A stretch of 64,000 bases of DNA from assembly GCA_949130485.1 (NCBI GenBank), contig OX422204.1:5146015-5210014 (forward strand). Direction: 5' to 3'. Both the position numbers and the translations under genes were made by a program. Below are positions 1 to 64,000 of this stretch, piece by piece. This DNA comes from Agelas oroides (taxonomy: Eukaryota > Porifera > Demospongiae > Agelasida > Agelasidae). Position 1 is the stretch's first letter; the number at the start of each line of letters is the position of its first letter. The notes beneath the pieces are model-generated. The model was not told the origin of the DNA. It saw only the letters and a program-made list of their open reading frames with translations, and made no database searches.

Positions 1-3000
1 GCTGCCTGCCATCTGTGATGTCAACACGCACAGTAGTTCAAGTTAATATCTGTATATCAATGGAGAGAAGCTCTATTAGCTATGGAAGACCCTATGCCAC
101 TGTCCAGCTTCATACAGAAGAGCAGAGTTTTCTCTTCTCTGTGTACCTCAGGGATGACCTCTCTCCAACACAGCCTATTGATGACTTTTCACCAGCTTTT
201 CCTTTTCAAATGCTGATTGAGAGTAACCTTTTGAAGGAAATCCTCCACATGTCTCTCCATCCTCTAGAGATCTTCAGTATCTCTCATTTGCTTAGAGATG
301 CTACAAAAGCACACTTCACACTGGCTGATATGTTTAGCATTTCATGCAGCCCTAATGACCGGTGAGCACCTTGTAGGAACTTCTTCACTTTATTACATTA
401 ATTTTCAAATTATCATTGCTGCCTAGATTTTATTGCAAAATTATGCCAATGTTTTTTAATCTCTTTTGTAGCAAGTTGTGCTGGGAAGAAATTGTGGCAT
501 CCTTAAACTCAAATATATCTCAAGAAGTATTCTTCACCAGATGGACGCTGGAGCGAGTAATCTTGGTCTGTGAAGATAACCAGGAAGTATTTCAATTGTC
601 TTCGAGTGAAAATCTGCCTCAAGAATCCACTCCTCTTATACCTTCTTCCAAGTCTTGCTGCACCCTGTTTTGGGCTTACTTTCAGTTAACCTGTTTGCTG
701 TGGAAGAGGGTTTTGAATGGAAATAGTGGTCTATTGTTCCAGAAAATCACATATGTCACACATATCACTGCAAAGCTGTATGAACAGAGCCCATCACATG
801 TTCAGAAACACATTACCAATGCATTTTGTTCCAGTGCTCAGATTATCCTTTTGTGTGGTCAGATTGCGATAACTGCCATCAAAGGTACAAACTTGATTTC
901 CTTTTGAATTCTGCAGATGATAGATGACAATTTCTGTATACTCATCATGTCATGCAGGTGGGCTCCCTCTGAGCATCCAGGAGTCTGCAGTTGAGCTTCT
1001 ACTCCTTGCTCACAAATTTATTGCAATGGTAAAATCTGTCAGTGAACCAATGAAGTCCATTCTTGTGAGACATCTCTACCAAGAACTAGAAGAAGTAAAG
1101 CAAGATGATGTGCAGAAACTTACCAAGGTATCTAGTTACAGAGAGTGCATGAGTGAGCTATGAATTGCAGAATTGTTTTGCATTACAGATTAGTCCCACT
1201 GTTCTGTGTAGATGCTAAACATGCATGACAGATTGACTGAATTGCCCTGTCCTCTGACCTTGTTATTTGGGAGACTTGTTTAACTCATGATTAAGTGGTG
1301 TTGGTACTGTACTCTACTGCTCTGCATTGACATACACATGTATAATCAATTCTGAATGCATTAAATTGGATCGGCTAGCTGCATTCAAATTGTATTTCAT
1401 TACCCGAGACCCACATCAACTTCTCATATTGCAGGTGTCTGGTGTTGCACAGCAGTTGTTAGTGACAATGATGCTTAAGTCACACATCTGTGGTGCTAGT
1501 GATGCAGTTCCTATTCAAACCTTTCTGAACAGTCCTTTTACTGTCGTTTCCATCATGGCTAAAGCAGTGGCTGTCAGTTTACTGCAGTATTGTTCTCAAA
1601 CTGAAATAGTTTCCAATGTCACTGAAATTACTAACAAGGAAATTGACTTCCTTGCTATAATAGTCCACAACCTCACTGAAGATGATATGAAAAGAAGATA
1701 CCTTTTTCACCTCATTTTCCAAGCTCTAACACTACTGTGTTCTCAACCAGTGAATGCAAACCAACTTGCCAGTCACAGTATAATACCTGAGTTAGAGGCA
1801 CTGATGGAGTGTGCTGATGAACCAGAAGATTTGGACATTATTGCTAATGTGCTGTGGAAAATTGCTAATGGTGGTGAATTAGAAAGCACTACTGACAAAT
1901 TTGAAATGTTATCAGGTAAGTGTAATAGCTGCATGTACTTGCATGAGCTTATATGACTTGTGTGTTTGTTTGTACATGTAGGTGAAGAACCTCCTGAAAT
2001 GGACATCTGTCTTGATGTAGAGCAAGGACTTTGTGAGACAGCTGAAAGACTTCTGGTGATTATTCATGAATTCTGCAGTATCTACTTGGAGTGTGAGCAT
2101 GTCCATGAGTCCCACTCATGTACAGTCTCCTCAGCTTCACAACTGCTGTGTGAACTCCATGAAATTATGGACACAAAAGAGAAGGAAGAAGTAGCTCAGT
2201 TTGTGTCACATGATGCTTCCATTTTGGCAACACTGTCATTGGCAGTTTCAAGACATAGGAAATGTAAGCTGCAGTTATAATACCTCTTTTATCAAATAGT
2301 ATACCTCCTAAGATCTTACTGGGTAAAAGTATTACAGAGCTCAGCACCTGTGCCATTACTGTGTGCAATTCACCCTACTATTAAGTAGGGTGAATTGCCA
2401 TTTTGTGTATTTGGTATATGAACACCCAAGACAACTAGTAACCTGTGTGCAGGTAAAATTACATACCTTGTATCAGTGGCCCAAGGCCTCCAAGCAACTT
2501 CCAATACAGTAATGTCAAGCTTTGCACAGAGGCAGCGAAAGTTTAAGAGGCGTACTATTCAGTACCATGGTCCTCTGTCTCATTGTATTTTTCAACACAG
2601 CTAGGAGTGTTTCATCACAGTTGACAGTACGATCTTGTGTTATTGCACGTCACAAAGCACACATGGCAGCTGGCCACATCAGTATTCAATGCTTTGAAAA
2701 TCATGATTGGTATAATTAATAGCATGGTTTCGAGTGCAATTTGGGATTAATAGCACGAGTGAATGGCTATTAATTGCACGAGGCGAAACCGAGTGCAATT
2801 ATGCCAATCACGAGTGCTATTAATCCCAAATTGTATGAGAAAACATGCTATTGATTGCTAATCATAAACCTTGCCAAGTTGACAGGACACTATAATAAGT
2901 ATGAGCATGTATGAGATAGGCAAGTTTATAGTATACAAGTTTACAGTACACTGTATAGTTTACAGCAAATTGTTGTTACTTACAAGTTTACAAGTTTATA

Positions 3001-6000
3001 GCACATTAGATAGTTTACAGCAAATTGTTGGTACTTACAAGTTACTGACCAATCAGTGAGCTATTACACTTTTGCACTGTTTTTCAACCAATCAGAGAGC
3101 TATTACACTTTTTCACTGTTGATAGTCTGTTTTTCAACCAATCAGAGAGCTATTACACTTTTTCACTGTTGATAGTCTGTTTTTCAACCAATCAGAGAGC
3201 TATTACACTTTTTCACTGTTGATGGTCTGTTTTTCAACCAATCAGAGAGCTATTACACTTTTTGCACTGTTGTTCAGCCAATCAGTGAGCTATTACACTT
3301 TTTGCACTGTTTACATGTACAAGAAAAACACTATTTGGCATTTATTTCACTGTTGTTAATGGAGCTTAACTATGGACTGTGATATAGTCATATGATTATA
3401 ATGTAAATTCATGCACCAGTGAGAGTGGTATAGCTAGTGAAGATGTTATTGCACACCTACTTTTGGCTACTTGCTACATGAACTTTCTGTACTGGTATAG
3501 TTTGCCTCAATTGAGTCCCAAGATATGACCATCTTTGGATAACTACTGCATATAAACTACAATGCCACGTACAATTATCTGTCATTTTCTTTCTTTATGT
3601 ACTTGTATAGCATGGCTTCGTTGTTTCAATGGCATTCTTACAAGAGGTGCCATTGAGTCACTGTTTGTGACATGGACAGACTGTAGTAAAGTCTTCTGTC
3701 AAGCAGTAGCTGGATCTGGGATTCTGAGAGTCACTGCAAACAACCTCCACTGGGCTTTGGAACACGAAACACTAAACACTGTATGTTGACATAATTATGT
3801 ATCACAACAGAGTAACTAACATGTGCAATGATGTCAGAGAACATTGTGTTAGCAAGCAGAGATACAGATAGTCCTACAATAACCATTTCTTTGTGGTGCA
3901 TGGCGCATTTGAGGTTCACCTTTTTACTTCAGTAAAAGTGTGCCAAAAATTGTTATCATCATGGTACAGCGTAGACATGTTTGCAGACCTGCCCCACCCC
4001 TAGCTTTTTGATCACTTGCCATGCACACACAGAGGAGGACTGGTGAATCTTACTATGTAATTTGCACCGTTGATGTCACAAGCTGTCACATGTGTAAAGC
4101 CACATAGAGACCATAAATGTGCATGAAATAGTTAGCATCGGCCTGGTATAGTTTCTATTGGCTAGGGAATGATGCTAGCAATGACTTTATGCTTCAAACC
4201 TGAATATGGTTTAGGGTTTTTAGAGTTAAGATGTGCCTGGAGCTTGTCTCATTTTTGCATGTAGCTTCTCTGCAGCTACAGATATGAATAGACAGATATT
4301 TTCTGTGTGTAGAACCTGTGACATCATCTGTGTCATGGACTACATGGTAAGACTTGGAAGAAGGCTATGTATAACATGTCTGTACTGATATCCTTCATGT
4401 TCTGTTCTTGTGCAGTGTGACATTGTGTGTCTGCAGAATGAGGTGTTGATGATCTACAGTGTTGCTCGACATTATCCAAAGCAGGCTGCCTTTGAGCTGC
4501 AGCTGACTTGTTTGCAGCCATTACTAAACTGTTCATCACTACTTGTTCGAGTCATTTCCAAGTCAATTGTTGCCTTTCTTGCAGGCTATGTAGACATGTC
4601 AGATGTAGCAACCCTTTCTTTAACCAATGATGAGGTGAAATTCTTAGCTGATAGTTTTACTAGTTTCATAAACCATGGAGTTACTTGTGTATCAGCTGAT
4701 AGGCTCAAATTCTCTGTTGAAGAACTACTCTTCTCCCTTCAAAATCTCTCTTCCCTGCCTTGTGACAAAAGTTGCTGTGCCCTTCCTTGTTTACTTGATG
4801 CCCTGTTGGCACTCAGCTCATATGATGACAAGACCATTGCAACATCAGCTTTAGAAGTGCTATGGAACATAGGCATGGAACCAACAGTTGGTCTGGCTAT
4901 TCTCTGCCATGAAAATGTGGTTTGCACACTGCAGAAAATGTCTGTGTTTAACAGTGCTCTTGCAGACCTTGCAAGGAGTATACTGTGGATACTTGGCTAT
5001 GGAAATGCTGAAGGTAAGTGCCATGTAGCCCTTACCCTAGTCCTTAATGGTTTAACAGCACACTTACTATACAATCTTTTTTACAGATATCATTGGATGC
5101 TCTGAGTATGCAGTTGCTTGCTACAAATTTGGCAAGTATACTGAAGCCACTTCATGGTGTGATCACATATTACATATGGTTCCTACAATGCATCCCATAG
5201 TATCTAGAGTAAAATCCTGCAAAGGAAAAGCACTAGCTCAAATCTATCTCCAGAAGCAGCTTCAGCGGTTACAGAGAAGTGATCAAATGTCCATGCTGGG
5301 ACATGACGGCAACTCAGAATTTGCTGAGGCAATGATTCTAGATAACATTAGCAGTCATCCATTAGCCATAGACAATGAGCTTCTAATTCAGTTCTGTTTT
5401 GCTGACCTACAAAACTGGACAAGTCTATGTTCACAAGGAAAACAGGCCATCAAACTCCTAGGAGAAGTTTTAGATAGTGGTGAACTAGATGAACAAGGCT
5501 CTGAACTTTTGGACTGGGTGATGATGGATTACTACAGGGAAAGTGGTGCGGCCAATGATTGTAAACGATGCCTTCTTTGTTGTAACATTGGAGAACTGGT
5601 GCAATTTGCACCAAGATCCACAAAATTAGAAGTTGAAAGTTTGGCCAGTGAAAGTATTTTGAGTCTACATTCCTTCATGCACTTGGAGCGATCACAAGAT
5701 GTGTTCATGTTTTGTAAAGAGTGCGAGCTTGTTCTGTCCACGTACAGTGATGAACATGTACAATCCCTTTTAGATGCAACCAGTCGTACTCATGGTAAAA
5801 CAGTCACCTATGGAACAGTGTTTTACCTTCATCTCATAGCAAAGCTTGCTCGAAAATTGCCACTGGCTTACACTGGCTGTTGTAGTAATTGGAAAGACAT
5901 TTATAACACATTTGTTGCTTGCAGACAGATCTTGCTCTCTCATGACATCTACAATGGCACCATCTACTTCCCAAAGATCTATCTGTTCAATAACCATAAT

Positions 6001-7925
6001 AGTTGGTATGTCTTTACAAATTATAGCTCTGAGTTTTGCAGTTTTAGCTCTGCAAGGCATGTAACATCAATGGTTGCAAGCAAACAATTGTTGTGCAAGG
6101 GAGGAAACACACACCAATTCCAGTTCCTCATGACGCATACTGAAGGCTGCACCATTGTCGTGAAGTTTTGTTCTGAAAAGGAAGAAGGTGTCAAACTTCC
6201 TTTACAGTACCTAATTAACCCACTTGGTGGTAGTTATCCAATACCTCATGTAAGTGAACGATGGGAGGCTTTTCCACAGGAAGTGATACAATCTTTTCAC
6301 AACCTAGCATTAGCAGATGAGAGGAGGAACGTTTGCAAGGACATCTTCAGGTCAGAAGGAAGTGATCTTTCAAGTGCTCAAATGCTTTCTTCTAGATCAA
6401 CCAGATTTTGGATTCCCCAGAAATTGCTTCTTTCTTTCTTGCCAGAGGGGTTTTCTTTAGAGACAGACTCTGATGCAATCAGAAGTATCTCTCTGCCAGA
6501 TGGCCATAAGATTCTTTGTCACAGTCATGATCGAGACAATAACCTTACCATTTTCTTGGCATATGCTGCTGATTCCATTGGTCAGAAGAAGCAATTCTAC
6601 TTCATCTTCACTTGTAAAATTCATAACTACTTCATTGCTGCTGGAATGTTTCTGAGCGGGGTTGCCATAGAACTAATCCCATCATCTAACCCTATATTGT
6701 TTCCTTTGGGTGCCTCCTTGCCAGTGGCTGTGGTCCACCAACTCTTTCTACAGAAATTTCCCCCATCACTGCTCTTAAATTTCCTGAGGCTGATGCTTGT
6801 AAAACTGTATGGGAACTTCGGATTTGAAGCAGTGTCTACATATGAAGACATCACAAGGTGAGTTAGTGTACAGATTGCCTCATCCTCAGGTGCTTGTAAA
6901 AATGGGCCTGGGTACAAGACTAGTGTGCAAGTGATGTTGCACTTCCTTGTTTATATAAACAAGGAAAGCAACATCAACATCATATACACATGGTAATGAT
7001 AATTTTTTATTGTAGGAATGCAAACCTGGCAGTTTCTTTGGATAGGAAATGTTCTCCAGAAGGATGCTGGTACTGCCAGCATCGTTGTCACAGCTGCATG
7101 AAGCCAGCTTCTGTCGGGTACACTTGGAAGGATGGCGATAGCAGGAAGCTGTTCTATCACTGCTCAAACAGATGCTACCGCATGTATACAGGCAACATTC
7201 CAGAGTCAACTATACTCGATGTCAAGGTGGGAGAGATTCAGGATGTTCCAGTGTATGGTGCTCATCTTCTGCTGAGTGCTACAGTGCTCCTTGTAAATGG
7301 TCTCTCAAAGAACAGTGTTGTTAGCACGCAAGTAGCCATCTCATATGGCTCTACGGAAGTTCCTGAAGGTGTTGTTTATGTCATTACACGGGTGAAGAAA
7401 ATTGAGAATTCTGTTCCACCAATAGCACTGTTTATTCAACATGATCTAACTCCAGTCAAGAATGTATGGGAACTCCCTGTGCCTGAAGTTAAGCTTCTTT
7501 ATACCACTATGATGGAAGTAATGAGGGAGAAGGACATACTAAAGAAAAATCTCCAGCCTGTGTTCAATGCCTTTGGATGTGATGACTTGACCGGTTTTCT
7601 TGAACAGAAGTTTCCTTTCTTACATGTAAGCTTCATGGATGGAAGTGGTGTTATCTATCCCTGGCCACCTACCTGGTATGTTCATTTGTAATCCAGCTAC
7701 TTTCCACATCAATTTACATGAATGATTAAAGTGACAACTTGCATTCATAAGTTGGCATTCTTGTGAGTAGAAAATTAATGTAGTCACATTCTCAGATTAT
7801 GATTACGTCATATAACTTTTAGAATAGTAAGTTTACTTTCCTATAGTGGACAGAGTGAGACCGGTGCATACAGTCTGATGGGAAAGGGTGGTGATGGTGA
7901 TTCTGCTCCAAATGGGAGTACATAA
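1..7925 (+). CDS. 3' part of a large multi-exon gene: ARM/HEAT-like, TPR-like and Cys-rich protein, family unknown
   Basis: Ten exons join in one open frame: 3-361 (continues upstream of the window), 472-884, 958-1127, 1435-1915, 1982-2263, 3611-3780, 4416-5013, 5087-6857, 7016-7675 and 7847-7925. Each junction has GT donor and AG acceptor, the summed length divides by three, and the stop is TAA at 7923. The visible protein is about 1660 residues. Residues about 315-474 and 626-824 are helical, Leu-rich and ARM/HEAT-like; both hold the phrase type LW-(K/N)-I near their ends (NVLWKIANG, EVLWNIGME). Residues about 825-880 resemble a TPR hairpin (YKFGKYTEATSWCDHIL). Residues 1427-1468 are Cys-rich with C-x2-C-x21-C-x3-C, like a MYM/TRASH-type treble clef. 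The tail is Gly/Ser-rich. A scaffold or adaptor role is only inference. No catalytic motif was seen, and I do not recognise the family. Confidence 0.8.
2697..2868. mobile_element. Palindromic MITE in intron 5 of the ARM/TPR gene
   Basis: AATAGCATG at 2718 is answered by CATGCTATT ending at 2852. The inner arms are a perfect 20-bp inverted repeat: CAATTTGGGATTAATAGCAC on the left and its complement at about 2812-2832. Weaker symmetry continues outward to about 2697 and 2868. There is no coding capacity. The compact hairpin form is typical of a miniature inverted-repeat element. Confidence 0.65.
2928..3315. repeat. Tandem arrays in intron 5; 50-bp unit carrying a CCAAT box
   Basis: About 2930-3040 holds two copies of a roughly 60-bp unit containing TAGTTTACAGCAAATTGTTG. 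From about 3047 to 3315 a 50-bp unit repeats about five times. Each unit carries CCAATCAG followed by agagc or tgagc and then TATTACACTTTTT. AACCAATCAGAG matches the NF-Y CCAAT-box consensus. The array lies in the gene's longest intron (2264-3610). Confidence 0.8.
7016..7675 (+). CDS. Penultimate exon of the ARM/TPR gene with Cys-rich zinc-finger-like motif
   Basis: The exon is bounded by an acceptor at 7014-7015 (TTTATTGTAG) and a donor at 7676 (GTATGT). It starts in phase 2 and completes an AGG codon with the previous exon. It encodes CSPEGCWYCQHRCHSC, then 21 residues, then CSNRC, followed by YRMY and a compact C-terminal domain of about 170 residues. The Cys spacing fits a small treble-clef zinc finger of the MYM/FCS/TRASH kind. 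That assignment rests on spacing only. A disulphide-rich module is an alternative, but the protein shows no secretory context in this window. Confidence 0.7.
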
Positions 7926-9440
7926 TACTGAACTTTATACAGCTGCAATAGTTAGTGGATAAAGAATGTTTTTAGCTAGTAGATTTTAGAGTGAAGGTTT
8001 TTGTAAATACATGCACCATTTTTTGTGTTAACTTTTAGGTGGAATAGTTGTACTTTACTGGCCATGATGCCAAGACTTAGCACTCAAAAACACACCAGTA
8101 TGTTTTTGCTTTTTTAGGGTTTGTAATGAATTTCCATGCTACACAAATTATGAATTTTGTGGATGATTTCATAATTATTCAGTTCAGTTCTGATATGCAT
8201 ATTACCTCTACGGTGAAACAACTCTTCATTCTCAGTGCCATCATAGTAGAATTCAAATATATACTGTGTGGGAATGAATTGAGGAGGGAGAGGATTTGAA
8301 AGGGTTAACTTCTGAATCTATTCCTTGGATGTGCATCAATCCCTTTAAGTGCTGCATATTTTCCACATGTTCTGCAAGTTATATGTGACTGACTAGGCAT
8401 TGAAATTAATTATTTGTCTATTCTATGTGTGGATATGATAGTATCTCTCCTGGATGATAGTGTGTGTGATAGGTAAATCTCTACGGAGAATTCTCTCCAT
8501 TGATAACAATAGTTTCAGCTGTGAAATCTACTCTGTGACCTCTGACTTCCTCGCAAAGAGTACAAGCCATTAGAAGACTGTCTTTTGTTAGAGGCTGCTG
8601 TCATATCCAGATGCTGGTTCAGCAGGATTTCAGTACATATTGTGAGTGCTGCAGTACTCACTATTGCAGAGTGAATGCTTTGAGATTACTGTGAGAAGTG
8701 AACATTGTCTAGGGATACATACTATAGGGTATGCAGTAACAACATTTTGATTGTTACAAGCTAATTCTTCCTTGTCAGTAGCTGAACACTCAATGAGTTC
8801 ACTCCACACAGTCTGACACTGGACATGTCAGTGTTTCATATTACTTTCCCACAATCCACTGAGGGATGAGCAGTTGCCTTCAGGGAGAGTGGTGGTGTGG
8901 GTCAACTTCTTAGCTCACACTGGGCATTGAGTGCGTCTTACTTGTCAATGCTAAAGATGGTGGGATGTGCATGAAGCATGCGTGGCTGGCCTCCCCCACC
9001 GACTGCCTGGCTGGGCACCTTCTGCCTCCGGTTTAACCATATATATATCATGTAAAACGAAATATCAGTACAAGTAATGGTATTGTGTATATTATCATGG
9101 TGTACAGTAGTACGCCATATGTAGGGATCAGAAGAGGTACGACAGCATCACGTGATACCAGTGCAGCCCTCCCCCTTCATATACAAACTGCAATAGTAAA
9201 ATCATCAATCTGTTTGAGCACTGTTAAAGTGGGCTATCGTTTTGATATTTTGAGGAATGAAAGTGCATCGACCGACAAGTCAAGCGAACACCATGGCCTG
9301 CCCCTCATTTTTTTCCGGGGCCATCCCTACACAGAGGAGGTCCGACATGGTGACGTCACCACAGGGGGTTAAATGTGCAATCTAGCTGTCAAAGTGCACT
9401 CCCAAATGGGTAGTAGTAAAATCCGCCAACTATGATATGA
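7926..9440. other. Intergenic stretch after the ARM/TPR gene, no gene seen
   Basis: No convincing exon is seen on either strand. Open frames are short, and a short TA-rich run sits near 9040. A canonical AATAAA was not found just after the stop at 7925; ATAAAG near 7960 is a weak candidate for a polyadenylation signal. Confidence 0.4.
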
Positions 9441-9459
9441 ACCCTGCATCCTTTTCTGT

Positions 9460-9605
9460 TGACTAGGAAAGATGACCTGGTATGCTGTGATTCCTGTGAA
9501 GAATGGTATCGCCTTAAGTGCATCAATTTTATATCTATACCAAAATTAATAGTAAAGAACATTGGTTTTGTAGTGCATGTAACTTACTGTATCTATAGCT
9601 GTTTC
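9460..9605 (+). pseudogene. Broken PHD-finger fragment
   Basis: The segment encodes DDLVCCDSCEEWYRLKC, which matches the middle of a PHD finger (C-x2-C, then W-(x)-(H/R)-x2-C). The expected closing motif is present only in another frame: HWFCSACN at about 9562-9585 supplies the W-x-C-x2-C. A frameshift near 9560 therefore separates the two parts. No flanking exons were found. Some CR1-type LINE ORF1 proteins carry PHD-like fingers, as does the ORF1 at 31716-32687, so a retroelement remnant is plausible. A lost cellular gene is the alternative. Confidence 0.5.
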
Positions 9606-9739
9606 TTTTCCTTTTGCTTTTTGATAACATCAATTAATGTTTATGTTTATGAGCAACATAGATGTGTTGACTTTCACATTATTGATATAGTTAAGCACAG
9701 CCATAGCTATATAGCATAACAGGAACAAATTTATATATG

Positions 9740-9862
9740 TAGGGTCCCCAAATCTATGAAGGGTCCCCATATCTGTGGGAGTCCCCATATCTATGTAGAT
9801 TTAGGGAATTTATATAGTTATGGGGGATCTGGGGTCACCAAAATCAGGTGTCCCCATACTCA
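9740..9862. repeat. Short GGGTCCCCATATCT repeats
   Basis: GTCCCC followed by (A)ATATCT or close variants recurs about four times, with inverted forms (GGGGGATCTGGGG) nearby. No coding role is seen. Confidence 0.45.
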
Positions 9863-10044
9863 CATGACACCAGAACAGGACAGACTGAGCAGAATGAATG
9901 GAACGCAGCTCGGAGCAAGGGTACGACCCTGCTTTATGCTTTTTAATACCACAAAGTATTTGGTTACTAAATGGTATGACTGCTAATGTTTTTGTAGCAA
10001 CTTCAAACAAATCATGTTCAAACCAATGCCATACCTAGCATAGG

Positions 10045-10082
10045 GGCAGGGGGGCAGCTGCCTCCCCCCCCCCCCCCCCCCC
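10045..10082. repeat. Poly-C tract
   Basis: A near-uninterrupted run of about 20 C follows a G-rich stretch, so the segment can fold on itself (GGGGCAGGGGGG against CCCCCC). It looks like an expanded end of a hAT-type element, as at 34250 and 37215. Confidence 0.6.
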
Positions 10083-10474
10083 TCAGAGAACTTGACTTCA
10101 TTAATTCTGCACTTACTGGCTGTGTTACTGTTCGCTAGTCTCGCAAGCCAGACCCACCAACCTCATCGTGGATCGCTTGCATGGGTATTTGTTCCCCGTG
10201 CGCAATACTGAAAGTGATGTGTGGTTGATTAGGTCTAAGCTTTCTGGACAGTTGACTGCCAAGTGCTGACTGGGCAGTGGCTTAAAAATCCCGTACTATC
10301 ACACGACCAGTCAGCTATGTGTGCATGCGTTGTGCCGATGGAGATGGTTTCCAGTGTTCCAGTAGCTCAGCAAGCAATGATGATTATGGTGATGAGCCTT
10401 TTCCCAAGAAGTTCTGTGCTTCTCTGTATGCCTCAGAATGCACCAGAATGCACCTCAGAACACCTAAAATTACC

Positions 10475-10580
10475 AACATTTCCTGGGGGAGCAGACCCCC
10501 CTAGCGTGAAGGACTGCAGGGAGGCCATGTTCTCTAATTCACCTAACAACTCCCCCCCCCCCCCCCCCCCCCCCCCCCAA
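10475..10580. repeat. hAT-terminal fragment with poly-C tract
   Basis: TGGGGGAGCAGACCCCCCTAG at about 10486 matches the signature seen in copies near 26655 and 35495. It is followed by about 27 C at 10552-10578 and a short A-run. Confidence 0.5.
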
Positions 10581-11619
10581 GATAAAAAAAAGGTTGTATA
10601 TGGCCCTGCAAACACTTCCTTTTCTAACACTGCCATCATCAACAATGCAAGTAGCAATACTTGGGGCTGCAGGAATAGTCACAATTATGACAAGTAACTA
10701 TTCACTTGTGTACTGCATTCTAATTTTGCCATCATTATGTAATTAATAGGGATTTGACTGTTACAGTAACAGATTATTTTATTTCAGTGTTTTGGTATGA
10801 AATACTAGCTGGCCAAATTTTTGATGGAAAGGTAGTTTTCTCATTTAGTTACAGTTTCTAGCTACTTCCTTGCCTTTCATTGTGAAGATCACCATCCAAA
10901 TCTTCATCACTGGCTCCGCCTTCACTTACACCAGGAGGAAGTTAAGGAATTTTGACAAGTTTGTCTTCCTCTACGCCAGAAACACTGCACTTTGTATCAA
11001 CTCAGCTTTTTATTCAAACACCTTTAATCTGGTATTAAGCATGCAATGCCTAGGAGTATAGGTCTTTGCCAGCCTTTTAAAAACCTCTGCTGCACAGTAG
11101 CTATACACCTCTACTTTACAGTGCACAAGATTTTTCCTGCTGGAGCAGAGTCAAGAACTCGGTACATTGACAAATTGTACTAGGTACTCAACACCCCCCG
11201 AAAGTGGATCAAAGTTGAGGGTCATTAAACAACTCCACCCAGTCACACATGTGCAGTTTGCCAGTTTGAACCCTGCGCATGTACAGAGACTAAGTCCAAA
11301 AAAGGATGTGTCAGATGGAATTCGCAACCAGGTGGGGTGGGGGTGGGTATGCACGAGGCTGGGCAAATTTAATGCCCTCTTTCCAGTAGTGTGTCAAAAG
11401 AGGGCATATTTCGAGAGTTTTACTTGTTCTGTATACTAGAGTAACTGACAGTTCATGGTTTTCCAAGCGAGACCTTCACTGGCAATGAAAAACTCTTTGG
11501 GAATATTATGCTGTTCTTTCAATTGAAACATCCTATACATACAGATCAATGTTCTGTGTACTTGTATTTTTAGAAAAGTTTACATATTATTTTACATACC
11601 TACTATGCTTGTTAGAGGT

Positions 11620-11690
11620 AGTTACAGCCTCACAGTGCTTCATCTCTCGCGCCACTGTCACCCTGCTACCAGACCAGGTGGCAAAGACCT
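11620..11690 (+). pseudogene. Small fragment of the beta-helix gene family
   Basis: This segment encodes SQCFISRATVTLLP. It matches the SQCF-(x)-TVTML segment of the copies at 12300-12520 (+) and 33750-33790 (-). It is the third trace of this family in the window and is too short to be a gene. Confidence 0.4.
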
Positions 11691-12129
11691 GGGAGCAAGG
11701 ATGTCTTTAGAAAGTGTACCAGCACTGTCACATTAGAGTACCTTCATTGACATGTCATGCATAGTTAACCAGTGAATAATGATTGAGCTTCCAAGTAGCA
11801 TGATCATATCAGTAAGATTCTGTGGACCACAGAGCATAATCTTGGCAGCAAGACTGTACATATGGAGCACATAGTACAACTGTTCCAGCACGATTCCATC
11901 GGATTGATCAACATGAGTAGAAATAATTATGGAGGATTAGCTTGATCAATCAGATGGAATCAAGGATGCCTCCAATATCTCTAAGCTGATAGTTGAAAGA
12001 ACAATGATATCTTATGGTGTCAACTTGAGAGAAACTGCTGTATATTTATCAAGCAGTGCAGGGCTTGTGTACTATGTTGGCTAACTATGTATGACAGTGG
12101 TGCAAGAGATGAAGCACTGTGAAGCTCCA

Positions 12130-12530
12130 GAATGCTGAACACTGGGCAACTGAGATGTCACATGATACAAACTACAATGATTGCAAAATGTTTAGTTTGC
12201 TAGTTAGCTAGATATTGCATCTAAATAGTTATATGCTTTGAAAAGGTCACACAAAGTCTACAGTCAACTTTTATATGGAAGATTGTTCTGCTTCAAAAGA
12301 TGGTTTTATTCTACTGGCCTGTCATCATTGTCCTCAGCATTTCAGTTGCCAGTGAGTCACAAGTTGGTGCTAGTGGCTTCACAGCACGCACCATTGTCCC
12401 TTCATCCACACCTGATTGTTGGAGCCCATCATGTCTCACATGGTCACAGTGTCTGGCAGAGCCCTCACAGTGCTTCACCTCTCACACCACTGTCACCATG
12501 TTACGTGGGGAATACATCCTCCATCTTGAT
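12130..12530 (+). pseudogene. Truncated 5' end of a secreted beta-helix family gene
   Basis: The start at 12300 gives a hydrophobic signal peptide (MVLFYWPVIIVLSISVA), then a Ser/Thr-rich region with PDCWSPSCL and SQCL, and ends at a stop near 12531. It is clearly paralogous to the minus-strand copy at 33225-33946, and homology extends upstream of the start codon to about 12130. Homology stops after about 12520 (CCTCCAT), where the sister copy reads on into the beta-helix region. This copy is therefore a truncated 5' piece. It sits just past the last visible exon of the astacin gene and points the opposite way. Confidence 0.65.
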
Positions 12531-12698
12531 TGATGGCAGCCTGCATACATCTTTTCAAAGTTGTGTAATTTCTTTTAAGGCATTGAGTAATGCCTGTCTT
12601 CTTATGGCAGATGTAGAATATCAGTATCATGTGTGGAATGAGTAGTAGCAGTGTGGATCCAAGAATAAGATCTGTCAACAATTTTGATGCAGGGTTGC

Positions 12699-15600
12699 CT
12701 GTTGAAAATATGAATCTTAAATAGTTGTTATCTCCACTCGTCTTTTGTCTAAATCGTAGACATGTGTGTGTATGGTACTCCTGAATTGAATCTGCGATTG
12801 CATTCAAAGCTCCAGTTGCTGTAAAATGTGTGCAAAGAAGACAACTGAGTGCAGAGAAGGTTTCATGATGTTAACATTTTGTACTCATGTCATCCATTGT
12901 GGAAGTAGTGAAAGTGGTACATTAGTGGGTACTGGATGGGACCCACTTTCTTCACCATGCTTCATGCCCGACAACGTCACGCAGACATCTGTACTAATGC
13001 ACCTGCCAATGTCATGCCTCACTACCTCCCTACACTATATAGCCAGTGCTACAGACCTCAGTATGATGTCATCGCAGGCATGAAGCATGGTGAACAAAGC
13101 AGATACAGTTACTGGATACTGTGCTACTCGGTCTTGTAGAATTGTACTGCAGTAGTGCACAAAATATGTATACGTACAATACTTTTTTAGATGTTATAAA
13201 AATGTTAATTAACATACACAGACTGCTATCCAGAACATAAGGTATGCCATCTCGCTGCCACTTCTGTGCAGCTATCCTCCAGTTCTCTATAGTAGCATCG
13301 TCTGATTGTAGGATAGCTTTCTGCTCTGGGGTGAGCTTGATGTCTCCCTCAAATAACTCTTCCTTATCCTTCACATGCTTTGGTACCTCAACTGTACAGA
13401 AAAATTGATCACTCAACTTTATATTAATATTGTTATAGTGATCACTATTGAAATACAAATGATGGTCATTTTCATCAAAACTTCTTGATGACAAATATTT
13501 TGCAATTTGTTAATGTGATTTAAGACATAATTATGCAATCTCCAGATTGTGTGATGTTATGGTGCCTGGCTATGTATGGCATCATCATGGATTCTCGAAA
13601 GAACAGTAGTTTGCAGGAGTTTTCAAATCAATGACTACTCAAATATTACGTGCACAACATTAAGACTACGTATACAATACGAAATGCACGCATGAGTCTT
13701 ATCAGATTACTAATTCCCAATGAGTATAAAATGTTTGTAGTAAAATGTGCTGGGATCATTTACTCACCCCAATCTATGCACATATTTATTACAACAAAAT
13801 AGGTAACCGATTTAGGCTCAGCATCAAATTTTATTTTGAGCGTATAGTTTAAAACCTACATTCTTTAGCCTCTGGTTCTTTGGACAGTAGATCGTTTATC
13901 TCTTGAACGAGCTCTGATGCTTCTCCATTATTCGCAGAGGCTATAGAACAAACATGAAGAGTTAGCTAGTTACCCAATGCTACAATTTATGATGCAGGTG
14001 CAGTATATGCGTAGTGTTAGCTGCATGCATTTAGTTAGATCACTATTTACAGCAGCAGTTGTTTAAGTTAAATAAGTGTACTAGCTACATAGCATGAATA
14101 CTGCCTTAAATATGTTAAACACTTGAAATATACCCGTGCATGCTGGGATATGTACCATGACAGTTTTACACTACAACACATACAGGGATTGTGCTCACAC
14201 TTCACCTGGTTTTTTAGTTGGAATGGGAAGCTTGGTTCTGTTCTGTGGTCGAGAATGAAGTGCACCAGCTGTCATAACCAACTTTAGTAGATCTTCAGGC
14301 TTATCAATACGCCGTTGCTTCTGGACACCTCCACCACTATCTGTTGTTGACTTCTGGATGCTTGCTTTCCGATCAGCCAAATCTTGAACTGCCAGTAATA
14401 GATATGTGCATAGATTGCATGAGTTCACAATGTCAGTTACTGATGCTTTGGGTAGCTACACCTATAATGTGGAACACTCATCACTAAAATATATTTTGGA
14501 AGCAGCGTGGGCTTGATGTGTTATTGATATTTTGAGGATTAAAAACCTGCACCTCCTACTGTTACTGGTACCTAACTTAATGCACATCCTACTGTTTAAA
14601 AATCTCTGTAAGCCTCATAAATATGCATAAATTTTTGCAGCATGGGTCAATTATTTCCATCAGTCCTGTATTCGCTGACGTACCCGTTACATCTCGAACG
14701 CATTAGCGTGAGGCACGTAAACTAGTGTTGCGTGCAGCTCGAGAGTTGCCGAATTCATTAGCGCGGCACATTTTAGTGTTGCGTACAGCTCTAAGCTGCC
14801 TATCGCATTAGCGTGAGGCACGTAACGTTACGGGCGTGTAGGGCGCTGGTGTGGTCTCATACAGTCTGGGGTTCTGCTCTATACATATGGGGTTGTGGTC
14901 AGTGTAGGTGTATATATATGTGTGTATATATGTAATACCTAAAACGTAGGCCTAGATGTTACGTATGAATGTATGCATGCATGTCTGTCGGTAATTTAGT
15001 CTAAACACAGTTTTTTTTTTGTTGTTTATGTTTATTTTATCGTGCAAACTGATACACAAGAACTTGCACAGAGAAATGAAAAAAAAAATTGGAGTTGATG
15101 GAAAGCAAAATAAACCAGAAAACAAAAACAACAACAAACTTGTGTAAGAGTTTTATAGTGTGCGTAGTATACCCCACTGCCGTGTGCGCTCTCGCTAGTA
15201 AACACAAACTTGGGCGATCTAGCTTACTGTATGGCGGAGAAACGACAAGACTTGTGCGCTAGCAGCTGGTGGTACACCTCGCTGGTACACTCGTCGTGAC
15301 CAGCTGTATATGCACCCAATTGTATTTTTCACATACAAGAAACTTTTATAAAACATGTAAAAATATATTTAAAAAAGTCCAACACGTTGTAGGGAGACTC
15401 GTCAAGAAAGGTGGGCTCTTGATGCAAATTTGTCTCCGCACGCTTGACTGCGCTTCAATAATTCTCCCTATCACTTTCACATAGAGTCACAAAAGACGTC
15501 GTGCGCAATTTTGCGCGAAATATCTAATACCCTAGTACAATAATTGTACGGATATACATGACCCACATGATTGCACGAGTGAAAATTAGACACATTTTCT

Positions 15601-15847
15601 GGGGTGTGGTGCAGCATATATTATATATAACCTGTACTCATTGCTGCGTTGGTTAGCAACAGCAGTTTCTGTACTATGCATAAGCAAAATAGGTTGCATG
15701 CAAGACCACCTTTTTCGCACAACTTACATACGCGTCGTCATCACGTGCGATATTGACATCAATGCATTTGGGGGCGGACTAACCTGGGTAACACTCAGCT
15801 ACCAGCAGTACAGCAGTCAGGATGCCGAGAATGAAAAGTCGCTTCAT
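12699..15847 (-). CDS. Astacin-family metalloprotease, N-terminal part only
   Basis: Five exons run in order on the minus strand: 15847-15784, 14388-14206, 13940-13860, 13391-13218 and 12818-12699. Phases agree at every junction. The protein begins MKRLFILGILTAVLLVAEC, a clear signal peptide. The prodomain follows, with LFEGDIKLTPEQ; the FxGD aspartate acts as the zinc-blocking switch in astacin zymogens. The mature start is IPYVLDSSL, then AIADSIQEYHTHTCLRF and NNYLRF. The expected next exon with HExxHxxGxxH was not found downstream. The last donor would be GC (AACAG|GCAACC), which is weak. The gene is therefore either truncated by the rearrangement at 12.1-12.5 kb or continues in exons I could not see. 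A secreted protease is likely if the gene is intact. Confidence 0.75.
12935..13105. repeat. Small inverted repeat in the last astacin intron
   Basis: TTCACCATGCTTCATGCCCG near 12948 pairs with GCAGGCATGAAGCATGGTGAA near 13076, with about 105 bp between the arms. It looks like a small MITE. Confidence 0.5.
14695..14835. repeat. Three imperfect tandem units with CATTAGCG
   Basis: CATTAGCGTGAGGCACGTAA occurs twice, with a diverged CATTAGCGCGGCAC copy between. The interval is about 55-60 bp and GTGTTGCGT-CAGCTC follows. The array is CpG-richer than its surroundings and lies in intron 1 of the astacin gene. Confidence 0.55.
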
Positions 15848-15961
15848 CTCCGCTGAAGTCTTGGTAGTGTATTGATGATGCTCCAGGAAAACGTCGGTAC
15901 TATCGTCTTCAATGAGCGACTAGTCGTTCGACAGTCGTCTTCGGCAACAACGTGTTCGCTG

Positions 15962-15975
15962 CTTTTAAATGCTGC
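15962..15975 (-). promoter_or_regulatory. Possible TATA-like box of the astacin gene
   Basis: Read on the minus strand the segment is GCATTTAAAAGCAG, about 115-120 bp before the ATG at 15847. The position and sequence suit a core promoter. No transcript evidence is available. Confidence 0.3.
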
Positions 15976-16788
15976 GGAACAACGGAAGCCAGGCTGCACT
16001 TAGGGGAGTGTAAAGGCTACCTTTGTTGCTAGGCACCGCGGACGGACAGTAAGAGCGAGATCCCAGTTGTCGTATAATGAGATGGACGTTCCGGATTGGT
16101 AGCCTGAGCGTGAGCACGTACTGTAGTCTAAGAGTTCTACGAGTAATAAAAGAGGAAGCTACAAAACAGAGCGTGAGGTAGAAAATCTGTAGCTAGCTTC
16201 ACAGTTTGAATTTAGCTGAATGCCATGTATGGCTACATTGTCTGCATGATTGCAAAATAAACGTGCATGCCCAAACTTATACATGCAATGTGGATGCAGC
16301 TTCCATGTACCTTCTATAATCCAACTCTGTGTTTAATAGCTTGCCGCAAAGGACACGCATGAATATTACGTCACGTGTACAAGTTGCTTGGTACCTCCGC
16401 TTAGCTAAATGTGGCAGGTGCGATAACAAAAATCACTGAAGTCTCTCTTTGACTCTGCATTGACGGATGTTGTTTGCTCTCTTGATACTATTTGGTGTCG
16501 CATGTTCGGAGTGTGTCACAAATGTTGATCAGAAACGTACTGTTGAATTTGCTTAGCTCTCCGCCCAGCTTTCTGCCGCTTCCATCCAGCTTTTTCGTAC
16601 TGCAAGGGAATGCTGGGCGTGAGCTTGGGAACGCGACTACTGTTGAATACACTGATCAGTGTAACAAAATATACGTCTATTTTTAACACACAATAAGGGA
16701 AAGAAGCCTCATAACAACCAGCCTCGTTTCCAGGCCTGGGGACGAGGCTACTCGTCTAGCCTGTTTGCTACATGCAAGGTGCCAGAAG

Positions 16789-17332
16789 CAGGGCCGGCGG
16801 CAATGGTACGGCATGGCCGTACCGGTTTTTGAGAGAGAAAAAATGGCGTCGTTTGGATTTTAACTTACGCGTGTTATGGAATAGCCTCTCCCAGCGGTTC
16901 GTCGTAGCTTAGGATGTCTAAATTATGACGAAGCCTTCCTCGGAGTTTTTCGAGTCTTCAAGCATCCAAATTAGCGACGAGAGAGTTTGAGGCTTCTCAA
17001 TTTTTTATGGCGAAGCTTGAGCGCGAGACGAGCGCGCGCGCAAATTGGGGAGGGGCTAACATGCGCGCGCAGAATGCTCGTGTGAGGCGGTAATTTCAGG
17101 CAGCTCGGTTCTATCACTTTAAAAGGCTTCACAAGCTGTGAAAACTACAGGTGGGGAGATTCTAGCAGTATTTTGGCCCAAACATGACCTCAGAATCAAT
17201 CTCAGAGTGCCTAAATTTAAAAATTTTCATTGGGGAGCATGCCTCCACGCGCCCTAGCTTGTTAACAATTTTGCATTACTCGTCCGTCATCACAATGGCC
17301 GTACCAATCGAAAATAGCTGACTCCGGCCCTG
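16789..17332. mobile_element. hAT-type non-autonomous element
   Basis: The element starts CAGGGCCGGCGGCA and ends TGACTCCGGCCCTG. It carries inner inverted echoes: GGCCGTACCGG near the left end and GGCCGTACCAA near the right. A 5-bp AGAAG directly flanks both sides. It contains the shared GGGGAGCATGCC-type segment near 17232 and no intact transposase. Confidence 0.65.
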
Positions 17333-18175
17333 AGAAGTGCATGACATTGCTAGCCTAAAACCACGGAGCACCACCAAGTTACTGCACGTGTAGTTAGCAA
17401 GCACGAAGCTAGCGCTACGCACGAGGAAAACCATTTCCTCGTTCTCCATTCCACGTTTCCTCGTTCCTGCTTTGGAGAAGCGCTGCACGTGTGGAGGCTA
17501 AGCATCATTGGACAATTTTCCTTCGCAGCAGGTAACTGGTTTCTGTAAGCTACCGCAAGTGCAGCCTATGGTGTACTTAGGCACCAGGCTGCCCACAAGC
17601 AACGCAGGGAAAACCATTTCCTCTTTCTCCATTCGCCATTTCCTCATTCCTACTTTAGAGATGCACGTGCCGCATGTGCGGAGAGCGACTAATTTAGCAT
17701 CGTTGACCGACTTTCCTTGGCAAAATGCGTAGTAACTGGTTTTCCTCATCCTACCACAAATACGGCCTAGCACATGAAGGCAGGTTGCTCACAAACAACA
17801 CAGGGAAAAACATTACCTCATTCTCCATTCTTCATTTCCCAATTAAGCATCGTTGGATGACTTTGCAGCATGCGTGATAACTGGTTGCTCTATAAGCTAC
17901 CGCAAGGGCGCTCAATGGTGGATAGGACACAGACAACGAGGAAAACCATTTCTTCACTTTCCATTTCCCATTTCCTCATTCTCCATTTCCCATTTCCTCG
18001 TTCCGAAGGAAGTTCCTTCTTGGGAACAGCTCGTGCACGTGCGGAGCATGCATGACTAAGCACGACGATTATGCTTTGCAGCATGCATGGTAACTGTCAT
18101 GACTTGATAACTGACTTGGTTTCTGTAAGCTACCGCAAGTTGATCTACAGCAGATAAAGCAGGTTGCTCAGAGAC
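17330..18175. repeat. Degenerate tandem repeat array, four to five units of about 140-210 bp
   Basis: TAACTGGTT followed by a TAAGCTACCGCAAG-like segment recurs at about 17530, 17732, 17880 and 18110. Each is followed by a run of CATTTCC/TTCCTCATT short repeats and a GCACGTGCGGAG-like segment. Unit length varies and no open frame spans it. The CATTTCC run also occurs at 20375-20440, 38577-38625 and 39875-39930. Confidence 0.65.
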
Positions 18176-18679
18176 AACAAAGAATAGCAGCGTGGCTATT
18201 CACAGTAGCAGAAGTTGCTTCAAGAAAGGATGATTCGTGAAATAGTCTGCCAATACACAGCAGAGATCCTCTTATATAGCTACTACCTACAATAAAACCC
18301 ACGTAGCTCATGCTAGCTGCACCATGAAACTATGTATGTAAACTATAAAATGTGTGGTCTGTCTAGTGTGTTGACCATCTCGCACTATACATTTCCATGC
18401 ATGCTTGTCAGTGACAATTCAATCTTGCATTACATGTGATCATGTCGATTAGTTACTGCAAGGATTTTCCCCGCAAACAAAATGTACAGAGATGTACAGT
18501 GGGCAACATACATACGTTAGCGCAGCTGCACGCGAAGGTTCAACTGGACCAGAGGGGCAACATGGCGTCATGGCTTTCTTCTGGCTTGTCCAGAAATATG
18601 AAGTCACTGCTACGCTCGCTTGTCTCGCTTGTCCATTAACGAAGGGGACGTTACTCTGAATTCACGATACATGTTCGAC

Positions 18680-19145
18680 TTCGATTGGAGGCAGAAGACT
18701 GCTGCGCCGAACCTCTGATCAGGCCTGTGGCAGCTAGATGTGTGCACATGGCAGGCGAGACAGATGCTCATCACAGAGTCGTGCCCACCTGTCATGCCGT
18801 GGGATGGGTAGCCCCTCTGGCACATGTTGCCGACAGCCAGGGGTCTGGTTGGAGCCAGAGTGCTGCAGTGACATGTGGCCTCAACCAAAGTTGTGTGTGT
18901 AACCTGATGAAAGGACATTTTCCTGAACCGCAAGACTTTTTCAATACTGACTGGAGGCACAAAATTACTGGGCTGAACTGTTCATTAGGCCTGTGGCCGC
19001 TAGATGTGTACACATGGCAGGCAGGACAGATGCTCATCATGGAGTCGTGCCCTCCTGTCATGCCGTGGGATGGGTAGCCCCTTTGGTGCACGTTGCAGAC
19101 AGCTGTGGGTTTGGCCTGAACTAAAATCAGCTGCAGAGACTTTTG
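18680..19145. repeat. Direct repeat of about 200 bp, two copies
   Basis: GTCATGCCGTGGGATGGGTA and its surroundings occur at about 18682-18890 and again at about 18950-19145, a period near 265 bp. A minus-strand frame containing GYPSHGMTGGHDS is preserved in both copies. No start, splice pattern or family supports a gene. Confidence 0.6.
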
Positions 19146-19174
19146 GCCTCAACTAAAGTTATGTGTTTGAGTTA

Positions 19175-19215
19175 TTTTGTGTGTGTGTGTATATGTGTGT
19201 GTGTGTGCATATGTG
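19175..19215. repeat. GT/AT microsatellite
   Basis: A run of GTGTGTGTGT interrupted by ATATG. Confidence 0.8.
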
Positions 19216-19438
19216 TCTGTAAATTTCGCGCATACCTTACCGGTCAGTCGCAATGAACTTTGAACTTTCAACTGTATGGCTTCATGAATTTAGCTCAGCT
19301 CTATTTAAGTTGATTTGATTAAGTACAGTACCAGGAATGAAGCCTATGAATTATTAAAAAAGTGTATGTAACTAAGTATTATGTGTATAGCAAGAAATGC
19401 ATATTTACAATTCCCAGGGTAAAGAACTGTAAACAAAT

Positions 19439-20216
19439 TACAATAAAACCTCTAATAACGGACCCTCCGAAAAGCGGCCAACCTATGTACAGCGGACAGA
19501 TCACTTGCCCCCTATTGATTTTACCATAGAACTAATATATTTCGAACCTCCGAGAAGCGGACACCTCTCAACTCCGAACAACGGACACTGATGAGCCCCA
19601 GACGTGCCTTAGCCGATACGAAATTACCTCCGAAAACGGACAGTGAAACTACACCCACCAATAATAGTTTTGTACATAATGTGCACGGCTTTTGTAAGAT
19701 TGTGCGCCACCATCACTGGATTCAATAACTGGGCATTATATTAGCACTGCTGCTTCTCGTGCTAGCCTTTCTCGCCATGGAACAGCAACGGAGCGGTCCG
19801 AAAATGCGACCTCATCGTGTTCAACAGCCCGAGCACACATTACCACGCCTACCCCGAATGCCCATAACGGATACCTCCGTATATTCCAGATACGCAACTG
19901 TATACTCGCAAATGAGCGGTTACGTAGAAATAGCAATATTTTGTTGTTGTTGTTGTCATAATCACTCTACTTTTTTATGCAAGTAGTATTGCTCTTGCCA
20001 TCTTGCAATTGAAAAACCATCAAAATTAAAGTATATGGACAGAATACATTATAATAATACATTAAAAAAACAACTGAAGTGTCAGATATTTGTCTCTTAG
20101 AACTTTCCAATAGGTTCAAAAGAAAACCTCTGAGAAGAGGACAACCTCTCTACAAGGGACGAATGGCCAGTCCCCTATGTGTCCTTTGTTTGGAGGTTTT
20201 ACTGTACTTGAGTTTT
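19439..20216. mobile_element. Pogo/Tigger-type DNA element
   Basis: The left end is TACAATAAAACCTCTAATAA and the right end is TTGGAGGTTTTACTGTA. Both are framed by TA and made of AACCTC plus CGGAC repeats, which is typical of Pogo/Tigger-type termini. Internal CGGACA and AGAAGCGGAC motifs repeat. No transposase frame survives. Confidence 0.65.
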
Positions 20217-20475
20217 GGAAAAGTGCATGTTGTTGTAATTTCTTGTTACCAATCACCAACCACATTTCTTGACTACACACAATCTGAAGGCCAGTAACTT
20301 TTGTATTATGAAAAACCATCACACACTACCAGCACACGTCTTTTGCATATACAACTTACCACTTGTGCATTGCCATTCCATTTCCTTATTTCCTCATTCC
20401 CATTTCTCATTTCCCATTTCCCATTCCTACTTTTAGAGTGACCCACTCCATTAGCCATACAAAGTGGGCACTCAT

Positions 20476-20580
20476 TCAAGATTCAAGTAAACTTGGACCC
20501 AATATAGGAAATTACGCTAAAAGGAGGGGGTGAGCGATCTTTCAAGGGTGGGCGCTCTTTTGCGAGACTACGGTATAGTT
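20476..20580. repeat. Fragment of the CCGTAGTCT/GAGCGCC MITE family
   Basis: This segment is the reverse complement of about 57938-58020, sharing GCGCTCTTTTGCGAGACTACGG. The other terminus is missing. Confidence 0.5.
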
Positions 20581-20584
20581 ATGC

Positions 20585-21820
20585 TATTCTTACAAGCCAG
20601 GTGTATTTCTTGTCATTTTCAATGAAAGGGGTGAGCACCGGGGAAAATACAGCTGGATTGTAAGACTACACAAATGCACAGTCTAGTACACCGGTAGAAC
20701 TGTGACCTATGTGTTGGTACAACTCTGCTTTTTTGTGCTGTTCCCTATCAAAAAATCTATTTACTGAATGTAAAAGTAAACCCTATAGGCATCTCCTTGC
20801 TTGATTAAACAAGTTGTTCTTTGTTTCTGCAGTGAATATGAGTTGCACTTGTGACAGAAATTAGCTCACACAGATGTAAGATTTATGGACGTATGTCCAC
20901 ACTTCAAATTGTATTTTGATTGTCTCATACATGTAAGATATCAGGGGGTTCAAGGAACGCCTCCAAACAAGAGTCTTCCTCTTCTTTCTAGCAAGTCTTT
21001 CAAACACCTGTCTGTTGAACTGCATGCTCTTCCTTCAGTTGAACCGCTCACTTCTTTCTGAAGCTGTAATAATCAGTGTCACTGGATAAGGTTCTTGATG
21101 CCATAACAACACGCACCTTGGTTACATAGTTATGACAGGAGGGACAGGAATATAGCTAAATTGGTCCTCTGAAAGATGGTGATTTACCTGAAGAAGCTCC
21201 TTGATGAACTTTGACCCCCAGAAACCTTACTTCAAAGCATTCCTGAGACATCTGTTCCAAGAAAACCTATTTCAAAGTATTGCCTAAGCTAGCTGTCCAG
21301 ACAGTTGCAGATCACCCCAGAGATGCTGTGTAAATTCTAATAGTTCATAGAAAAAATTTTAGCTGTATACCAACTGATTAGAGTACGTATTATTAAAATG
21401 ATGTGTGAATAGAGGATTGGTGCGAAGTTTGATGCTGAAGACTTCAATTGTCAACTTTGTACAACCCCTAGCTCAGCTAACTGCCATTACCAACATGTAC
21501 AACCGCTAGTAACAAGTAATGTAAGCTTCTATCTATATGTATTATATATACCACTACCTATGTATGAAGGAATGAGAAGAAAAATGCGTGTGAGTTGAAA
21601 GGCTGAAGAAGCCAATATGCAACCTCATACAGTAACGATCTACACTCTAGTAGCTACCATAAGCAGTAGCAAGTAGCTTGAGCTTCTATTTACATACCAA
21701 TATACACTAGCTGAGCATGTTTGCATTGCATAGGTATTTGTCATCTTGCAACACAGGCCTGCTGGTGAATGAGTTGTAGGAACACTATCACATTAACAAA
21801 TGTTTTAAGGTGTAACTTTA
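20585..21820. other. Intergenic, no gene seen
   Basis: Only short frames are present. Two loosely similar stretches occur at about 21480-21560 and 21645-21700 (AAGCTTCTATCTA and GAGCTTCTATTTA). No clear function is seen. Confidence 0.4.
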
Positions 21821-21883
21821 TCCGTACATACTGAAGTGCAAGCAGTGCATCCAAGTCATGTGGATAACCCTCTTTTCCCTCAG

Positions 21884-22418
21884 AAGACCTACCAAATAGA
21901 TTATGGGAAGACATTTGTGGTGCTATGCAGTCTACGATCTGAAAAGTCAAGTCCAGCCAAAGAAGAAGAGAAAGAGAAGGAGAGCAAAGGCCAGAAAAAT
22001 GGCGCCAGCTATAATGAAACCTGCTGATAAGCTTACTCCTGAGCCACCCCAGCTCTCTTCTGTGGCTATAGTTAGTTTACCATCTGGCACAACACGAGCT
22101 CCAAATAATGCCACCCAAGGAGTTCAAACAGCCCCTCCTGCTACCTTCTGTTCTTCACCTATCCAGTGTGATAAAAGGGAAAGTCGCACAAAGAATCCAA
22201 GTGATAGTGAGAAGGAACAACAGTGGACACAAGTCACTGGGCGTAGGAGAAGGTCACGTCTTCCTCCATCCTGGAAACTGAGATTCCCTGTACATCTAAG
22301 AGCTAACCTTCGTACACCGAGTTCAACATCTACCACTAAAGAGTCTTCTGAAGGGGGAGAAAGTGATGATGATGGAGAAGGTTCTCAGTGTGCTAGAGCT
22401 CAGAATCGTCTCCAATAG
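21884..22418 (+). CDS. Possible small basic protein or last exon, unrecognised
   Basis: Two overlapping frames compete. One, 21903-22418 from an ATG, gives 171 residues rich in Lys/Arg, with QPKKKRKRRRAKARK, WTQVTGRRRRSR and an acidic tail (GGESDDDGEG). The other, entered from an acceptor at about 21884 (TTTTCCCTCAG), gives a short Glu/Lys-rich tail ending at about 22027. An AATAAA lies near 22590. I recognise no domain. A decayed retroelement ORF1 is a fair alternative. Confidence 0.3.
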
Positions 22419-22640
22419 CTGCCCGAACTAGATCAAAGCTTAAAACCTAGTTAGTAGTAGTGGTTGTCATGTTCCCAGCTACTCTTGAACTACAAGAGTA
22501 GTCTGTCAGCCAACATCCTGTCATTTATTTCATCACCATTATGTTTTTCACCATCAATCTTGGCTGTAAAGCTCATAATAATAATAATAAATGACCTACA
22601 ATTGAAATGTTTGTCCTTCATTGGTATGTAACTAAATCAC

Positions 22641-24330
22641 TCACGTCTTCACTGGTATGACATAGTCAAGCTTCACCAGTTTACTGATGTGTAACTAAGT
22701 CACATAGTCAAGCTTCACCTACTAATGCATAAATAAATGACATATTTTTCAAGCTTCACCTGTTTACTGATGTGTAAGTGAATTACATCGTAAAGCTTCA
22801 CCCATTCACTACTAATTAAACTAAAACCCTCTTCAAGAGATGTAGGTATATTTCCTTATGAAACCTTGCCTATTCACATGCCGTCCAAATCCTTTTTTTA
22901 TTCCTAGTTATCGTATCAAACAGGTTTACTCACACAAGTTAACTCTTTAACAACCGTAGGCTGTTTACTGGAAGTGTTTATTAGGTTATGGATACCTTCC
23001 ACAGTCTGTATTTCACTACTGCTTGGAGCTAGCACTGGAAACTTGAGTCAAAGCTTTATTGACACATTCTCTGTGGGTTCCGGCATGACCTTGGCACACC
23101 CACTCATTAGCAAACATTCAATAGTCAGGGCCCTCCGACCAGAGAACGCTCCTCGGGGCTAATAGCAGCCTAAAATGCCAGAAATGAAGTCCCTACAAGG
23201 TGAAAGGAGTGTTTTCTACGCCTGTGTGTGCAACATTAAAAAAAAAGATAAAAAAAACAAACAGACAAATGGCCCACCCGGCATTGACCAAGGCTTTTCT
23301 ACAGGCAGCTACAACTGCCGCCATGCACCGTCAGCCAGAACGGTGCACCTACCCATCTCCCCCTGTCCCACCGTTTCTGCTAGTGCAGAACCCATCTTCA
23401 AAACGTATTGTGCCAACTGCAGCCAAAATCTGATGACGCCAAAAGTCGTCATCAGTTGTTAAGGTAGGACTACCTTGAATCAAAACGTAGTTACCTTCAC
23501 GTCTTCACTGGTATGACATAGTCAAGCTTCACCAGTTTACTGATGTGTAACTAAGTCACATAGTCAAGCTTCACCTACTAATGCATAAATAAATGACATA
23601 TTTTTCAAGCTTCACCTGTTTACTGATGTGTAAGTGAATTACATCGTAAAGCTTCACCCATTCACTACTAATTAAACTGAAACCCTCTTCATAGAGATGT
23701 AGGTATATTTCATTATGAAACCTTGCCTATTCACATGCCGTCCAAATCCTTTTTTTATTCCTAGTTATCGTATCAAACAGGTTTACTCACACAAGTTAAC
23801 TCTTTAACAACCGTAGGCTGTTTACTGGAAGTGTTTATTAGGTTATGGATACTTCCACAGTCCCTATTTCACTACTGCTTGGAGCTAGCACTGGAAACTT
23901 GAGTCAAAGCTTTATTGACACATTCTCTGTGGGTTCATGACCTTGGCACACCCACTCATTAGCAAACATTCAATAGTCAGGGCCCTCCGACCAGAGAACG
24001 CTCCTCGGGGCTAATAGCAGCCTAAAATGCCAGAAATGAAGTCCCTACAAGGTGAAAGGAGCGTTTTCTACGCCTGTGTGTGCAACAAAAAAAACCACAA
24101 AAAAAAAAACAGACAAATGGCCCACCCGGCATTGACCAAGGCTTTTCTACAGGCAGCTGCAACTGCCGCCATGCACCGTCAGCCAGAACAGTGCACCCAC
24201 CCATCTCCCCCTATCCCACCGTTTCTGCTAGTGCAGAACCCATCTTCAAAACGTATTGTGCCAACTGCAGCCAAAATCTGATGACGCCAAAAGTCGTCAT
24301 CAGTTGTTAAGGTAGGACTACCTTGAATTG
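22641..24330. repeat. Tandem duplication, two near-identical units of about 856 bp
   Basis: TCACGTCTTCACTGGTATGA begins both units, at 22641 and 23497. The units differ by a few substitutions, small deletions (GATACCTTCCAC against GATACTTCCAC) and a variable A-rich run. Each unit itself contains a 40-60-bp AAGCTTCACC repeat and ends with a short hairpin, CTGATGACG and CGTCATCAG, followed by GTTGTTAA. A third, diverged and inverted copy lies at about 59325-59760, which suggests the unit is a mobile element. Confidence 0.85.
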
Positions 24331-25083
24331 CGATTCTACTAATGAATAATTAATGAGTCGGGTGACCATAATGGCACGATTGAAATTCATTGGCTTGTTT
24401 ACACTTTCCCATGGCAGCAACCGGAATCAACAAGGGGGGTGTGTCCCTTTGATGTGGCCTGCAGCCCTTTGTAATGGTCTGGCGGCACTTTCATGTGGCT
24501 GGGCAGAACTTTGAAGAAATCCTCCAACACTTAAAAAAACAAAAAAAACAAACAAACCCAATATGAAGATTTTCTAGCAAGTTGAATGTGATGGTAGGCA
24601 ATTTGTGTGTGCAAAGCTTGCCTGAGTGGGCTTGAATGTTTGTGAGTGTGGTGGAAAGGCAGAGAGCCATCCTGGAAGACGGGTGTCATCACACAGTTGT
24701 CTGGCAAAGGTACCGTAGAATTTTGGTTGGTTTGAGTGGAGGTGTGTCGAATTTTTCTTCAAAGCCAGCACAGCCAAAATGACTGCTTTTGAGGTCAAAT
24801 GTGTGTTTTGACTTGTAGACTGGAATAGAAGTGGTCCCAGGACAAATCCATACGTAAAGTTTTTACTTGATTTGTGTGTGTGTTGATGATGTGGTCAGAC
24901 TGGGGGTGGAGCTTTGGAGAGGGTGCAAATTTTTATTTTAGCTGAGGGACTAAAAATTGAATTTTTTGGCATTATCAGGTAGAGAAAGCAGTTTGGTACA
25001 AACTTCTTGTGAACAATTAGACATTACCCATCCATCCATCCACATGAATCGGAGATTTGTGATTCAAGGTTGTCCTACCTTAA
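24307..25083. mobile_element. TTAA-flanked DNA element
   Basis: The left end is TTAAGGTAGGACTACCTTGA and the right end is TTCAAGGTTGTCCTACCTTAA, so the termini are inverted repeats with TTAA at both tips. TTAA targets are typical of piggyBac and Kolobok groups. No intact transposase is seen. The same element, split by the LINE, is at 28389-28677 plus 32753-33200. Confidence 0.7.
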
Positions 25084-25567
25084 AGGGTTAAATCAGCCGC
25101 TCATTACTTCATACAAATGTGAAAATTCATATTTACTCTACTTAGCTCAATAATCATTTGTTAGCCTCACTCTCAAACCTTGCTGCTAGCACATCATGTC
25201 TAAACAAAGTACTAGCACACCCCAGTAGAAAGACACATGTCACTGATTAGCACTTCCTGTATTGTGGTTGCTCTGCCCACTATCCATTCTTTATCAAATG
25301 GAGGCAGACAAGGAAATTCCATAACAGGCACTTGAGAGTTAGTGAATCACAGGCAATAAAAAAAATAGCAACTGGACAGCCTGGAGTCATATTATCTTTC
25401 CTCACAAGCAAACTGAAAATGCATGGTGCTATGTCATTTCTCACCACTGTAACCCCCTGCTGTTCTGCATACTACCGTGTCACTTGGGTACATCTTGAAT
25501 TCTAAGTTATAGCTACAAACTGGATGCAATAGTCTGATGGCCATGTGCTCTGCTGCCTCAAAATGAA

Positions 25568-25725
25568 CCTTAGAAGCAGCGTCTCATTTTTCAAATTGTT
25601 CTGGGAGACTATGTCCCCAGACCCACAATGTCTCACGTGCTTATGCACGCATGCCCACACATTTTGTGCACTCAGACATCTATGTAACCCCCCTTCTGAA
25701 AATCCTTGCTACGACCCTGACCCAA
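25568..25725. repeat. hAT-terminal fragment
   Basis: TATGTCCCCAGACCC then CACGTGCTTATGCACGCATG matches the shared 3' part of the hAT group. It ends near a GCTACGACCCTG terminus. Confidence 0.45.
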
Positions 25726-26239
25726 CTGTGAAGCATGAGGGTCTGGTTGCAAGCTCAAATCAAAATACAGAACACCCAATTAGGCAATTACAACATAATG
25801 AAACCTGGTAAAATTAATAGTGTTATTTGCCAGAATTGTCCACACATAATTCTGTTGTAACAAAGATTCAGTTTGAGTTCGAGAAGCAACCAGAACTTTG
25901 CAGAGGTACAGCTTTGGAACAGATCTTAAGCCTAAAGTGAATACTAGGCCTTATGTAGCCTACATGAACTGCATTCCTGGGATACAAAATGCAATATTGT
26001 CTTGCAACCAGATCCTTTTGCTATGCTTCAGTCTGGCTTTGCCAGACTAAACTGAACAGGAAAAGTGCAAAGTAGGAAGCGGCACTGATATGGTAGCATG
26101 CTCAGTTCTTCCGTACACAGACTACTACTGGGTTCACCAACACACTATATACCTTGTTACTGTGGAGGATCGTATGCTGAGTTAAAGGACTCCATTACAA
26201 CAACTTTTTCAGCGAATATCCGTCTCTCTAGGTCCTAAT

Positions 26240-26742
26240 CAGGGCCGTAGCCACCGGTCCGGTTAGTCCGGTTTCAACCGGACCACTTTTTCCCTCACCC
26301 ATGGCTTGCTTGGCGTCGCCAAATAGGGCCAATGCTCGGCAAACGCCCATGGCACGCACACAGCGTGGTGACATGTTGCAACATAATACGAGATGGCTGC
26401 GAACAGTGCGAAAGACCGAGTCTTCCACCAATTTTCCGTTCTTCCAACCGAACGATCTGCAAAGGGTGTGGCTTGTGAGATTAGTGAACGATCGGAAAGC
26501 CGAAACCATGCAGTGCTATATGGCGCAACGGGCAGAAAGGGTAGATGTTCATACATGTAAGACTCTGTCGTCTGGCCTCCGAGAAGCATCGTTTTGGCCC
26601 AAAAATGGTCTCAGAAGCAACCTCATAGACTCTAAATTCCAAAAATTTTCTGGGGGGGCATGCCCCCAGACCCCCCTAGCTGTTGCGTGCTTACGCACGC
26701 ACCACTAACCTGACCACTCCAAATTTGATGGCTACGGCCCTG
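26240..26742. mobile_element. hAT-type element with CAGGGCCGTAGCCA ends
   Basis: The left terminus CAGGGCCGTAGCC and right terminus GGCTACGGCCCTG are inverted repeats. The interior holds GGGGGGGCATGCCCCCAGACC and GTGCTTACGCACGCAC. Minus-strand frames of about 90-110 residues look like a decayed transposase N-terminus but are broken. A second copy lacking its left end is at 37008-37335. No convincing target duplication was found. Confidence 0.7.
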
Positions 26743-27917
26743 TAGGTGTACATAAAAATGGTTTCTTTGAAGGGGAGAGCTGTCAGACGCAAACTGAGGA
26801 TTGTCAGGCTATTTGTGCCTGAAGCACTATTTCGCAAAACTTTTAGACCTACTTTTTTTCAGTCAGGAACACTCCAATGCAACATACTTCCAATCCAATG
26901 GGATTTTTTACGCTTTTTCTTGATTATGGTTAATCTCTATCAGTTTAATAGTTTGCATTTACCCTTGCATGCTAACTATTGGTCCCTCATTCAACATTTC
27001 TAGTTCTTTTTCAAATGGTGGCCAACCAAGACCAAATAAAATAACTGTATGGGATAATTATGTGCAACACAAGCAGTTTTGTTATGTGATATGTATATGT
27101 GAGATGATAGGTAACTAGTGCAAACATTTTAATATTTGTGGTCAGTGTTTAAAATGCCAGATAGTTATCTAGCATTCAAATTTTGAAGCACTTAGTGTCT
27201 AGATGAGTCCATCAATCAGGTTACAGAATGACATTCACAGATTGCTAAAGTGTATTTTAGACCATGCATGTAAAATTTAGGATGTATGCAAAAAATCTTT
27301 ATCAGCTTTGCTGTATCCTGCAGATCCACAAAGTTTTATCTTCTGAATTGAGCACATTTCTGGTGTTCAAACCCATGCAATATTGTGCTCTGAAAGGGCA
27401 TCCATTCCGCCTAAAGGTGTTGGTCCTTCTTTAGACAGCACAGGTTACAGTGGTTGGTGCTAATGACATACTCCAAAGTAGGTATGTTACATTCATACAG
27501 TATAGTATGGGCAAAGAAGCCCAAGTGATGTATGGCATATTTGTGTATTTGATATGGGTTCATTCTGGCATTTAAACATTAAGAACCAACTGCAGTGTGC
27601 CAGCTATGCACCACTTAGTCACTGCATGTGGCTGCATGTCACAATTACATTATGGAGAAGCCAACAATTGCACTTTACTTGTACTAGTTCTGCATATTTG
27701 TGTTGCTATACATTCTTCCTCATGCATGCACTTTGAAATGATACTGACGATGAAAATGGTAAAGCAAAGTGTAAAATTATGCCTTCACCCACATAGCTTA
27801 GTTAGCTATATGGGAGTGAACCTGAATATATCAGTCACTACATGTTACAGTTGCCAGTCCTCTATGTCTGTAATGCTGTGTATTTTGAGCGAATCTGAAT
27901 GGTATATTACAACAGAC

Positions 27918-28108
27918 CCGTATAGCCAGGATTTGTAGAAGGAGGGTTACATATATGTGTGATTTGTATGTACGCGTGCATAAGCATGCAAGACTAGCTA
28001 GGGGGGTGTGGAGGCATGCTCCCCCATGAATTTTTTTAGAAATTAGATGCTCTGAGATTGCTTGTGAGGCAATTTTGGGACAGAAGCAGAGCCGTAGTAG
28101 CTAGCTTC
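27918..28108. mobile_element. Partial hAT-type element
   Basis: CAGACCCGTATAGCCAGGAT resembles a hAT terminus. The segment at 27995-28080 (GGCATGCTCCCCCATG, GATGCTCTGAGATTGCTTGT) is the reverse of the shared group segment, and AGAGCCGTAGTAGC follows at about 28088. Confidence 0.45.
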
Positions 28109-28388
28109 ATCCAATTTATGGCTGTCCGTGCTAAGTCAGCTGACTTCGAATTCCACGAGAAGGTACTAAGTTTGGCAGAACAGCAGGTAGGCTGACAACA
28201 CTAGAGGGACAACTCTCGAGCGCCTGAACTAGCGATTTATTTACGCACGTATTTACGCGTGTCCTTTCATCGCAGCGGCGTAACTGACAGCTTGTTCCGC
28301 GCTGGTCCTCAACTCGCATAGCAGCAACTAGACACGTTTGGACCACAGCGGTTATCCTCAAAAGCAGCGAGAATAGTGGACCACTTTC

Positions 28389-28677
28389 TAACTTAAAGCA
28401 GGACTCCCTTGAATCGCGAATCGGGCCGATTCCGCTTATGAATAATTAATAATCGGGTAACCATAATGGCGCGATTGAAATTCATTGGCTTGTTTACACT
28501 TTTCCATGGCGGCAACCAGAATCAACAAGGGGGCGTGTTCCTTTGATGTGGTCTGCGGCCCTTTGTAGTGGTCTGGTGGCACTCTCATGTGGCTGGGCAG
28601 AACTTTGAAAGAAATCCTCCAACACTTAAAAAACACTAAAGATTTTCTAGCTCATTGAATGTGATGGTTTTTTTATT
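28389..28677. mobile_element. Left half of a TTAA-type element split by the LINE
   Basis: It aligns with 24307-24600, sharing ATTGAAATTCATTGGCTTGT, GGCTGGGCAGAACTTTGAA and CCTCCAACACTTAAAAAA. The homology breaks at GTGATGG (28677), where the LINE tail begins. It resumes at about 32753. Confidence 0.7.
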
Positions 28678-28782
28678 TTTTATTTTATTTTTTTTTTTTA
28701 ATAAAATTTTTGCGTAAGCAATGGGTACAAAATAGCTTAGCTAATATTAATTGTACCCCTAGGTATAAGATAATAAAGTTAC
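28678..28782 (-). other. LINE 3' UTR and A-rich tail
   Basis: After the TAA at 28783 about 60 nt of UTR precede a tail that reads AAAAATAAAA-type repeats on the minus strand. This is a typical end for target-primed insertion. Confidence 0.7.
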
Positions 28783-31701
28783 TTAGTGCATATAATATTG
28801 TTTAAGTGAATGTTTAAAAGTTGCAAGGGAAGGAGATGAAACAACTGATTCTGGAAGTGAGTTCCAGTGTGATACACAGTGAGGGACAAAAGAATTTAAA
28901 AAACAATTAGTATGTGCAAAGGGCTGGTACAAGGTAAAAGGAGTGCTTGTGTACGATCTAGTGACTTTAGGTACAATAATATTAGGTGGAAAATAAGACA
29001 AGTTGTGCACAATTTTGTACAAGGAACATAGTTTAAGGTACAATCTTCTGTCTGCAAGAGAGGGCAAGTTAGTCATGTTCAGAAGCTCATCATAGCCTTT
29101 GTCCCATTTTCTTGTGATCATTTTACACGCAAATTTCTGTGTGCTTTCAAGTAAATCTTGATCTTTTCTCAAGTGTGGGTCCCAGACTGGTGCTGCATAC
29201 TCCATGTGGGGCCGTACAATGGATATATATAGTTGGCGAAGAGTATCCTGGTCAGCGTGCTGGTAGAATCGACGGTACAATAGGCCCAAGATTTTCTTTG
29301 CCTTTGTGCATGCTCCTTCAATATGTTTTGACCAAGACAGGTCAGATGTGAGCAACAGGCCTAAATACTTAAATGTAGGGACACTTTCCAGTATTTGGCC
29401 ATTGATAGTTATCATAGGGGGGTTATTTATCCTGTTACGCTTGCGTGAGATCAGCATAAACTTGCATTTGGAAGGGTTGAGAGACATGTGGTTACAATTT
29501 ACCCAGTCCTGTACTGTGTTGGCATCTGATTGCAGGTATGAATAGTCCGAGTTTGAGAGAATGGTGCGATACAAAAGAATATCATCTGCATACAAAACGA
29601 TACGAGTTCCAGGAGAGAATGGGCCATAGGTAACATCATCAATGTAGATGAGAAATAATAAAGGACCCAAAATTGAGCCCTGTGGAACTCCTGAGACCGC
29701 ATACGAACTTGCAGACTTTGTACCACCCACCACAACACTCTGCCTCCTATTGGCTAGGTAGTTATGTAGCCAGGTCATGATATAGGGGTCCAGGCCCAGG
29801 CCCATGAGTTTTGACATTAGAGGCTGATGAGGTACTCGATCAAATGCCTTTTCAAAGTCAAAGAATATTGCACCAATCTCATTCCCTGCTTCAAGTTGTT
29901 GCAACCAGTCATGGGTCGTGCTGATCAATGCAGACAAAGCAGACTTGTTTGGTTGGAAGCCCCATTGACAATTTGATAATGGGTATTGCTCAGATAGATG
30001 GTCAGATATGAGCATGTGAAAATGTCTTTCTAGGACTTTACTCAGGACTGACAGTAGGGATATGGGCCGGAAGTCTGAGGGAGACTTTGCCCCAGGCCGC
30101 TTCGGAATGGGCACTACATAAGAAACTTTCCAGTCCTTGGGGAGCTGACCAGTGCGAATTGAAAGGTTGAATAATTCAGTCACTGAGGGTGCTATAGCAC
30201 TAGCAGTATGCTTCAACATGCGGGCAGAAATGGCATCAGGTCCATTAGCCTTTCCAGTGTCCAGTTTCTGCAACATATGTTGGACTTCCTCAACAGTGCA
30301 AAGAATGTCAGGGGGACATGTGTACACAGCTTCATCATTAGACGGTAATGGGGATATCGGAGGAACAGTGTGATTAAAGCATTTGCTAAAGTAGGAATTC
30401 AGTACATTGGCTTTTTCTGGATCAGTGCAATACTCAGAACCATTGTGGTTTAGAGTTGGTATGGAAGATGACTGTTTATTGAGATATTTAAGAGAGTTCC
30501 AAAACTGCTTACTGTTTGAAGGGTTCAATTTTCAGAAGTATGCAGCCTTAGCACAGCGCATATCGGACACCACTTTATTTCTTGCATGCTTGAACTTTGC
30601 AAAATGAAGTGGGTTACCAGACTTCTTAGCCCTTCTGAATAGTGTATTTCGTCGTCGCATTGACTTTACAAGATTTTTGTTTAACCAGGGTAAGTTGCGG
30701 CGACGAGGTGGAAGTACTTTTTTGGGAATGCTTTCCTCCATAATTGACAAAAAGGTGTTTTGCCATTTCACCCAACAAGTATCGACATCATTTGATGTGC
30801 ATATAGTGTTCCACTCAGTGTTGTGTATCAATTCTCTAGCCTTGTTGAAGTCAGCATGAGCATAATGCCATACTGTCCTTGTGTTCTGGCCAGATTGCGG
30901 TGGTGGTGCACTTGGCTTCCAGTTTACCCTAATCTTGAGACCATTGTGATCCGAATTAGCAATGGGAGGGATAACACAACAATCCAAAATTTGGCTTGGT
31001 GAGGACACGAAAGCAAGATCAATGAGTGCAGGGTTACCGAATGGGCTAGTATGAGTACAACCATTCACAACCTGTGTCAAATTAAAAAGCTGGGAAATGT
31101 TACAAAGTTTTGAGTACATATGGTGTGAGGGATCATTAAAATTAATATTAAAATCTCCTAGAAAAATAAAATTACAAAACTGTGCAATATTCAAATTTTC
31201 CATGATCTCAAAAAGAGTATCAAAAATAAGTGAAGGAGCACTGGGTGGCTTATAAAAAAGAGCGATCCCAACTTTAAAATGATTGTGTCTAACAGAAATA
31301 GGTAAAAATTCCAGGTTGTGAGGTACATTGTTCTGAAGTTGTGAGGGTAACACATTCACAATGAGATTATGCTGGGCATACATGAGTACGCCACCACCAT
31401 GACGATTACGATCAAGCCGGTACAACTGGAAGCCAGGAAGGTAAATCTCATTGTCAGAGATATTATGATCCAGCCAGGTTTCAGCGATGCACACAATGTC
31501 TGGCTGATGTGTTTCAACCAACAAGCACAGTTCATCAAACTTAGGGATAAGGCTACGAGCATTAAAGTACATTATTGAAAGTGTACCAGTATTTACATGA
31601 TGACAGAGATTCAAATTAGAATTAGAATAAGAGGCAGGAGGGCTAAGGGGGTTAGGCCTAGGAGAGTATGTAGAACTTAGGTCAGAGCAAGCACCCTGCA
31701 T
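28783..31701 (-). CDS. LINE ORF2: APE endonuclease plus reverse transcriptase, one in-frame stop
   Basis: It starts at 31701, 14 nt after the ORF1 stop. The endonuclease part has MYFNARSLIPKFDEL, CIAETWLDHN, FLGDFNINF and the SDHNGLK catalytic end. The reverse transcriptase part has DFRPISLLSVLSKVLER, GVPQGSILGPLLF and the LYADDILLY active site, then the C-terminal WDPHL and HWNSLPE region. The only break is a TGA at 30532-30534 between the two domains, in the same frame on both sides. The total is about 972 codons. A full-length relative without that stop could still be active elsewhere in the genome. Confidence 0.85.
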
Positions 31702-31715
31702 GTGAGAGTTTACAG

Positions 31716-32687
31716 TTAATGATTGGACAAAAAAGAACTCTCACCGTCCTCTTGGCTGGTTGATTGGTGCGTTGTGGTATGAGCAATATCTCCTTCACTA
31801 GCCAAGTCATGAGTAGCAGAGGCGGAAACTGGCTGGTAGCAACGTTCTAGCTTCCATGATGTTGAGTTTTCAATATTCACCCATTCCTGTTCAAGGTTCT
31901 GGAGAACTGTCTCCTCGCCCCTTATGAGAAACCACCACCGAACTTCAGTGTTGCCTCTTTTCTTGAACTTCCTTCGTACCTCAACATTCTCAGCTACGGA
32001 TGTCAACCGTTGCAATGTAGAAAGTACAGTTCTGTAGGAACAACCTCGCATCGTCCCCCAGACTCTCCTGACACCATCCACAACTTGTCGGTTTTCAGCT
32101 GCACCATGGCCATCAGGTGAGGTGTTTGAATTAGAATGTGAACTCCCATCCCTTCGCTGCTTTGGACGTTTCACAGCCAGCGCCCTAACGCTGTGCCATC
32201 GCTGCTTCGTCTTCTCAGGCTCCGTTTGCTCCGTTTGCTGCTGGTCAGCCGCTCCCGAGCCTGGACGTGCTGAGCGACGCTTGCCACGATTTCTCTTCGG
32301 CTCAACAAGCTTCCAGTCGCAGCTGGATTTTTCGAGATCGTCTTTGCGTCCACAGTTAGGTTTGGCAGCTGCAGCCTGAGCAGTCGATAGTGCCTCCTTC
32401 AGTTGCGCTATCTCCAGCTTCATGGCCTCCACAGTACATAGTAGCTCGCTGATGCGCTCTTCTTGGTTGTCTCGGTAACAGCAGGGACAGCAGTATGGGC
32501 GGCTATCATCGATGATAGCTTTGTAACACTTCACACTGACGCTCGCACAGTAGCGGTGTAGCCATTGCTGGCATTTGCCGGCGCAGAAAAGAGCTTCGTC
32601 CTTGCCAATTGTCACAGGTTGGCAGCAGATACAGCAGGGTTCTTTTGTATCTGCGGTTTGTGAGCTTCTTTGCTTCTTAGGAGGCAT
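31716..32687 (-). CDS. LINE ORF1 protein with PHD-like zinc finger and coiled coil
   Basis: The protein has 323 residues and starts MPPKKQRSSQ. Residues about 18-75 hold CCICCQP, FCAGKCQQWLHRYC and CCPCC, a PHD-like finger. Residues about 78-110 form a heptad-like stretch (ERISELLCTVEAMKLEIAQL), followed by a basic Gln-rich part. ORF1 proteins of CR1-type elements bind the element RNA, and PHD-like fingers are known among them. The ATG at 32687 lies inside the second copy of the 34-bp repeat. The first copy adds an upstream ATG at 32721, which opens a short overlapping frame. Confidence 0.8.
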   Translation of the reverse strand: MPPKKQRSSQTADTKEPCCICCQPVTIGKDEALFCAGKCQQWLHRYCASVSVKCYKAIIDDSRPYCCPCCYRDNQEERISELLCTVEAMKLEIAQLKEALSTAQAAAAKPNCGRKDDLEKSSCDWKLVEPKRNRGKRRSARPGSGAADQQQTEQTEPEKTKQRWHSVRALAVKRPKQRRDGSSHSNSNTSPDGHGAAENRQVVDGVRRVWGTMRGCSYRTVLSTLQRLTSVAENVEVRRKFKKRGNTEVRWWFLIRGEETVLQNLEQEWVNIENSTSWKLERCYQPVSASATHDLASEGDIAHTTTHQSTSQEDGESSFLSNH

Positions 32688-32750
32688 TATAGTTACGATA
32701 CACTATGAGGAACCAAGGCATTATAGTTACGATACACTATGAGGAACCAA
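32683..32750 (-). repeat. Two perfect 34-bp repeats at the LINE 5' end
   Basis: GGCATTATAGTTACGATACA opens both units (32683 and 32717), and each ends GAGGAACCAA. On the minus strand each unit ends in ATGCC, so the ORF1 start codon sits in the inner unit. Monomer-like 5' repeats act as promoters in some LINEs; that role is inference here. Confidence 0.75.
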
Positions 32751-32752
32751 GA

Positions 32753-33200
32753 ATGGTTGACTGTGTGTGCAAAGCTTCCCTGAGTGGGCTTGAATGTTTG
32801 TGAGTGTACTGGAAAGGCAGAGAGCCATCCTGGAAGACGGGTGTCATCACACAGTTGTCTGGCAAAGGTATTGTAGAAAGCTGACTTTTCGGGCTTGTAG
32901 GCCCCGCCCGATTTTATGCTAGCGGAAATGTGTGTAGGTTGGCTCCATTCTAGGGGCAATGACAGGGAGTAGGTTTGTGGGCATAACTCCCTGGGCTGGA
33001 GGTGAGCGGGAAAAAGCATATGTAGTTTTGTAGGGGGTGAGTTGAGCTTTCTGAACTGGGGTCAGTTTTGGTCGGTTTGAGTGGAGGTGTGTCGAATTTT
33101 TCTTGAAAGTCAGCACAGGCAAAATCACTGTTATTGAGGTCAAATGTGTGTTTTGGCCCGTAGACTGGAATTGAAGTGGTCCCAGGACGAATCCATATAC
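32753..33200. mobile_element. Right part of the split TTAA-type element
   Basis: It aligns with about 24600-24850, sharing GAGTGGGCTTGAATGTTTGT, GACGGGTGTCATCACACAGT and GACTGGAAT-GAAGTGGTCCC. It holds about 150 bp that the 24-kb copy lacks. Its terminal 230 bp are missing, and the beta-helix pseudogene begins at about 33205. Confidence 0.65.
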
Positions 33201-33204
33201 CATA

Positions 33205-33946
33205 TGATATCTTTGTTCTTTCTACTACAAATGTGGAGATATTGTAAGCAACATTGACCCGTGAATTGACAAACACAACCCACACATTGCTTCCATGACA
33301 TTTCCAAATTCCCAGTTATCCTCCAAACACTTCACTTCTCCCCGCACGTATCTCTCCAACAGTCTGTAGTTACTGTGGGTGAACACTGAGTCATGTATAC
33401 CTGAGGTACCCAGCACAGCAGGCCAAATTGTGTGCTGTTGGTAATGAAAAAGAAGCTGAGTTTGACATTAAGCCCCAGAGCTATATGCAGTGCGTAATAT
33501 GATAAACTTAAGTACCCATGCCTGAAACCTCTCTTTACTCTATCCACTCCACAGTTGGCCACTGTTATTCCAGAAAGAGAGAAGTTTGTCACATTTGTGA
33601 ACCCAAATCCACCCTGTCTGTACTCACAGTTAATGATCACGTGATTCTCCCTTGCACTACCATTCTCTTCAGACCTACTTCCATATATAGAGAATGACAC
33701 TACATCAAACACTCCAATATATTCATGGAGGACGTACTCCCCAGGTAGCATGGTGACAGTGGTGAAGCACTGTGAGGGATCTGCCAGACACTGCGACCAT
33801 CAGAGACATGATGGACTCCTGCAATCAGGTGTAGGTGAAGGGACAATGGTGCGTGCTGTGAGGCCACTAGTACCAACTTGTGACTCACTCACCACATTAG
33901 CAACTGAAATACTGAGAACAATGACAGGCCAGTAGACTGAAAACAT
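33205..33946 (-). pseudogene. Secreted beta-helix family gene copy, broken
   Basis: It starts at 33946 with signal peptide MFSVYWPVIVLSISVANVV, then TSGLTARTIVPSPTPDC. A TGA at 33800-33802 interrupts the frame where the paralogue at 12.4 kb has ACA. The frame then continues with DPSQCFTTVTMLPGEYVLHE and SFSIYGSRSEENG, and Gly/Asn-rich strands including NVTNFSLSGITVANCG. A second break, a frameshift near 33400, leads into GTSGIHDSVFTHSNYRLL. The protein type is a right-handed beta-helix resembling chlamydial Pmp repeats (see 37340-38085). The break positions suggest a dead copy, cut at its 3' end by the TTAA-type element. Confidence 0.65.
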
Positions 33947-34249
33947 CTTCTGAGGCACGAAAGTCTTCCACATGCATAACAAAGTTACATAAACTTGACT
34001 GTATAGAGTTTGTGAGACAGTGATCAAAGCAATATTTATGTTAAGTTTGGTACATGTTTCCCAATGCTTATTGATTGTGTCATGTGATGTATCAGCTGTC
34101 CATTGTCCAGTATTTAAAACCCACACATCTTAATAACAACCTGATACTCATACTTTGCCATTAATGACAAGTTTCAACATGGAGCGATATATGGTGAGCA
34201 TGGTGTGTACACAACATGGAGGTGTACAGTGACACTACCAGTGGTGTCA

Positions 34250-34312
34250 ACTGCCCCCCCCCCCCCCCCCCCCCCCCCCTCCCCCATTCCCCCCCCCCCC
34301 CCCGGTTCTGCC
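34250..34312. repeat. Long poly-C tracts
   Basis: Runs of about 27 and 15 C are separated by TCCCCCATTCC. The run length is prone to assembly error. Confidence 0.7.
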
Positions 34313-34646
34313 GCCTATGTGATATATGGGATGCTTTGCAAAGAGACCCATAGAGGAACCACTTCTCTTTAGTGGACATTACCCAGACCACTTTGACGTA
34401 CAAGAGAGTGTATCATTTTCACTGCAGCTAGATAGCATAACCATTGTCCAGGCCAACTAGTCTCGAGTCTCGCAGCATTTCGTAGAGATCCCGGCGCACG
34501 AGTGTCGAGTCTCGCTACGTTGTGGCCCCGCCCCAAGCTCAGTAGGCCTATATAGTACTCAGCACTGGAAACTCAGAAGTTTGGACTCTTCAGCGACGGC
34601 CACTGCATGGCATGTGGACGTCTATACGAATTAGAGTCATACATGC

Positions 34647-35395
34647 CAGGCCCGTAGGAAGCTATATTCGGTTGGTCAGGCGATAAACTGTTGCCACTAG
34701 GGGGATCTGGGGGCATGCCCCCCCAGGAAAATTTTGGATTTCAGACACTCTAAGATCGCTTCTGGTGCAGTGTTGGGGAGAAAGAGCAAGAGCTGCCCAA
34801 CCGGCTGCTAAACATAGAAAGTGCTCGAAGCCTTAACATTTGCGCATTCAGTGACTCCACTCTCATAGTAATAATGGCAATTGCATGCAATTGACTCTGC
34901 AGCTCACAAACATCCTTCGTGCACCGAGGGAGAACAATCAAATCGTCTACGGCCTCACGGTGACAATCACTTCCTTGATGTTTCTTGAACGCTTTAGGGC
35001 CCTCTTTCCAGTATGCAAAACCTTTGGAGATAAACGCTGGGTCTCCCTTCGTACTCGCTAAGAACTTTTTCTCAGCCTCACAGCGCATTCAGAGGTAGCA
35101 GAATGCAGCGTCTGTTTTGACATCATAGTGCAGCCAGCTGAACGTGTCTGACTCGCACCATTCAGCCCGGAAACTCGTCTCCTCGCCCTTTGTACCAAAC
35201 TGTCGCTTTGGAAAGTTTAACGCTTTAGTCGGTTGAAACTGCGACTCGCGCCATGTTGCGCGCGTATGGACATCGCGACTGAAGTCTTTGCTGCAGCGCT
35301 TCAGCCACACTCACGTTTTGTGCTACACGGAGGTTTGGGGCGCTAAGATTGGTCCGGCGGCTGCCGGACCTGCCGGACCTGCTCCTACGGCCCTG
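34647..35395 (-). mobile_element. hAT-type element with TTF/BED-like zinc-finger remnant
   Basis: The termini CAGGCCCGTAGGAAGC and GCTCCTACGGCCCTG are inverted. CATGC flanks both sides as a 5-bp repeat. On the minus strand about 35310-34750 encodes FSWLHYDVKTDAAFCYL, then a TGA at about 35089, then AEKKFLASTKGDPAFISKG and HQGSDCHREAV. This is the Cys/His zinc finger found at the N-terminus of hAT-type transposases and ZMYM1-like relatives. The rest of the transposase is absent. Confidence 0.7.
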
Positions 35396-35434
35396 CATGC
35401 GAAGACGTACAGATAACAATGATAACTGTAGTGC

Positions 35435-35560
35435 CGGTTTGGGCCAAAAGTGGCCTCAGAAGCAATCTCAGAGCATCTAATTTGCAAAATTTTCCTGGGG
35501 AAGCATACCCCCAGACCCCCCTAGCATGTGCGTGCTTACGCACGCACACAAATCGTTCAC
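35435..35560. repeat. hAT-terminal fragment
   Basis: GGCCTCAGAAGCAATCTCAG, ACCCCCAGACCCCCCTAGC and GTGCTTACGCACGCACAC match the group segment at 26600-26705. There is no terminus of its own. Confidence 0.5.
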
Positions 35561-35979
35561 CCCCCCAATCTCAAATGTCTTCCGCCGCCGTTGTATCAGG
35601 AATCATATACATGGTAAATAATGATTGTTGGTCTTTCACTATGTATTAATGTAACTGTTCAACAGTGGTCTGCAGTTTATAGACTAGCAACTAGAAAGAA
35701 AGAACATGGGATAGTATATTAATGTTTCGTTCATGTTATCATTAATGCTTCCTTTACAGCAGCATTGGCCCCATTGATGGTTAGAAGCACGTAAAGGAAT
35801 TTTAATTCCCTCAAACATGATGTAATAATCTATGTCCACTTAGAAACTGATGAAGTGCTCTCCAAGTATAATGCAAGTTTTGTATACTAGTATATACATG
35901 GTTGATACACTCTCTAGTTATAATGTAGTTTTACCTCAATCAAGAGTTGGGATACGAGGTGCACATCACAGACCTAAGC

Positions 35980-36090
35980 TAGCCTCATTCCCAGGCCACT
36001 CCACGATTTTATCTCGCAGCCGTGGAGAAAATGGAGAATTTTCTCCACGGCTGCGAAATAAAATCTGGGAGTAGCCTGGGAACGAGGCTA
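35980..36090. mobile_element. Perfect hairpin MITE, TAGCCTC...GAGGCTA family
   Basis: TAGCCTCATTCCCAGGC is answered by GCCTGGGAACGAGGCTA. The inner arms TCTCGCAGCCGTGGAGAAAA and their complement meet at a short loop, so almost all 111 bp pair. The flanks GACCTAAG and GACCTGAG match at 7 of 8 bases. Relatives lie at 39976, 43920, 45350, 47575 and 52229. Confidence 0.8.
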
Positions 36091-36905
36091 GACCTGAGAA
36101 CCTCTGTGTAAGCAAATGTGACCGTCCATTCTGAGAACAAGTGCACCTCCACATTGTCTTGCTGTATACTGTTTCTGAAAACTTTGACTCCATGGATAAT
36201 TGTTCTGATTGAAAAATCTAGTCTGATGAAAGTACACTTTTGTATTTATCAATAAAAGTGGATGATTTGGATTCCGTTTATCTTTTTCATCTTGAAACAC
36301 AGGGAGGTGTACACATCACTAGCATTTGTCCTGAGCTGATGTAGAAATTGTTGTGAATGAAGTTCACATAGCTGAGAATGTTGCAGGTGGCCTGTATGTT
36401 TCCCATGTTCCACAACTTGCTCAAAGTAATGTTCAACTAATTAAGCCTACAAATAAATGAAGTAGTACACAATCTTCTTGTTGATGATGATTTCCAAGTT
36501 TATGGCTATGTTGTTTGGTTTGAAAGGAAATGCTGCTGTATCACCATATACTCATCCCTATACTCATCACTGATGTAAAGGGCTAACATTCCAATGTCAG
36601 GTTGAACTGCAGGTACTAGTTCCAGTGGGTTACCTTCTGTTATTCTGTTTGCATATGTGAAATGTTAGATCCAGGTGGGCAGGTCTGATTTAGGTTCATT
36701 GTGATCCACCATTAAACTTTGAGCATAGGCTACCTTCTGGATGGAACTCGATGAACACTTTCTGATACAGTGAAAACAAAGTTTAGTTGAGTTTGGTGCA
36801 AATGTTGTTTGTTGGAGGTGTTTTAACACAGGAAACAGCCATGGAGGTGTAATGTATCTGTATATTAGTTCTACTTTCTTCATCTTGTTCCACACAACTG
36901 TGTGT
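36090..36905 (-). pseudogene. Decayed downstream part of a beta-helix family gene (uncertain)
   Basis: Minus-strand frames such as QCGGALVLRMDGHICLHRG and LHQLLINTKVYFHQT-like pieces have the Asn/Gly/hydrophobic pattern of the family but are split among frames. No signal or stop context supports a gene. The link to the copy at 37340-38085 rests on strand and proximity. Confidence 0.3.
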
Positions 36906-37007
36906 TGGGAAACTTAGGTGGACCCATCTGTGTCTCTGATGTTAACTTCTTCATTTACTGTAATCCGATTGCACCATTTATACCGAGAGAAGAATATTTC
37001 AACTCCT

Positions 37008-37335
37008 GGACCACTTTTTCGCTCACCCATGGCTTGCTTGGCATCAGCAAATAGGGCCAATGCTTGGCAAACGCCCATGGCACGCACACAGCGTGGTGAC
37101 ATGTTGAAACATAGGCCTAATATGAGATGGCTGCGAACAGTGCGAAAGAATCTCTTCCGAGTCTTCCAACAACTTTCCGTTCTTCCGATTAGTCTCGCAA
37201 GCCTCATCTGCAAAGGGTGTGGGGGGGGGAGGGGGGGGGGGGGGGGGGGTGCATGCCTCCAAACTCCCCTAGCTGTTGCATGCTTACACACGCACCACTA
37301 ACCTGACCACTCCAAATTTGATGGCTACGGCCCTG
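37008..37335. mobile_element. hAT-type element, 5'-truncated copy
   Basis: It is nearly identical in arrangement to 26277-26742 (ATGGCTTGCTTGGC, CACGCACACAGCGTGGTGAC) and ends GATGGCTACGGCCCTG. The left terminus is missing. The shared G/C-rich part has expanded to about 30 G at 37217-37250. It interrupts the beta-helix pseudogene. Confidence 0.7.
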
Positions 37336-37339
37336 TTAC

Positions 37340-38085
37340 AGTCATGTGTTGCATAGATTGTACCACTATACGATACATTGATAAGTTGCCTGTGAAGTTG
37401 TTGGTTCCAGTGAATGTAGCTAAGCCATGTGAAAATTGCACTACCATAGTCAGCTGGGTTGTTCATAAAGTTGCTGATTCCATTGAATGTAAGTACAACA
37501 TTGCTGTATGCACCACTATCTCTATTTGGATGGTTGTCAATGTAGTTGTGTTAGTTCCATTGAAGATAAGTACATTATTGTATTCTGCACAAATTGCACC
37601 ACCTGGACCTTTTTCTGCCGAGTTGTTAATGAAACTACAATTTCCATGGAAGGTAAGTACGGCAGTATGTTTTATGTAGATTTCACCACGAACTCCTACT
37701 TCAACATTGTTTGCTGAGAAAATGTTGTCAAGAAAGCTGTTGTTTCCTGTAAACTCTAGCAAGCTTGCTACAGCCGAGACTGCCCCAGCACCTAGCTCCT
37801 TCAGAAGCCTGAATACTCTTATGGCTGTTCTTGAAAAAGGTAGTGTTCCCAGTGAATGTCAAGGTGCTGTTGTTAGCAGTATTATACCACATCCACATAT
37901 CTCACTCAATGACTCACATCCACATTGATTATGTGTAAACTTATACTCTCTGCCAGAGTAATGCTGGTGTGAGTACTGTAAGTGCAGTGCCAAAGTTGTC
38001 ATGGAAAGGACAGTTAATTAGTTTAGTATTTTGGGGGGATTGCAGCTGCAGAGCAGAGTAGGATGACTGTATAGTCGTTTTTGTA
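37340..38085 (-). pseudogene. Beta-helix (Pmp-like repeat) family fragment
   Basis: Frames on the minus strand spell repeated beta-helix rungs: LTFTGNTTFFKNS, LEFTGNNSFLDN, LTFHGNCSFINNSAEKGPGGAI and LTFNGISNFMNNPADYGSAI. The FxxN and GGAI motifs are those of chlamydial polymorphic membrane protein repeats, which also occur in eukaryotic secreted proteins. The rungs fall in all three frames, so several frameshifts separate them. The hAT copy at 37008-37335 cuts the 3' side. Confidence 0.7.
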
Positions 38086-38542
38086 CCTAGTTGATTTTCG
38101 TTACTCAGTGCTTGTCAGGCATACTGCAAGAAACTAATGCATGATGAAAAGGCCTGGGTGTGAGGATGTTGTTGTTGTTTTTTTGTAAGTACAGATGGTC
38201 AAATTCTACAATCAGTTTTGATTTTGCACTGACTTGCATGGTTGAATTTTAGCTGAATTTTAGCTGAACTTAACCAGTACAAGAACAACAACTTATCTTT
38301 ATGCAGGCTACTTTAGTGAAGTACATACAATGTCATGTATTAACGTTGAAAGAAGACATCTAGCTTCCATGCGGTACGAGACCAGGCTAGGTTCCACCGA
38401 CGTAGGCAAGAGCGTCAGTGGACAAGTTACTCGCTACCCGATTGATCGTGCAAGTTGCACCGGAAGTCACATACCAATTAGGGCGGTGCCACATGGGATT
38501 GGATGAAAAGACAGCCTCCCGTTCTGTGCCGAAGTTCGTTCC

Positions 38543-39974
38543 TAGTCTCGTGCCCAGACCCTCTCGCACTTTTCGGGGGGTCACTCGGGAAATGAGAAAT
38601 GGGAAACGAGGAAATGGGGAAATGGAACGGCAATTCACAAGTTTTGAGTCGGTGTAAAAGAAGACAGTAGAGTGTACTGTTGTGCAAAGTAGCTAAAGTC
38701 ATGATTAGCTAGAGGAAGTGCTTCTAGTGAGAAAAGTAGGAAGAATAAATCAGCACTAACAGTAGCATGGCAATAGAACTGGAGTGTGTGCATATATCTA
38801 CTTTATCAGACAGTAAATAGAATTGTCTCACTCAGGTATAAAGCTGTTGTACATTCCCTCCTCCACTCAGTGCATCCAAACTATAATGTAATTATATTCT
38901 CTACAGAGCCAGTGTGGGTATCCACTGAAGAATGACTGCAACAGGCATTTTGTGAACTTCTGTTGAATATAGATGCATTAAGTTTGAATAGTACATGCTG
39001 TTTTAATAATAGTGCTGTATGTGAGACAAACAGTGGCGTAGCCAGGACACAGCCGATGCTAGGGCACAACATGGGCACAGTACGTTTGTGGGGATTTCAG
39101 CGCAAAACGAAGAAACAAACTTGGTCTGGGGGGTTACCCCCTCAGAAAATTTTGGAACTTTTGAGCTTCCCAGGTCGATTCTGAGGCTATTTCAGGCCAT
39201 ACCGTCGCCTTGAATGAGGAGCACTCCCACTATGCCGGATTTGTGTGCGGTGTAAAGTCACCATTACTCACGGCAAACTCGCGTGCAGTGAGATTAGGGG
39301 AAGCGTACGAGACTTCGTTATAATAAGTAAGTCTCGTACGCTCCCCGATCTCACTGCACACAATTTCTGAGGATACAGATAGCTATCTGCGCTGCTAGAT
39401 TCAAGACCTTTATGTATTTTTAGCACCCGATCGCGGTTGACAATGGCCGCGACTTTCGGCGTCGATAATTTGCAAGCGCGCCTGCAGTTGGTGGGGCACG
39501 GCCTCCGGTTGCTGGGGCACGTGCCCCAGTGTGCCCCAGCTTGGCTACGCCACTGGAGACAAATATATGTATATCCATAACAATGCAAGCAACTGCATGA
39601 AGAAGCTTCAAAATGACTCCTTGTGTAAAGTTGGAACAAAGTATGGACAATTCCAAATTTCAAGAAATGGCTAACATGCAAGCTCCCAAAAGTGAAGAAC
39701 TTGTACATAGAATTAGCTTGCAGACTGTGATGCAATGCCGTTGCATACCCTTTGGTGCCAACTGTCAGGCAAAGATGATCTCTTAGTGAGTGCATGCATG
39801 GACATTGACTTCCCCTTGATGACTGCAGAAGCAAAATGTCAGCAGTTTGCTGAGTGAAATGCAATGTACCATCTTCCCATTTCCCCATTTCCTCATTTCC
39901 CATTTCTCATTTCTCATTTCCTCGTTCCTACTTTTAGAGTGACCTCTTTTCGGGAGGGTCTGGGGACGAGACTA
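38543..39974. mobile_element. 1.43-kb element with about 100-bp inverted ends, hosting a nested hAT
   Basis: The left end TAGTCTCGTGCCCAGACCCT and the right end GGGTCTGGGGACGAGACTA are inverted repeats. Both continue inward into a TCACTC/GAGTGA box and then CATTTCC-type runs. TTCGTTCC lies directly left of the element and one base right of it. The interior has no transposase, and the hAT copy 39031-39555 sits inside. Confidence 0.65.
39031..39555. mobile_element. hAT-type element with perfect 8-bp target duplication
   Basis: The element runs from CAGTGGCGTAGCCAGGAC to TTGGCTACGCCACTG and is flanked on both sides by GAGACAAA (39023-39030 and 39556-39563). An inner hairpin at 39283-39360 pairs GCAGTGAGATTAGGGGAAGC with its near complement around CGTACGAGACT. 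It is non-autonomous. This is the cleanest insertion in the window. Confidence 0.9.
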
Positions 39975-39975
39975 C

Positions 39976-40060
39976 TTCGTTCCCAGGCCCCGCCCAGCTT
40001 TCCGACGCTTTCGGTACCGTACTGCAAGCGACGGAAAGCTGGGCGGGGCCTGGGAACGAG
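39976..40060. mobile_element. GC-rich hairpin MITE upstream of the transporter gene
   Basis: GTTCCCAGGCCCCGCCCAGC is answered by GCTGGGCGGGGCCTGGGAAC. The arms are separated by a roughly 35-bp centre (GACGCTTTCGGTACCGTACT). It belongs to the same family as 35980-36090. Each arm carries a GGGCGGGG GC-box, about 110 bp before the ATG at 40168. Confidence 0.75.
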
Positions 40061-40167
40061 GCTGGCAGTGAACCGGCACCCGTTCTCGGACTCAGTGCTA
40101 CTCCATCACGTAGTCGAGTCCCTCGCTGAAATTCTGAAGCATCTTTAATACCTGGAAACACAGTGAC

Positions 40168-43100
40168 ATGTCAGAAAAAATCGAGTTGCAGTCTGAAGGG
40201 GACGATACCTCACGCACAGAGCAAGACGATACCACAGTTGATGCACAAGGAACTTCACCTAGTACTAAAGTGACATTGAGTCGGTGGAGGAAAATCTCCT
40301 TCACCGTGGTGACCTTGCTCTCCTACCTGTTCCTGAACGCTGGCGTCTCACTGGTCACACCTTTTTATGCTATTGTGGTCAGTTTCAATGTATCACCCAG
40401 GGGGTAGGACAAGCTCATGTGCACAAAATATCATATGCGAAAGTTGGTCAATAGCAAATAGACATATCATGGGAAACGGAAGGTGATCCTGGCCTGATTC
40501 TGGGGTGAAAATAGACAGGACAGCAAATAAATATTAAACTTATAGAGTGTGCTAAATCATGCATACAATTAATGACCTAAACACTAGACAGTCACATGAT
40601 ATAATTCTGAACTTGCCCTACTGCCTCTCCAATGTGCCTTTTGTCTGGTAATCTGGCAAGCCAGACCCGCTTCTGCAAGAAAGGGTCAAGTGAACTATGT
40701 ATAGGCTTTAACTGGATGATGTAACAGGATTTCTTGCTAGTGCACATGCCTCCGAGGTGTATATCCGAAATAATTTTTGCAGCTCTAGTGCAAAGGATGA
40801 ACTGGCTCTTTGTTGCTGCTTTCAAGATGGTTATTGCTACTCTAGCAATCATATAATGTCATGTGGCAACGTACTGTAACGCAATTGACTTCACCCTTTT
40901 TTAGCAGAAGTGAGGGTAGCTTTGATTCAAATTGGAAGCATCCCCTTGAATATAAATGAATTTAGATGTTATGAGGCGAAAATAGAGCAAGTGAAAAAGC
41001 CGGCAGTCACCAGGAGTCGAACCCAGGACACCTCTGGCTTGAGCCACCAGTGCTCTGCCACTGAGCCACAACAGCCGGACAACCACCAGCCCTCACAATC
41101 CTCTATAATATACTACACAGGTGGTACTGAATGCCTCAGTTGCACACCTGGCAGCCACTCAGTATGTGCCGTCAGAACTCCGTTGGGGGTCGACTGGAAT
41201 GTGGCTCAAGCCAGAGGTGTCCTGGGTTTGACTCTCGGCGACTGCCGGCTTTTTCACTTTCCTCTATTTTCGCCTCATAACATCTAAATTCATTTATTTC
41301 CAGCATGACGCAAGATGCTCTGAGCATCCCCTTGAAGTTTGTAATGTGTCCACTACACAACTGAGGTGACCAAAATATAGGTCGTATCTAATCACTGGAC
41401 TGGATTCTGGACTGAATTGCTGGACTGGACTGATGGACTGGATTATTGGATCAGTATTTGAACTGAATTTGCTCATATCACCTGACCTCTAGCCAATCAG
41501 AAGAGTGGACAGGTCACATGTTTTGTATCAGCAAGTACAATGCCCTATTATACAATGTCAGCTGTAGCTAACCACCATGGTTGCCCCACTTAAACAGGAA
41601 GTTGCTCAGGCGTGCTCTGCACAACATTCAGTACTTCTAAGATACAAACACATGCTGAAAAAGTTATTGGTGAAGTTTTCTGTTTGTTTTGAAGTGGCTG
41701 AAATTGTCTAGAAGTAGTGAGACCATGGCCATGCAGTTCATTCATAATAAGTTGGGGGTCTAGTGCCCCCCCCACACACACACACACACACCCAGGGAAA
41801 TTTTCAGCCACGGTTTTTCCTAATGCCTTGCTGCATGTGAAAGATAAGGTTACATGGTCTTCATCCATGGAGCAGCTTGGTAAGCCCGTTGACTCTACTG
41901 TCACTAGTCTATTTCCAGGCCTCTCAACACAAACACTTTTCTAACAGATGATACCTGGTACCCTTTTACTCAATCGACTGTCCCTTATGTGATATGCATG
42001 AACAACCTAATGTTAGTTCAATGTTTTGCTGTTCAACAATCCAGTCCGTCAATCCAGTCCAGCAATCCAGCCCAGTGATTAGATACGATCCAAAATATAG
42101 TTGAGTGTTTTTTTACAGTGTGGCTAATCAGTAGTTTTTGGTCCCAGGGGTGTCATATTAGAGAAGTTCCACAGTAATTCTATACTAGGATGAGGATGCA
42201 GTAAGAGTGTGCAACTCTCATATGGTTTCTACACCTGCCATCTGGACAGTATGATGTAGGCAATCAGCAGTGAATATGCTTAGTGAGTGCTTAACATGAA
42301 GCCATTCTAGGTGCAAGTATACATTAGCTCAGTGAACACTGTAGGAAAAGCCTGCCTCTATGCTGCTGTGTTTTCACAGCTTAGTATATTCACTGCTGAT
42401 TGCGGTACTTCATACTGTCCAGATGGCAGGTGAAGAAACTGGGTGCTAGTTGCACACTTTTACTGTAATAAACTCTTGATTCTAGTAGGTGTGGTGCAAG
42501 TGCTCAGTTAATAATTGACCATGCCCCTCATTTGCACTCACAATAACAAATGTTGGATGTATACCAATGTCAATGATAGCAATTTGAGGCTAGTCTGCTT
42601 TTAAAGACAACTGGCTGCTAAATTTTGTCACATCAGAGGCCTCTCAAAGGGCACAGTGCCCAGTGTAGGCACCTGTACGTTATGACCAACTAATTATGGT
42701 ATTCCCAAATATCTAGCTCATTGTCCCTGGAAAAAATACCATATATGCTTGAAATTATGCTATATGGAGCTGTGTGGAATATAGACGACTGAGTATTGAT
42801 ATGGTTGGTGATGCTGCAAGATTCAGACTCAGAATGTAGATGCTGGCTGTCAATCACTTGATTCACCGTCGGCTGAGCTGGAACTCATGTTGTAGTCTAT
42901 TCAGCGACTGATGGTTTTGCAACAGCACCTCTAGCCTCATGTGACAACTTTATTAATTGTTCCATTGTTCTCTGTTGAAGTATTGTGCTCCAAATTTTAG
43001 GAATTATGTTTGTATGCTTCCACCTACTATGTATTCTCAAAATTATGCCAGCTAGGCTAATGTACACCTTCTTAGTCCTTTGTAAAAAAAACCCAGTGAG

Positions 43101-46100
43101 AAATCAGGAGCAAGCATAATAGGGACGGGACATACAGTGGAACCCCTCTATAGCGGACACCATTGGGAGCCAGTATTTTGTCCCTTATAGCGAGGTGTCC
43201 CTAACTTAGGGCTTCCAGTGTATTTTTGGTAGGCGTGGTATGTGTAATCGGGCTGTAGAGCACAAAGTGGCTGCACTTTCTGAGCTTTCCCTTGCTATAC
43301 GCTGGCGGGGAAGGCTAAGCAGAGGCTAGTACTATGAGTAACAGTACTAATCTAATGTCAAGTTGTTAACTCCAGTAGCGATGGACAATCTAGCTAAAAA
43401 GGCCGACGCGAGTGTCCACTAAATCTGGGTCGTTAAGTATTGTTTGTGTACAGTTGGGAGCGTGGAAACTGTCCGTTATACGGAGTAGCAGGCTGTCTGC
43501 TGTTCAGGGGTTGCTTATAAGTATTGAAGTGAATGGAAGGACAGATGGGACTTTTGGAATTGTCCGTTATATCATGGTTGTCCGGTGTTGAGGGGTGTGC
43601 GTTAAGCGGGGTTCCATTGTATGCACTTTCAGCATTTAGCTGTTGTTAAGCAACTGGAGAGAAATGTAGCCACTCAATTTACTCATCCAAGTTAAGGGAT
43701 TCCTGAGCTTAATTTTTTGCTGCCTTTGAATGGAAACAAGTGTCAGCTGTTTGGTTAACTGTTGCTTAGCAACCTGAGAGAAATTTTACTTATCCATCTT
43801 GGTTAAGGATTCATGAGTCCCTTTGACTGTTTTAGTACAGCTTCAGCTGTTTACTTAGCTGTGGTTTACCATGTGTACAATCAGGCCACACTGACAGCCA
43901 TCCTTGATCTGTGACAGTAGCCTTGTTCCCAGGCCACTCCTAGATTTTATCTTGCAGCTGTGGAGAAAATCGGGACAAGGCCTGGTAGCTACTATTACTA
44001 CATCACAGACCAGAGATGGACTCAGTTTCGTAAAGATGGCAACGCGCCCACACAATATGCGGCCGGTACAGTAAGCGATCAAGTTGCCTAGATGTTTGGC
44101 CAACAGCTATGGACTTCGCAAATATACCAAGTCGTTAATGAATGATGTGTAGACATAAGTGGAAGGCGTTATGCATTGACTGAAAAGGAATGGGAAAGCA
44201 GCAGGCTGAGCCGTGTCAAAACTAGTGTTTGCACTACCTTGGGCCACTACCATCAAAGAAGCTCAGAGACAGGGCTAGAACAGCTTAGATAACTTGTACG
44301 TACTTACAACTAGCCTTACCATCTGGTTCCTTGTCCTTGATGATAGTAGCCCGAGTGCAGAGTGTGCTTGCTCTCAGCCTGCTGCTTTCCCGATCCCTTT
44401 CAGTCAACAACCATGCAAAACAACTTCCACTTATGTCTACACATTAGTGACTTACATAGTACTTGAGAAGTTCGAAGCTAGCTGTTGGCCAAACATCTAG
44501 GCAAATTTTCTGTTTGATCGCTTACTGTACTGGCCACTTATTGAGAGGGCACGTTGCTATCATTATGAAACTGAGTCCACATTACAGAAATGAGGCTATT
44601 GTGGGAGAGTTACTGTTGATTTTAGCTGCTGTACACGTGTGCATTTCATTGACTTCCATAATCTGATCAGACAGGTTTGTGGCTGATAATTAAGTGTTGT
44701 AGCCGTTTGCACTTATCAGTGGGTGAAAGTGGCTAAATGAGATGCACATCTGTGTTTTTCCAAGTCTGCCCTTCAACAAATCTGCCCTTCAACAAATCTG
44801 CCCTTCAACAAATCTGCCCTTCAACAAATCTGCACTTCAACAAACCTCTTCTTCAGCAAATTTGCCCTTCAGCAAATTCACCTTTCTGAAGTCCTACAGT
44901 GCTGAAGTGCAGATTTGCAGAAGTGCAGACTTGCTAAAGTGCAGATTTGCCAAAACACAATGGAAATGGGGCATTCTCACTTGGCCACCTTCACCCACTC
45001 ACCCCACTGAAGACTCTATGTCCCCAGGTCCCCAGTCCTCAGGACCCTGGGTCCAATATTTATAGTGTCCTCTTATTCCCAGGCCTTCTTCACCTCAAGT
45101 TCTTGACTGCTGTTTTGAGCCACTAAGTAGCCCATGTACAAATATACTGTCCTGTGTAGGTGCTAATTCAGTGCCTTAGAGCACTTATGGTATAGATGGT
45201 TTACAAATGTCAATTAAGCATTCTGTAGCACTTATTTGCCTGTATTTTACACACGGCTACACCAAATGCACACCCAACTCTTGCCCTCTGGAAATGAAGC
45301 CACACCCCATGAAAACTATCTATACTATGCGCCAGCCTTTGTTCATGCCTAGCCTCGCTCCCAGGCCTTCCCCGAGATTGTGATCGCTTGCAGTATGCAA
45401 AGACGGAGACGAAAGGTCTGGGAGATTGCATCATGTTGATGACGTCAGGTAGACAGACGGTAGACAGATGGGGGTCAGTGCCTGATTGTTGTAACTCACA
45501 AATGTTGTGCAACTACCAAACAATGAGCTGGATTAATGCTTGTCTTTCAGTCTCAAGTCCTTTGACAAGATATTTACAAGAAGAGCCTCAAGATTCTTCG
45601 TTGGGCACCGCTACCCCGTGTGTCTGCCTAGCTATCATTATGTCACGTTAACATGCATGCATATGGCAAAATCTCCCAGGCCTTTCCTCTCTGTTTTTGT
45701 AAGCAATCAAAAATTGGATGCTGGGAAAGGCCTGGGGTTTATGCCTGACAGCCCACTACAGTAATGTCATTTCCACGCCTTCCTGCCATCCAGTTTTTGA
45801 TAATAAGTTTTCAGCTTTGCGAACATTCTGAACTTTGACAGATACTGCAAGAAAAGGCCCTCTTCCTCCCATCCTAGCTAGGTAGACATGCTGTCATTTA
45901 TTTGATTGGGGTTTTTGACTAAGCTAAAGCGATCTGGCTAGTCAAAATTGGTTGATAGTACTCACCTCGCAGGCTAAACTTGTAAGTTGCTGGTTCAACA
46001 TTAGGTGAGTCACAAAAAGCCATTTTCACTGCCAGACATCTTCAGCTTTATTGAAAAAAAACCTTGTGTATCTATCGTACCCATTGCAACTTTGTCCATT

Positions 46101-49100
46101 GAGCCATTCTTGTACATAGCTTGTATGCATGCTTCTTGACCTTGGAATGTCTCTTAATTGTTGCTGTCACATGACTGAGGCTACCTCTACAATGTAGTAC
46201 ATTATTACTGCTCAAAATCAGTAGAGAAATCCCCCTCATTTTCTTGTTCCCACACAGGCACAGCAGCACCATGTTGCAACCTACATTTCTGGGTTTGTTA
46301 TTGGCACAGCGCCACTATGCATCACTGTGATGTCTCCTTTGATTGGATACTTTGTAAGTACCACAGCAGTTGTACATTATGCTCTGTGGTCATCTGAACT
46401 GCATCCCGAGATGCGTAACAGTAGCTAGCACTTCAACTGAAATGATAGCTTTGGCTAGAAAAGTTTTACTGTGTATTAATAATATCCCAATACCCCGACA
46501 CACATGCACAAACAAGATAATGGAAAAATAGTGATTTTGTATCACGATGATTCATTGAACCAGAGGAGGTTGGAAGCTAGTAATTAGAGGTAGCCATTAG
46601 TGCTACGTGAATGACGTAATCCTACAGGCTGTGATACAAGTCCATAGTGAAAGGTGAAATTGATTTACGCAAACAGCTTTTGTTTGTTTGGGACGAAACT
46701 CACTCAGTGGATACTGCCAGGTGAGCTCTAGATCGACCACTATGGCATTTTATGATGCTCAGAATTTTCTGCGAGGATTCCTAAGGAAACAATTAAAATG
46801 CTTCGCATATAAGGAAGAGATATGGCACTCTTAGATATTGTACTCTTCACATCTAGATACGGCACTCTTCACATCTAGATACGGCACTCTTCACATCTAG
46901 ATACGGCACTCTTCACATCTAGATACAGCACTTTTCACATCTAGATACGGCACTCTTCACATCTAGATACGGCACTCTTCACATCTAGATACGGCACTCT
47001 TAACATCTAGATACGGCACTCTTCACATCTACATACGGCACTCTTCACATCTAGATACGGCACTCTTCACATCTACATACGGCACTCTTCACATCTACAT
47101 ACGGCACTCTTCACATCTAGATACAGCACTCTTCACATCTAGATACAGCACTCTTATGCAGTTTCTATGTGTGAAGAGTGCAGTATCTAGGTGTGATCTT
47201 CACACTTAAATACTGCACTGTGACTAAAAGGGTGGTTATGTTGCTCATTTATTTTGCATCAATAATCTTGACAACCACCTAGCAACAGGAAATATATGGA
47301 AAATCTTACCCACCTGTTACTATAGAAACACAAGCTAGGGTGAAGTGGACATTATCTTACATCACATTGATTCTTACAACATGTGTGTGATTCACATCTT
47401 GGAGTGTAACTACATGTTTGCAACCATCCATCCTACAGCTTCCTCACCTAGGAGTGAAGTTCACACAGCTTGCTGGTCTGCTGTGGGGAGGAGGAGCTTT
47501 CTTTCTGTTCGGGTAACACACATCTACATGTACAATGTGGCGTTTAAAATTATTGCTACTGTGTATAGCCTTGTTCCCAGGCCTTCCCCCCATCCAGTTT
47601 TTGCATGTATTTTATGTTCTGTGCATTGTCTGTTTGTAATGCGTCTATCAATGTTATGCTGCACTGTCCCCAGTGAAGGCTATAACTATATAATGAAGTA
47701 AAAGAGCCGAAACTAGGAGTCAGAAGTTCTGAAGTACGTAGCTGGCAAGCTAAACTTGAATTTAGCCTTAAGCTTCTGTCGAACCCTTTACGGACTGTAA
47801 TCCATGTCAGGTGTGCCATGAATGTCAGCATAAGGCTATGAATCTCATTAACACCTTTAGCTTGAGGTTTGGCTTATATGAACTAATGGCCTGCAAAGAC
47901 GGTACGTGACAGCCAAGTCTGTGTGATAAGCCTTTACTGGACACAGCCTGACTGTATCAGTCGCCAGGGTTCTCATGAATATCATTAAATGGCTGCTTTG
48001 TGGGCTGGTTTGGTCTCTCATTAAAACATCAAAATTCAGGGCAGGCGTGATAATCAAACCCTCTCGCAGTGGGTGGAAATTACTAGGGATTTGACACATG
48101 CAGTGTAGCTATGCAGTATACAGAGAACATTGCCATATTCAAGATGTCTTCGGAGGTAATCAAATTTCCGACTATAGGGCAACATTTTTCAGTCAAACCC
48201 TCCTGTGCTGCTCATTATCTGCCCATACACACACATCTACATGTACAATGTACAATGTGGCGTCTCATTAATGGCCTGCAAAGACTGGTGAGTATCATAG
48301 GGCATAAAATTGATAGGCGCATAAGTTCACTGTTTTTTCACCATACGTAGGTTTGTGTCCGTAATGCCGACGCCGGTGTTGTTTACAGTGTTCAGCTTCT
48401 TACTGAGGGTGGTGGATGGTACCGGCACTGCCATGTTCATGACAGTTTCATACACACTACTGACACAGTCCTACCCTGAGAAGAGGGGCACAATTGTTGT
48501 AAGTGATATTACAGTGGAACCCACTATAGCGGGTCACCATCGGGAATTAACATTTTGTCTTTTAAAGCTGTTGAGCACAATTAATGTGGCCATGTTTTCA
48601 GAGCGTTCCTTGCTGTACACTATGAGCAACATGCAGTTTATAAAAAGCTGTATTTTTTATTACAAGTCACACGAAAATACTACAAGTCATGTGAGGATCT
48701 GTATCAGGTACTGCAAGTCACGCATGCTACATCTGAACGTGCAATGAAATTGAAGGTTGTGTGTCGAGTGGGGGAGCACCAACACCAGCTGGCATATCAA
48801 TGTTCATCATGTGAAAGTTTTTGCACATACATGAAGTGTGAAGTTAAAACATAATGGGATATGGGGATGGGGCATTCATGGTTTGAATGGGTGGGGCATT
48901 TATGGCTCAAATGGGTGGGGCAGTTATGGCAAAGTGGGTTATTTTTTGGTGGGGGGGGGGGGGGGGGAGATGTGCTCGAAAACACTGGTCTTCAGGGGAG
49001 TATCCTTTCCGGTTCTCTCATGACCATGGGTTTTGGTCCCTTTGAACTCCCGACCCGTGGCCTACTGCAGAGAGGGTGGGACCACTCCCCGCCTAAAGTT

Positions 49101-52100
49101 TGCTTTGAGGAGCCCAGCTGTTGGTTGGCATTCACAGTGCTATGAATATTCAACTTACTAAACAGATTGGGGGTGGGGCTCAATGGATGGAGTTATCGTA
49201 ATATTAACTAGGGGGATGGGCAAACCAACATATGGACTTTTGCTGTCGTCTCGTCTTGGTAGGGCATCTGGGAGGCTTGTTGTTTGATGGTAGGTATTCC
49301 TGTACCGAAGATTCTTTTGCTGGACATTCATGTCTTTACTGCGGGGACTTTCTCGCGGTGCATATCCTAGTTTTAAAGATTAGTCAATTTCTGGCTGTTT
49401 TGCCAAATTTAATGCTTGACAATATTTCCCGTTATACAGTAATTATCGCCATAGTACAAAGCTGTACCGGAAAAAATATCACTCATTTGTTGCCATTGGC
49501 ATTGTTACCCGTGCTGCGTACTCGTAACAATACAGATGGAAAGAAGTCGTGATTATTTTCCAGTGTAGCTTTGTACTGAATTGACTTATTTTGGCAAAAT
49601 TGATATTTAGTGAAATGTCACAGAATTAGATGCACACGATTTAAGAGCTTACCCCGTGAGTAACCACGTTCACCGAAGACGCTTAGTGTGAGAAAAGACA
49701 CTTGAAAAGATGGACGGCGAGACATATGAAGTTGAAGGCTCTGTCCATGACCATCACCTTTTCAATCACGTCTGGAGTCCCCTTGATTGGCGAACAGTTA
49801 GTCTGCCAAACAGATGTAAGCAATACCCGGGATGTGTATGTGTGGCAGTGATGTGTGTGACAACAATTGCCCCAATTGTCGGCCATGTTCCCAGGAAGAT
49901 ATCAGCAGCATGTATGATTTTCTTGGCTCACTGTAACTCCTTTTTGGCAGTAGAGGTTGACCCACACATAGTGTAGAAACAGCAGGCTGTTCTTTCTTCT
50001 GGAAAATTTGTACAACGCCATTGTTAGCTCAGTTATCAAGGATAAGCATACTTACATATGCAATATTGTCACCTAAGATCTACACATATGTTGATGGATT
50101 TAAATTTGGCGGTTGATTTTCAATCGCCAAATCACCAAATTAAGACAATTCCCACCGTATGCTATACATTATTTTCCCTGATTCATGTTCAGGGGACTAC
50201 ATGGCTTTGTGTGTGTAATTTTTATTTGCATTAATTGGTCCTCATTGTATGGTCTTTCTGTACAGGCTTTGCTGCAAACCACATACGCTATGGGGTATGC
50301 AATGGGACCTGTAATAGGAGGAGGACTCCAGGAGGTGAGTAGCTCTCAATTACTATGGGAGACATAAGTTGACAAGGAATGTTTTGCCCTGCTTTGTGTA
50401 GCAGCAACATTTCAGTATTACGGTCTTTAGTCTCGTGGTAAGGACCAATGAGATTGAAAGATTGCTAATTAATACATAGCACTTCCCTTACAGCAGTGAA
50501 ATTTTGCCTGTCTACTTGCACCCAATTGGGTATCCGAACATTTTTTGAGTGGGTTAGTTTCACAAGTTGCAAAAGCATGTGCTAGCACAAGAAATTCGAC
50601 AGGGTTCACATGTACTACAGGTTTTGCTCATGAGAGTGTGGGGCTGTGCACAAGGTGCTTCCACAAATTAACACTTTATGACCACGCCCCTCACCTTGCA
50701 TATACCATAAAGCACGTATCAAGTACCCACCATGGAGCAAGCACTCACACCCCTGTTTTTGTTGAAGTTCCTGCACAGGGTGAAAATGAAATGTAGTAAT
50801 TAAGGTATCATTGCTGACACAGAGTTTTATCATCCAAGTGTAACAGCTAAATTTTGCCAGTATAGTTATCTCACAATTTAAATAACCTATGGGCACGAAA
50901 TAAAGGCCAACTTGTAGCTAAAGCCTCTCAATATTACATACCTACAAATCAACAAAAACCTCTCAGGGATAGCTACGCTAGCTCCAAGAAATAAAAACAA
51001 AAACACAAAAATATTTTACAATGGATAATCATTACGGTCAGCACATTTCGTACACACAGTTTCAATGTAGCACATTTTCGTATACACACAGTTTCAATAC
51101 AGCACATTTTTGTACACAGTTTCAACACAGCACAGCTACCTAGTTATTTCGCACGAGATGGCCTCTTCTTTGATACCCGAAGGTGACTCATGGCAAACAC
51201 ATGACAACTTTGTCAGTGTCTGATAAATTGTCTGCCTTTACAGTGTTCCTCGGTTCTCTTACGCATGTGTAAGAGAACTGAGGAACTGTGGTAGCCACAA
51301 ACGCAGCAAGCTGTTTGTACTCCACCTAACTACAACTATGCCTAGGAACGTAGAATCAATTGAAAACCGTTAAAAGATTTTCATGGGTATCGTAGACCAG
51401 GAAAATACTTTTACACAAAACAGTAAAACATGAAAATTTTACAACCTAAAATAGGACAATAGGGACAGGGTGTAGCAAACACTTTGGTACGATCCATTCC
51501 CTCCCATGGTACAGTGGGATGAGATGGACAGTAGGTACAGGGGGGTATGAATTGGGATGATCCCAGTCTATCTGTTTCCTCCATTTATACAGTGCGATAC
51601 AGTACCCAATGTGTCAATCCTTCCCATAGTACAGTGGGATGAATTATAGCTTGGGACAGTCCCAAAGTGTCCCCTTGTAGGACAGTCCCTTAGTGTAGAA
51701 CAGGATGGAATGCATAGTTGGCAGACACTAATCCCTAAACACATTTTGGGATTCCCAATGTACATGTACCATGGACGTCTGTTGGCAATCCTAGACATGT
51801 ATACCTGTTTTTGCCATCATTTTCTTGCTTGCCTAGGTTGGAGGATTTTTGCTTCCCTTTCTGGTAGTCGGTGCGTGTATTCTTGTCCTGCTGGTGGCCT
51901 TAATGATTCTAGTACCACCAACAGGTATGGCCTTTGCATAAGCTAGCTATTTATGTTTATACAGTGATTGCTGCATTCGTATATCGTTGCAAATGTGTTA
52001 TGTGACAATTCTGATACCCAAATCTGATATATGAAAGTCTTGCTTGTGACCTCTTTTATTCTGTTTGCCATGTAGATTGTGTTAGTGAGAAGGTGTTGCC

Positions 52101-55100
52101 ATGGCGACTACTGTTGACGCTTTCTAGTAACATTATGTTTGTCTTACTAGGTAGGTTACTGCCATTTCTAACTAGGGAGTACATGTAGTTGTGGGAGTAA
52201 GTGAGCAGGTGCCTTCTCATGCTGTATATAACCTCGTTCCCAGTCCTTCCCTGCATGGCTTCAGTTTTTGATCACTTGCAGTATGCAAATACAGAGAGCG
52301 AAAGCTTGAGAGATCTCATCATGATGTCAGGTAGAAAGAGGGTAGACAGACGAAGGGCACTGCCTGATGCTGTAACTCATAAACATATATTGTGTTGTTC
52401 GAGTCTACCGAACAATGAACTGTATTGACACTGTCTTTCAAACGTTACAGTCTCAAGTTTTTTCACAAGATATTACAAGAAGGTCTTTTTTGGGCACCGT
52501 CCCCTGTCTGCCTATCATTACATCACACATCACTGTGCATGTGAACACTGTTTTTGCATACTGGAAGCAATCAAATCTGGACGGTAGCGAAGGCCTAGGA
52601 ACCAGGCTATACCTATACATCACAAAATTTGCAGTGGATAAGTTTTCGTGTATTTCGCAAGTTGGTCTGCACTTGCGAAATTAACCACAAATTACATGTG
52701 CTATGCATGTTCATACACAACGGATACACCATTGATGCTGTTACAAGTTGCAAAAATTAACCACGGCAACGGCATCCTAATACTGTACTTGCGCCTAGGC
52801 ATTCACCCATCACTAGTGTTGACTTGTTTTTCACACTGTGGCTTCTTGCATTTCAGTCTGTCAGAAGTGTGTGTATGGCAGTCCCATGTAGAAATCATTC
52901 CGTCGCATATTTTGTTGCATTCAAACTGCCGTAATGCTGAACTTCTGTTAAGGGTGGAGCTCATACACGCTTTGTTGATGCTTTACATGTTCATGTATCC
53001 GCAAAGCATGTATGAGTCCCGCCCTTAATGGACGTTCAGTGGTACAGCGCATCAAACGTGGCAATGTAATCAGAATATATGACGGAATAATTAAGCTTCG
53101 AATTGTACACAATACTCATGCATGTGTGCATTTCTTTCACAGTTCTATCACTCATGCTGATGAGAACTGCTATGTGTGCTGTTTTTGCATATTTTGGACA
53201 CTATCTTTACATGAAAGTAAGTTGAAGATATTTTTTCATAATTTATACTATTACTTTGAAACAGTTTTGGTAGTTTAGGCAACAAACTTACTGAAGAGAC
53301 ATTGGATATACCACCTCTACGAGGAGTAAAAAAACAGTGGCGTAGGAAAGACTTTTTGATTGGAGGGGCACGGTTTGAAACTACACATAGAGTAGTGAGC
53401 AATTTATATTACAATTATGAAAACTTGGGGGGGCACATGCCCCCGGTGCCCCCCCGGTTCCTACACCTATGAAAAACACACTCTCAGTCTCTACCCTATA
53501 CGGTGAGTATAGGTACGTAGTATATCCAATTTATACCACATTGAGACAGTAAACTATGACTCAATTTATACCACATTGAGACAGTAAACTATGACTCAAT
53601 TTATACCACATTGAGACAGTAAACTATGACTCAATTTATAGTTTTATACCACTTTGAGACAGTAAACTATGACTCAATTTATAGCACATTGAGACAGTAA
53701 ACTATGACTCAATTTATAGCACATTGAGACAGTAAACTATGACTCAATTTATAGCACATTGAGACAGTAAACTATGACTCAATTTATACCACATTGAGAC
53801 AGTAAACTATGACTCAATTTATACCACATTGAGACAGTAAACTATGACTCAATTTATACCGCTTTGAGACAGTAAACTATGACTCAATTTATACCCTTTG
53901 AGACAGTAAACTATGACTCAATTTATACCACACTGAGACAGTAAACTATGACTCAATTTATAGCACATTGAGACAGTAAACTATGACTCAATTTATACCA
54001 CACTGAGACAGTAAACTATGACTCAATTTATACCACACTGAGACAGTAAACTATGACTCAATTTATACCACACTGAGACAGTAAACTATGACTCAATTTA
54101 TAGTTTTATACCACTTTGAGACAGTAAACTATGACTCAATTTATACCACATTGAGACAGTAAACTATGACTCAATTTATACCACATTGAGACAGTAAACT
54201 ATGACTCAATTTATACCACATTGAGACAGTAAACTATGACTCAATTTATAGCACATTGAGACAGTAAACTATGACTCAATTTATAGCACATTGAGACAGT
54301 AAACTATGACTCAATTTATAGCACATTGAGACAGTAAACTATGACTCAATTTATACCACATTGAGACAGTAAACTATGACTCAATTTATACCACATTGAG
54401 ACAGTAAACTATGACTCAATTTATACCGCTTTGAGACAGTAAACTATGACTCAATTTATACCGCTTTGAGACAGTAAACTATGACTCAATTTATACCACA
54501 CTGAGACAGTAAACTATGACTCAATTTATACCACATTGAGACAGTAAACTATGACTCAATTTATACCGCTTTGAGACAGTAAACTATGACTCAATTTATA
54601 CCGCTTTGAGACAGTAAACTATGACTCAATTTATACCACACTGAGACAGTAAACTATGACTCAATTTATAGCACATTGAGACAGTAAACTATGACTCAAT
54701 TTATACCACACTGAGACAGTAAACTATGACTCAATTTATACCGCTTTGAGACAGTAAACTATGACTCAATTTATACCGCTTTGAGACAGTAAACTATGAC
54801 TCAATTTATACCACACTGAGACAGTAAACTATGACTCAATTTATAGCACATTGAGACAGTAAACTATGACTCAATTTATACCACACTGAGACAGTAAACT
54901 ATGACTCAATTTATACCACACTGAGACAGTAAACTATGACTCAATTTATACCACACTGAGACAGTAAACTATGACTCAATTTATAGTTTTATACCACTTT
55001 GAGACAGTAAACTATGACTCAATTTATACCACATTGAGACAGTAAACTATGACTCAATTTATACCACATTGAGACAGTAAACTATGACTCAATTTATACC

Positions 55101-58100
55101 ACATTGAGACAGTAAACTATGACTCAATTTATAGCACATTGAGACAGTAAACTATGACTCAATTTATAGTTTTATACCACTTTGAGACAGTAAACTATGA
55201 CTCAATTTATAGCACATTGAGACAGTAAACTATGACTCAATTTATACCACATTGAGACAGTAAACTATGACTCAATTTATACCACACTGAGACAGTAAAC
55301 TATGACTCAATTTATACCACACTGAGACAGTAAACTATGACTCAATTTATACCACACTGAGACAGTAAACTATGACTCAATTTATACCACACTGAGACAG
55401 TAAACTATGACTCAATTTATACCACATTGAGACAGTAAACTATGACTCAATTTATACCACACTGAGACTCAATTTATACCACACTGAGACAGTAAAAACT
55501 ATGACTCAATTTATACCACACTGAGACAGTAAACTATGACTCAATTTATACCACTTTGAGACAGTAAACTATGACTCAATTTATACCACTTTGAGACAGT
55601 AAACTATTACTCAATTTATACCACATTGAGACAGTAAACTATGACTCAATTTATACCACACTGAGACAGTAAACTATGACTCAATTTATACCACATTGAG
55701 ACAGTAAACTATGACTCAATTTATACCACACTGAGACAGTAAACTATGACTCAATTTATACCACACTGAGACAGTAAACTATGACTCAATTTATAGCACA
55801 TTGAGACAGTAAACTATGACTCAATTTATAGCACATTGAGACAGTAAACTATGACTCAATTTATAGCACATTGAGACTGTAAACTATGACTCAATTTATA
55901 CCACACTGAGACAGTAAACTATGATTCAATTTATACCACACTGAGACAGTAAACTTATAATCTCCAACCTGATGTCCTAGCTTGTTGTTGTCTACAGTAC
56001 CAGTAATGAAAATTGAATTCTAGGGGCAATACCTCAATCCTGGTAGCAAACTACAATTTTAGCGAAACCAGTATCAGTAGATAGAGCGTTAAAAGAGCTA
56101 CAAAATGATAGGCATTTCATTAGGCTATGCCTTACACTGTTGTAAAAACTAATACAAACATTTAGAGTATCGGTACGGTTCTTTATGATATTGCGAAGTG
56201 AATTCTACTAGCACAGCACTTGCACTTAACAACTTGCTGACAAAAAGGGATATCATATTGTAGGTCTTTAGCGCTGTATCATGTATATGTTATATCTTCC
56301 TTGGAACTTGTAATTGCTGTGGATAGCCGTTAAAATTCAATTTTCATTACCGGTACTCTGGACACAGTGTATTAGTAAACATACAAACATTGCTTTTTAT
56401 GTGCTTTAATTTATTGTTGTGATACTTGGAGAGGATGAGTGCTGGTTTGTTTAGCCCCGTATCCGACACGGTTTTGTTTTGCTGACAAACTTCAGCCTAT
56501 GGCATATACCCCTCTCTTCCTTCTCATACACAAAGTGGCTACATACAATAACGGAGGAGTTGTCTTTGCTAACAGATAACCCCTGGCGTTGTTAGCTACT
56601 GGTGTTGGACAGTTCCCATACCTAACATTCTAATTAAAGAGCCATTAAAAATTACCATACTTTTGACACGACCAGCATGACCAGGCTGCAAGTACGTACC
56701 TTGTATTTACCAAGGTATTCTACCACAGGTAGCTATGTATAAAAGGGGAGATGAGAGCCCAGTAGTGAGAACTAGCTACTGAAGATGTCAACTGTCACCA
56801 TGCAGCTAAATGACAAGAACTACGTAAAAAAGTAGCTGCCACAGCAAGGAATACACAGAGAACAACATTACTAACACTGCCGATGCCGTAGCCCAAGACA
56901 AAATACACATGCTGTGATGCGCTTGCACGGAATTTGTAATTTTGTGGGTTTAACTTCCATTTCGTTTCGTTTCACCAACACCCCATACAATCAGATTTTA
57001 TGCACACTTGTGTATAAATAATGAAGTTACTGTAAACACTAAGTGATGTGTTTACAGTAATAACCACAAAGGACCAATCAGGTGGGATATATGACAGTTA
57101 TAGCACAGGTGGCCAGGGATTTATGGCTGTTAGTAAACAATCCCTCTCCTCGGGCTATGCGGTCTGTTTGCTGCCATACATGTAAATCCCTGGCACTGTG
57201 CTATAACTGTATGTAACTTATCCTGTCATTGTTTTTGTTCTTCCAAACTGCAGTTTCATCTCAGCTTTGGCATCATCGGTCTTGTGTACCTTGGTTTAAC
57301 AGGAACGTACGGAATCGGCACCATTACTGCTGGACCAGTAACTGATAAACTGGTAAGATTTTTCACTAGTGTAGCTAAGTATTGTATATATACATGTACA
57401 ACCTCATGAAGAGTATAACAACTGCCAACTCTCATGTATTTTGCATGAAACTTGCACACTTAGTATCTACCTCACACTCACACACATTGAAGCCAAAATC
57501 GTACGATGCACACAAAGTGATTCGCAATGCCAGACCACACTCCTAGACAAGGCTAAATCATAGGTGCACTACGTGCACGCACTAGATAATTTGGTAAAAT
57601 AAGAAAAGGCTAAATCATGCATGGGGTAAAACACCGTGAAGCTAGCCAACAAAAGTAAATATAGAACCAAACCAAGGTAAATCAAAGATATTGGAGATAG
57701 CATTATATCATCATAATAATTCTACAGTGTGGTATTATGTCATACTTTCACATGTCTTACACATAAAAAAGGCCTCTATCTCACTCCATTTTGTGACACA
57801 TCTCACTCATTTGCATGTACTGAGGTTGGCACCTTTGGTAAAAACACAGATATACTCCTCTAGAAGGGATGTAATGTGGTAGACGATAGCTTGTATGTAC
57901 ATGCAGACCCATTTCTGAGCATCCAGTTTTCAGGTATTACCGTAGTCTGGCAAAGAGCGCCTACCTACTTTTGGCCCAATTTCCTGTATAGGGTTAAAGT
58001 TTACTCTAATGAATGCCTACTCTAGAGCAAGCTTCATGTGGCTAATGAAACACACTCGTGGAGTTTTGAGAAGCACATCTGAGGTAAGAAACTTCATGTT

Positions 58101-61100
58101 ATACTTGAAAGAAGGTTATTACAAGGTGGCTTTGTATACATGGACATAGCTAAAATAGCTGCCCTTGCTTTGTACACCACACTCACAATGGCACGTTGCT
58201 GTTCAGAGTGTCCATATCATCAGGACTTGCACTTCAAAAGCTGGTGCCTCCATTGTACGTTATTGTTCTTCCAATTATTTGCTTTGAGCGCATGTCGCTG
58301 TAAACATATATATAACATATAGCTGTACATGCATGGGCACTCTTTAGGGGTTAAATGAAAGAGCATCCACCCCTGCAAACTTGTGGGGTGCTACGTATGC
58401 CCATGGGCGCACTTTTGTGAGACTATTGTACATCACATTGGAGATCTAGCACTAAGCAATGAGGCCAGGACTGTTACATGTAGTTTTTTGACGTGAGTGA
58501 CATGAGCACACTGTGTAGTGAACCCTTGGAACAGCTAGACAGGGAATGGTAGATCAGAGAGGCTAAACTTTTCGATGATTTTCACTCAATCACTGCAATT
58601 GCATGACGTTTCTTGACCTCCAGTACAATGTACAGTAGACCCTTGCTTATCCGGCCACAACAGGACCAGACCATGTCCAGATTAGTGAAATTGCCAAGTA
58701 TAGCATCTATAATGTGTCATTGTTAGCTAAGCGCAATACCATAGTTTCTTTTCATGTCATGTTATCCATCGTCGTTGCAAACAATCATCGTATGTTGGCC
58801 TCTTTTGGCTTCAGACGGTCAAAGTCATCTTCGCGTGGTCGCTCCTCCCTTCAAATGTTCTAGTAGAGCTAGTTTGCCTTGTAATGCAGAAAAAGACATT
58901 TTCTTTTCTCTCAGAGGCTGCAACTAACCACTGCGTACTTGTGGATTGTGCATGTGTATAGTGCGCATTAATTAAAACCCAAGGGAACGCCGTCCAGATA
59001 ATCTGAGCAGCCGGATATTCAAGGTTCAGATAAGTGAGGTTCCACTGTATTACCATGGGAACCAGATGATCAGAAGGAGTTCTATATGTTCACACAATTT
59101 GTGGGGAATCTAATGCCTTCATTACCTGCTAACAACCTATGTAAGTAGAACTTTGTTGCAATAGATACACAGGGTTTTGCAGAATCTTTGCAACATGCAA
59201 GTGCTAAGCAATGAAGTTAGTAGCTGGGTTTGGTTGAGAAGGTGCTACTTCCTACATAGGCACATAAAATAACCACAGCCCCAGCAGTGCAAACTTTCAC
59301 TTCCATATAAGGAACACAATATGTTTTAATCCTTTAACAACTGATGATGAGTGTACTCATCATGCAACTTTGGCCGCATGTTATCAGTTGGCGCAATCCG
59401 TTTTGAAGAAAGGTTTTGTGCTAGCAAAAAAGGTGGGATAGGGGGAGGTGGGTGGGCATAGTCATGACACATGGCGGCTGTCTTGGCTGGCTGTAGAAAA
59501 GCCTTGGTCGGCCTGGCTTGGCCATTTTTACACAAATGGGTTTAGAAACTGCTCCTCTGCCTTTGTAGGGACTCCTTTTCTGGCACTGTAGACAGTTTTC
59601 AGTCGGGAGAAATGTCCACCGGTCGGAGAGCCGTGACTATTGTAGGCTCGCTAACGAGTGGGCATGGCAGAGGTTATGAACCCCGAGAGGATTGATGGGA
59701 GAACCCTTAGCTCAAGTGTCCAGTGCTAGCTTGCAGCAGAAGTTGAAATACAGGTCATACAAGGTATCATTAGCTTCTGAAAGACTTCTAGAAAATGAAA
59801 CTCAGTGTATAATGGGTTAAGTATAATATTGCGAAGGTTCTGCAGAACCCTGTAAAAGTGGGAAAGAGTCAGGGATATATTATTGACTGTCCCGTGATAT
59901 TATATTTTCTCTTTTTCCCACACGCAATCGTTCACAGAACATACCCCGATGTCTGATCGTTGTGGGTCTGGTGATTAGTGCAGTTGGCTATCTCTTCCTT
60001 GGTCCTCAAAAGTTTATTACCACACCGTAAATATCTTCATGTCCAATTTGTATTAGTTTTATCACACTCGTGAGGGGTGTAACTGATTTATAGGTATGAG
60101 ACACAAGCAGAGTGCTTATGTAATAGCAGGAGCTTATGAGCACCACGAAGAAGAAGGAACATCAAACTACCATCCAATAGTTGATCCCATCCTCTGTTGA
60201 ATCTTGCACTCCACAAAACACGCCTTATAAGGAAGCGGTATGTTTGCACCTACTTTGTTAAGAAGCCGGGAGATGACTATTGTCACAGCGGGCGGGCTCT
60301 TGAGAATGGTAATAACAAGGACCAATATGGTGGAGAATATAGCTAATACATAATGAGGAAGGTTATCTGTTACAAACTTGAGCTCGGAAAATAATTTGCT
60401 GACGTTTTGACTGAATGCTCCTGTCGTCATCAAGGCGAAAGTGTGAACAAACTCTGCTATTCATTACAGCCATGCACTACTGAGGATACACATCATTGGA
60501 GGTCAAAGGTCGGGGAGGATTGCTCCTCTCCCCCCTGCCTCCTCATTACAGCAGTCCAGCAACCAGGGACTTCAGGTCCTCCATCTCGGTTGAAACACTC
60601 CTCTGAGGGTGTTATCTGGATGTGTAGGGCCTCCAGTTTCTGTTCTCTGCCATGGTCCAGCACTGTGGTCTCCTCCCAGTGGATCAGGTGGTGGTTCTCC
60701 CAGCCATGCTCCGCTACAGCCAAATTCTCCATCATCCTCCTCTCACAGGCATCCCATGCAGTGTTCCTTCAGTCTCGTCTCCATTCTCCATCTGGTCTCT
60801 CCGATGTAGACCTGGCCGCAGCTGCAGGGGATACGATACACCACATTGGATTGCTTACCAAGAAGTAATGTATCCTTGACCTTGCATGGTCAACATTGAG
60901 CGAGAGTCCGCCTGACTACTCTGATGTGATATCCTCATTCATCATAGTCACATAGGAAATCACCACCAGTGGTCCCCTTACCGACCTTTGACCTCCAATG
61001 ACGTGTATCCTCAGTAGTGTACGGCTATGAATAGTACCGTTTGTTCACACTTCTTCACTTTCACCCTGATGACATCTGCAGCATTCAGTCAAAACGTCAG

Positions 61101-64000
61101 CAAATTATTTTCTGAGCTCAAGTTGGTAACAGATAACCTTCCTCATTATGTGTTATATTCTCCACCATATTGGTCCTTGTTATTACCAGTAAAAATATAT
61201 GTTGTTATTAGTAAAGACACAAGTTGTTAGTAGTAAACATACAAGTTGTTATTAGTAAACATACAAGTTGTCATTACCAGTAAACATACAAGTTGTTATT
61301 AGTAAACATACAAGTTGTTGTTAATTAGTAAACATACAAGGTAATTTACACTGTAAACAAAGCAGCTTATAGAAAATATCATTTTACTACTTTCTGTGCT
61401 ATATGAAACAGACTCTATTGTATACAAGAATGGCAGTAAACACAATCAATACATAGTGTGAGTTCTTGCACTCTCATGTAGTTATTGCACTGGTGGGAAG
61501 TTGTGGTAGTTTACACAAAGAACTTTAGCATCCACCCAGCAACGTACGATGTATATTAAGCATAAACTTTTCATGATTAGACATGAATCAGTGAGCACTG
61601 AAGATAGCATATTTGGAGCAAATTCGAGCATGACGCCTACAAATGAACAGTGCAAATTTCGATGCTCCCTTGCCGCCTTCAGTTGTTCATCAACTCCTGT
61701 AACAATCTCTTCCTAGGCAACATATAAGTAGTGTTACCTTGGTAACAGATTTATATCTTTCTCTGGGGGTGGTCTTACATGTTTGTGTCAGGCACAGCGA
61801 AATGTTCAATTTCTACACGGAACTGTCACACATACATGTAGATGATTTTCTTTTTGCTTGTGATTTCCAACAGGAAGCTCTGGCTGTCAATTCTAGGCTG
61901 GATAACCATAGGAGTAGGACAAGCAATATCAATTGTACCTTTCTACAAGGATATGCATAGGATTGCCAAGTAAGTTACTTAGCCCATGACTTCTATCCCA
62001 GCATTCTCACCAGGATTTTACTGGCACAAGTAATAATTTATGACCACGCCCCTCATCTTGCATGTAATATTTGTCAGTGCCAACTGCTGTTCTCAGTAGA
62101 AATTTAGCGAAGTTTGGTACATTGTATTGTAGAGACCAGTCATCTTTCGACTAGGTCAAGTGCCAGCTAAATATCTGTTGGTTTTGAGGTGGACACCATG
62201 GACATATTGTTGGTTTTGGGGCAGATTCAGAGGGCATACTAGAAGTTCCAAAGGGCACAGCACCCTAGTATAAAATCCGGAATGAAACAGTGAAATGAAA
62301 CGAAACAGAAACAAAATGAAATGAAACAAAATGCAAACAGGAACGAGATTAAGGTCGTCACTTGTGCATGTACATTCAGATCCTCATGCACTATATTTGC
62401 TAGACTGAGTGAACATGAAGGTTGAGTCATGTCTCTATCGAAGTTTGTGCGACTACAAACAGACAGCGAAGATGACAATGAACTAACACCCCTTGGCTAC
62501 AAGGCCTCAACATACACCGTCATGAGTCAGCAAGGCACTAGACACTGATAGGAGGCTATTCTTGTCACTTCAACACTTCCATTTCCATACTTCATTTCTG
62601 TACTTCACTTTCCGTACTTGTGTGTTTTCTACTGTACACACACTTATCATTCAACCCCAGAGGAGAGAGAGGACATGGTCGTGTGATAGCAACAATTATA
62701 GTAGGTGCCAATAAAAAGGTTATACAATCATTTTCGTTCTACAGTCATTGGCTTCCGAATATAATGGGTAATTTTCAACGCAACATATCTTGTAGCATTG
62801 CACATCCCCTGAAGTTCTGGATCAATGGCCTGGTTGAATACTTGCAGTTTCGGTAAGAAACAAAGAAGGCACCACAGAAGTATTATGAAATTTACTGGAT
62901 ACTTGCGGTGGGCTGCAATGGTCCCGCTGAGGGCTGAGTTGGCTCCATGCAAAAGGTAATACATCTCCCGAGAAGGACATTGCACTAAATTGGGACATGC
63001 TGGCTGCACAGAGTGAGCATATAAACATAGCACCATCTTTGGTGGTTAAGCCTCACTGTTCGTTTTCCAGGCTTCCACCAAAAACAAACACAGAACATGG
63101 CAAAGTTCAGTATACTCCTTGTACACTGGCTTCATATCTATAGTGTCATTGACAGCACTATGCTGATATCGTGTGACACCCAACACACTGTTTAAAACGT
63201 TGAAAATGCCCACTTTATGTTCTCGCTATTTTTCGGAACATACGTACCCCTTTGAAATAGTCTTCCAACGATAGCAATTCAGCAAATTGCCTGCTTTCCT
63301 TAGGAGCAGACACCACTTCTTTGTAGGTTGAAAGTCGTCATCCTTTACTCTCAAAACCACTCCTGTCCCATGCTTACATCTCTCTGGCACATTCTTATTG
63401 ACACCAACAGTTGCCATTATGGGAGAAATGTAAGTATGTATGTATGTATGTATGTATGTAGCTTGTAACCTAGGCAACATATCAAAATGTTGCTTGTGTG
63501 TCTGGTGTTGCCTAGGTAACCGGATCTACAATCCTATATCCCTCTTCTGGAGGGTGGTCTTGCACATTGGTGTTGAGAGCACTATACACTAAGTGTGATA
63601 TGTGCTGAGAACGTAGCTTTTTATCATGACAAGCAATTTAAAACTCTCTAGGACATTACATGAAGAAGAGGTAGCTATTGCAAGTACTCTGTCAGGGATC
63701 CTAATTGGAGTTATCGCTGGAGGGTAAGTAGCTCTAGTCTATCCCTCTAAACTGTCTCACCTTCCAGAAATGTGGGAGGTTGTTAATTCAACACTATACA
63801 CATTTACTGTTCAGCACATTTGTCACATTGAAATCATTCGTTTCACCTCTCAAGATGACTGCATGGTAACTGTTGCTATGATACAATGATCTAAATGCAC
63901 ACCCTCTATTTCTACTGATTGATATGTATTGGATTTCCGTGTGTCTATGTGTTCTGTAGACATTTTTTAGGACCTATCATTGGTGGTGCTCTTGTTTATG
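40168..64000 (+). CDS. SLC18B1-like major facilitator transporter, 13 exons traced, continues beyond the window
   Basis: Exons: 40168-40377, 46258-46353, 47439-47512, 48351-48498, 50266-50334, 51837-51924, 52076-52150, 53143-53216, 57254-57352, 59938-60026, 61874-61969, 63652-63723 and 63960 onward. Phases agree at all twelve junctions over 1231 nt. A polar 40-residue N-terminus precedes TM1 (FTVVTLLSYLFLNAGVSLVTPFY). Later marks are GTAPLCITVMSPLIGYF, RVVDGTGTAMFMTVSYTLL, GYAMGPVIGGG-LQE-VGGFLLPF, GTITAGPVTDKL, LGWITIGVGQAISIVPFY and GHFLGPIIGGALVY, which together cover about TM1 to TM11. The GPxIGG signatures and order match SLC18B1-type MFS transporters, which sit in vesicle or plasma membranes and exchange polyamines or related amines. 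The substrate here is inference. The introns are unusually full of repeats. Confidence 0.85.
40905..41090 (-). repeat. tRNA-derived SINE, minus orientation
   Basis: Read on the minus strand, GTGGCTCAGTGGCAGAGCAC is an A-box region and GGGTTCGACTCC is a B box, about 30-40 bp apart. After GGCTTTTTCACTTGCTC the sequence leads to an A/T-rich tail with CTAAATTCATTTATATTC. A genuine tRNA gene is unlikely because the cloverleaf is imperfect and the tail is repeated in the copy at 41195-41300. Confidence 0.65.
41195..41300 (+). repeat. Partial SINE copy, plus orientation
   Basis: GTGGCTCAAGCCAGAGGTGT and GGGTTTGACTC (a mutated B box) are followed by TTTTCGCCTCATAACATCTA, matching the minus-strand copy at 40905-41090. 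The A-box half is missing. The two copies face each other about 100 bp apart. Confidence 0.6.
41358..42110. mobile_element. Non-autonomous element with TGGACTGGATT-rich inverted ends
   Basis: TCGTATCTAATCACTGGACT at about 41382 is answered by GATTAGATACGA near 42078, with ATCCAGTC-type repeats inside both ends. The arms are about 70-90 bp. The interior has CACACACACA and GCCCCCCCC runs but no transposase. Confidence 0.6.
42197..42466. mobile_element. Hairpin MITE with about 85-bp arms
   Basis: GTAAGAGTGTGCAACTCTCA through GCAATCAGCAGTGAATATGC on the left is answered by ATATTCACTGCTGATTGC and TTGCACACTTTTACTGTA on the right. The arms are about 85 percent matched with roughly 100 bp between. 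Confidence 0.75.
43133..43621. mobile_element. Pogo/Tigger-type DNA element in intron 1 of the transporter
   Basis: It starts TACAGTGGAACCCCTCTATA and ends TTAAGCGGGGTTCCATTGTA, with TA at both tips. CGGACA and GTCCGTTAT motifs alternate inside. No transposase is left. A left-end remnant (TTACAGTGGAACCC) also lies at 48509. Confidence 0.7.
43917..43995. repeat. Fragment of the CCTCGTTCCCAGGCC hairpin family
   Basis: GCCTTGTTCCCAGGCCACTC and TTATCTTGCAGCTGTGGAGA match the arms of 35980-36090. The right arm is degenerate (ACAAGGCCTGG). Confidence 0.5.
44017..44580. mobile_element. Foldback element with arms of about 270 bp
   Basis: GGACTCAGTTTCGTAAAGAT on the left is answered by TTATGAAACTGAGTCC on the right. 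TTGCCTAGATGTTTGGCCAA pairs with TTGGCCAAACATCTAGGCAA, CACTTATGTCTACACATT has its complement on the left arm, and AGCAGCAGGCTGAG pairs with CTCAGCCTGCTGCT. Most of the 560 bp can fold back on itself. Confidence 0.7.
44755..44955. repeat. 16-bp tandem repeat (TCTGCCCTTCAACAAA) with inverted echo
   Basis: Five near-perfect units are followed by diverged ones. GAAGTGCAGATTTGCAGAAG-type inverted forms follow at about 44900-44950. Confidence 0.75.
45350..45742. mobile_element. MITE family A, copy 1 (about 390 bp)
   Basis: The left end TAGCCTCGCTCCCAGGCC is answered by AAAGGCCTGGGG. It matches the copy at 52229-52611: TTGCAGTATGCAAA, GACAGACGGTAGACAGA and TTTCAGTCTCAAGT. An ATGCC direct repeat sits at both flanks. 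Confidence 0.7.
46833..47165. repeat. 22-bp minisatellite TAGATACGGCACTCTTCACA-type in intron 2
   Basis: TCTAGATACGGCACTCTTCACA repeats about 14-15 times with a few TAC, AGC and TTAAC variants. An inverted echo (TGTGTGAAGAGTGCAGTATC) follows at 47168-47190. Confidence 0.9.
48835..48970. repeat. 24-bp repeat units and a poly-G run
   Basis: GGGTGGGGCATTTATGGCTC-type units occur about three times, followed by about 22 nearly continuous G at 48945-48967. Confidence 0.6.
49710..49976 (+). pseudogene. Possible HIRAN-like domain fragment
   Basis: The frame begins MDGETYEVEGSVHDHHLF and holds IVGHVPRKISAACMIFL. To me this recalls a HIRAN-type domain of proteins that multiply in invertebrate genomes with transposons. 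It is 88 residues with no matching neighbour, inside intron 4 of the transporter. The domain call is from pattern recall only and a transposon remnant is as likely. Confidence 0.35.
51050..51135. repeat. Three units of about 30 bp, CACATTT-CGTACACAGTTTCAA
   Basis: GTACACACAGTTTCAAT, GTATACACACAGTTTCAATA and GTACACAGTTTCAACA recur with GCACATTTT between them. Confidence 0.65.
51243..51287. repeat. Short perfect hairpin
   Basis: GTTCCTCGGTTCTCTTACGC and its complement (GTGTAAGAGAACTGAGGAAC) meet with almost no loop. Confidence 0.7.
52229..52611. mobile_element. MITE family A, copy 2 (about 380 bp)
   Basis: It starts TAACCTCGTTCCCAGTCC and ends AGGCCTAGGAACCAGGCTA. It matches 45350-45742 along its length. 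Confidence 0.75.
52948..53028. mobile_element. 80-bp hairpin element flanked by TTAA
   Basis: TTAAGGGTGGAGCTCATACA is answered by TATGAGTCCCGCCCTTAA, with CACGCTTTG against CAAAGCATG further in. TTAA is present at both tips. Confidence 0.7.
53335..53471. mobile_element. Short hAT-type MITE
   Basis: CAGTGGCGTAGGAA against TTCCTACACCTATG gives a degenerate hAT-like pair. The interior holds GGGGGGGCACATGCCCCCGG, as in the longer hAT group. A-rich flanks prevent reading a target duplication. Confidence 0.6.
53529..55958. repeat. 35-bp minisatellite, about 65-70 units, each with TGACTCA
   Basis: The unit is GAGACAGTAAACTATGACTC followed by AATTTATA and a 7-bp variable joint (CCACATT, GCACATT, CCGCTTT, CCACACT or CCACTTT). 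A longer joint with TAGTTTTATACC recurs at about 53637, 54100, 54985 and 55166. TGACTCA, the AP-1/bZIP consensus, is intact in nearly every unit. Three near-end units carry TTACTCA or TGATTCA changes or a deletion. The array fills 2.4 kb of the 4-kb intron 53217-57253. Confidence 0.95.
55959..57085. other. Rest of the transporter intron, nothing recognised
   Basis: Frames are short and no splice-supported exon is seen here. The sequence is AT-rich with no strong repeat beyond the array. Confidence 0.4.
57092..57212. mobile_element. Hairpin MITE just before the ninth exon
   Basis: GACAGTTATAGCACAG with CCAGGGATTTA is answered by TAAATCCCTGG with CTGTGCTATAACTG. The element is about 120 bp and ends 41 bp before the exon at 57254. 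Confidence 0.75.
57938..58430. mobile_element. Non-autonomous element with CCGTAGTCT/GAGCGCC ends
   Basis: It starts TACCGTAGTCTGGCAAAGAG and ends GGGCGCACTTTTGTGAGACT followed by ATTGTA. It is related to 20476-20580 in inverted orientation. Confidence 0.65.
58631..59049. mobile_element. Pogo/Tigger-type DNA element
   Basis: TACAGTAGACCCTTGCTTATC against GATAAGTGAGGTTCCACTGTA are inverted ends with TA tips. The inner motif CCGGCCAC is answered by CAGCCGGATAT. The interior has no transposase. Confidence 0.7.
59325..59760. repeat. Inverted, diverged copy of the 856-bp unit at 22.6-24.3 kb
   Basis: Its reverse complement matches about 23015-23460 (AAGGCTTTTCTACAG, CACCGTTTCTGCTA-like and CATCAGTTGTTAA). 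It lies in the intron between 57352 and 59938. Confidence 0.6.
60308..61188 (-). mobile_element. Penelope-like fragment between 207-bp inverted arms
   Basis: The arms 60308-60514 and 60980-61188 are inverted: GGTAATAACAAGGACCAATA against its complement at 61188, and AACGTCAGCAAATTATTTTC in the right arm against its complement on the left. Between them, on the minus strand, VVYRIPCSCGQVYIGETR (about 60850-60790) and WETRLKEHC-type residues are the start of a GIY-YIG nuclease. AEHGWENHHLIHWEETT and NRDGGPEVPGCWTAV are its end in another frame. This fits the C-terminus of a Penelope-like retroelement (reverse transcriptase part lost), with one frameshift at about 60740. Inverted terminal repeats are known in the group. 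Confidence 0.7.
60490..60910 (-). pseudogene. GIY-YIG endonuclease of a Penelope-like element, frameshifted
   Basis: The frame 60910-60745 holds KVKDTLLLGKQSNVVYRIPC and GQVYIGETRWRMETRLKEHC. The frame 60735-60493 holds ENHHLIHWEETTVLDHGREQ and EEHFNRDG-like tail residues with PGCW. A break between the two frames near 60740 kills the protein, and there is no reverse transcriptase upstream. Confidence 0.65.
61190..61340. repeat. 22-bp tandem repeat AGTAAACATACAAGTTGTTA-type
   Basis: AGTAAACATACAAGTTGTTATT recurs about six times with CATT and GTTAATT spacers. It directly follows the Penelope-like arm. Confidence 0.75.
61345..61873. other. Intron stretch, no gene seen
   Basis: No splice-supported exon was found before 61874. 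Short frames only. Confidence 0.4.
63226..63417 (-). CDS. Small unrecognised minus-strand frame in an intron
   Basis: The frame MATVGVNKNVPERCKHGTGV...KKWCLLLRKAGNLLNC is 63 residues, starts at 63417 just after a TACA microsatellite and ends at 63226. The codon content looks gene-like and I recognise no family. It could be a retrocopy or the end of a mobile-element gene. Confidence 0.2.
   Translation of the reverse strand: MATVGVNKNVPERCKHGTGVVLRVKDDDFQPTKKWCLLLRKAGNLLNCYRWKTISKGYVCSEK
63430..63462. repeat. GTAT tetranucleotide microsatellite
   Basis: GTATGTATGTATGTATGTAT and two more units. Confidence 0.9.

Follow-up and report, generated by a model that had tools for sequence, protein, structure and literature searches.

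A 35-bp minisatellite with TGACTCA in nearly every unit in the sponge Agelas oroides, very probably derived from a single member of a dispersed repeat family

Introduction

Internal pieces of short transposons are described as sources of satellites and minisatellites in the available text of two papers (PMC4079207, PMC9659126), the arrays Tetris and TIR-220 of Drosophila virilis being given as transposon-derived examples (PMC4079207). The accessible sections of the review among them (PMC9659126) present microhomology-mediated joining as one route by which duplications form. For minisatellites, a unit size range of 10–60 bp is given in the available part of PMC10027321, which also states that tandem repeats, including promoter repeats, can alter transcription-factor binding.

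We analyzed a window, i.e., the whole 64-kb stretch C22:5146015-5210014 of the Agelas oroides genome, with own-genome searches that covered 259 Mb in 141 contigs. The window contains an array of 35-bp units, nearly all of which hold TGACTCA, the AP-1/bZIP consensus. This array is an ordinary minisatellite of a known kind, and its origin is well documented. We consider it very likely that it grew out of a dispersed repeat whose founding copy carried TGACTCA, at a position that is probably within an intron of an SLC18B1-like gene.

As with Tetris and TIR-220 in the text available for them, a piece from inside a short dispersed element would have become the tandem unit, and the array would then have grown and been homogenized. 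Unlike those arrays, insofar as that text describes them, the present one has a 35-bp unit, is found at one locus only and is probably intronic, and no class or transposase source was found for its repeat. Like the promoter repeats treated in the available part of PMC10027321, it offers a large number of equal, regularly spaced sites, here candidate binding sites; it differs from them in showing no sign of site-specific constraint and in lying outside a known promoter. Our literature search found no paper joining minisatellite, AP-1, TGACTCA and tandem, and the papers that it returned on AP-1/bZIP in sponges served as background only.

Results

Architecture of the array

In the 64-kb window, TRF reported one array at this locus, with a period of 35 bp and 68.8 head-to-tail copies, which places it within the minisatellite size range (Table 1). 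Units were defined by splitting the array at CAATTTATA, which gave 69 units, the last of them partial at the array edge. Unit length is 35 bp in 62 cases and 43 bp in four, with one unit each of 34, 22 and 37 bp. The units fall into types A (19 units), B (18), C (13), D (7) and E (the four 43-bp units) and eight singletons, which include the 34-, 22- and 37-bp units and the partial last one. One run of ten units, ACAAAEBBBC, is present twice with its order unchanged and is evidence of multi-unit duplication; no repeated run of ten or more units appeared in 2000 shuffles of the unit order, where the longest was eight.

A first-pass annotation, made from the sequence alone, had anticipated much of this architecture. 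Its estimate of about 65–70 copies of a 35-bp unit agrees with both counts, its statement that nearly every unit holds TGACTCA is borne out by 65 exact sites across the 69 units, and its four longer joints fit the 43-bp units listed in Table 1. The recurring blocks that it noted are real, and the multi-unit duplication that it drew from them is backed by the repeated ten-unit run.

Table 1. Positions, within the 64-kb window, of the array, its parts and the features flanking it.
Feature	Position	Strand	Basis
Open frame with probable SLC18B1-like exon, upstream of array	48325..48747	+	MFS_1 E 0.017, below its cut-off
Final recognized transporter exon frame before array	51837..51938	+	Hydrophobic frame; SLC18B1 match of joined pieces
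Left hairpin arm of founding copy	53301..53328	+	blastn with family majority sequence, 92.9% over 28 bases
168 bases of other sequence, with C/G-rich stretch, interrupting founding hairpin	53329..53496	.	Gap between family matches
Right hairpin arm, first unit and start of second	53497..53567	+	blastn, 88.7% over 71 bases
35-bp minisatellite, 69 units (last one partial), 65 TGACTCA	53527..55955	+	TRF and unit splitting
43-bp unit, type E, first	53632..53674	+	Unit lengths
Ten-unit block ACAAAEBBBC, copy 1	53919..54276	+	Unit-type string, unit starts
43-bp unit, type E, second	54094..54136	+	Unit lengths
Ten-unit block ACAAAEBBBC, copy 2	54802..55159	+	Unit-type string, unit starts
43-bp unit, type E, third	54977..55019	+	Unit lengths
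43-bp unit, type E, fourth	55160..55202	+	Unit lengths
Open frame with first recognized transporter exon after array	57137..57409	+	Weak collinear SLC18B1 match of joined later pieces

Probable intronic position in an SLC18B1-like gene

Hydrophobic plus-strand frames are located before the array, at about 40.1, 46.2, 48.3, 50.2 and 51.8 kb, and after it, at about 59.9, 61.8 and 63.6 kb, with a further frame at 57.1–57.4 kb. These frames were picked by eye as transporter pieces and joined, with splice sites unchecked. All pieces joined matched Pfam MFS_1 at 2e-9 and the SLC18B1 fusion construct 9d7u at 4.3e-10, the matched stretch lying in both cases within the pieces before the array. The latter pieces alone matched SLC18B1 at 1.3e-8 over chain positions 323-423. 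The pieces after the array aligned collinearly with chain positions 476-573 at an E value of 0.63, which is not significant alone, and an unrelated protein ranked ahead at 0.3; the first recognized frame after the array matched no Pfam family by itself. As judged from these frames and matches, the array likely lies within an intron of an SLC18B1-like gene.

The unit belongs to a dispersed repeat family

When a 140-bp piece of the array was searched against the genome, 40 of the 179 candidates were scored, and all counts are accordingly lower bounds. The matches numbered at least 65, of which 26 lie in the array and at least 39 elsewhere, most of the latter about 41 bp long. On many contigs, blastn placed the 35-bp unit within dispersed repeats that hold it as a single copy. 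We retrieved 22 of the 39 dispersed places, in 20 stretches (loci), and aligned 21 copies, leaving out the one at L009, whose match was shorter than 30 bases. The aligned copies define a short repeat of about 220–270 bp that consists of a left hairpin, followed by CAATTTATACCACATTGAGACAGTAAACTATaACTCAATTT and then by a right part ending near AATGTGGTATAA. Of the 21, 17 contain two CAATTT hexamers at a distance of 35 bp; because resemblance to the array guided the selection of the copies, this fraction may overstate how frequent the double hexamer is.

A longer copy used as query returned 649 first-look candidates, which indicates that the family is large, and gave at least 48 matches with 40 candidates scored. 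Near-full-length copies (23 blast rows, 21 distinct places) share a common right end by eye; of the marks of a MITE (short DNA transposon), clear target duplications were not seen among these rows, which represent copies with near-complete coverage of the reference. The reference, L014:1953-2172, is without part of the left end, which weakens any check for terminal inverted repeats. Seven frames of at least 30 residues overlap the repeat at L014, the longest of 104 residues lying mostly outside it, and on the evidence of this one copy the repeat appears to hold no gene.

Internal tandem duplications were detected by TRF in 8 of the 20 loci. At L009 (37 bp, 4.1 copies) and L010 (34 bp, 2.0 copies) the duplicated unit is without TGACTCA, so internal duplication does not need this site; a 21- or 22-bp duplication lies to the right of the core at L012, L015, L018, L019, L025 and L028. 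L038 and L045, on different contigs, have an identical 25-base right flank, and the duplicated stretch may therefore exceed the repeat.

The exact pattern TGAGACAGTAAACTANNACTCA has 202 matches in the genome, 64 of them in the array (63 with TATG and one with TATT). Among the 138 outside, 81 read TATAACTCA, 3 read TATGACTCA and 54 have other states; such exact-pattern counts miss diverged copies, and at least one further TGACTCA copy (C20:1792731), with a mismatch elsewhere, falls outside the three. In the 41 copies of a longer exact pattern, whose site states were transcribed by hand before counting, the site base is A in 23, C in 14, G in 3 and T in 1. As far as these matches go, TGACTCA is a minority state in the dispersed family, one base away from the common states.

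The probable founding copy and the joint between units

A copy of the family lies at the left edge of the array and continues directly into it (Table 1). Its hairpin is interrupted by 168 bases that are probably a nested insertion. The locus thus has both a flank that matches the repeat and a unit that occurs as a single copy in family members, as expected of an origin from the dispersed repeat. Outside the array, the right part of the repeat had no match in the window at E 0.01 (blastn), a point against this origin. Joining the second CAATTT of the repeat to the sequence that follows the first gives exactly the joint between array units. A genome-wide search for this exact joint, ACTCAATTTATACCAC, gave 41 matches, and all 41 are in this array.

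We hypothesize that a copy of the dispersed repeat stood in the probable intron of the SLC18B1-like gene and that its 35 bp were doubled by slippage or by end-joining across the 6-bp CAATTT microhomology. More slippage and unequal exchange, at times involving many units at once, would then have brought the array to 69 units. The founder would have had TGACTCA, while most family members appear to have TAACTCA or TCACTCA, and the units would carry TGACTCA because the founding copy carried it. In this clean worked case, a single genome suffices to show a minisatellite's single-copy form, its microhomology and its joint.

Conservation of TGACTCA does not exceed that of the unit's other invariant stretches

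The array accounts for 65 of the 76 TGACTCA matches in the window; 100 whole-window shuffles gave a mean of 13.7 matches and a maximum of 24. An intact site is missing from four of the 69 units, namely G, where 13 bases are deleted, J, L and the partial M. Among the 35-bp units (62 in all), variants common to several units are confined to columns 10, 12, 14 and 15, and the remaining columns are invariant or altered in one or two units. Outside this patch, single units have substitutions at columns 22 (K), 32 (J) and 34 (L); with the partial last unit left out, the J and L changes fall within TGACTCA and the K change outside it. Read as a circle, the unit comprises 35 7-mers, 19 of which are intact more often than TGACTCA with its 65 copies. 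At least 65 intact copies are found at 23 of the 35 positions, TGACTCA included, and the 12 with lower counts are those touching the variable patch.

The first-pass annotation had held that the site was kept while other positions drifted. The 7-mer counts contradict this, and the implied contrast between the site and the rest disappears in the alignment, where nearly the whole unit is invariant outside the six-base patch and TGACTCA there varies as much as the other positions do, an outcome that the annotation itself had named as refuting its claim. Neither these counts nor the position of two of the three off-patch substitutions inside the site supports a selective keeping of TGACTCA, a reading that was rejected. 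With few independent mutations in the array, a weak preference for TGACTCA may nevertheless exist. The annotation's own reserve, that recent expansion might explain the sameness of the units, is supported: we infer that the units owe their uniformity to the youth or homogenization of the array, and not to selection on TGACTCA. Even where almost all units of an array share an unbroken motif, this alone is no evidence of selection, since a founding unit with the motif and a young or homogenized array suffice to produce it, and the array probably lacks function.

The confinement of four shared variable columns to six bases has a probability of 0.0068 under random placement and speaks against a simple expansion picture. 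Inheritance of the patch variants from family diversity was considered and rejected: of 44 copies outside the array, retrieved with a pattern that excluded G at the site, 43 have CCACAT and one has CCACAC. Given this near-uniformity, an origin of the variants within the array is probable.

Alternative readings of the array

In one alternative, the array would be an enhancer: selection would maintain it as a homotypic bZIP-site cluster, to which many AP-1-type dimers would bind and thereby raise expression of the transporter gene. Such a role would suit its 65 exact sites, their regular spacing and their probable location inside a gene, and units with a broken TGACTCA were never amplified; however, neither was the K change, which lies outside the site. 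Two further findings oppose a selected cluster: the unit's other invariant stretches are preserved at least as well as TGACTCA, and, with the last unit disregarded, two of the three off-patch changes seen in single units lie in the site. Genome-wide, triples of TGACTCA, defined as three sites at gaps of 10–40 bases with overlapping starts counted apart, number 595, of which 59 come from this array, vs 724 for the reversed word used as a control. Unusual enrichment of TGACTCA clusters was accordingly rejected, and an enhancer under selection is very unlikely.

A more elaborate scenario would have a TGACTCA that arose by chance, was multiplied to 65 by microhomology and now, in some individuals, provides the transporter gene with a length-variable, stress-responsive bZIP platform; we give this scenario, built on the sequence, even less credence. 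Smaller again is the chance that the array is an unselected sink, or decoy, that titrates a bZIP protein by putative binding. The 65 perfect sites within 2.4 kb would lend themselves to titration, but 536 of the 595 triples (about nine-tenths, counting triples and not single sites) lie outside the array, which is therefore not the sole such cluster. Least probable of all is the arrival of an unrelated satellite, by movement or insertion, as a ready-made array. No point was found in its favor; against it, no second locus with the exact joint was found in the genome, and the array is continuous on its left with the repeat's own hairpin arm.

Other TGACTCA clusters and neighboring features

Another long array, with units of 36–38 bp and TGACTCA in each listed unit, was found at C2:23016864-23017856. 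A separate dispersed repeat, on contigs C1 and C2, has two to three TGACTCAGC sites about 42–43 bp apart (TGACTCAGCAATATACTCCC...) and was seen at about eleven places among the matches listed (first 100 places). From its sequence, it is perhaps a better candidate than the array in the window for putative mobile bZIP sites.

Within the window, Rfam gave a single match, which is tRNA-like (41002-41075). On the minus strand, 28783-32702 holds a non-LTR retrotransposon with frames for reverse transcriptase and endonuclease and, upstream, a cysteine-rich frame that matched no Pfam family. One 42-bp array is present twice, at 22660-22802 and 23516-23658; the two lie 856 bp apart, which indicates a local duplication, and TGACTCA at 23044 and 23900 has the same spacing. 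Between two of the transporter frames, at 46842-47155, lies a further array with a 22-bp unit (14.3 copies, 96% matches). Directly to the right of the 35-bp array, a 42-nt inverted repeat (55989-56030 and 56323-56364, 83% complementary) is perhaps another small mobile element.
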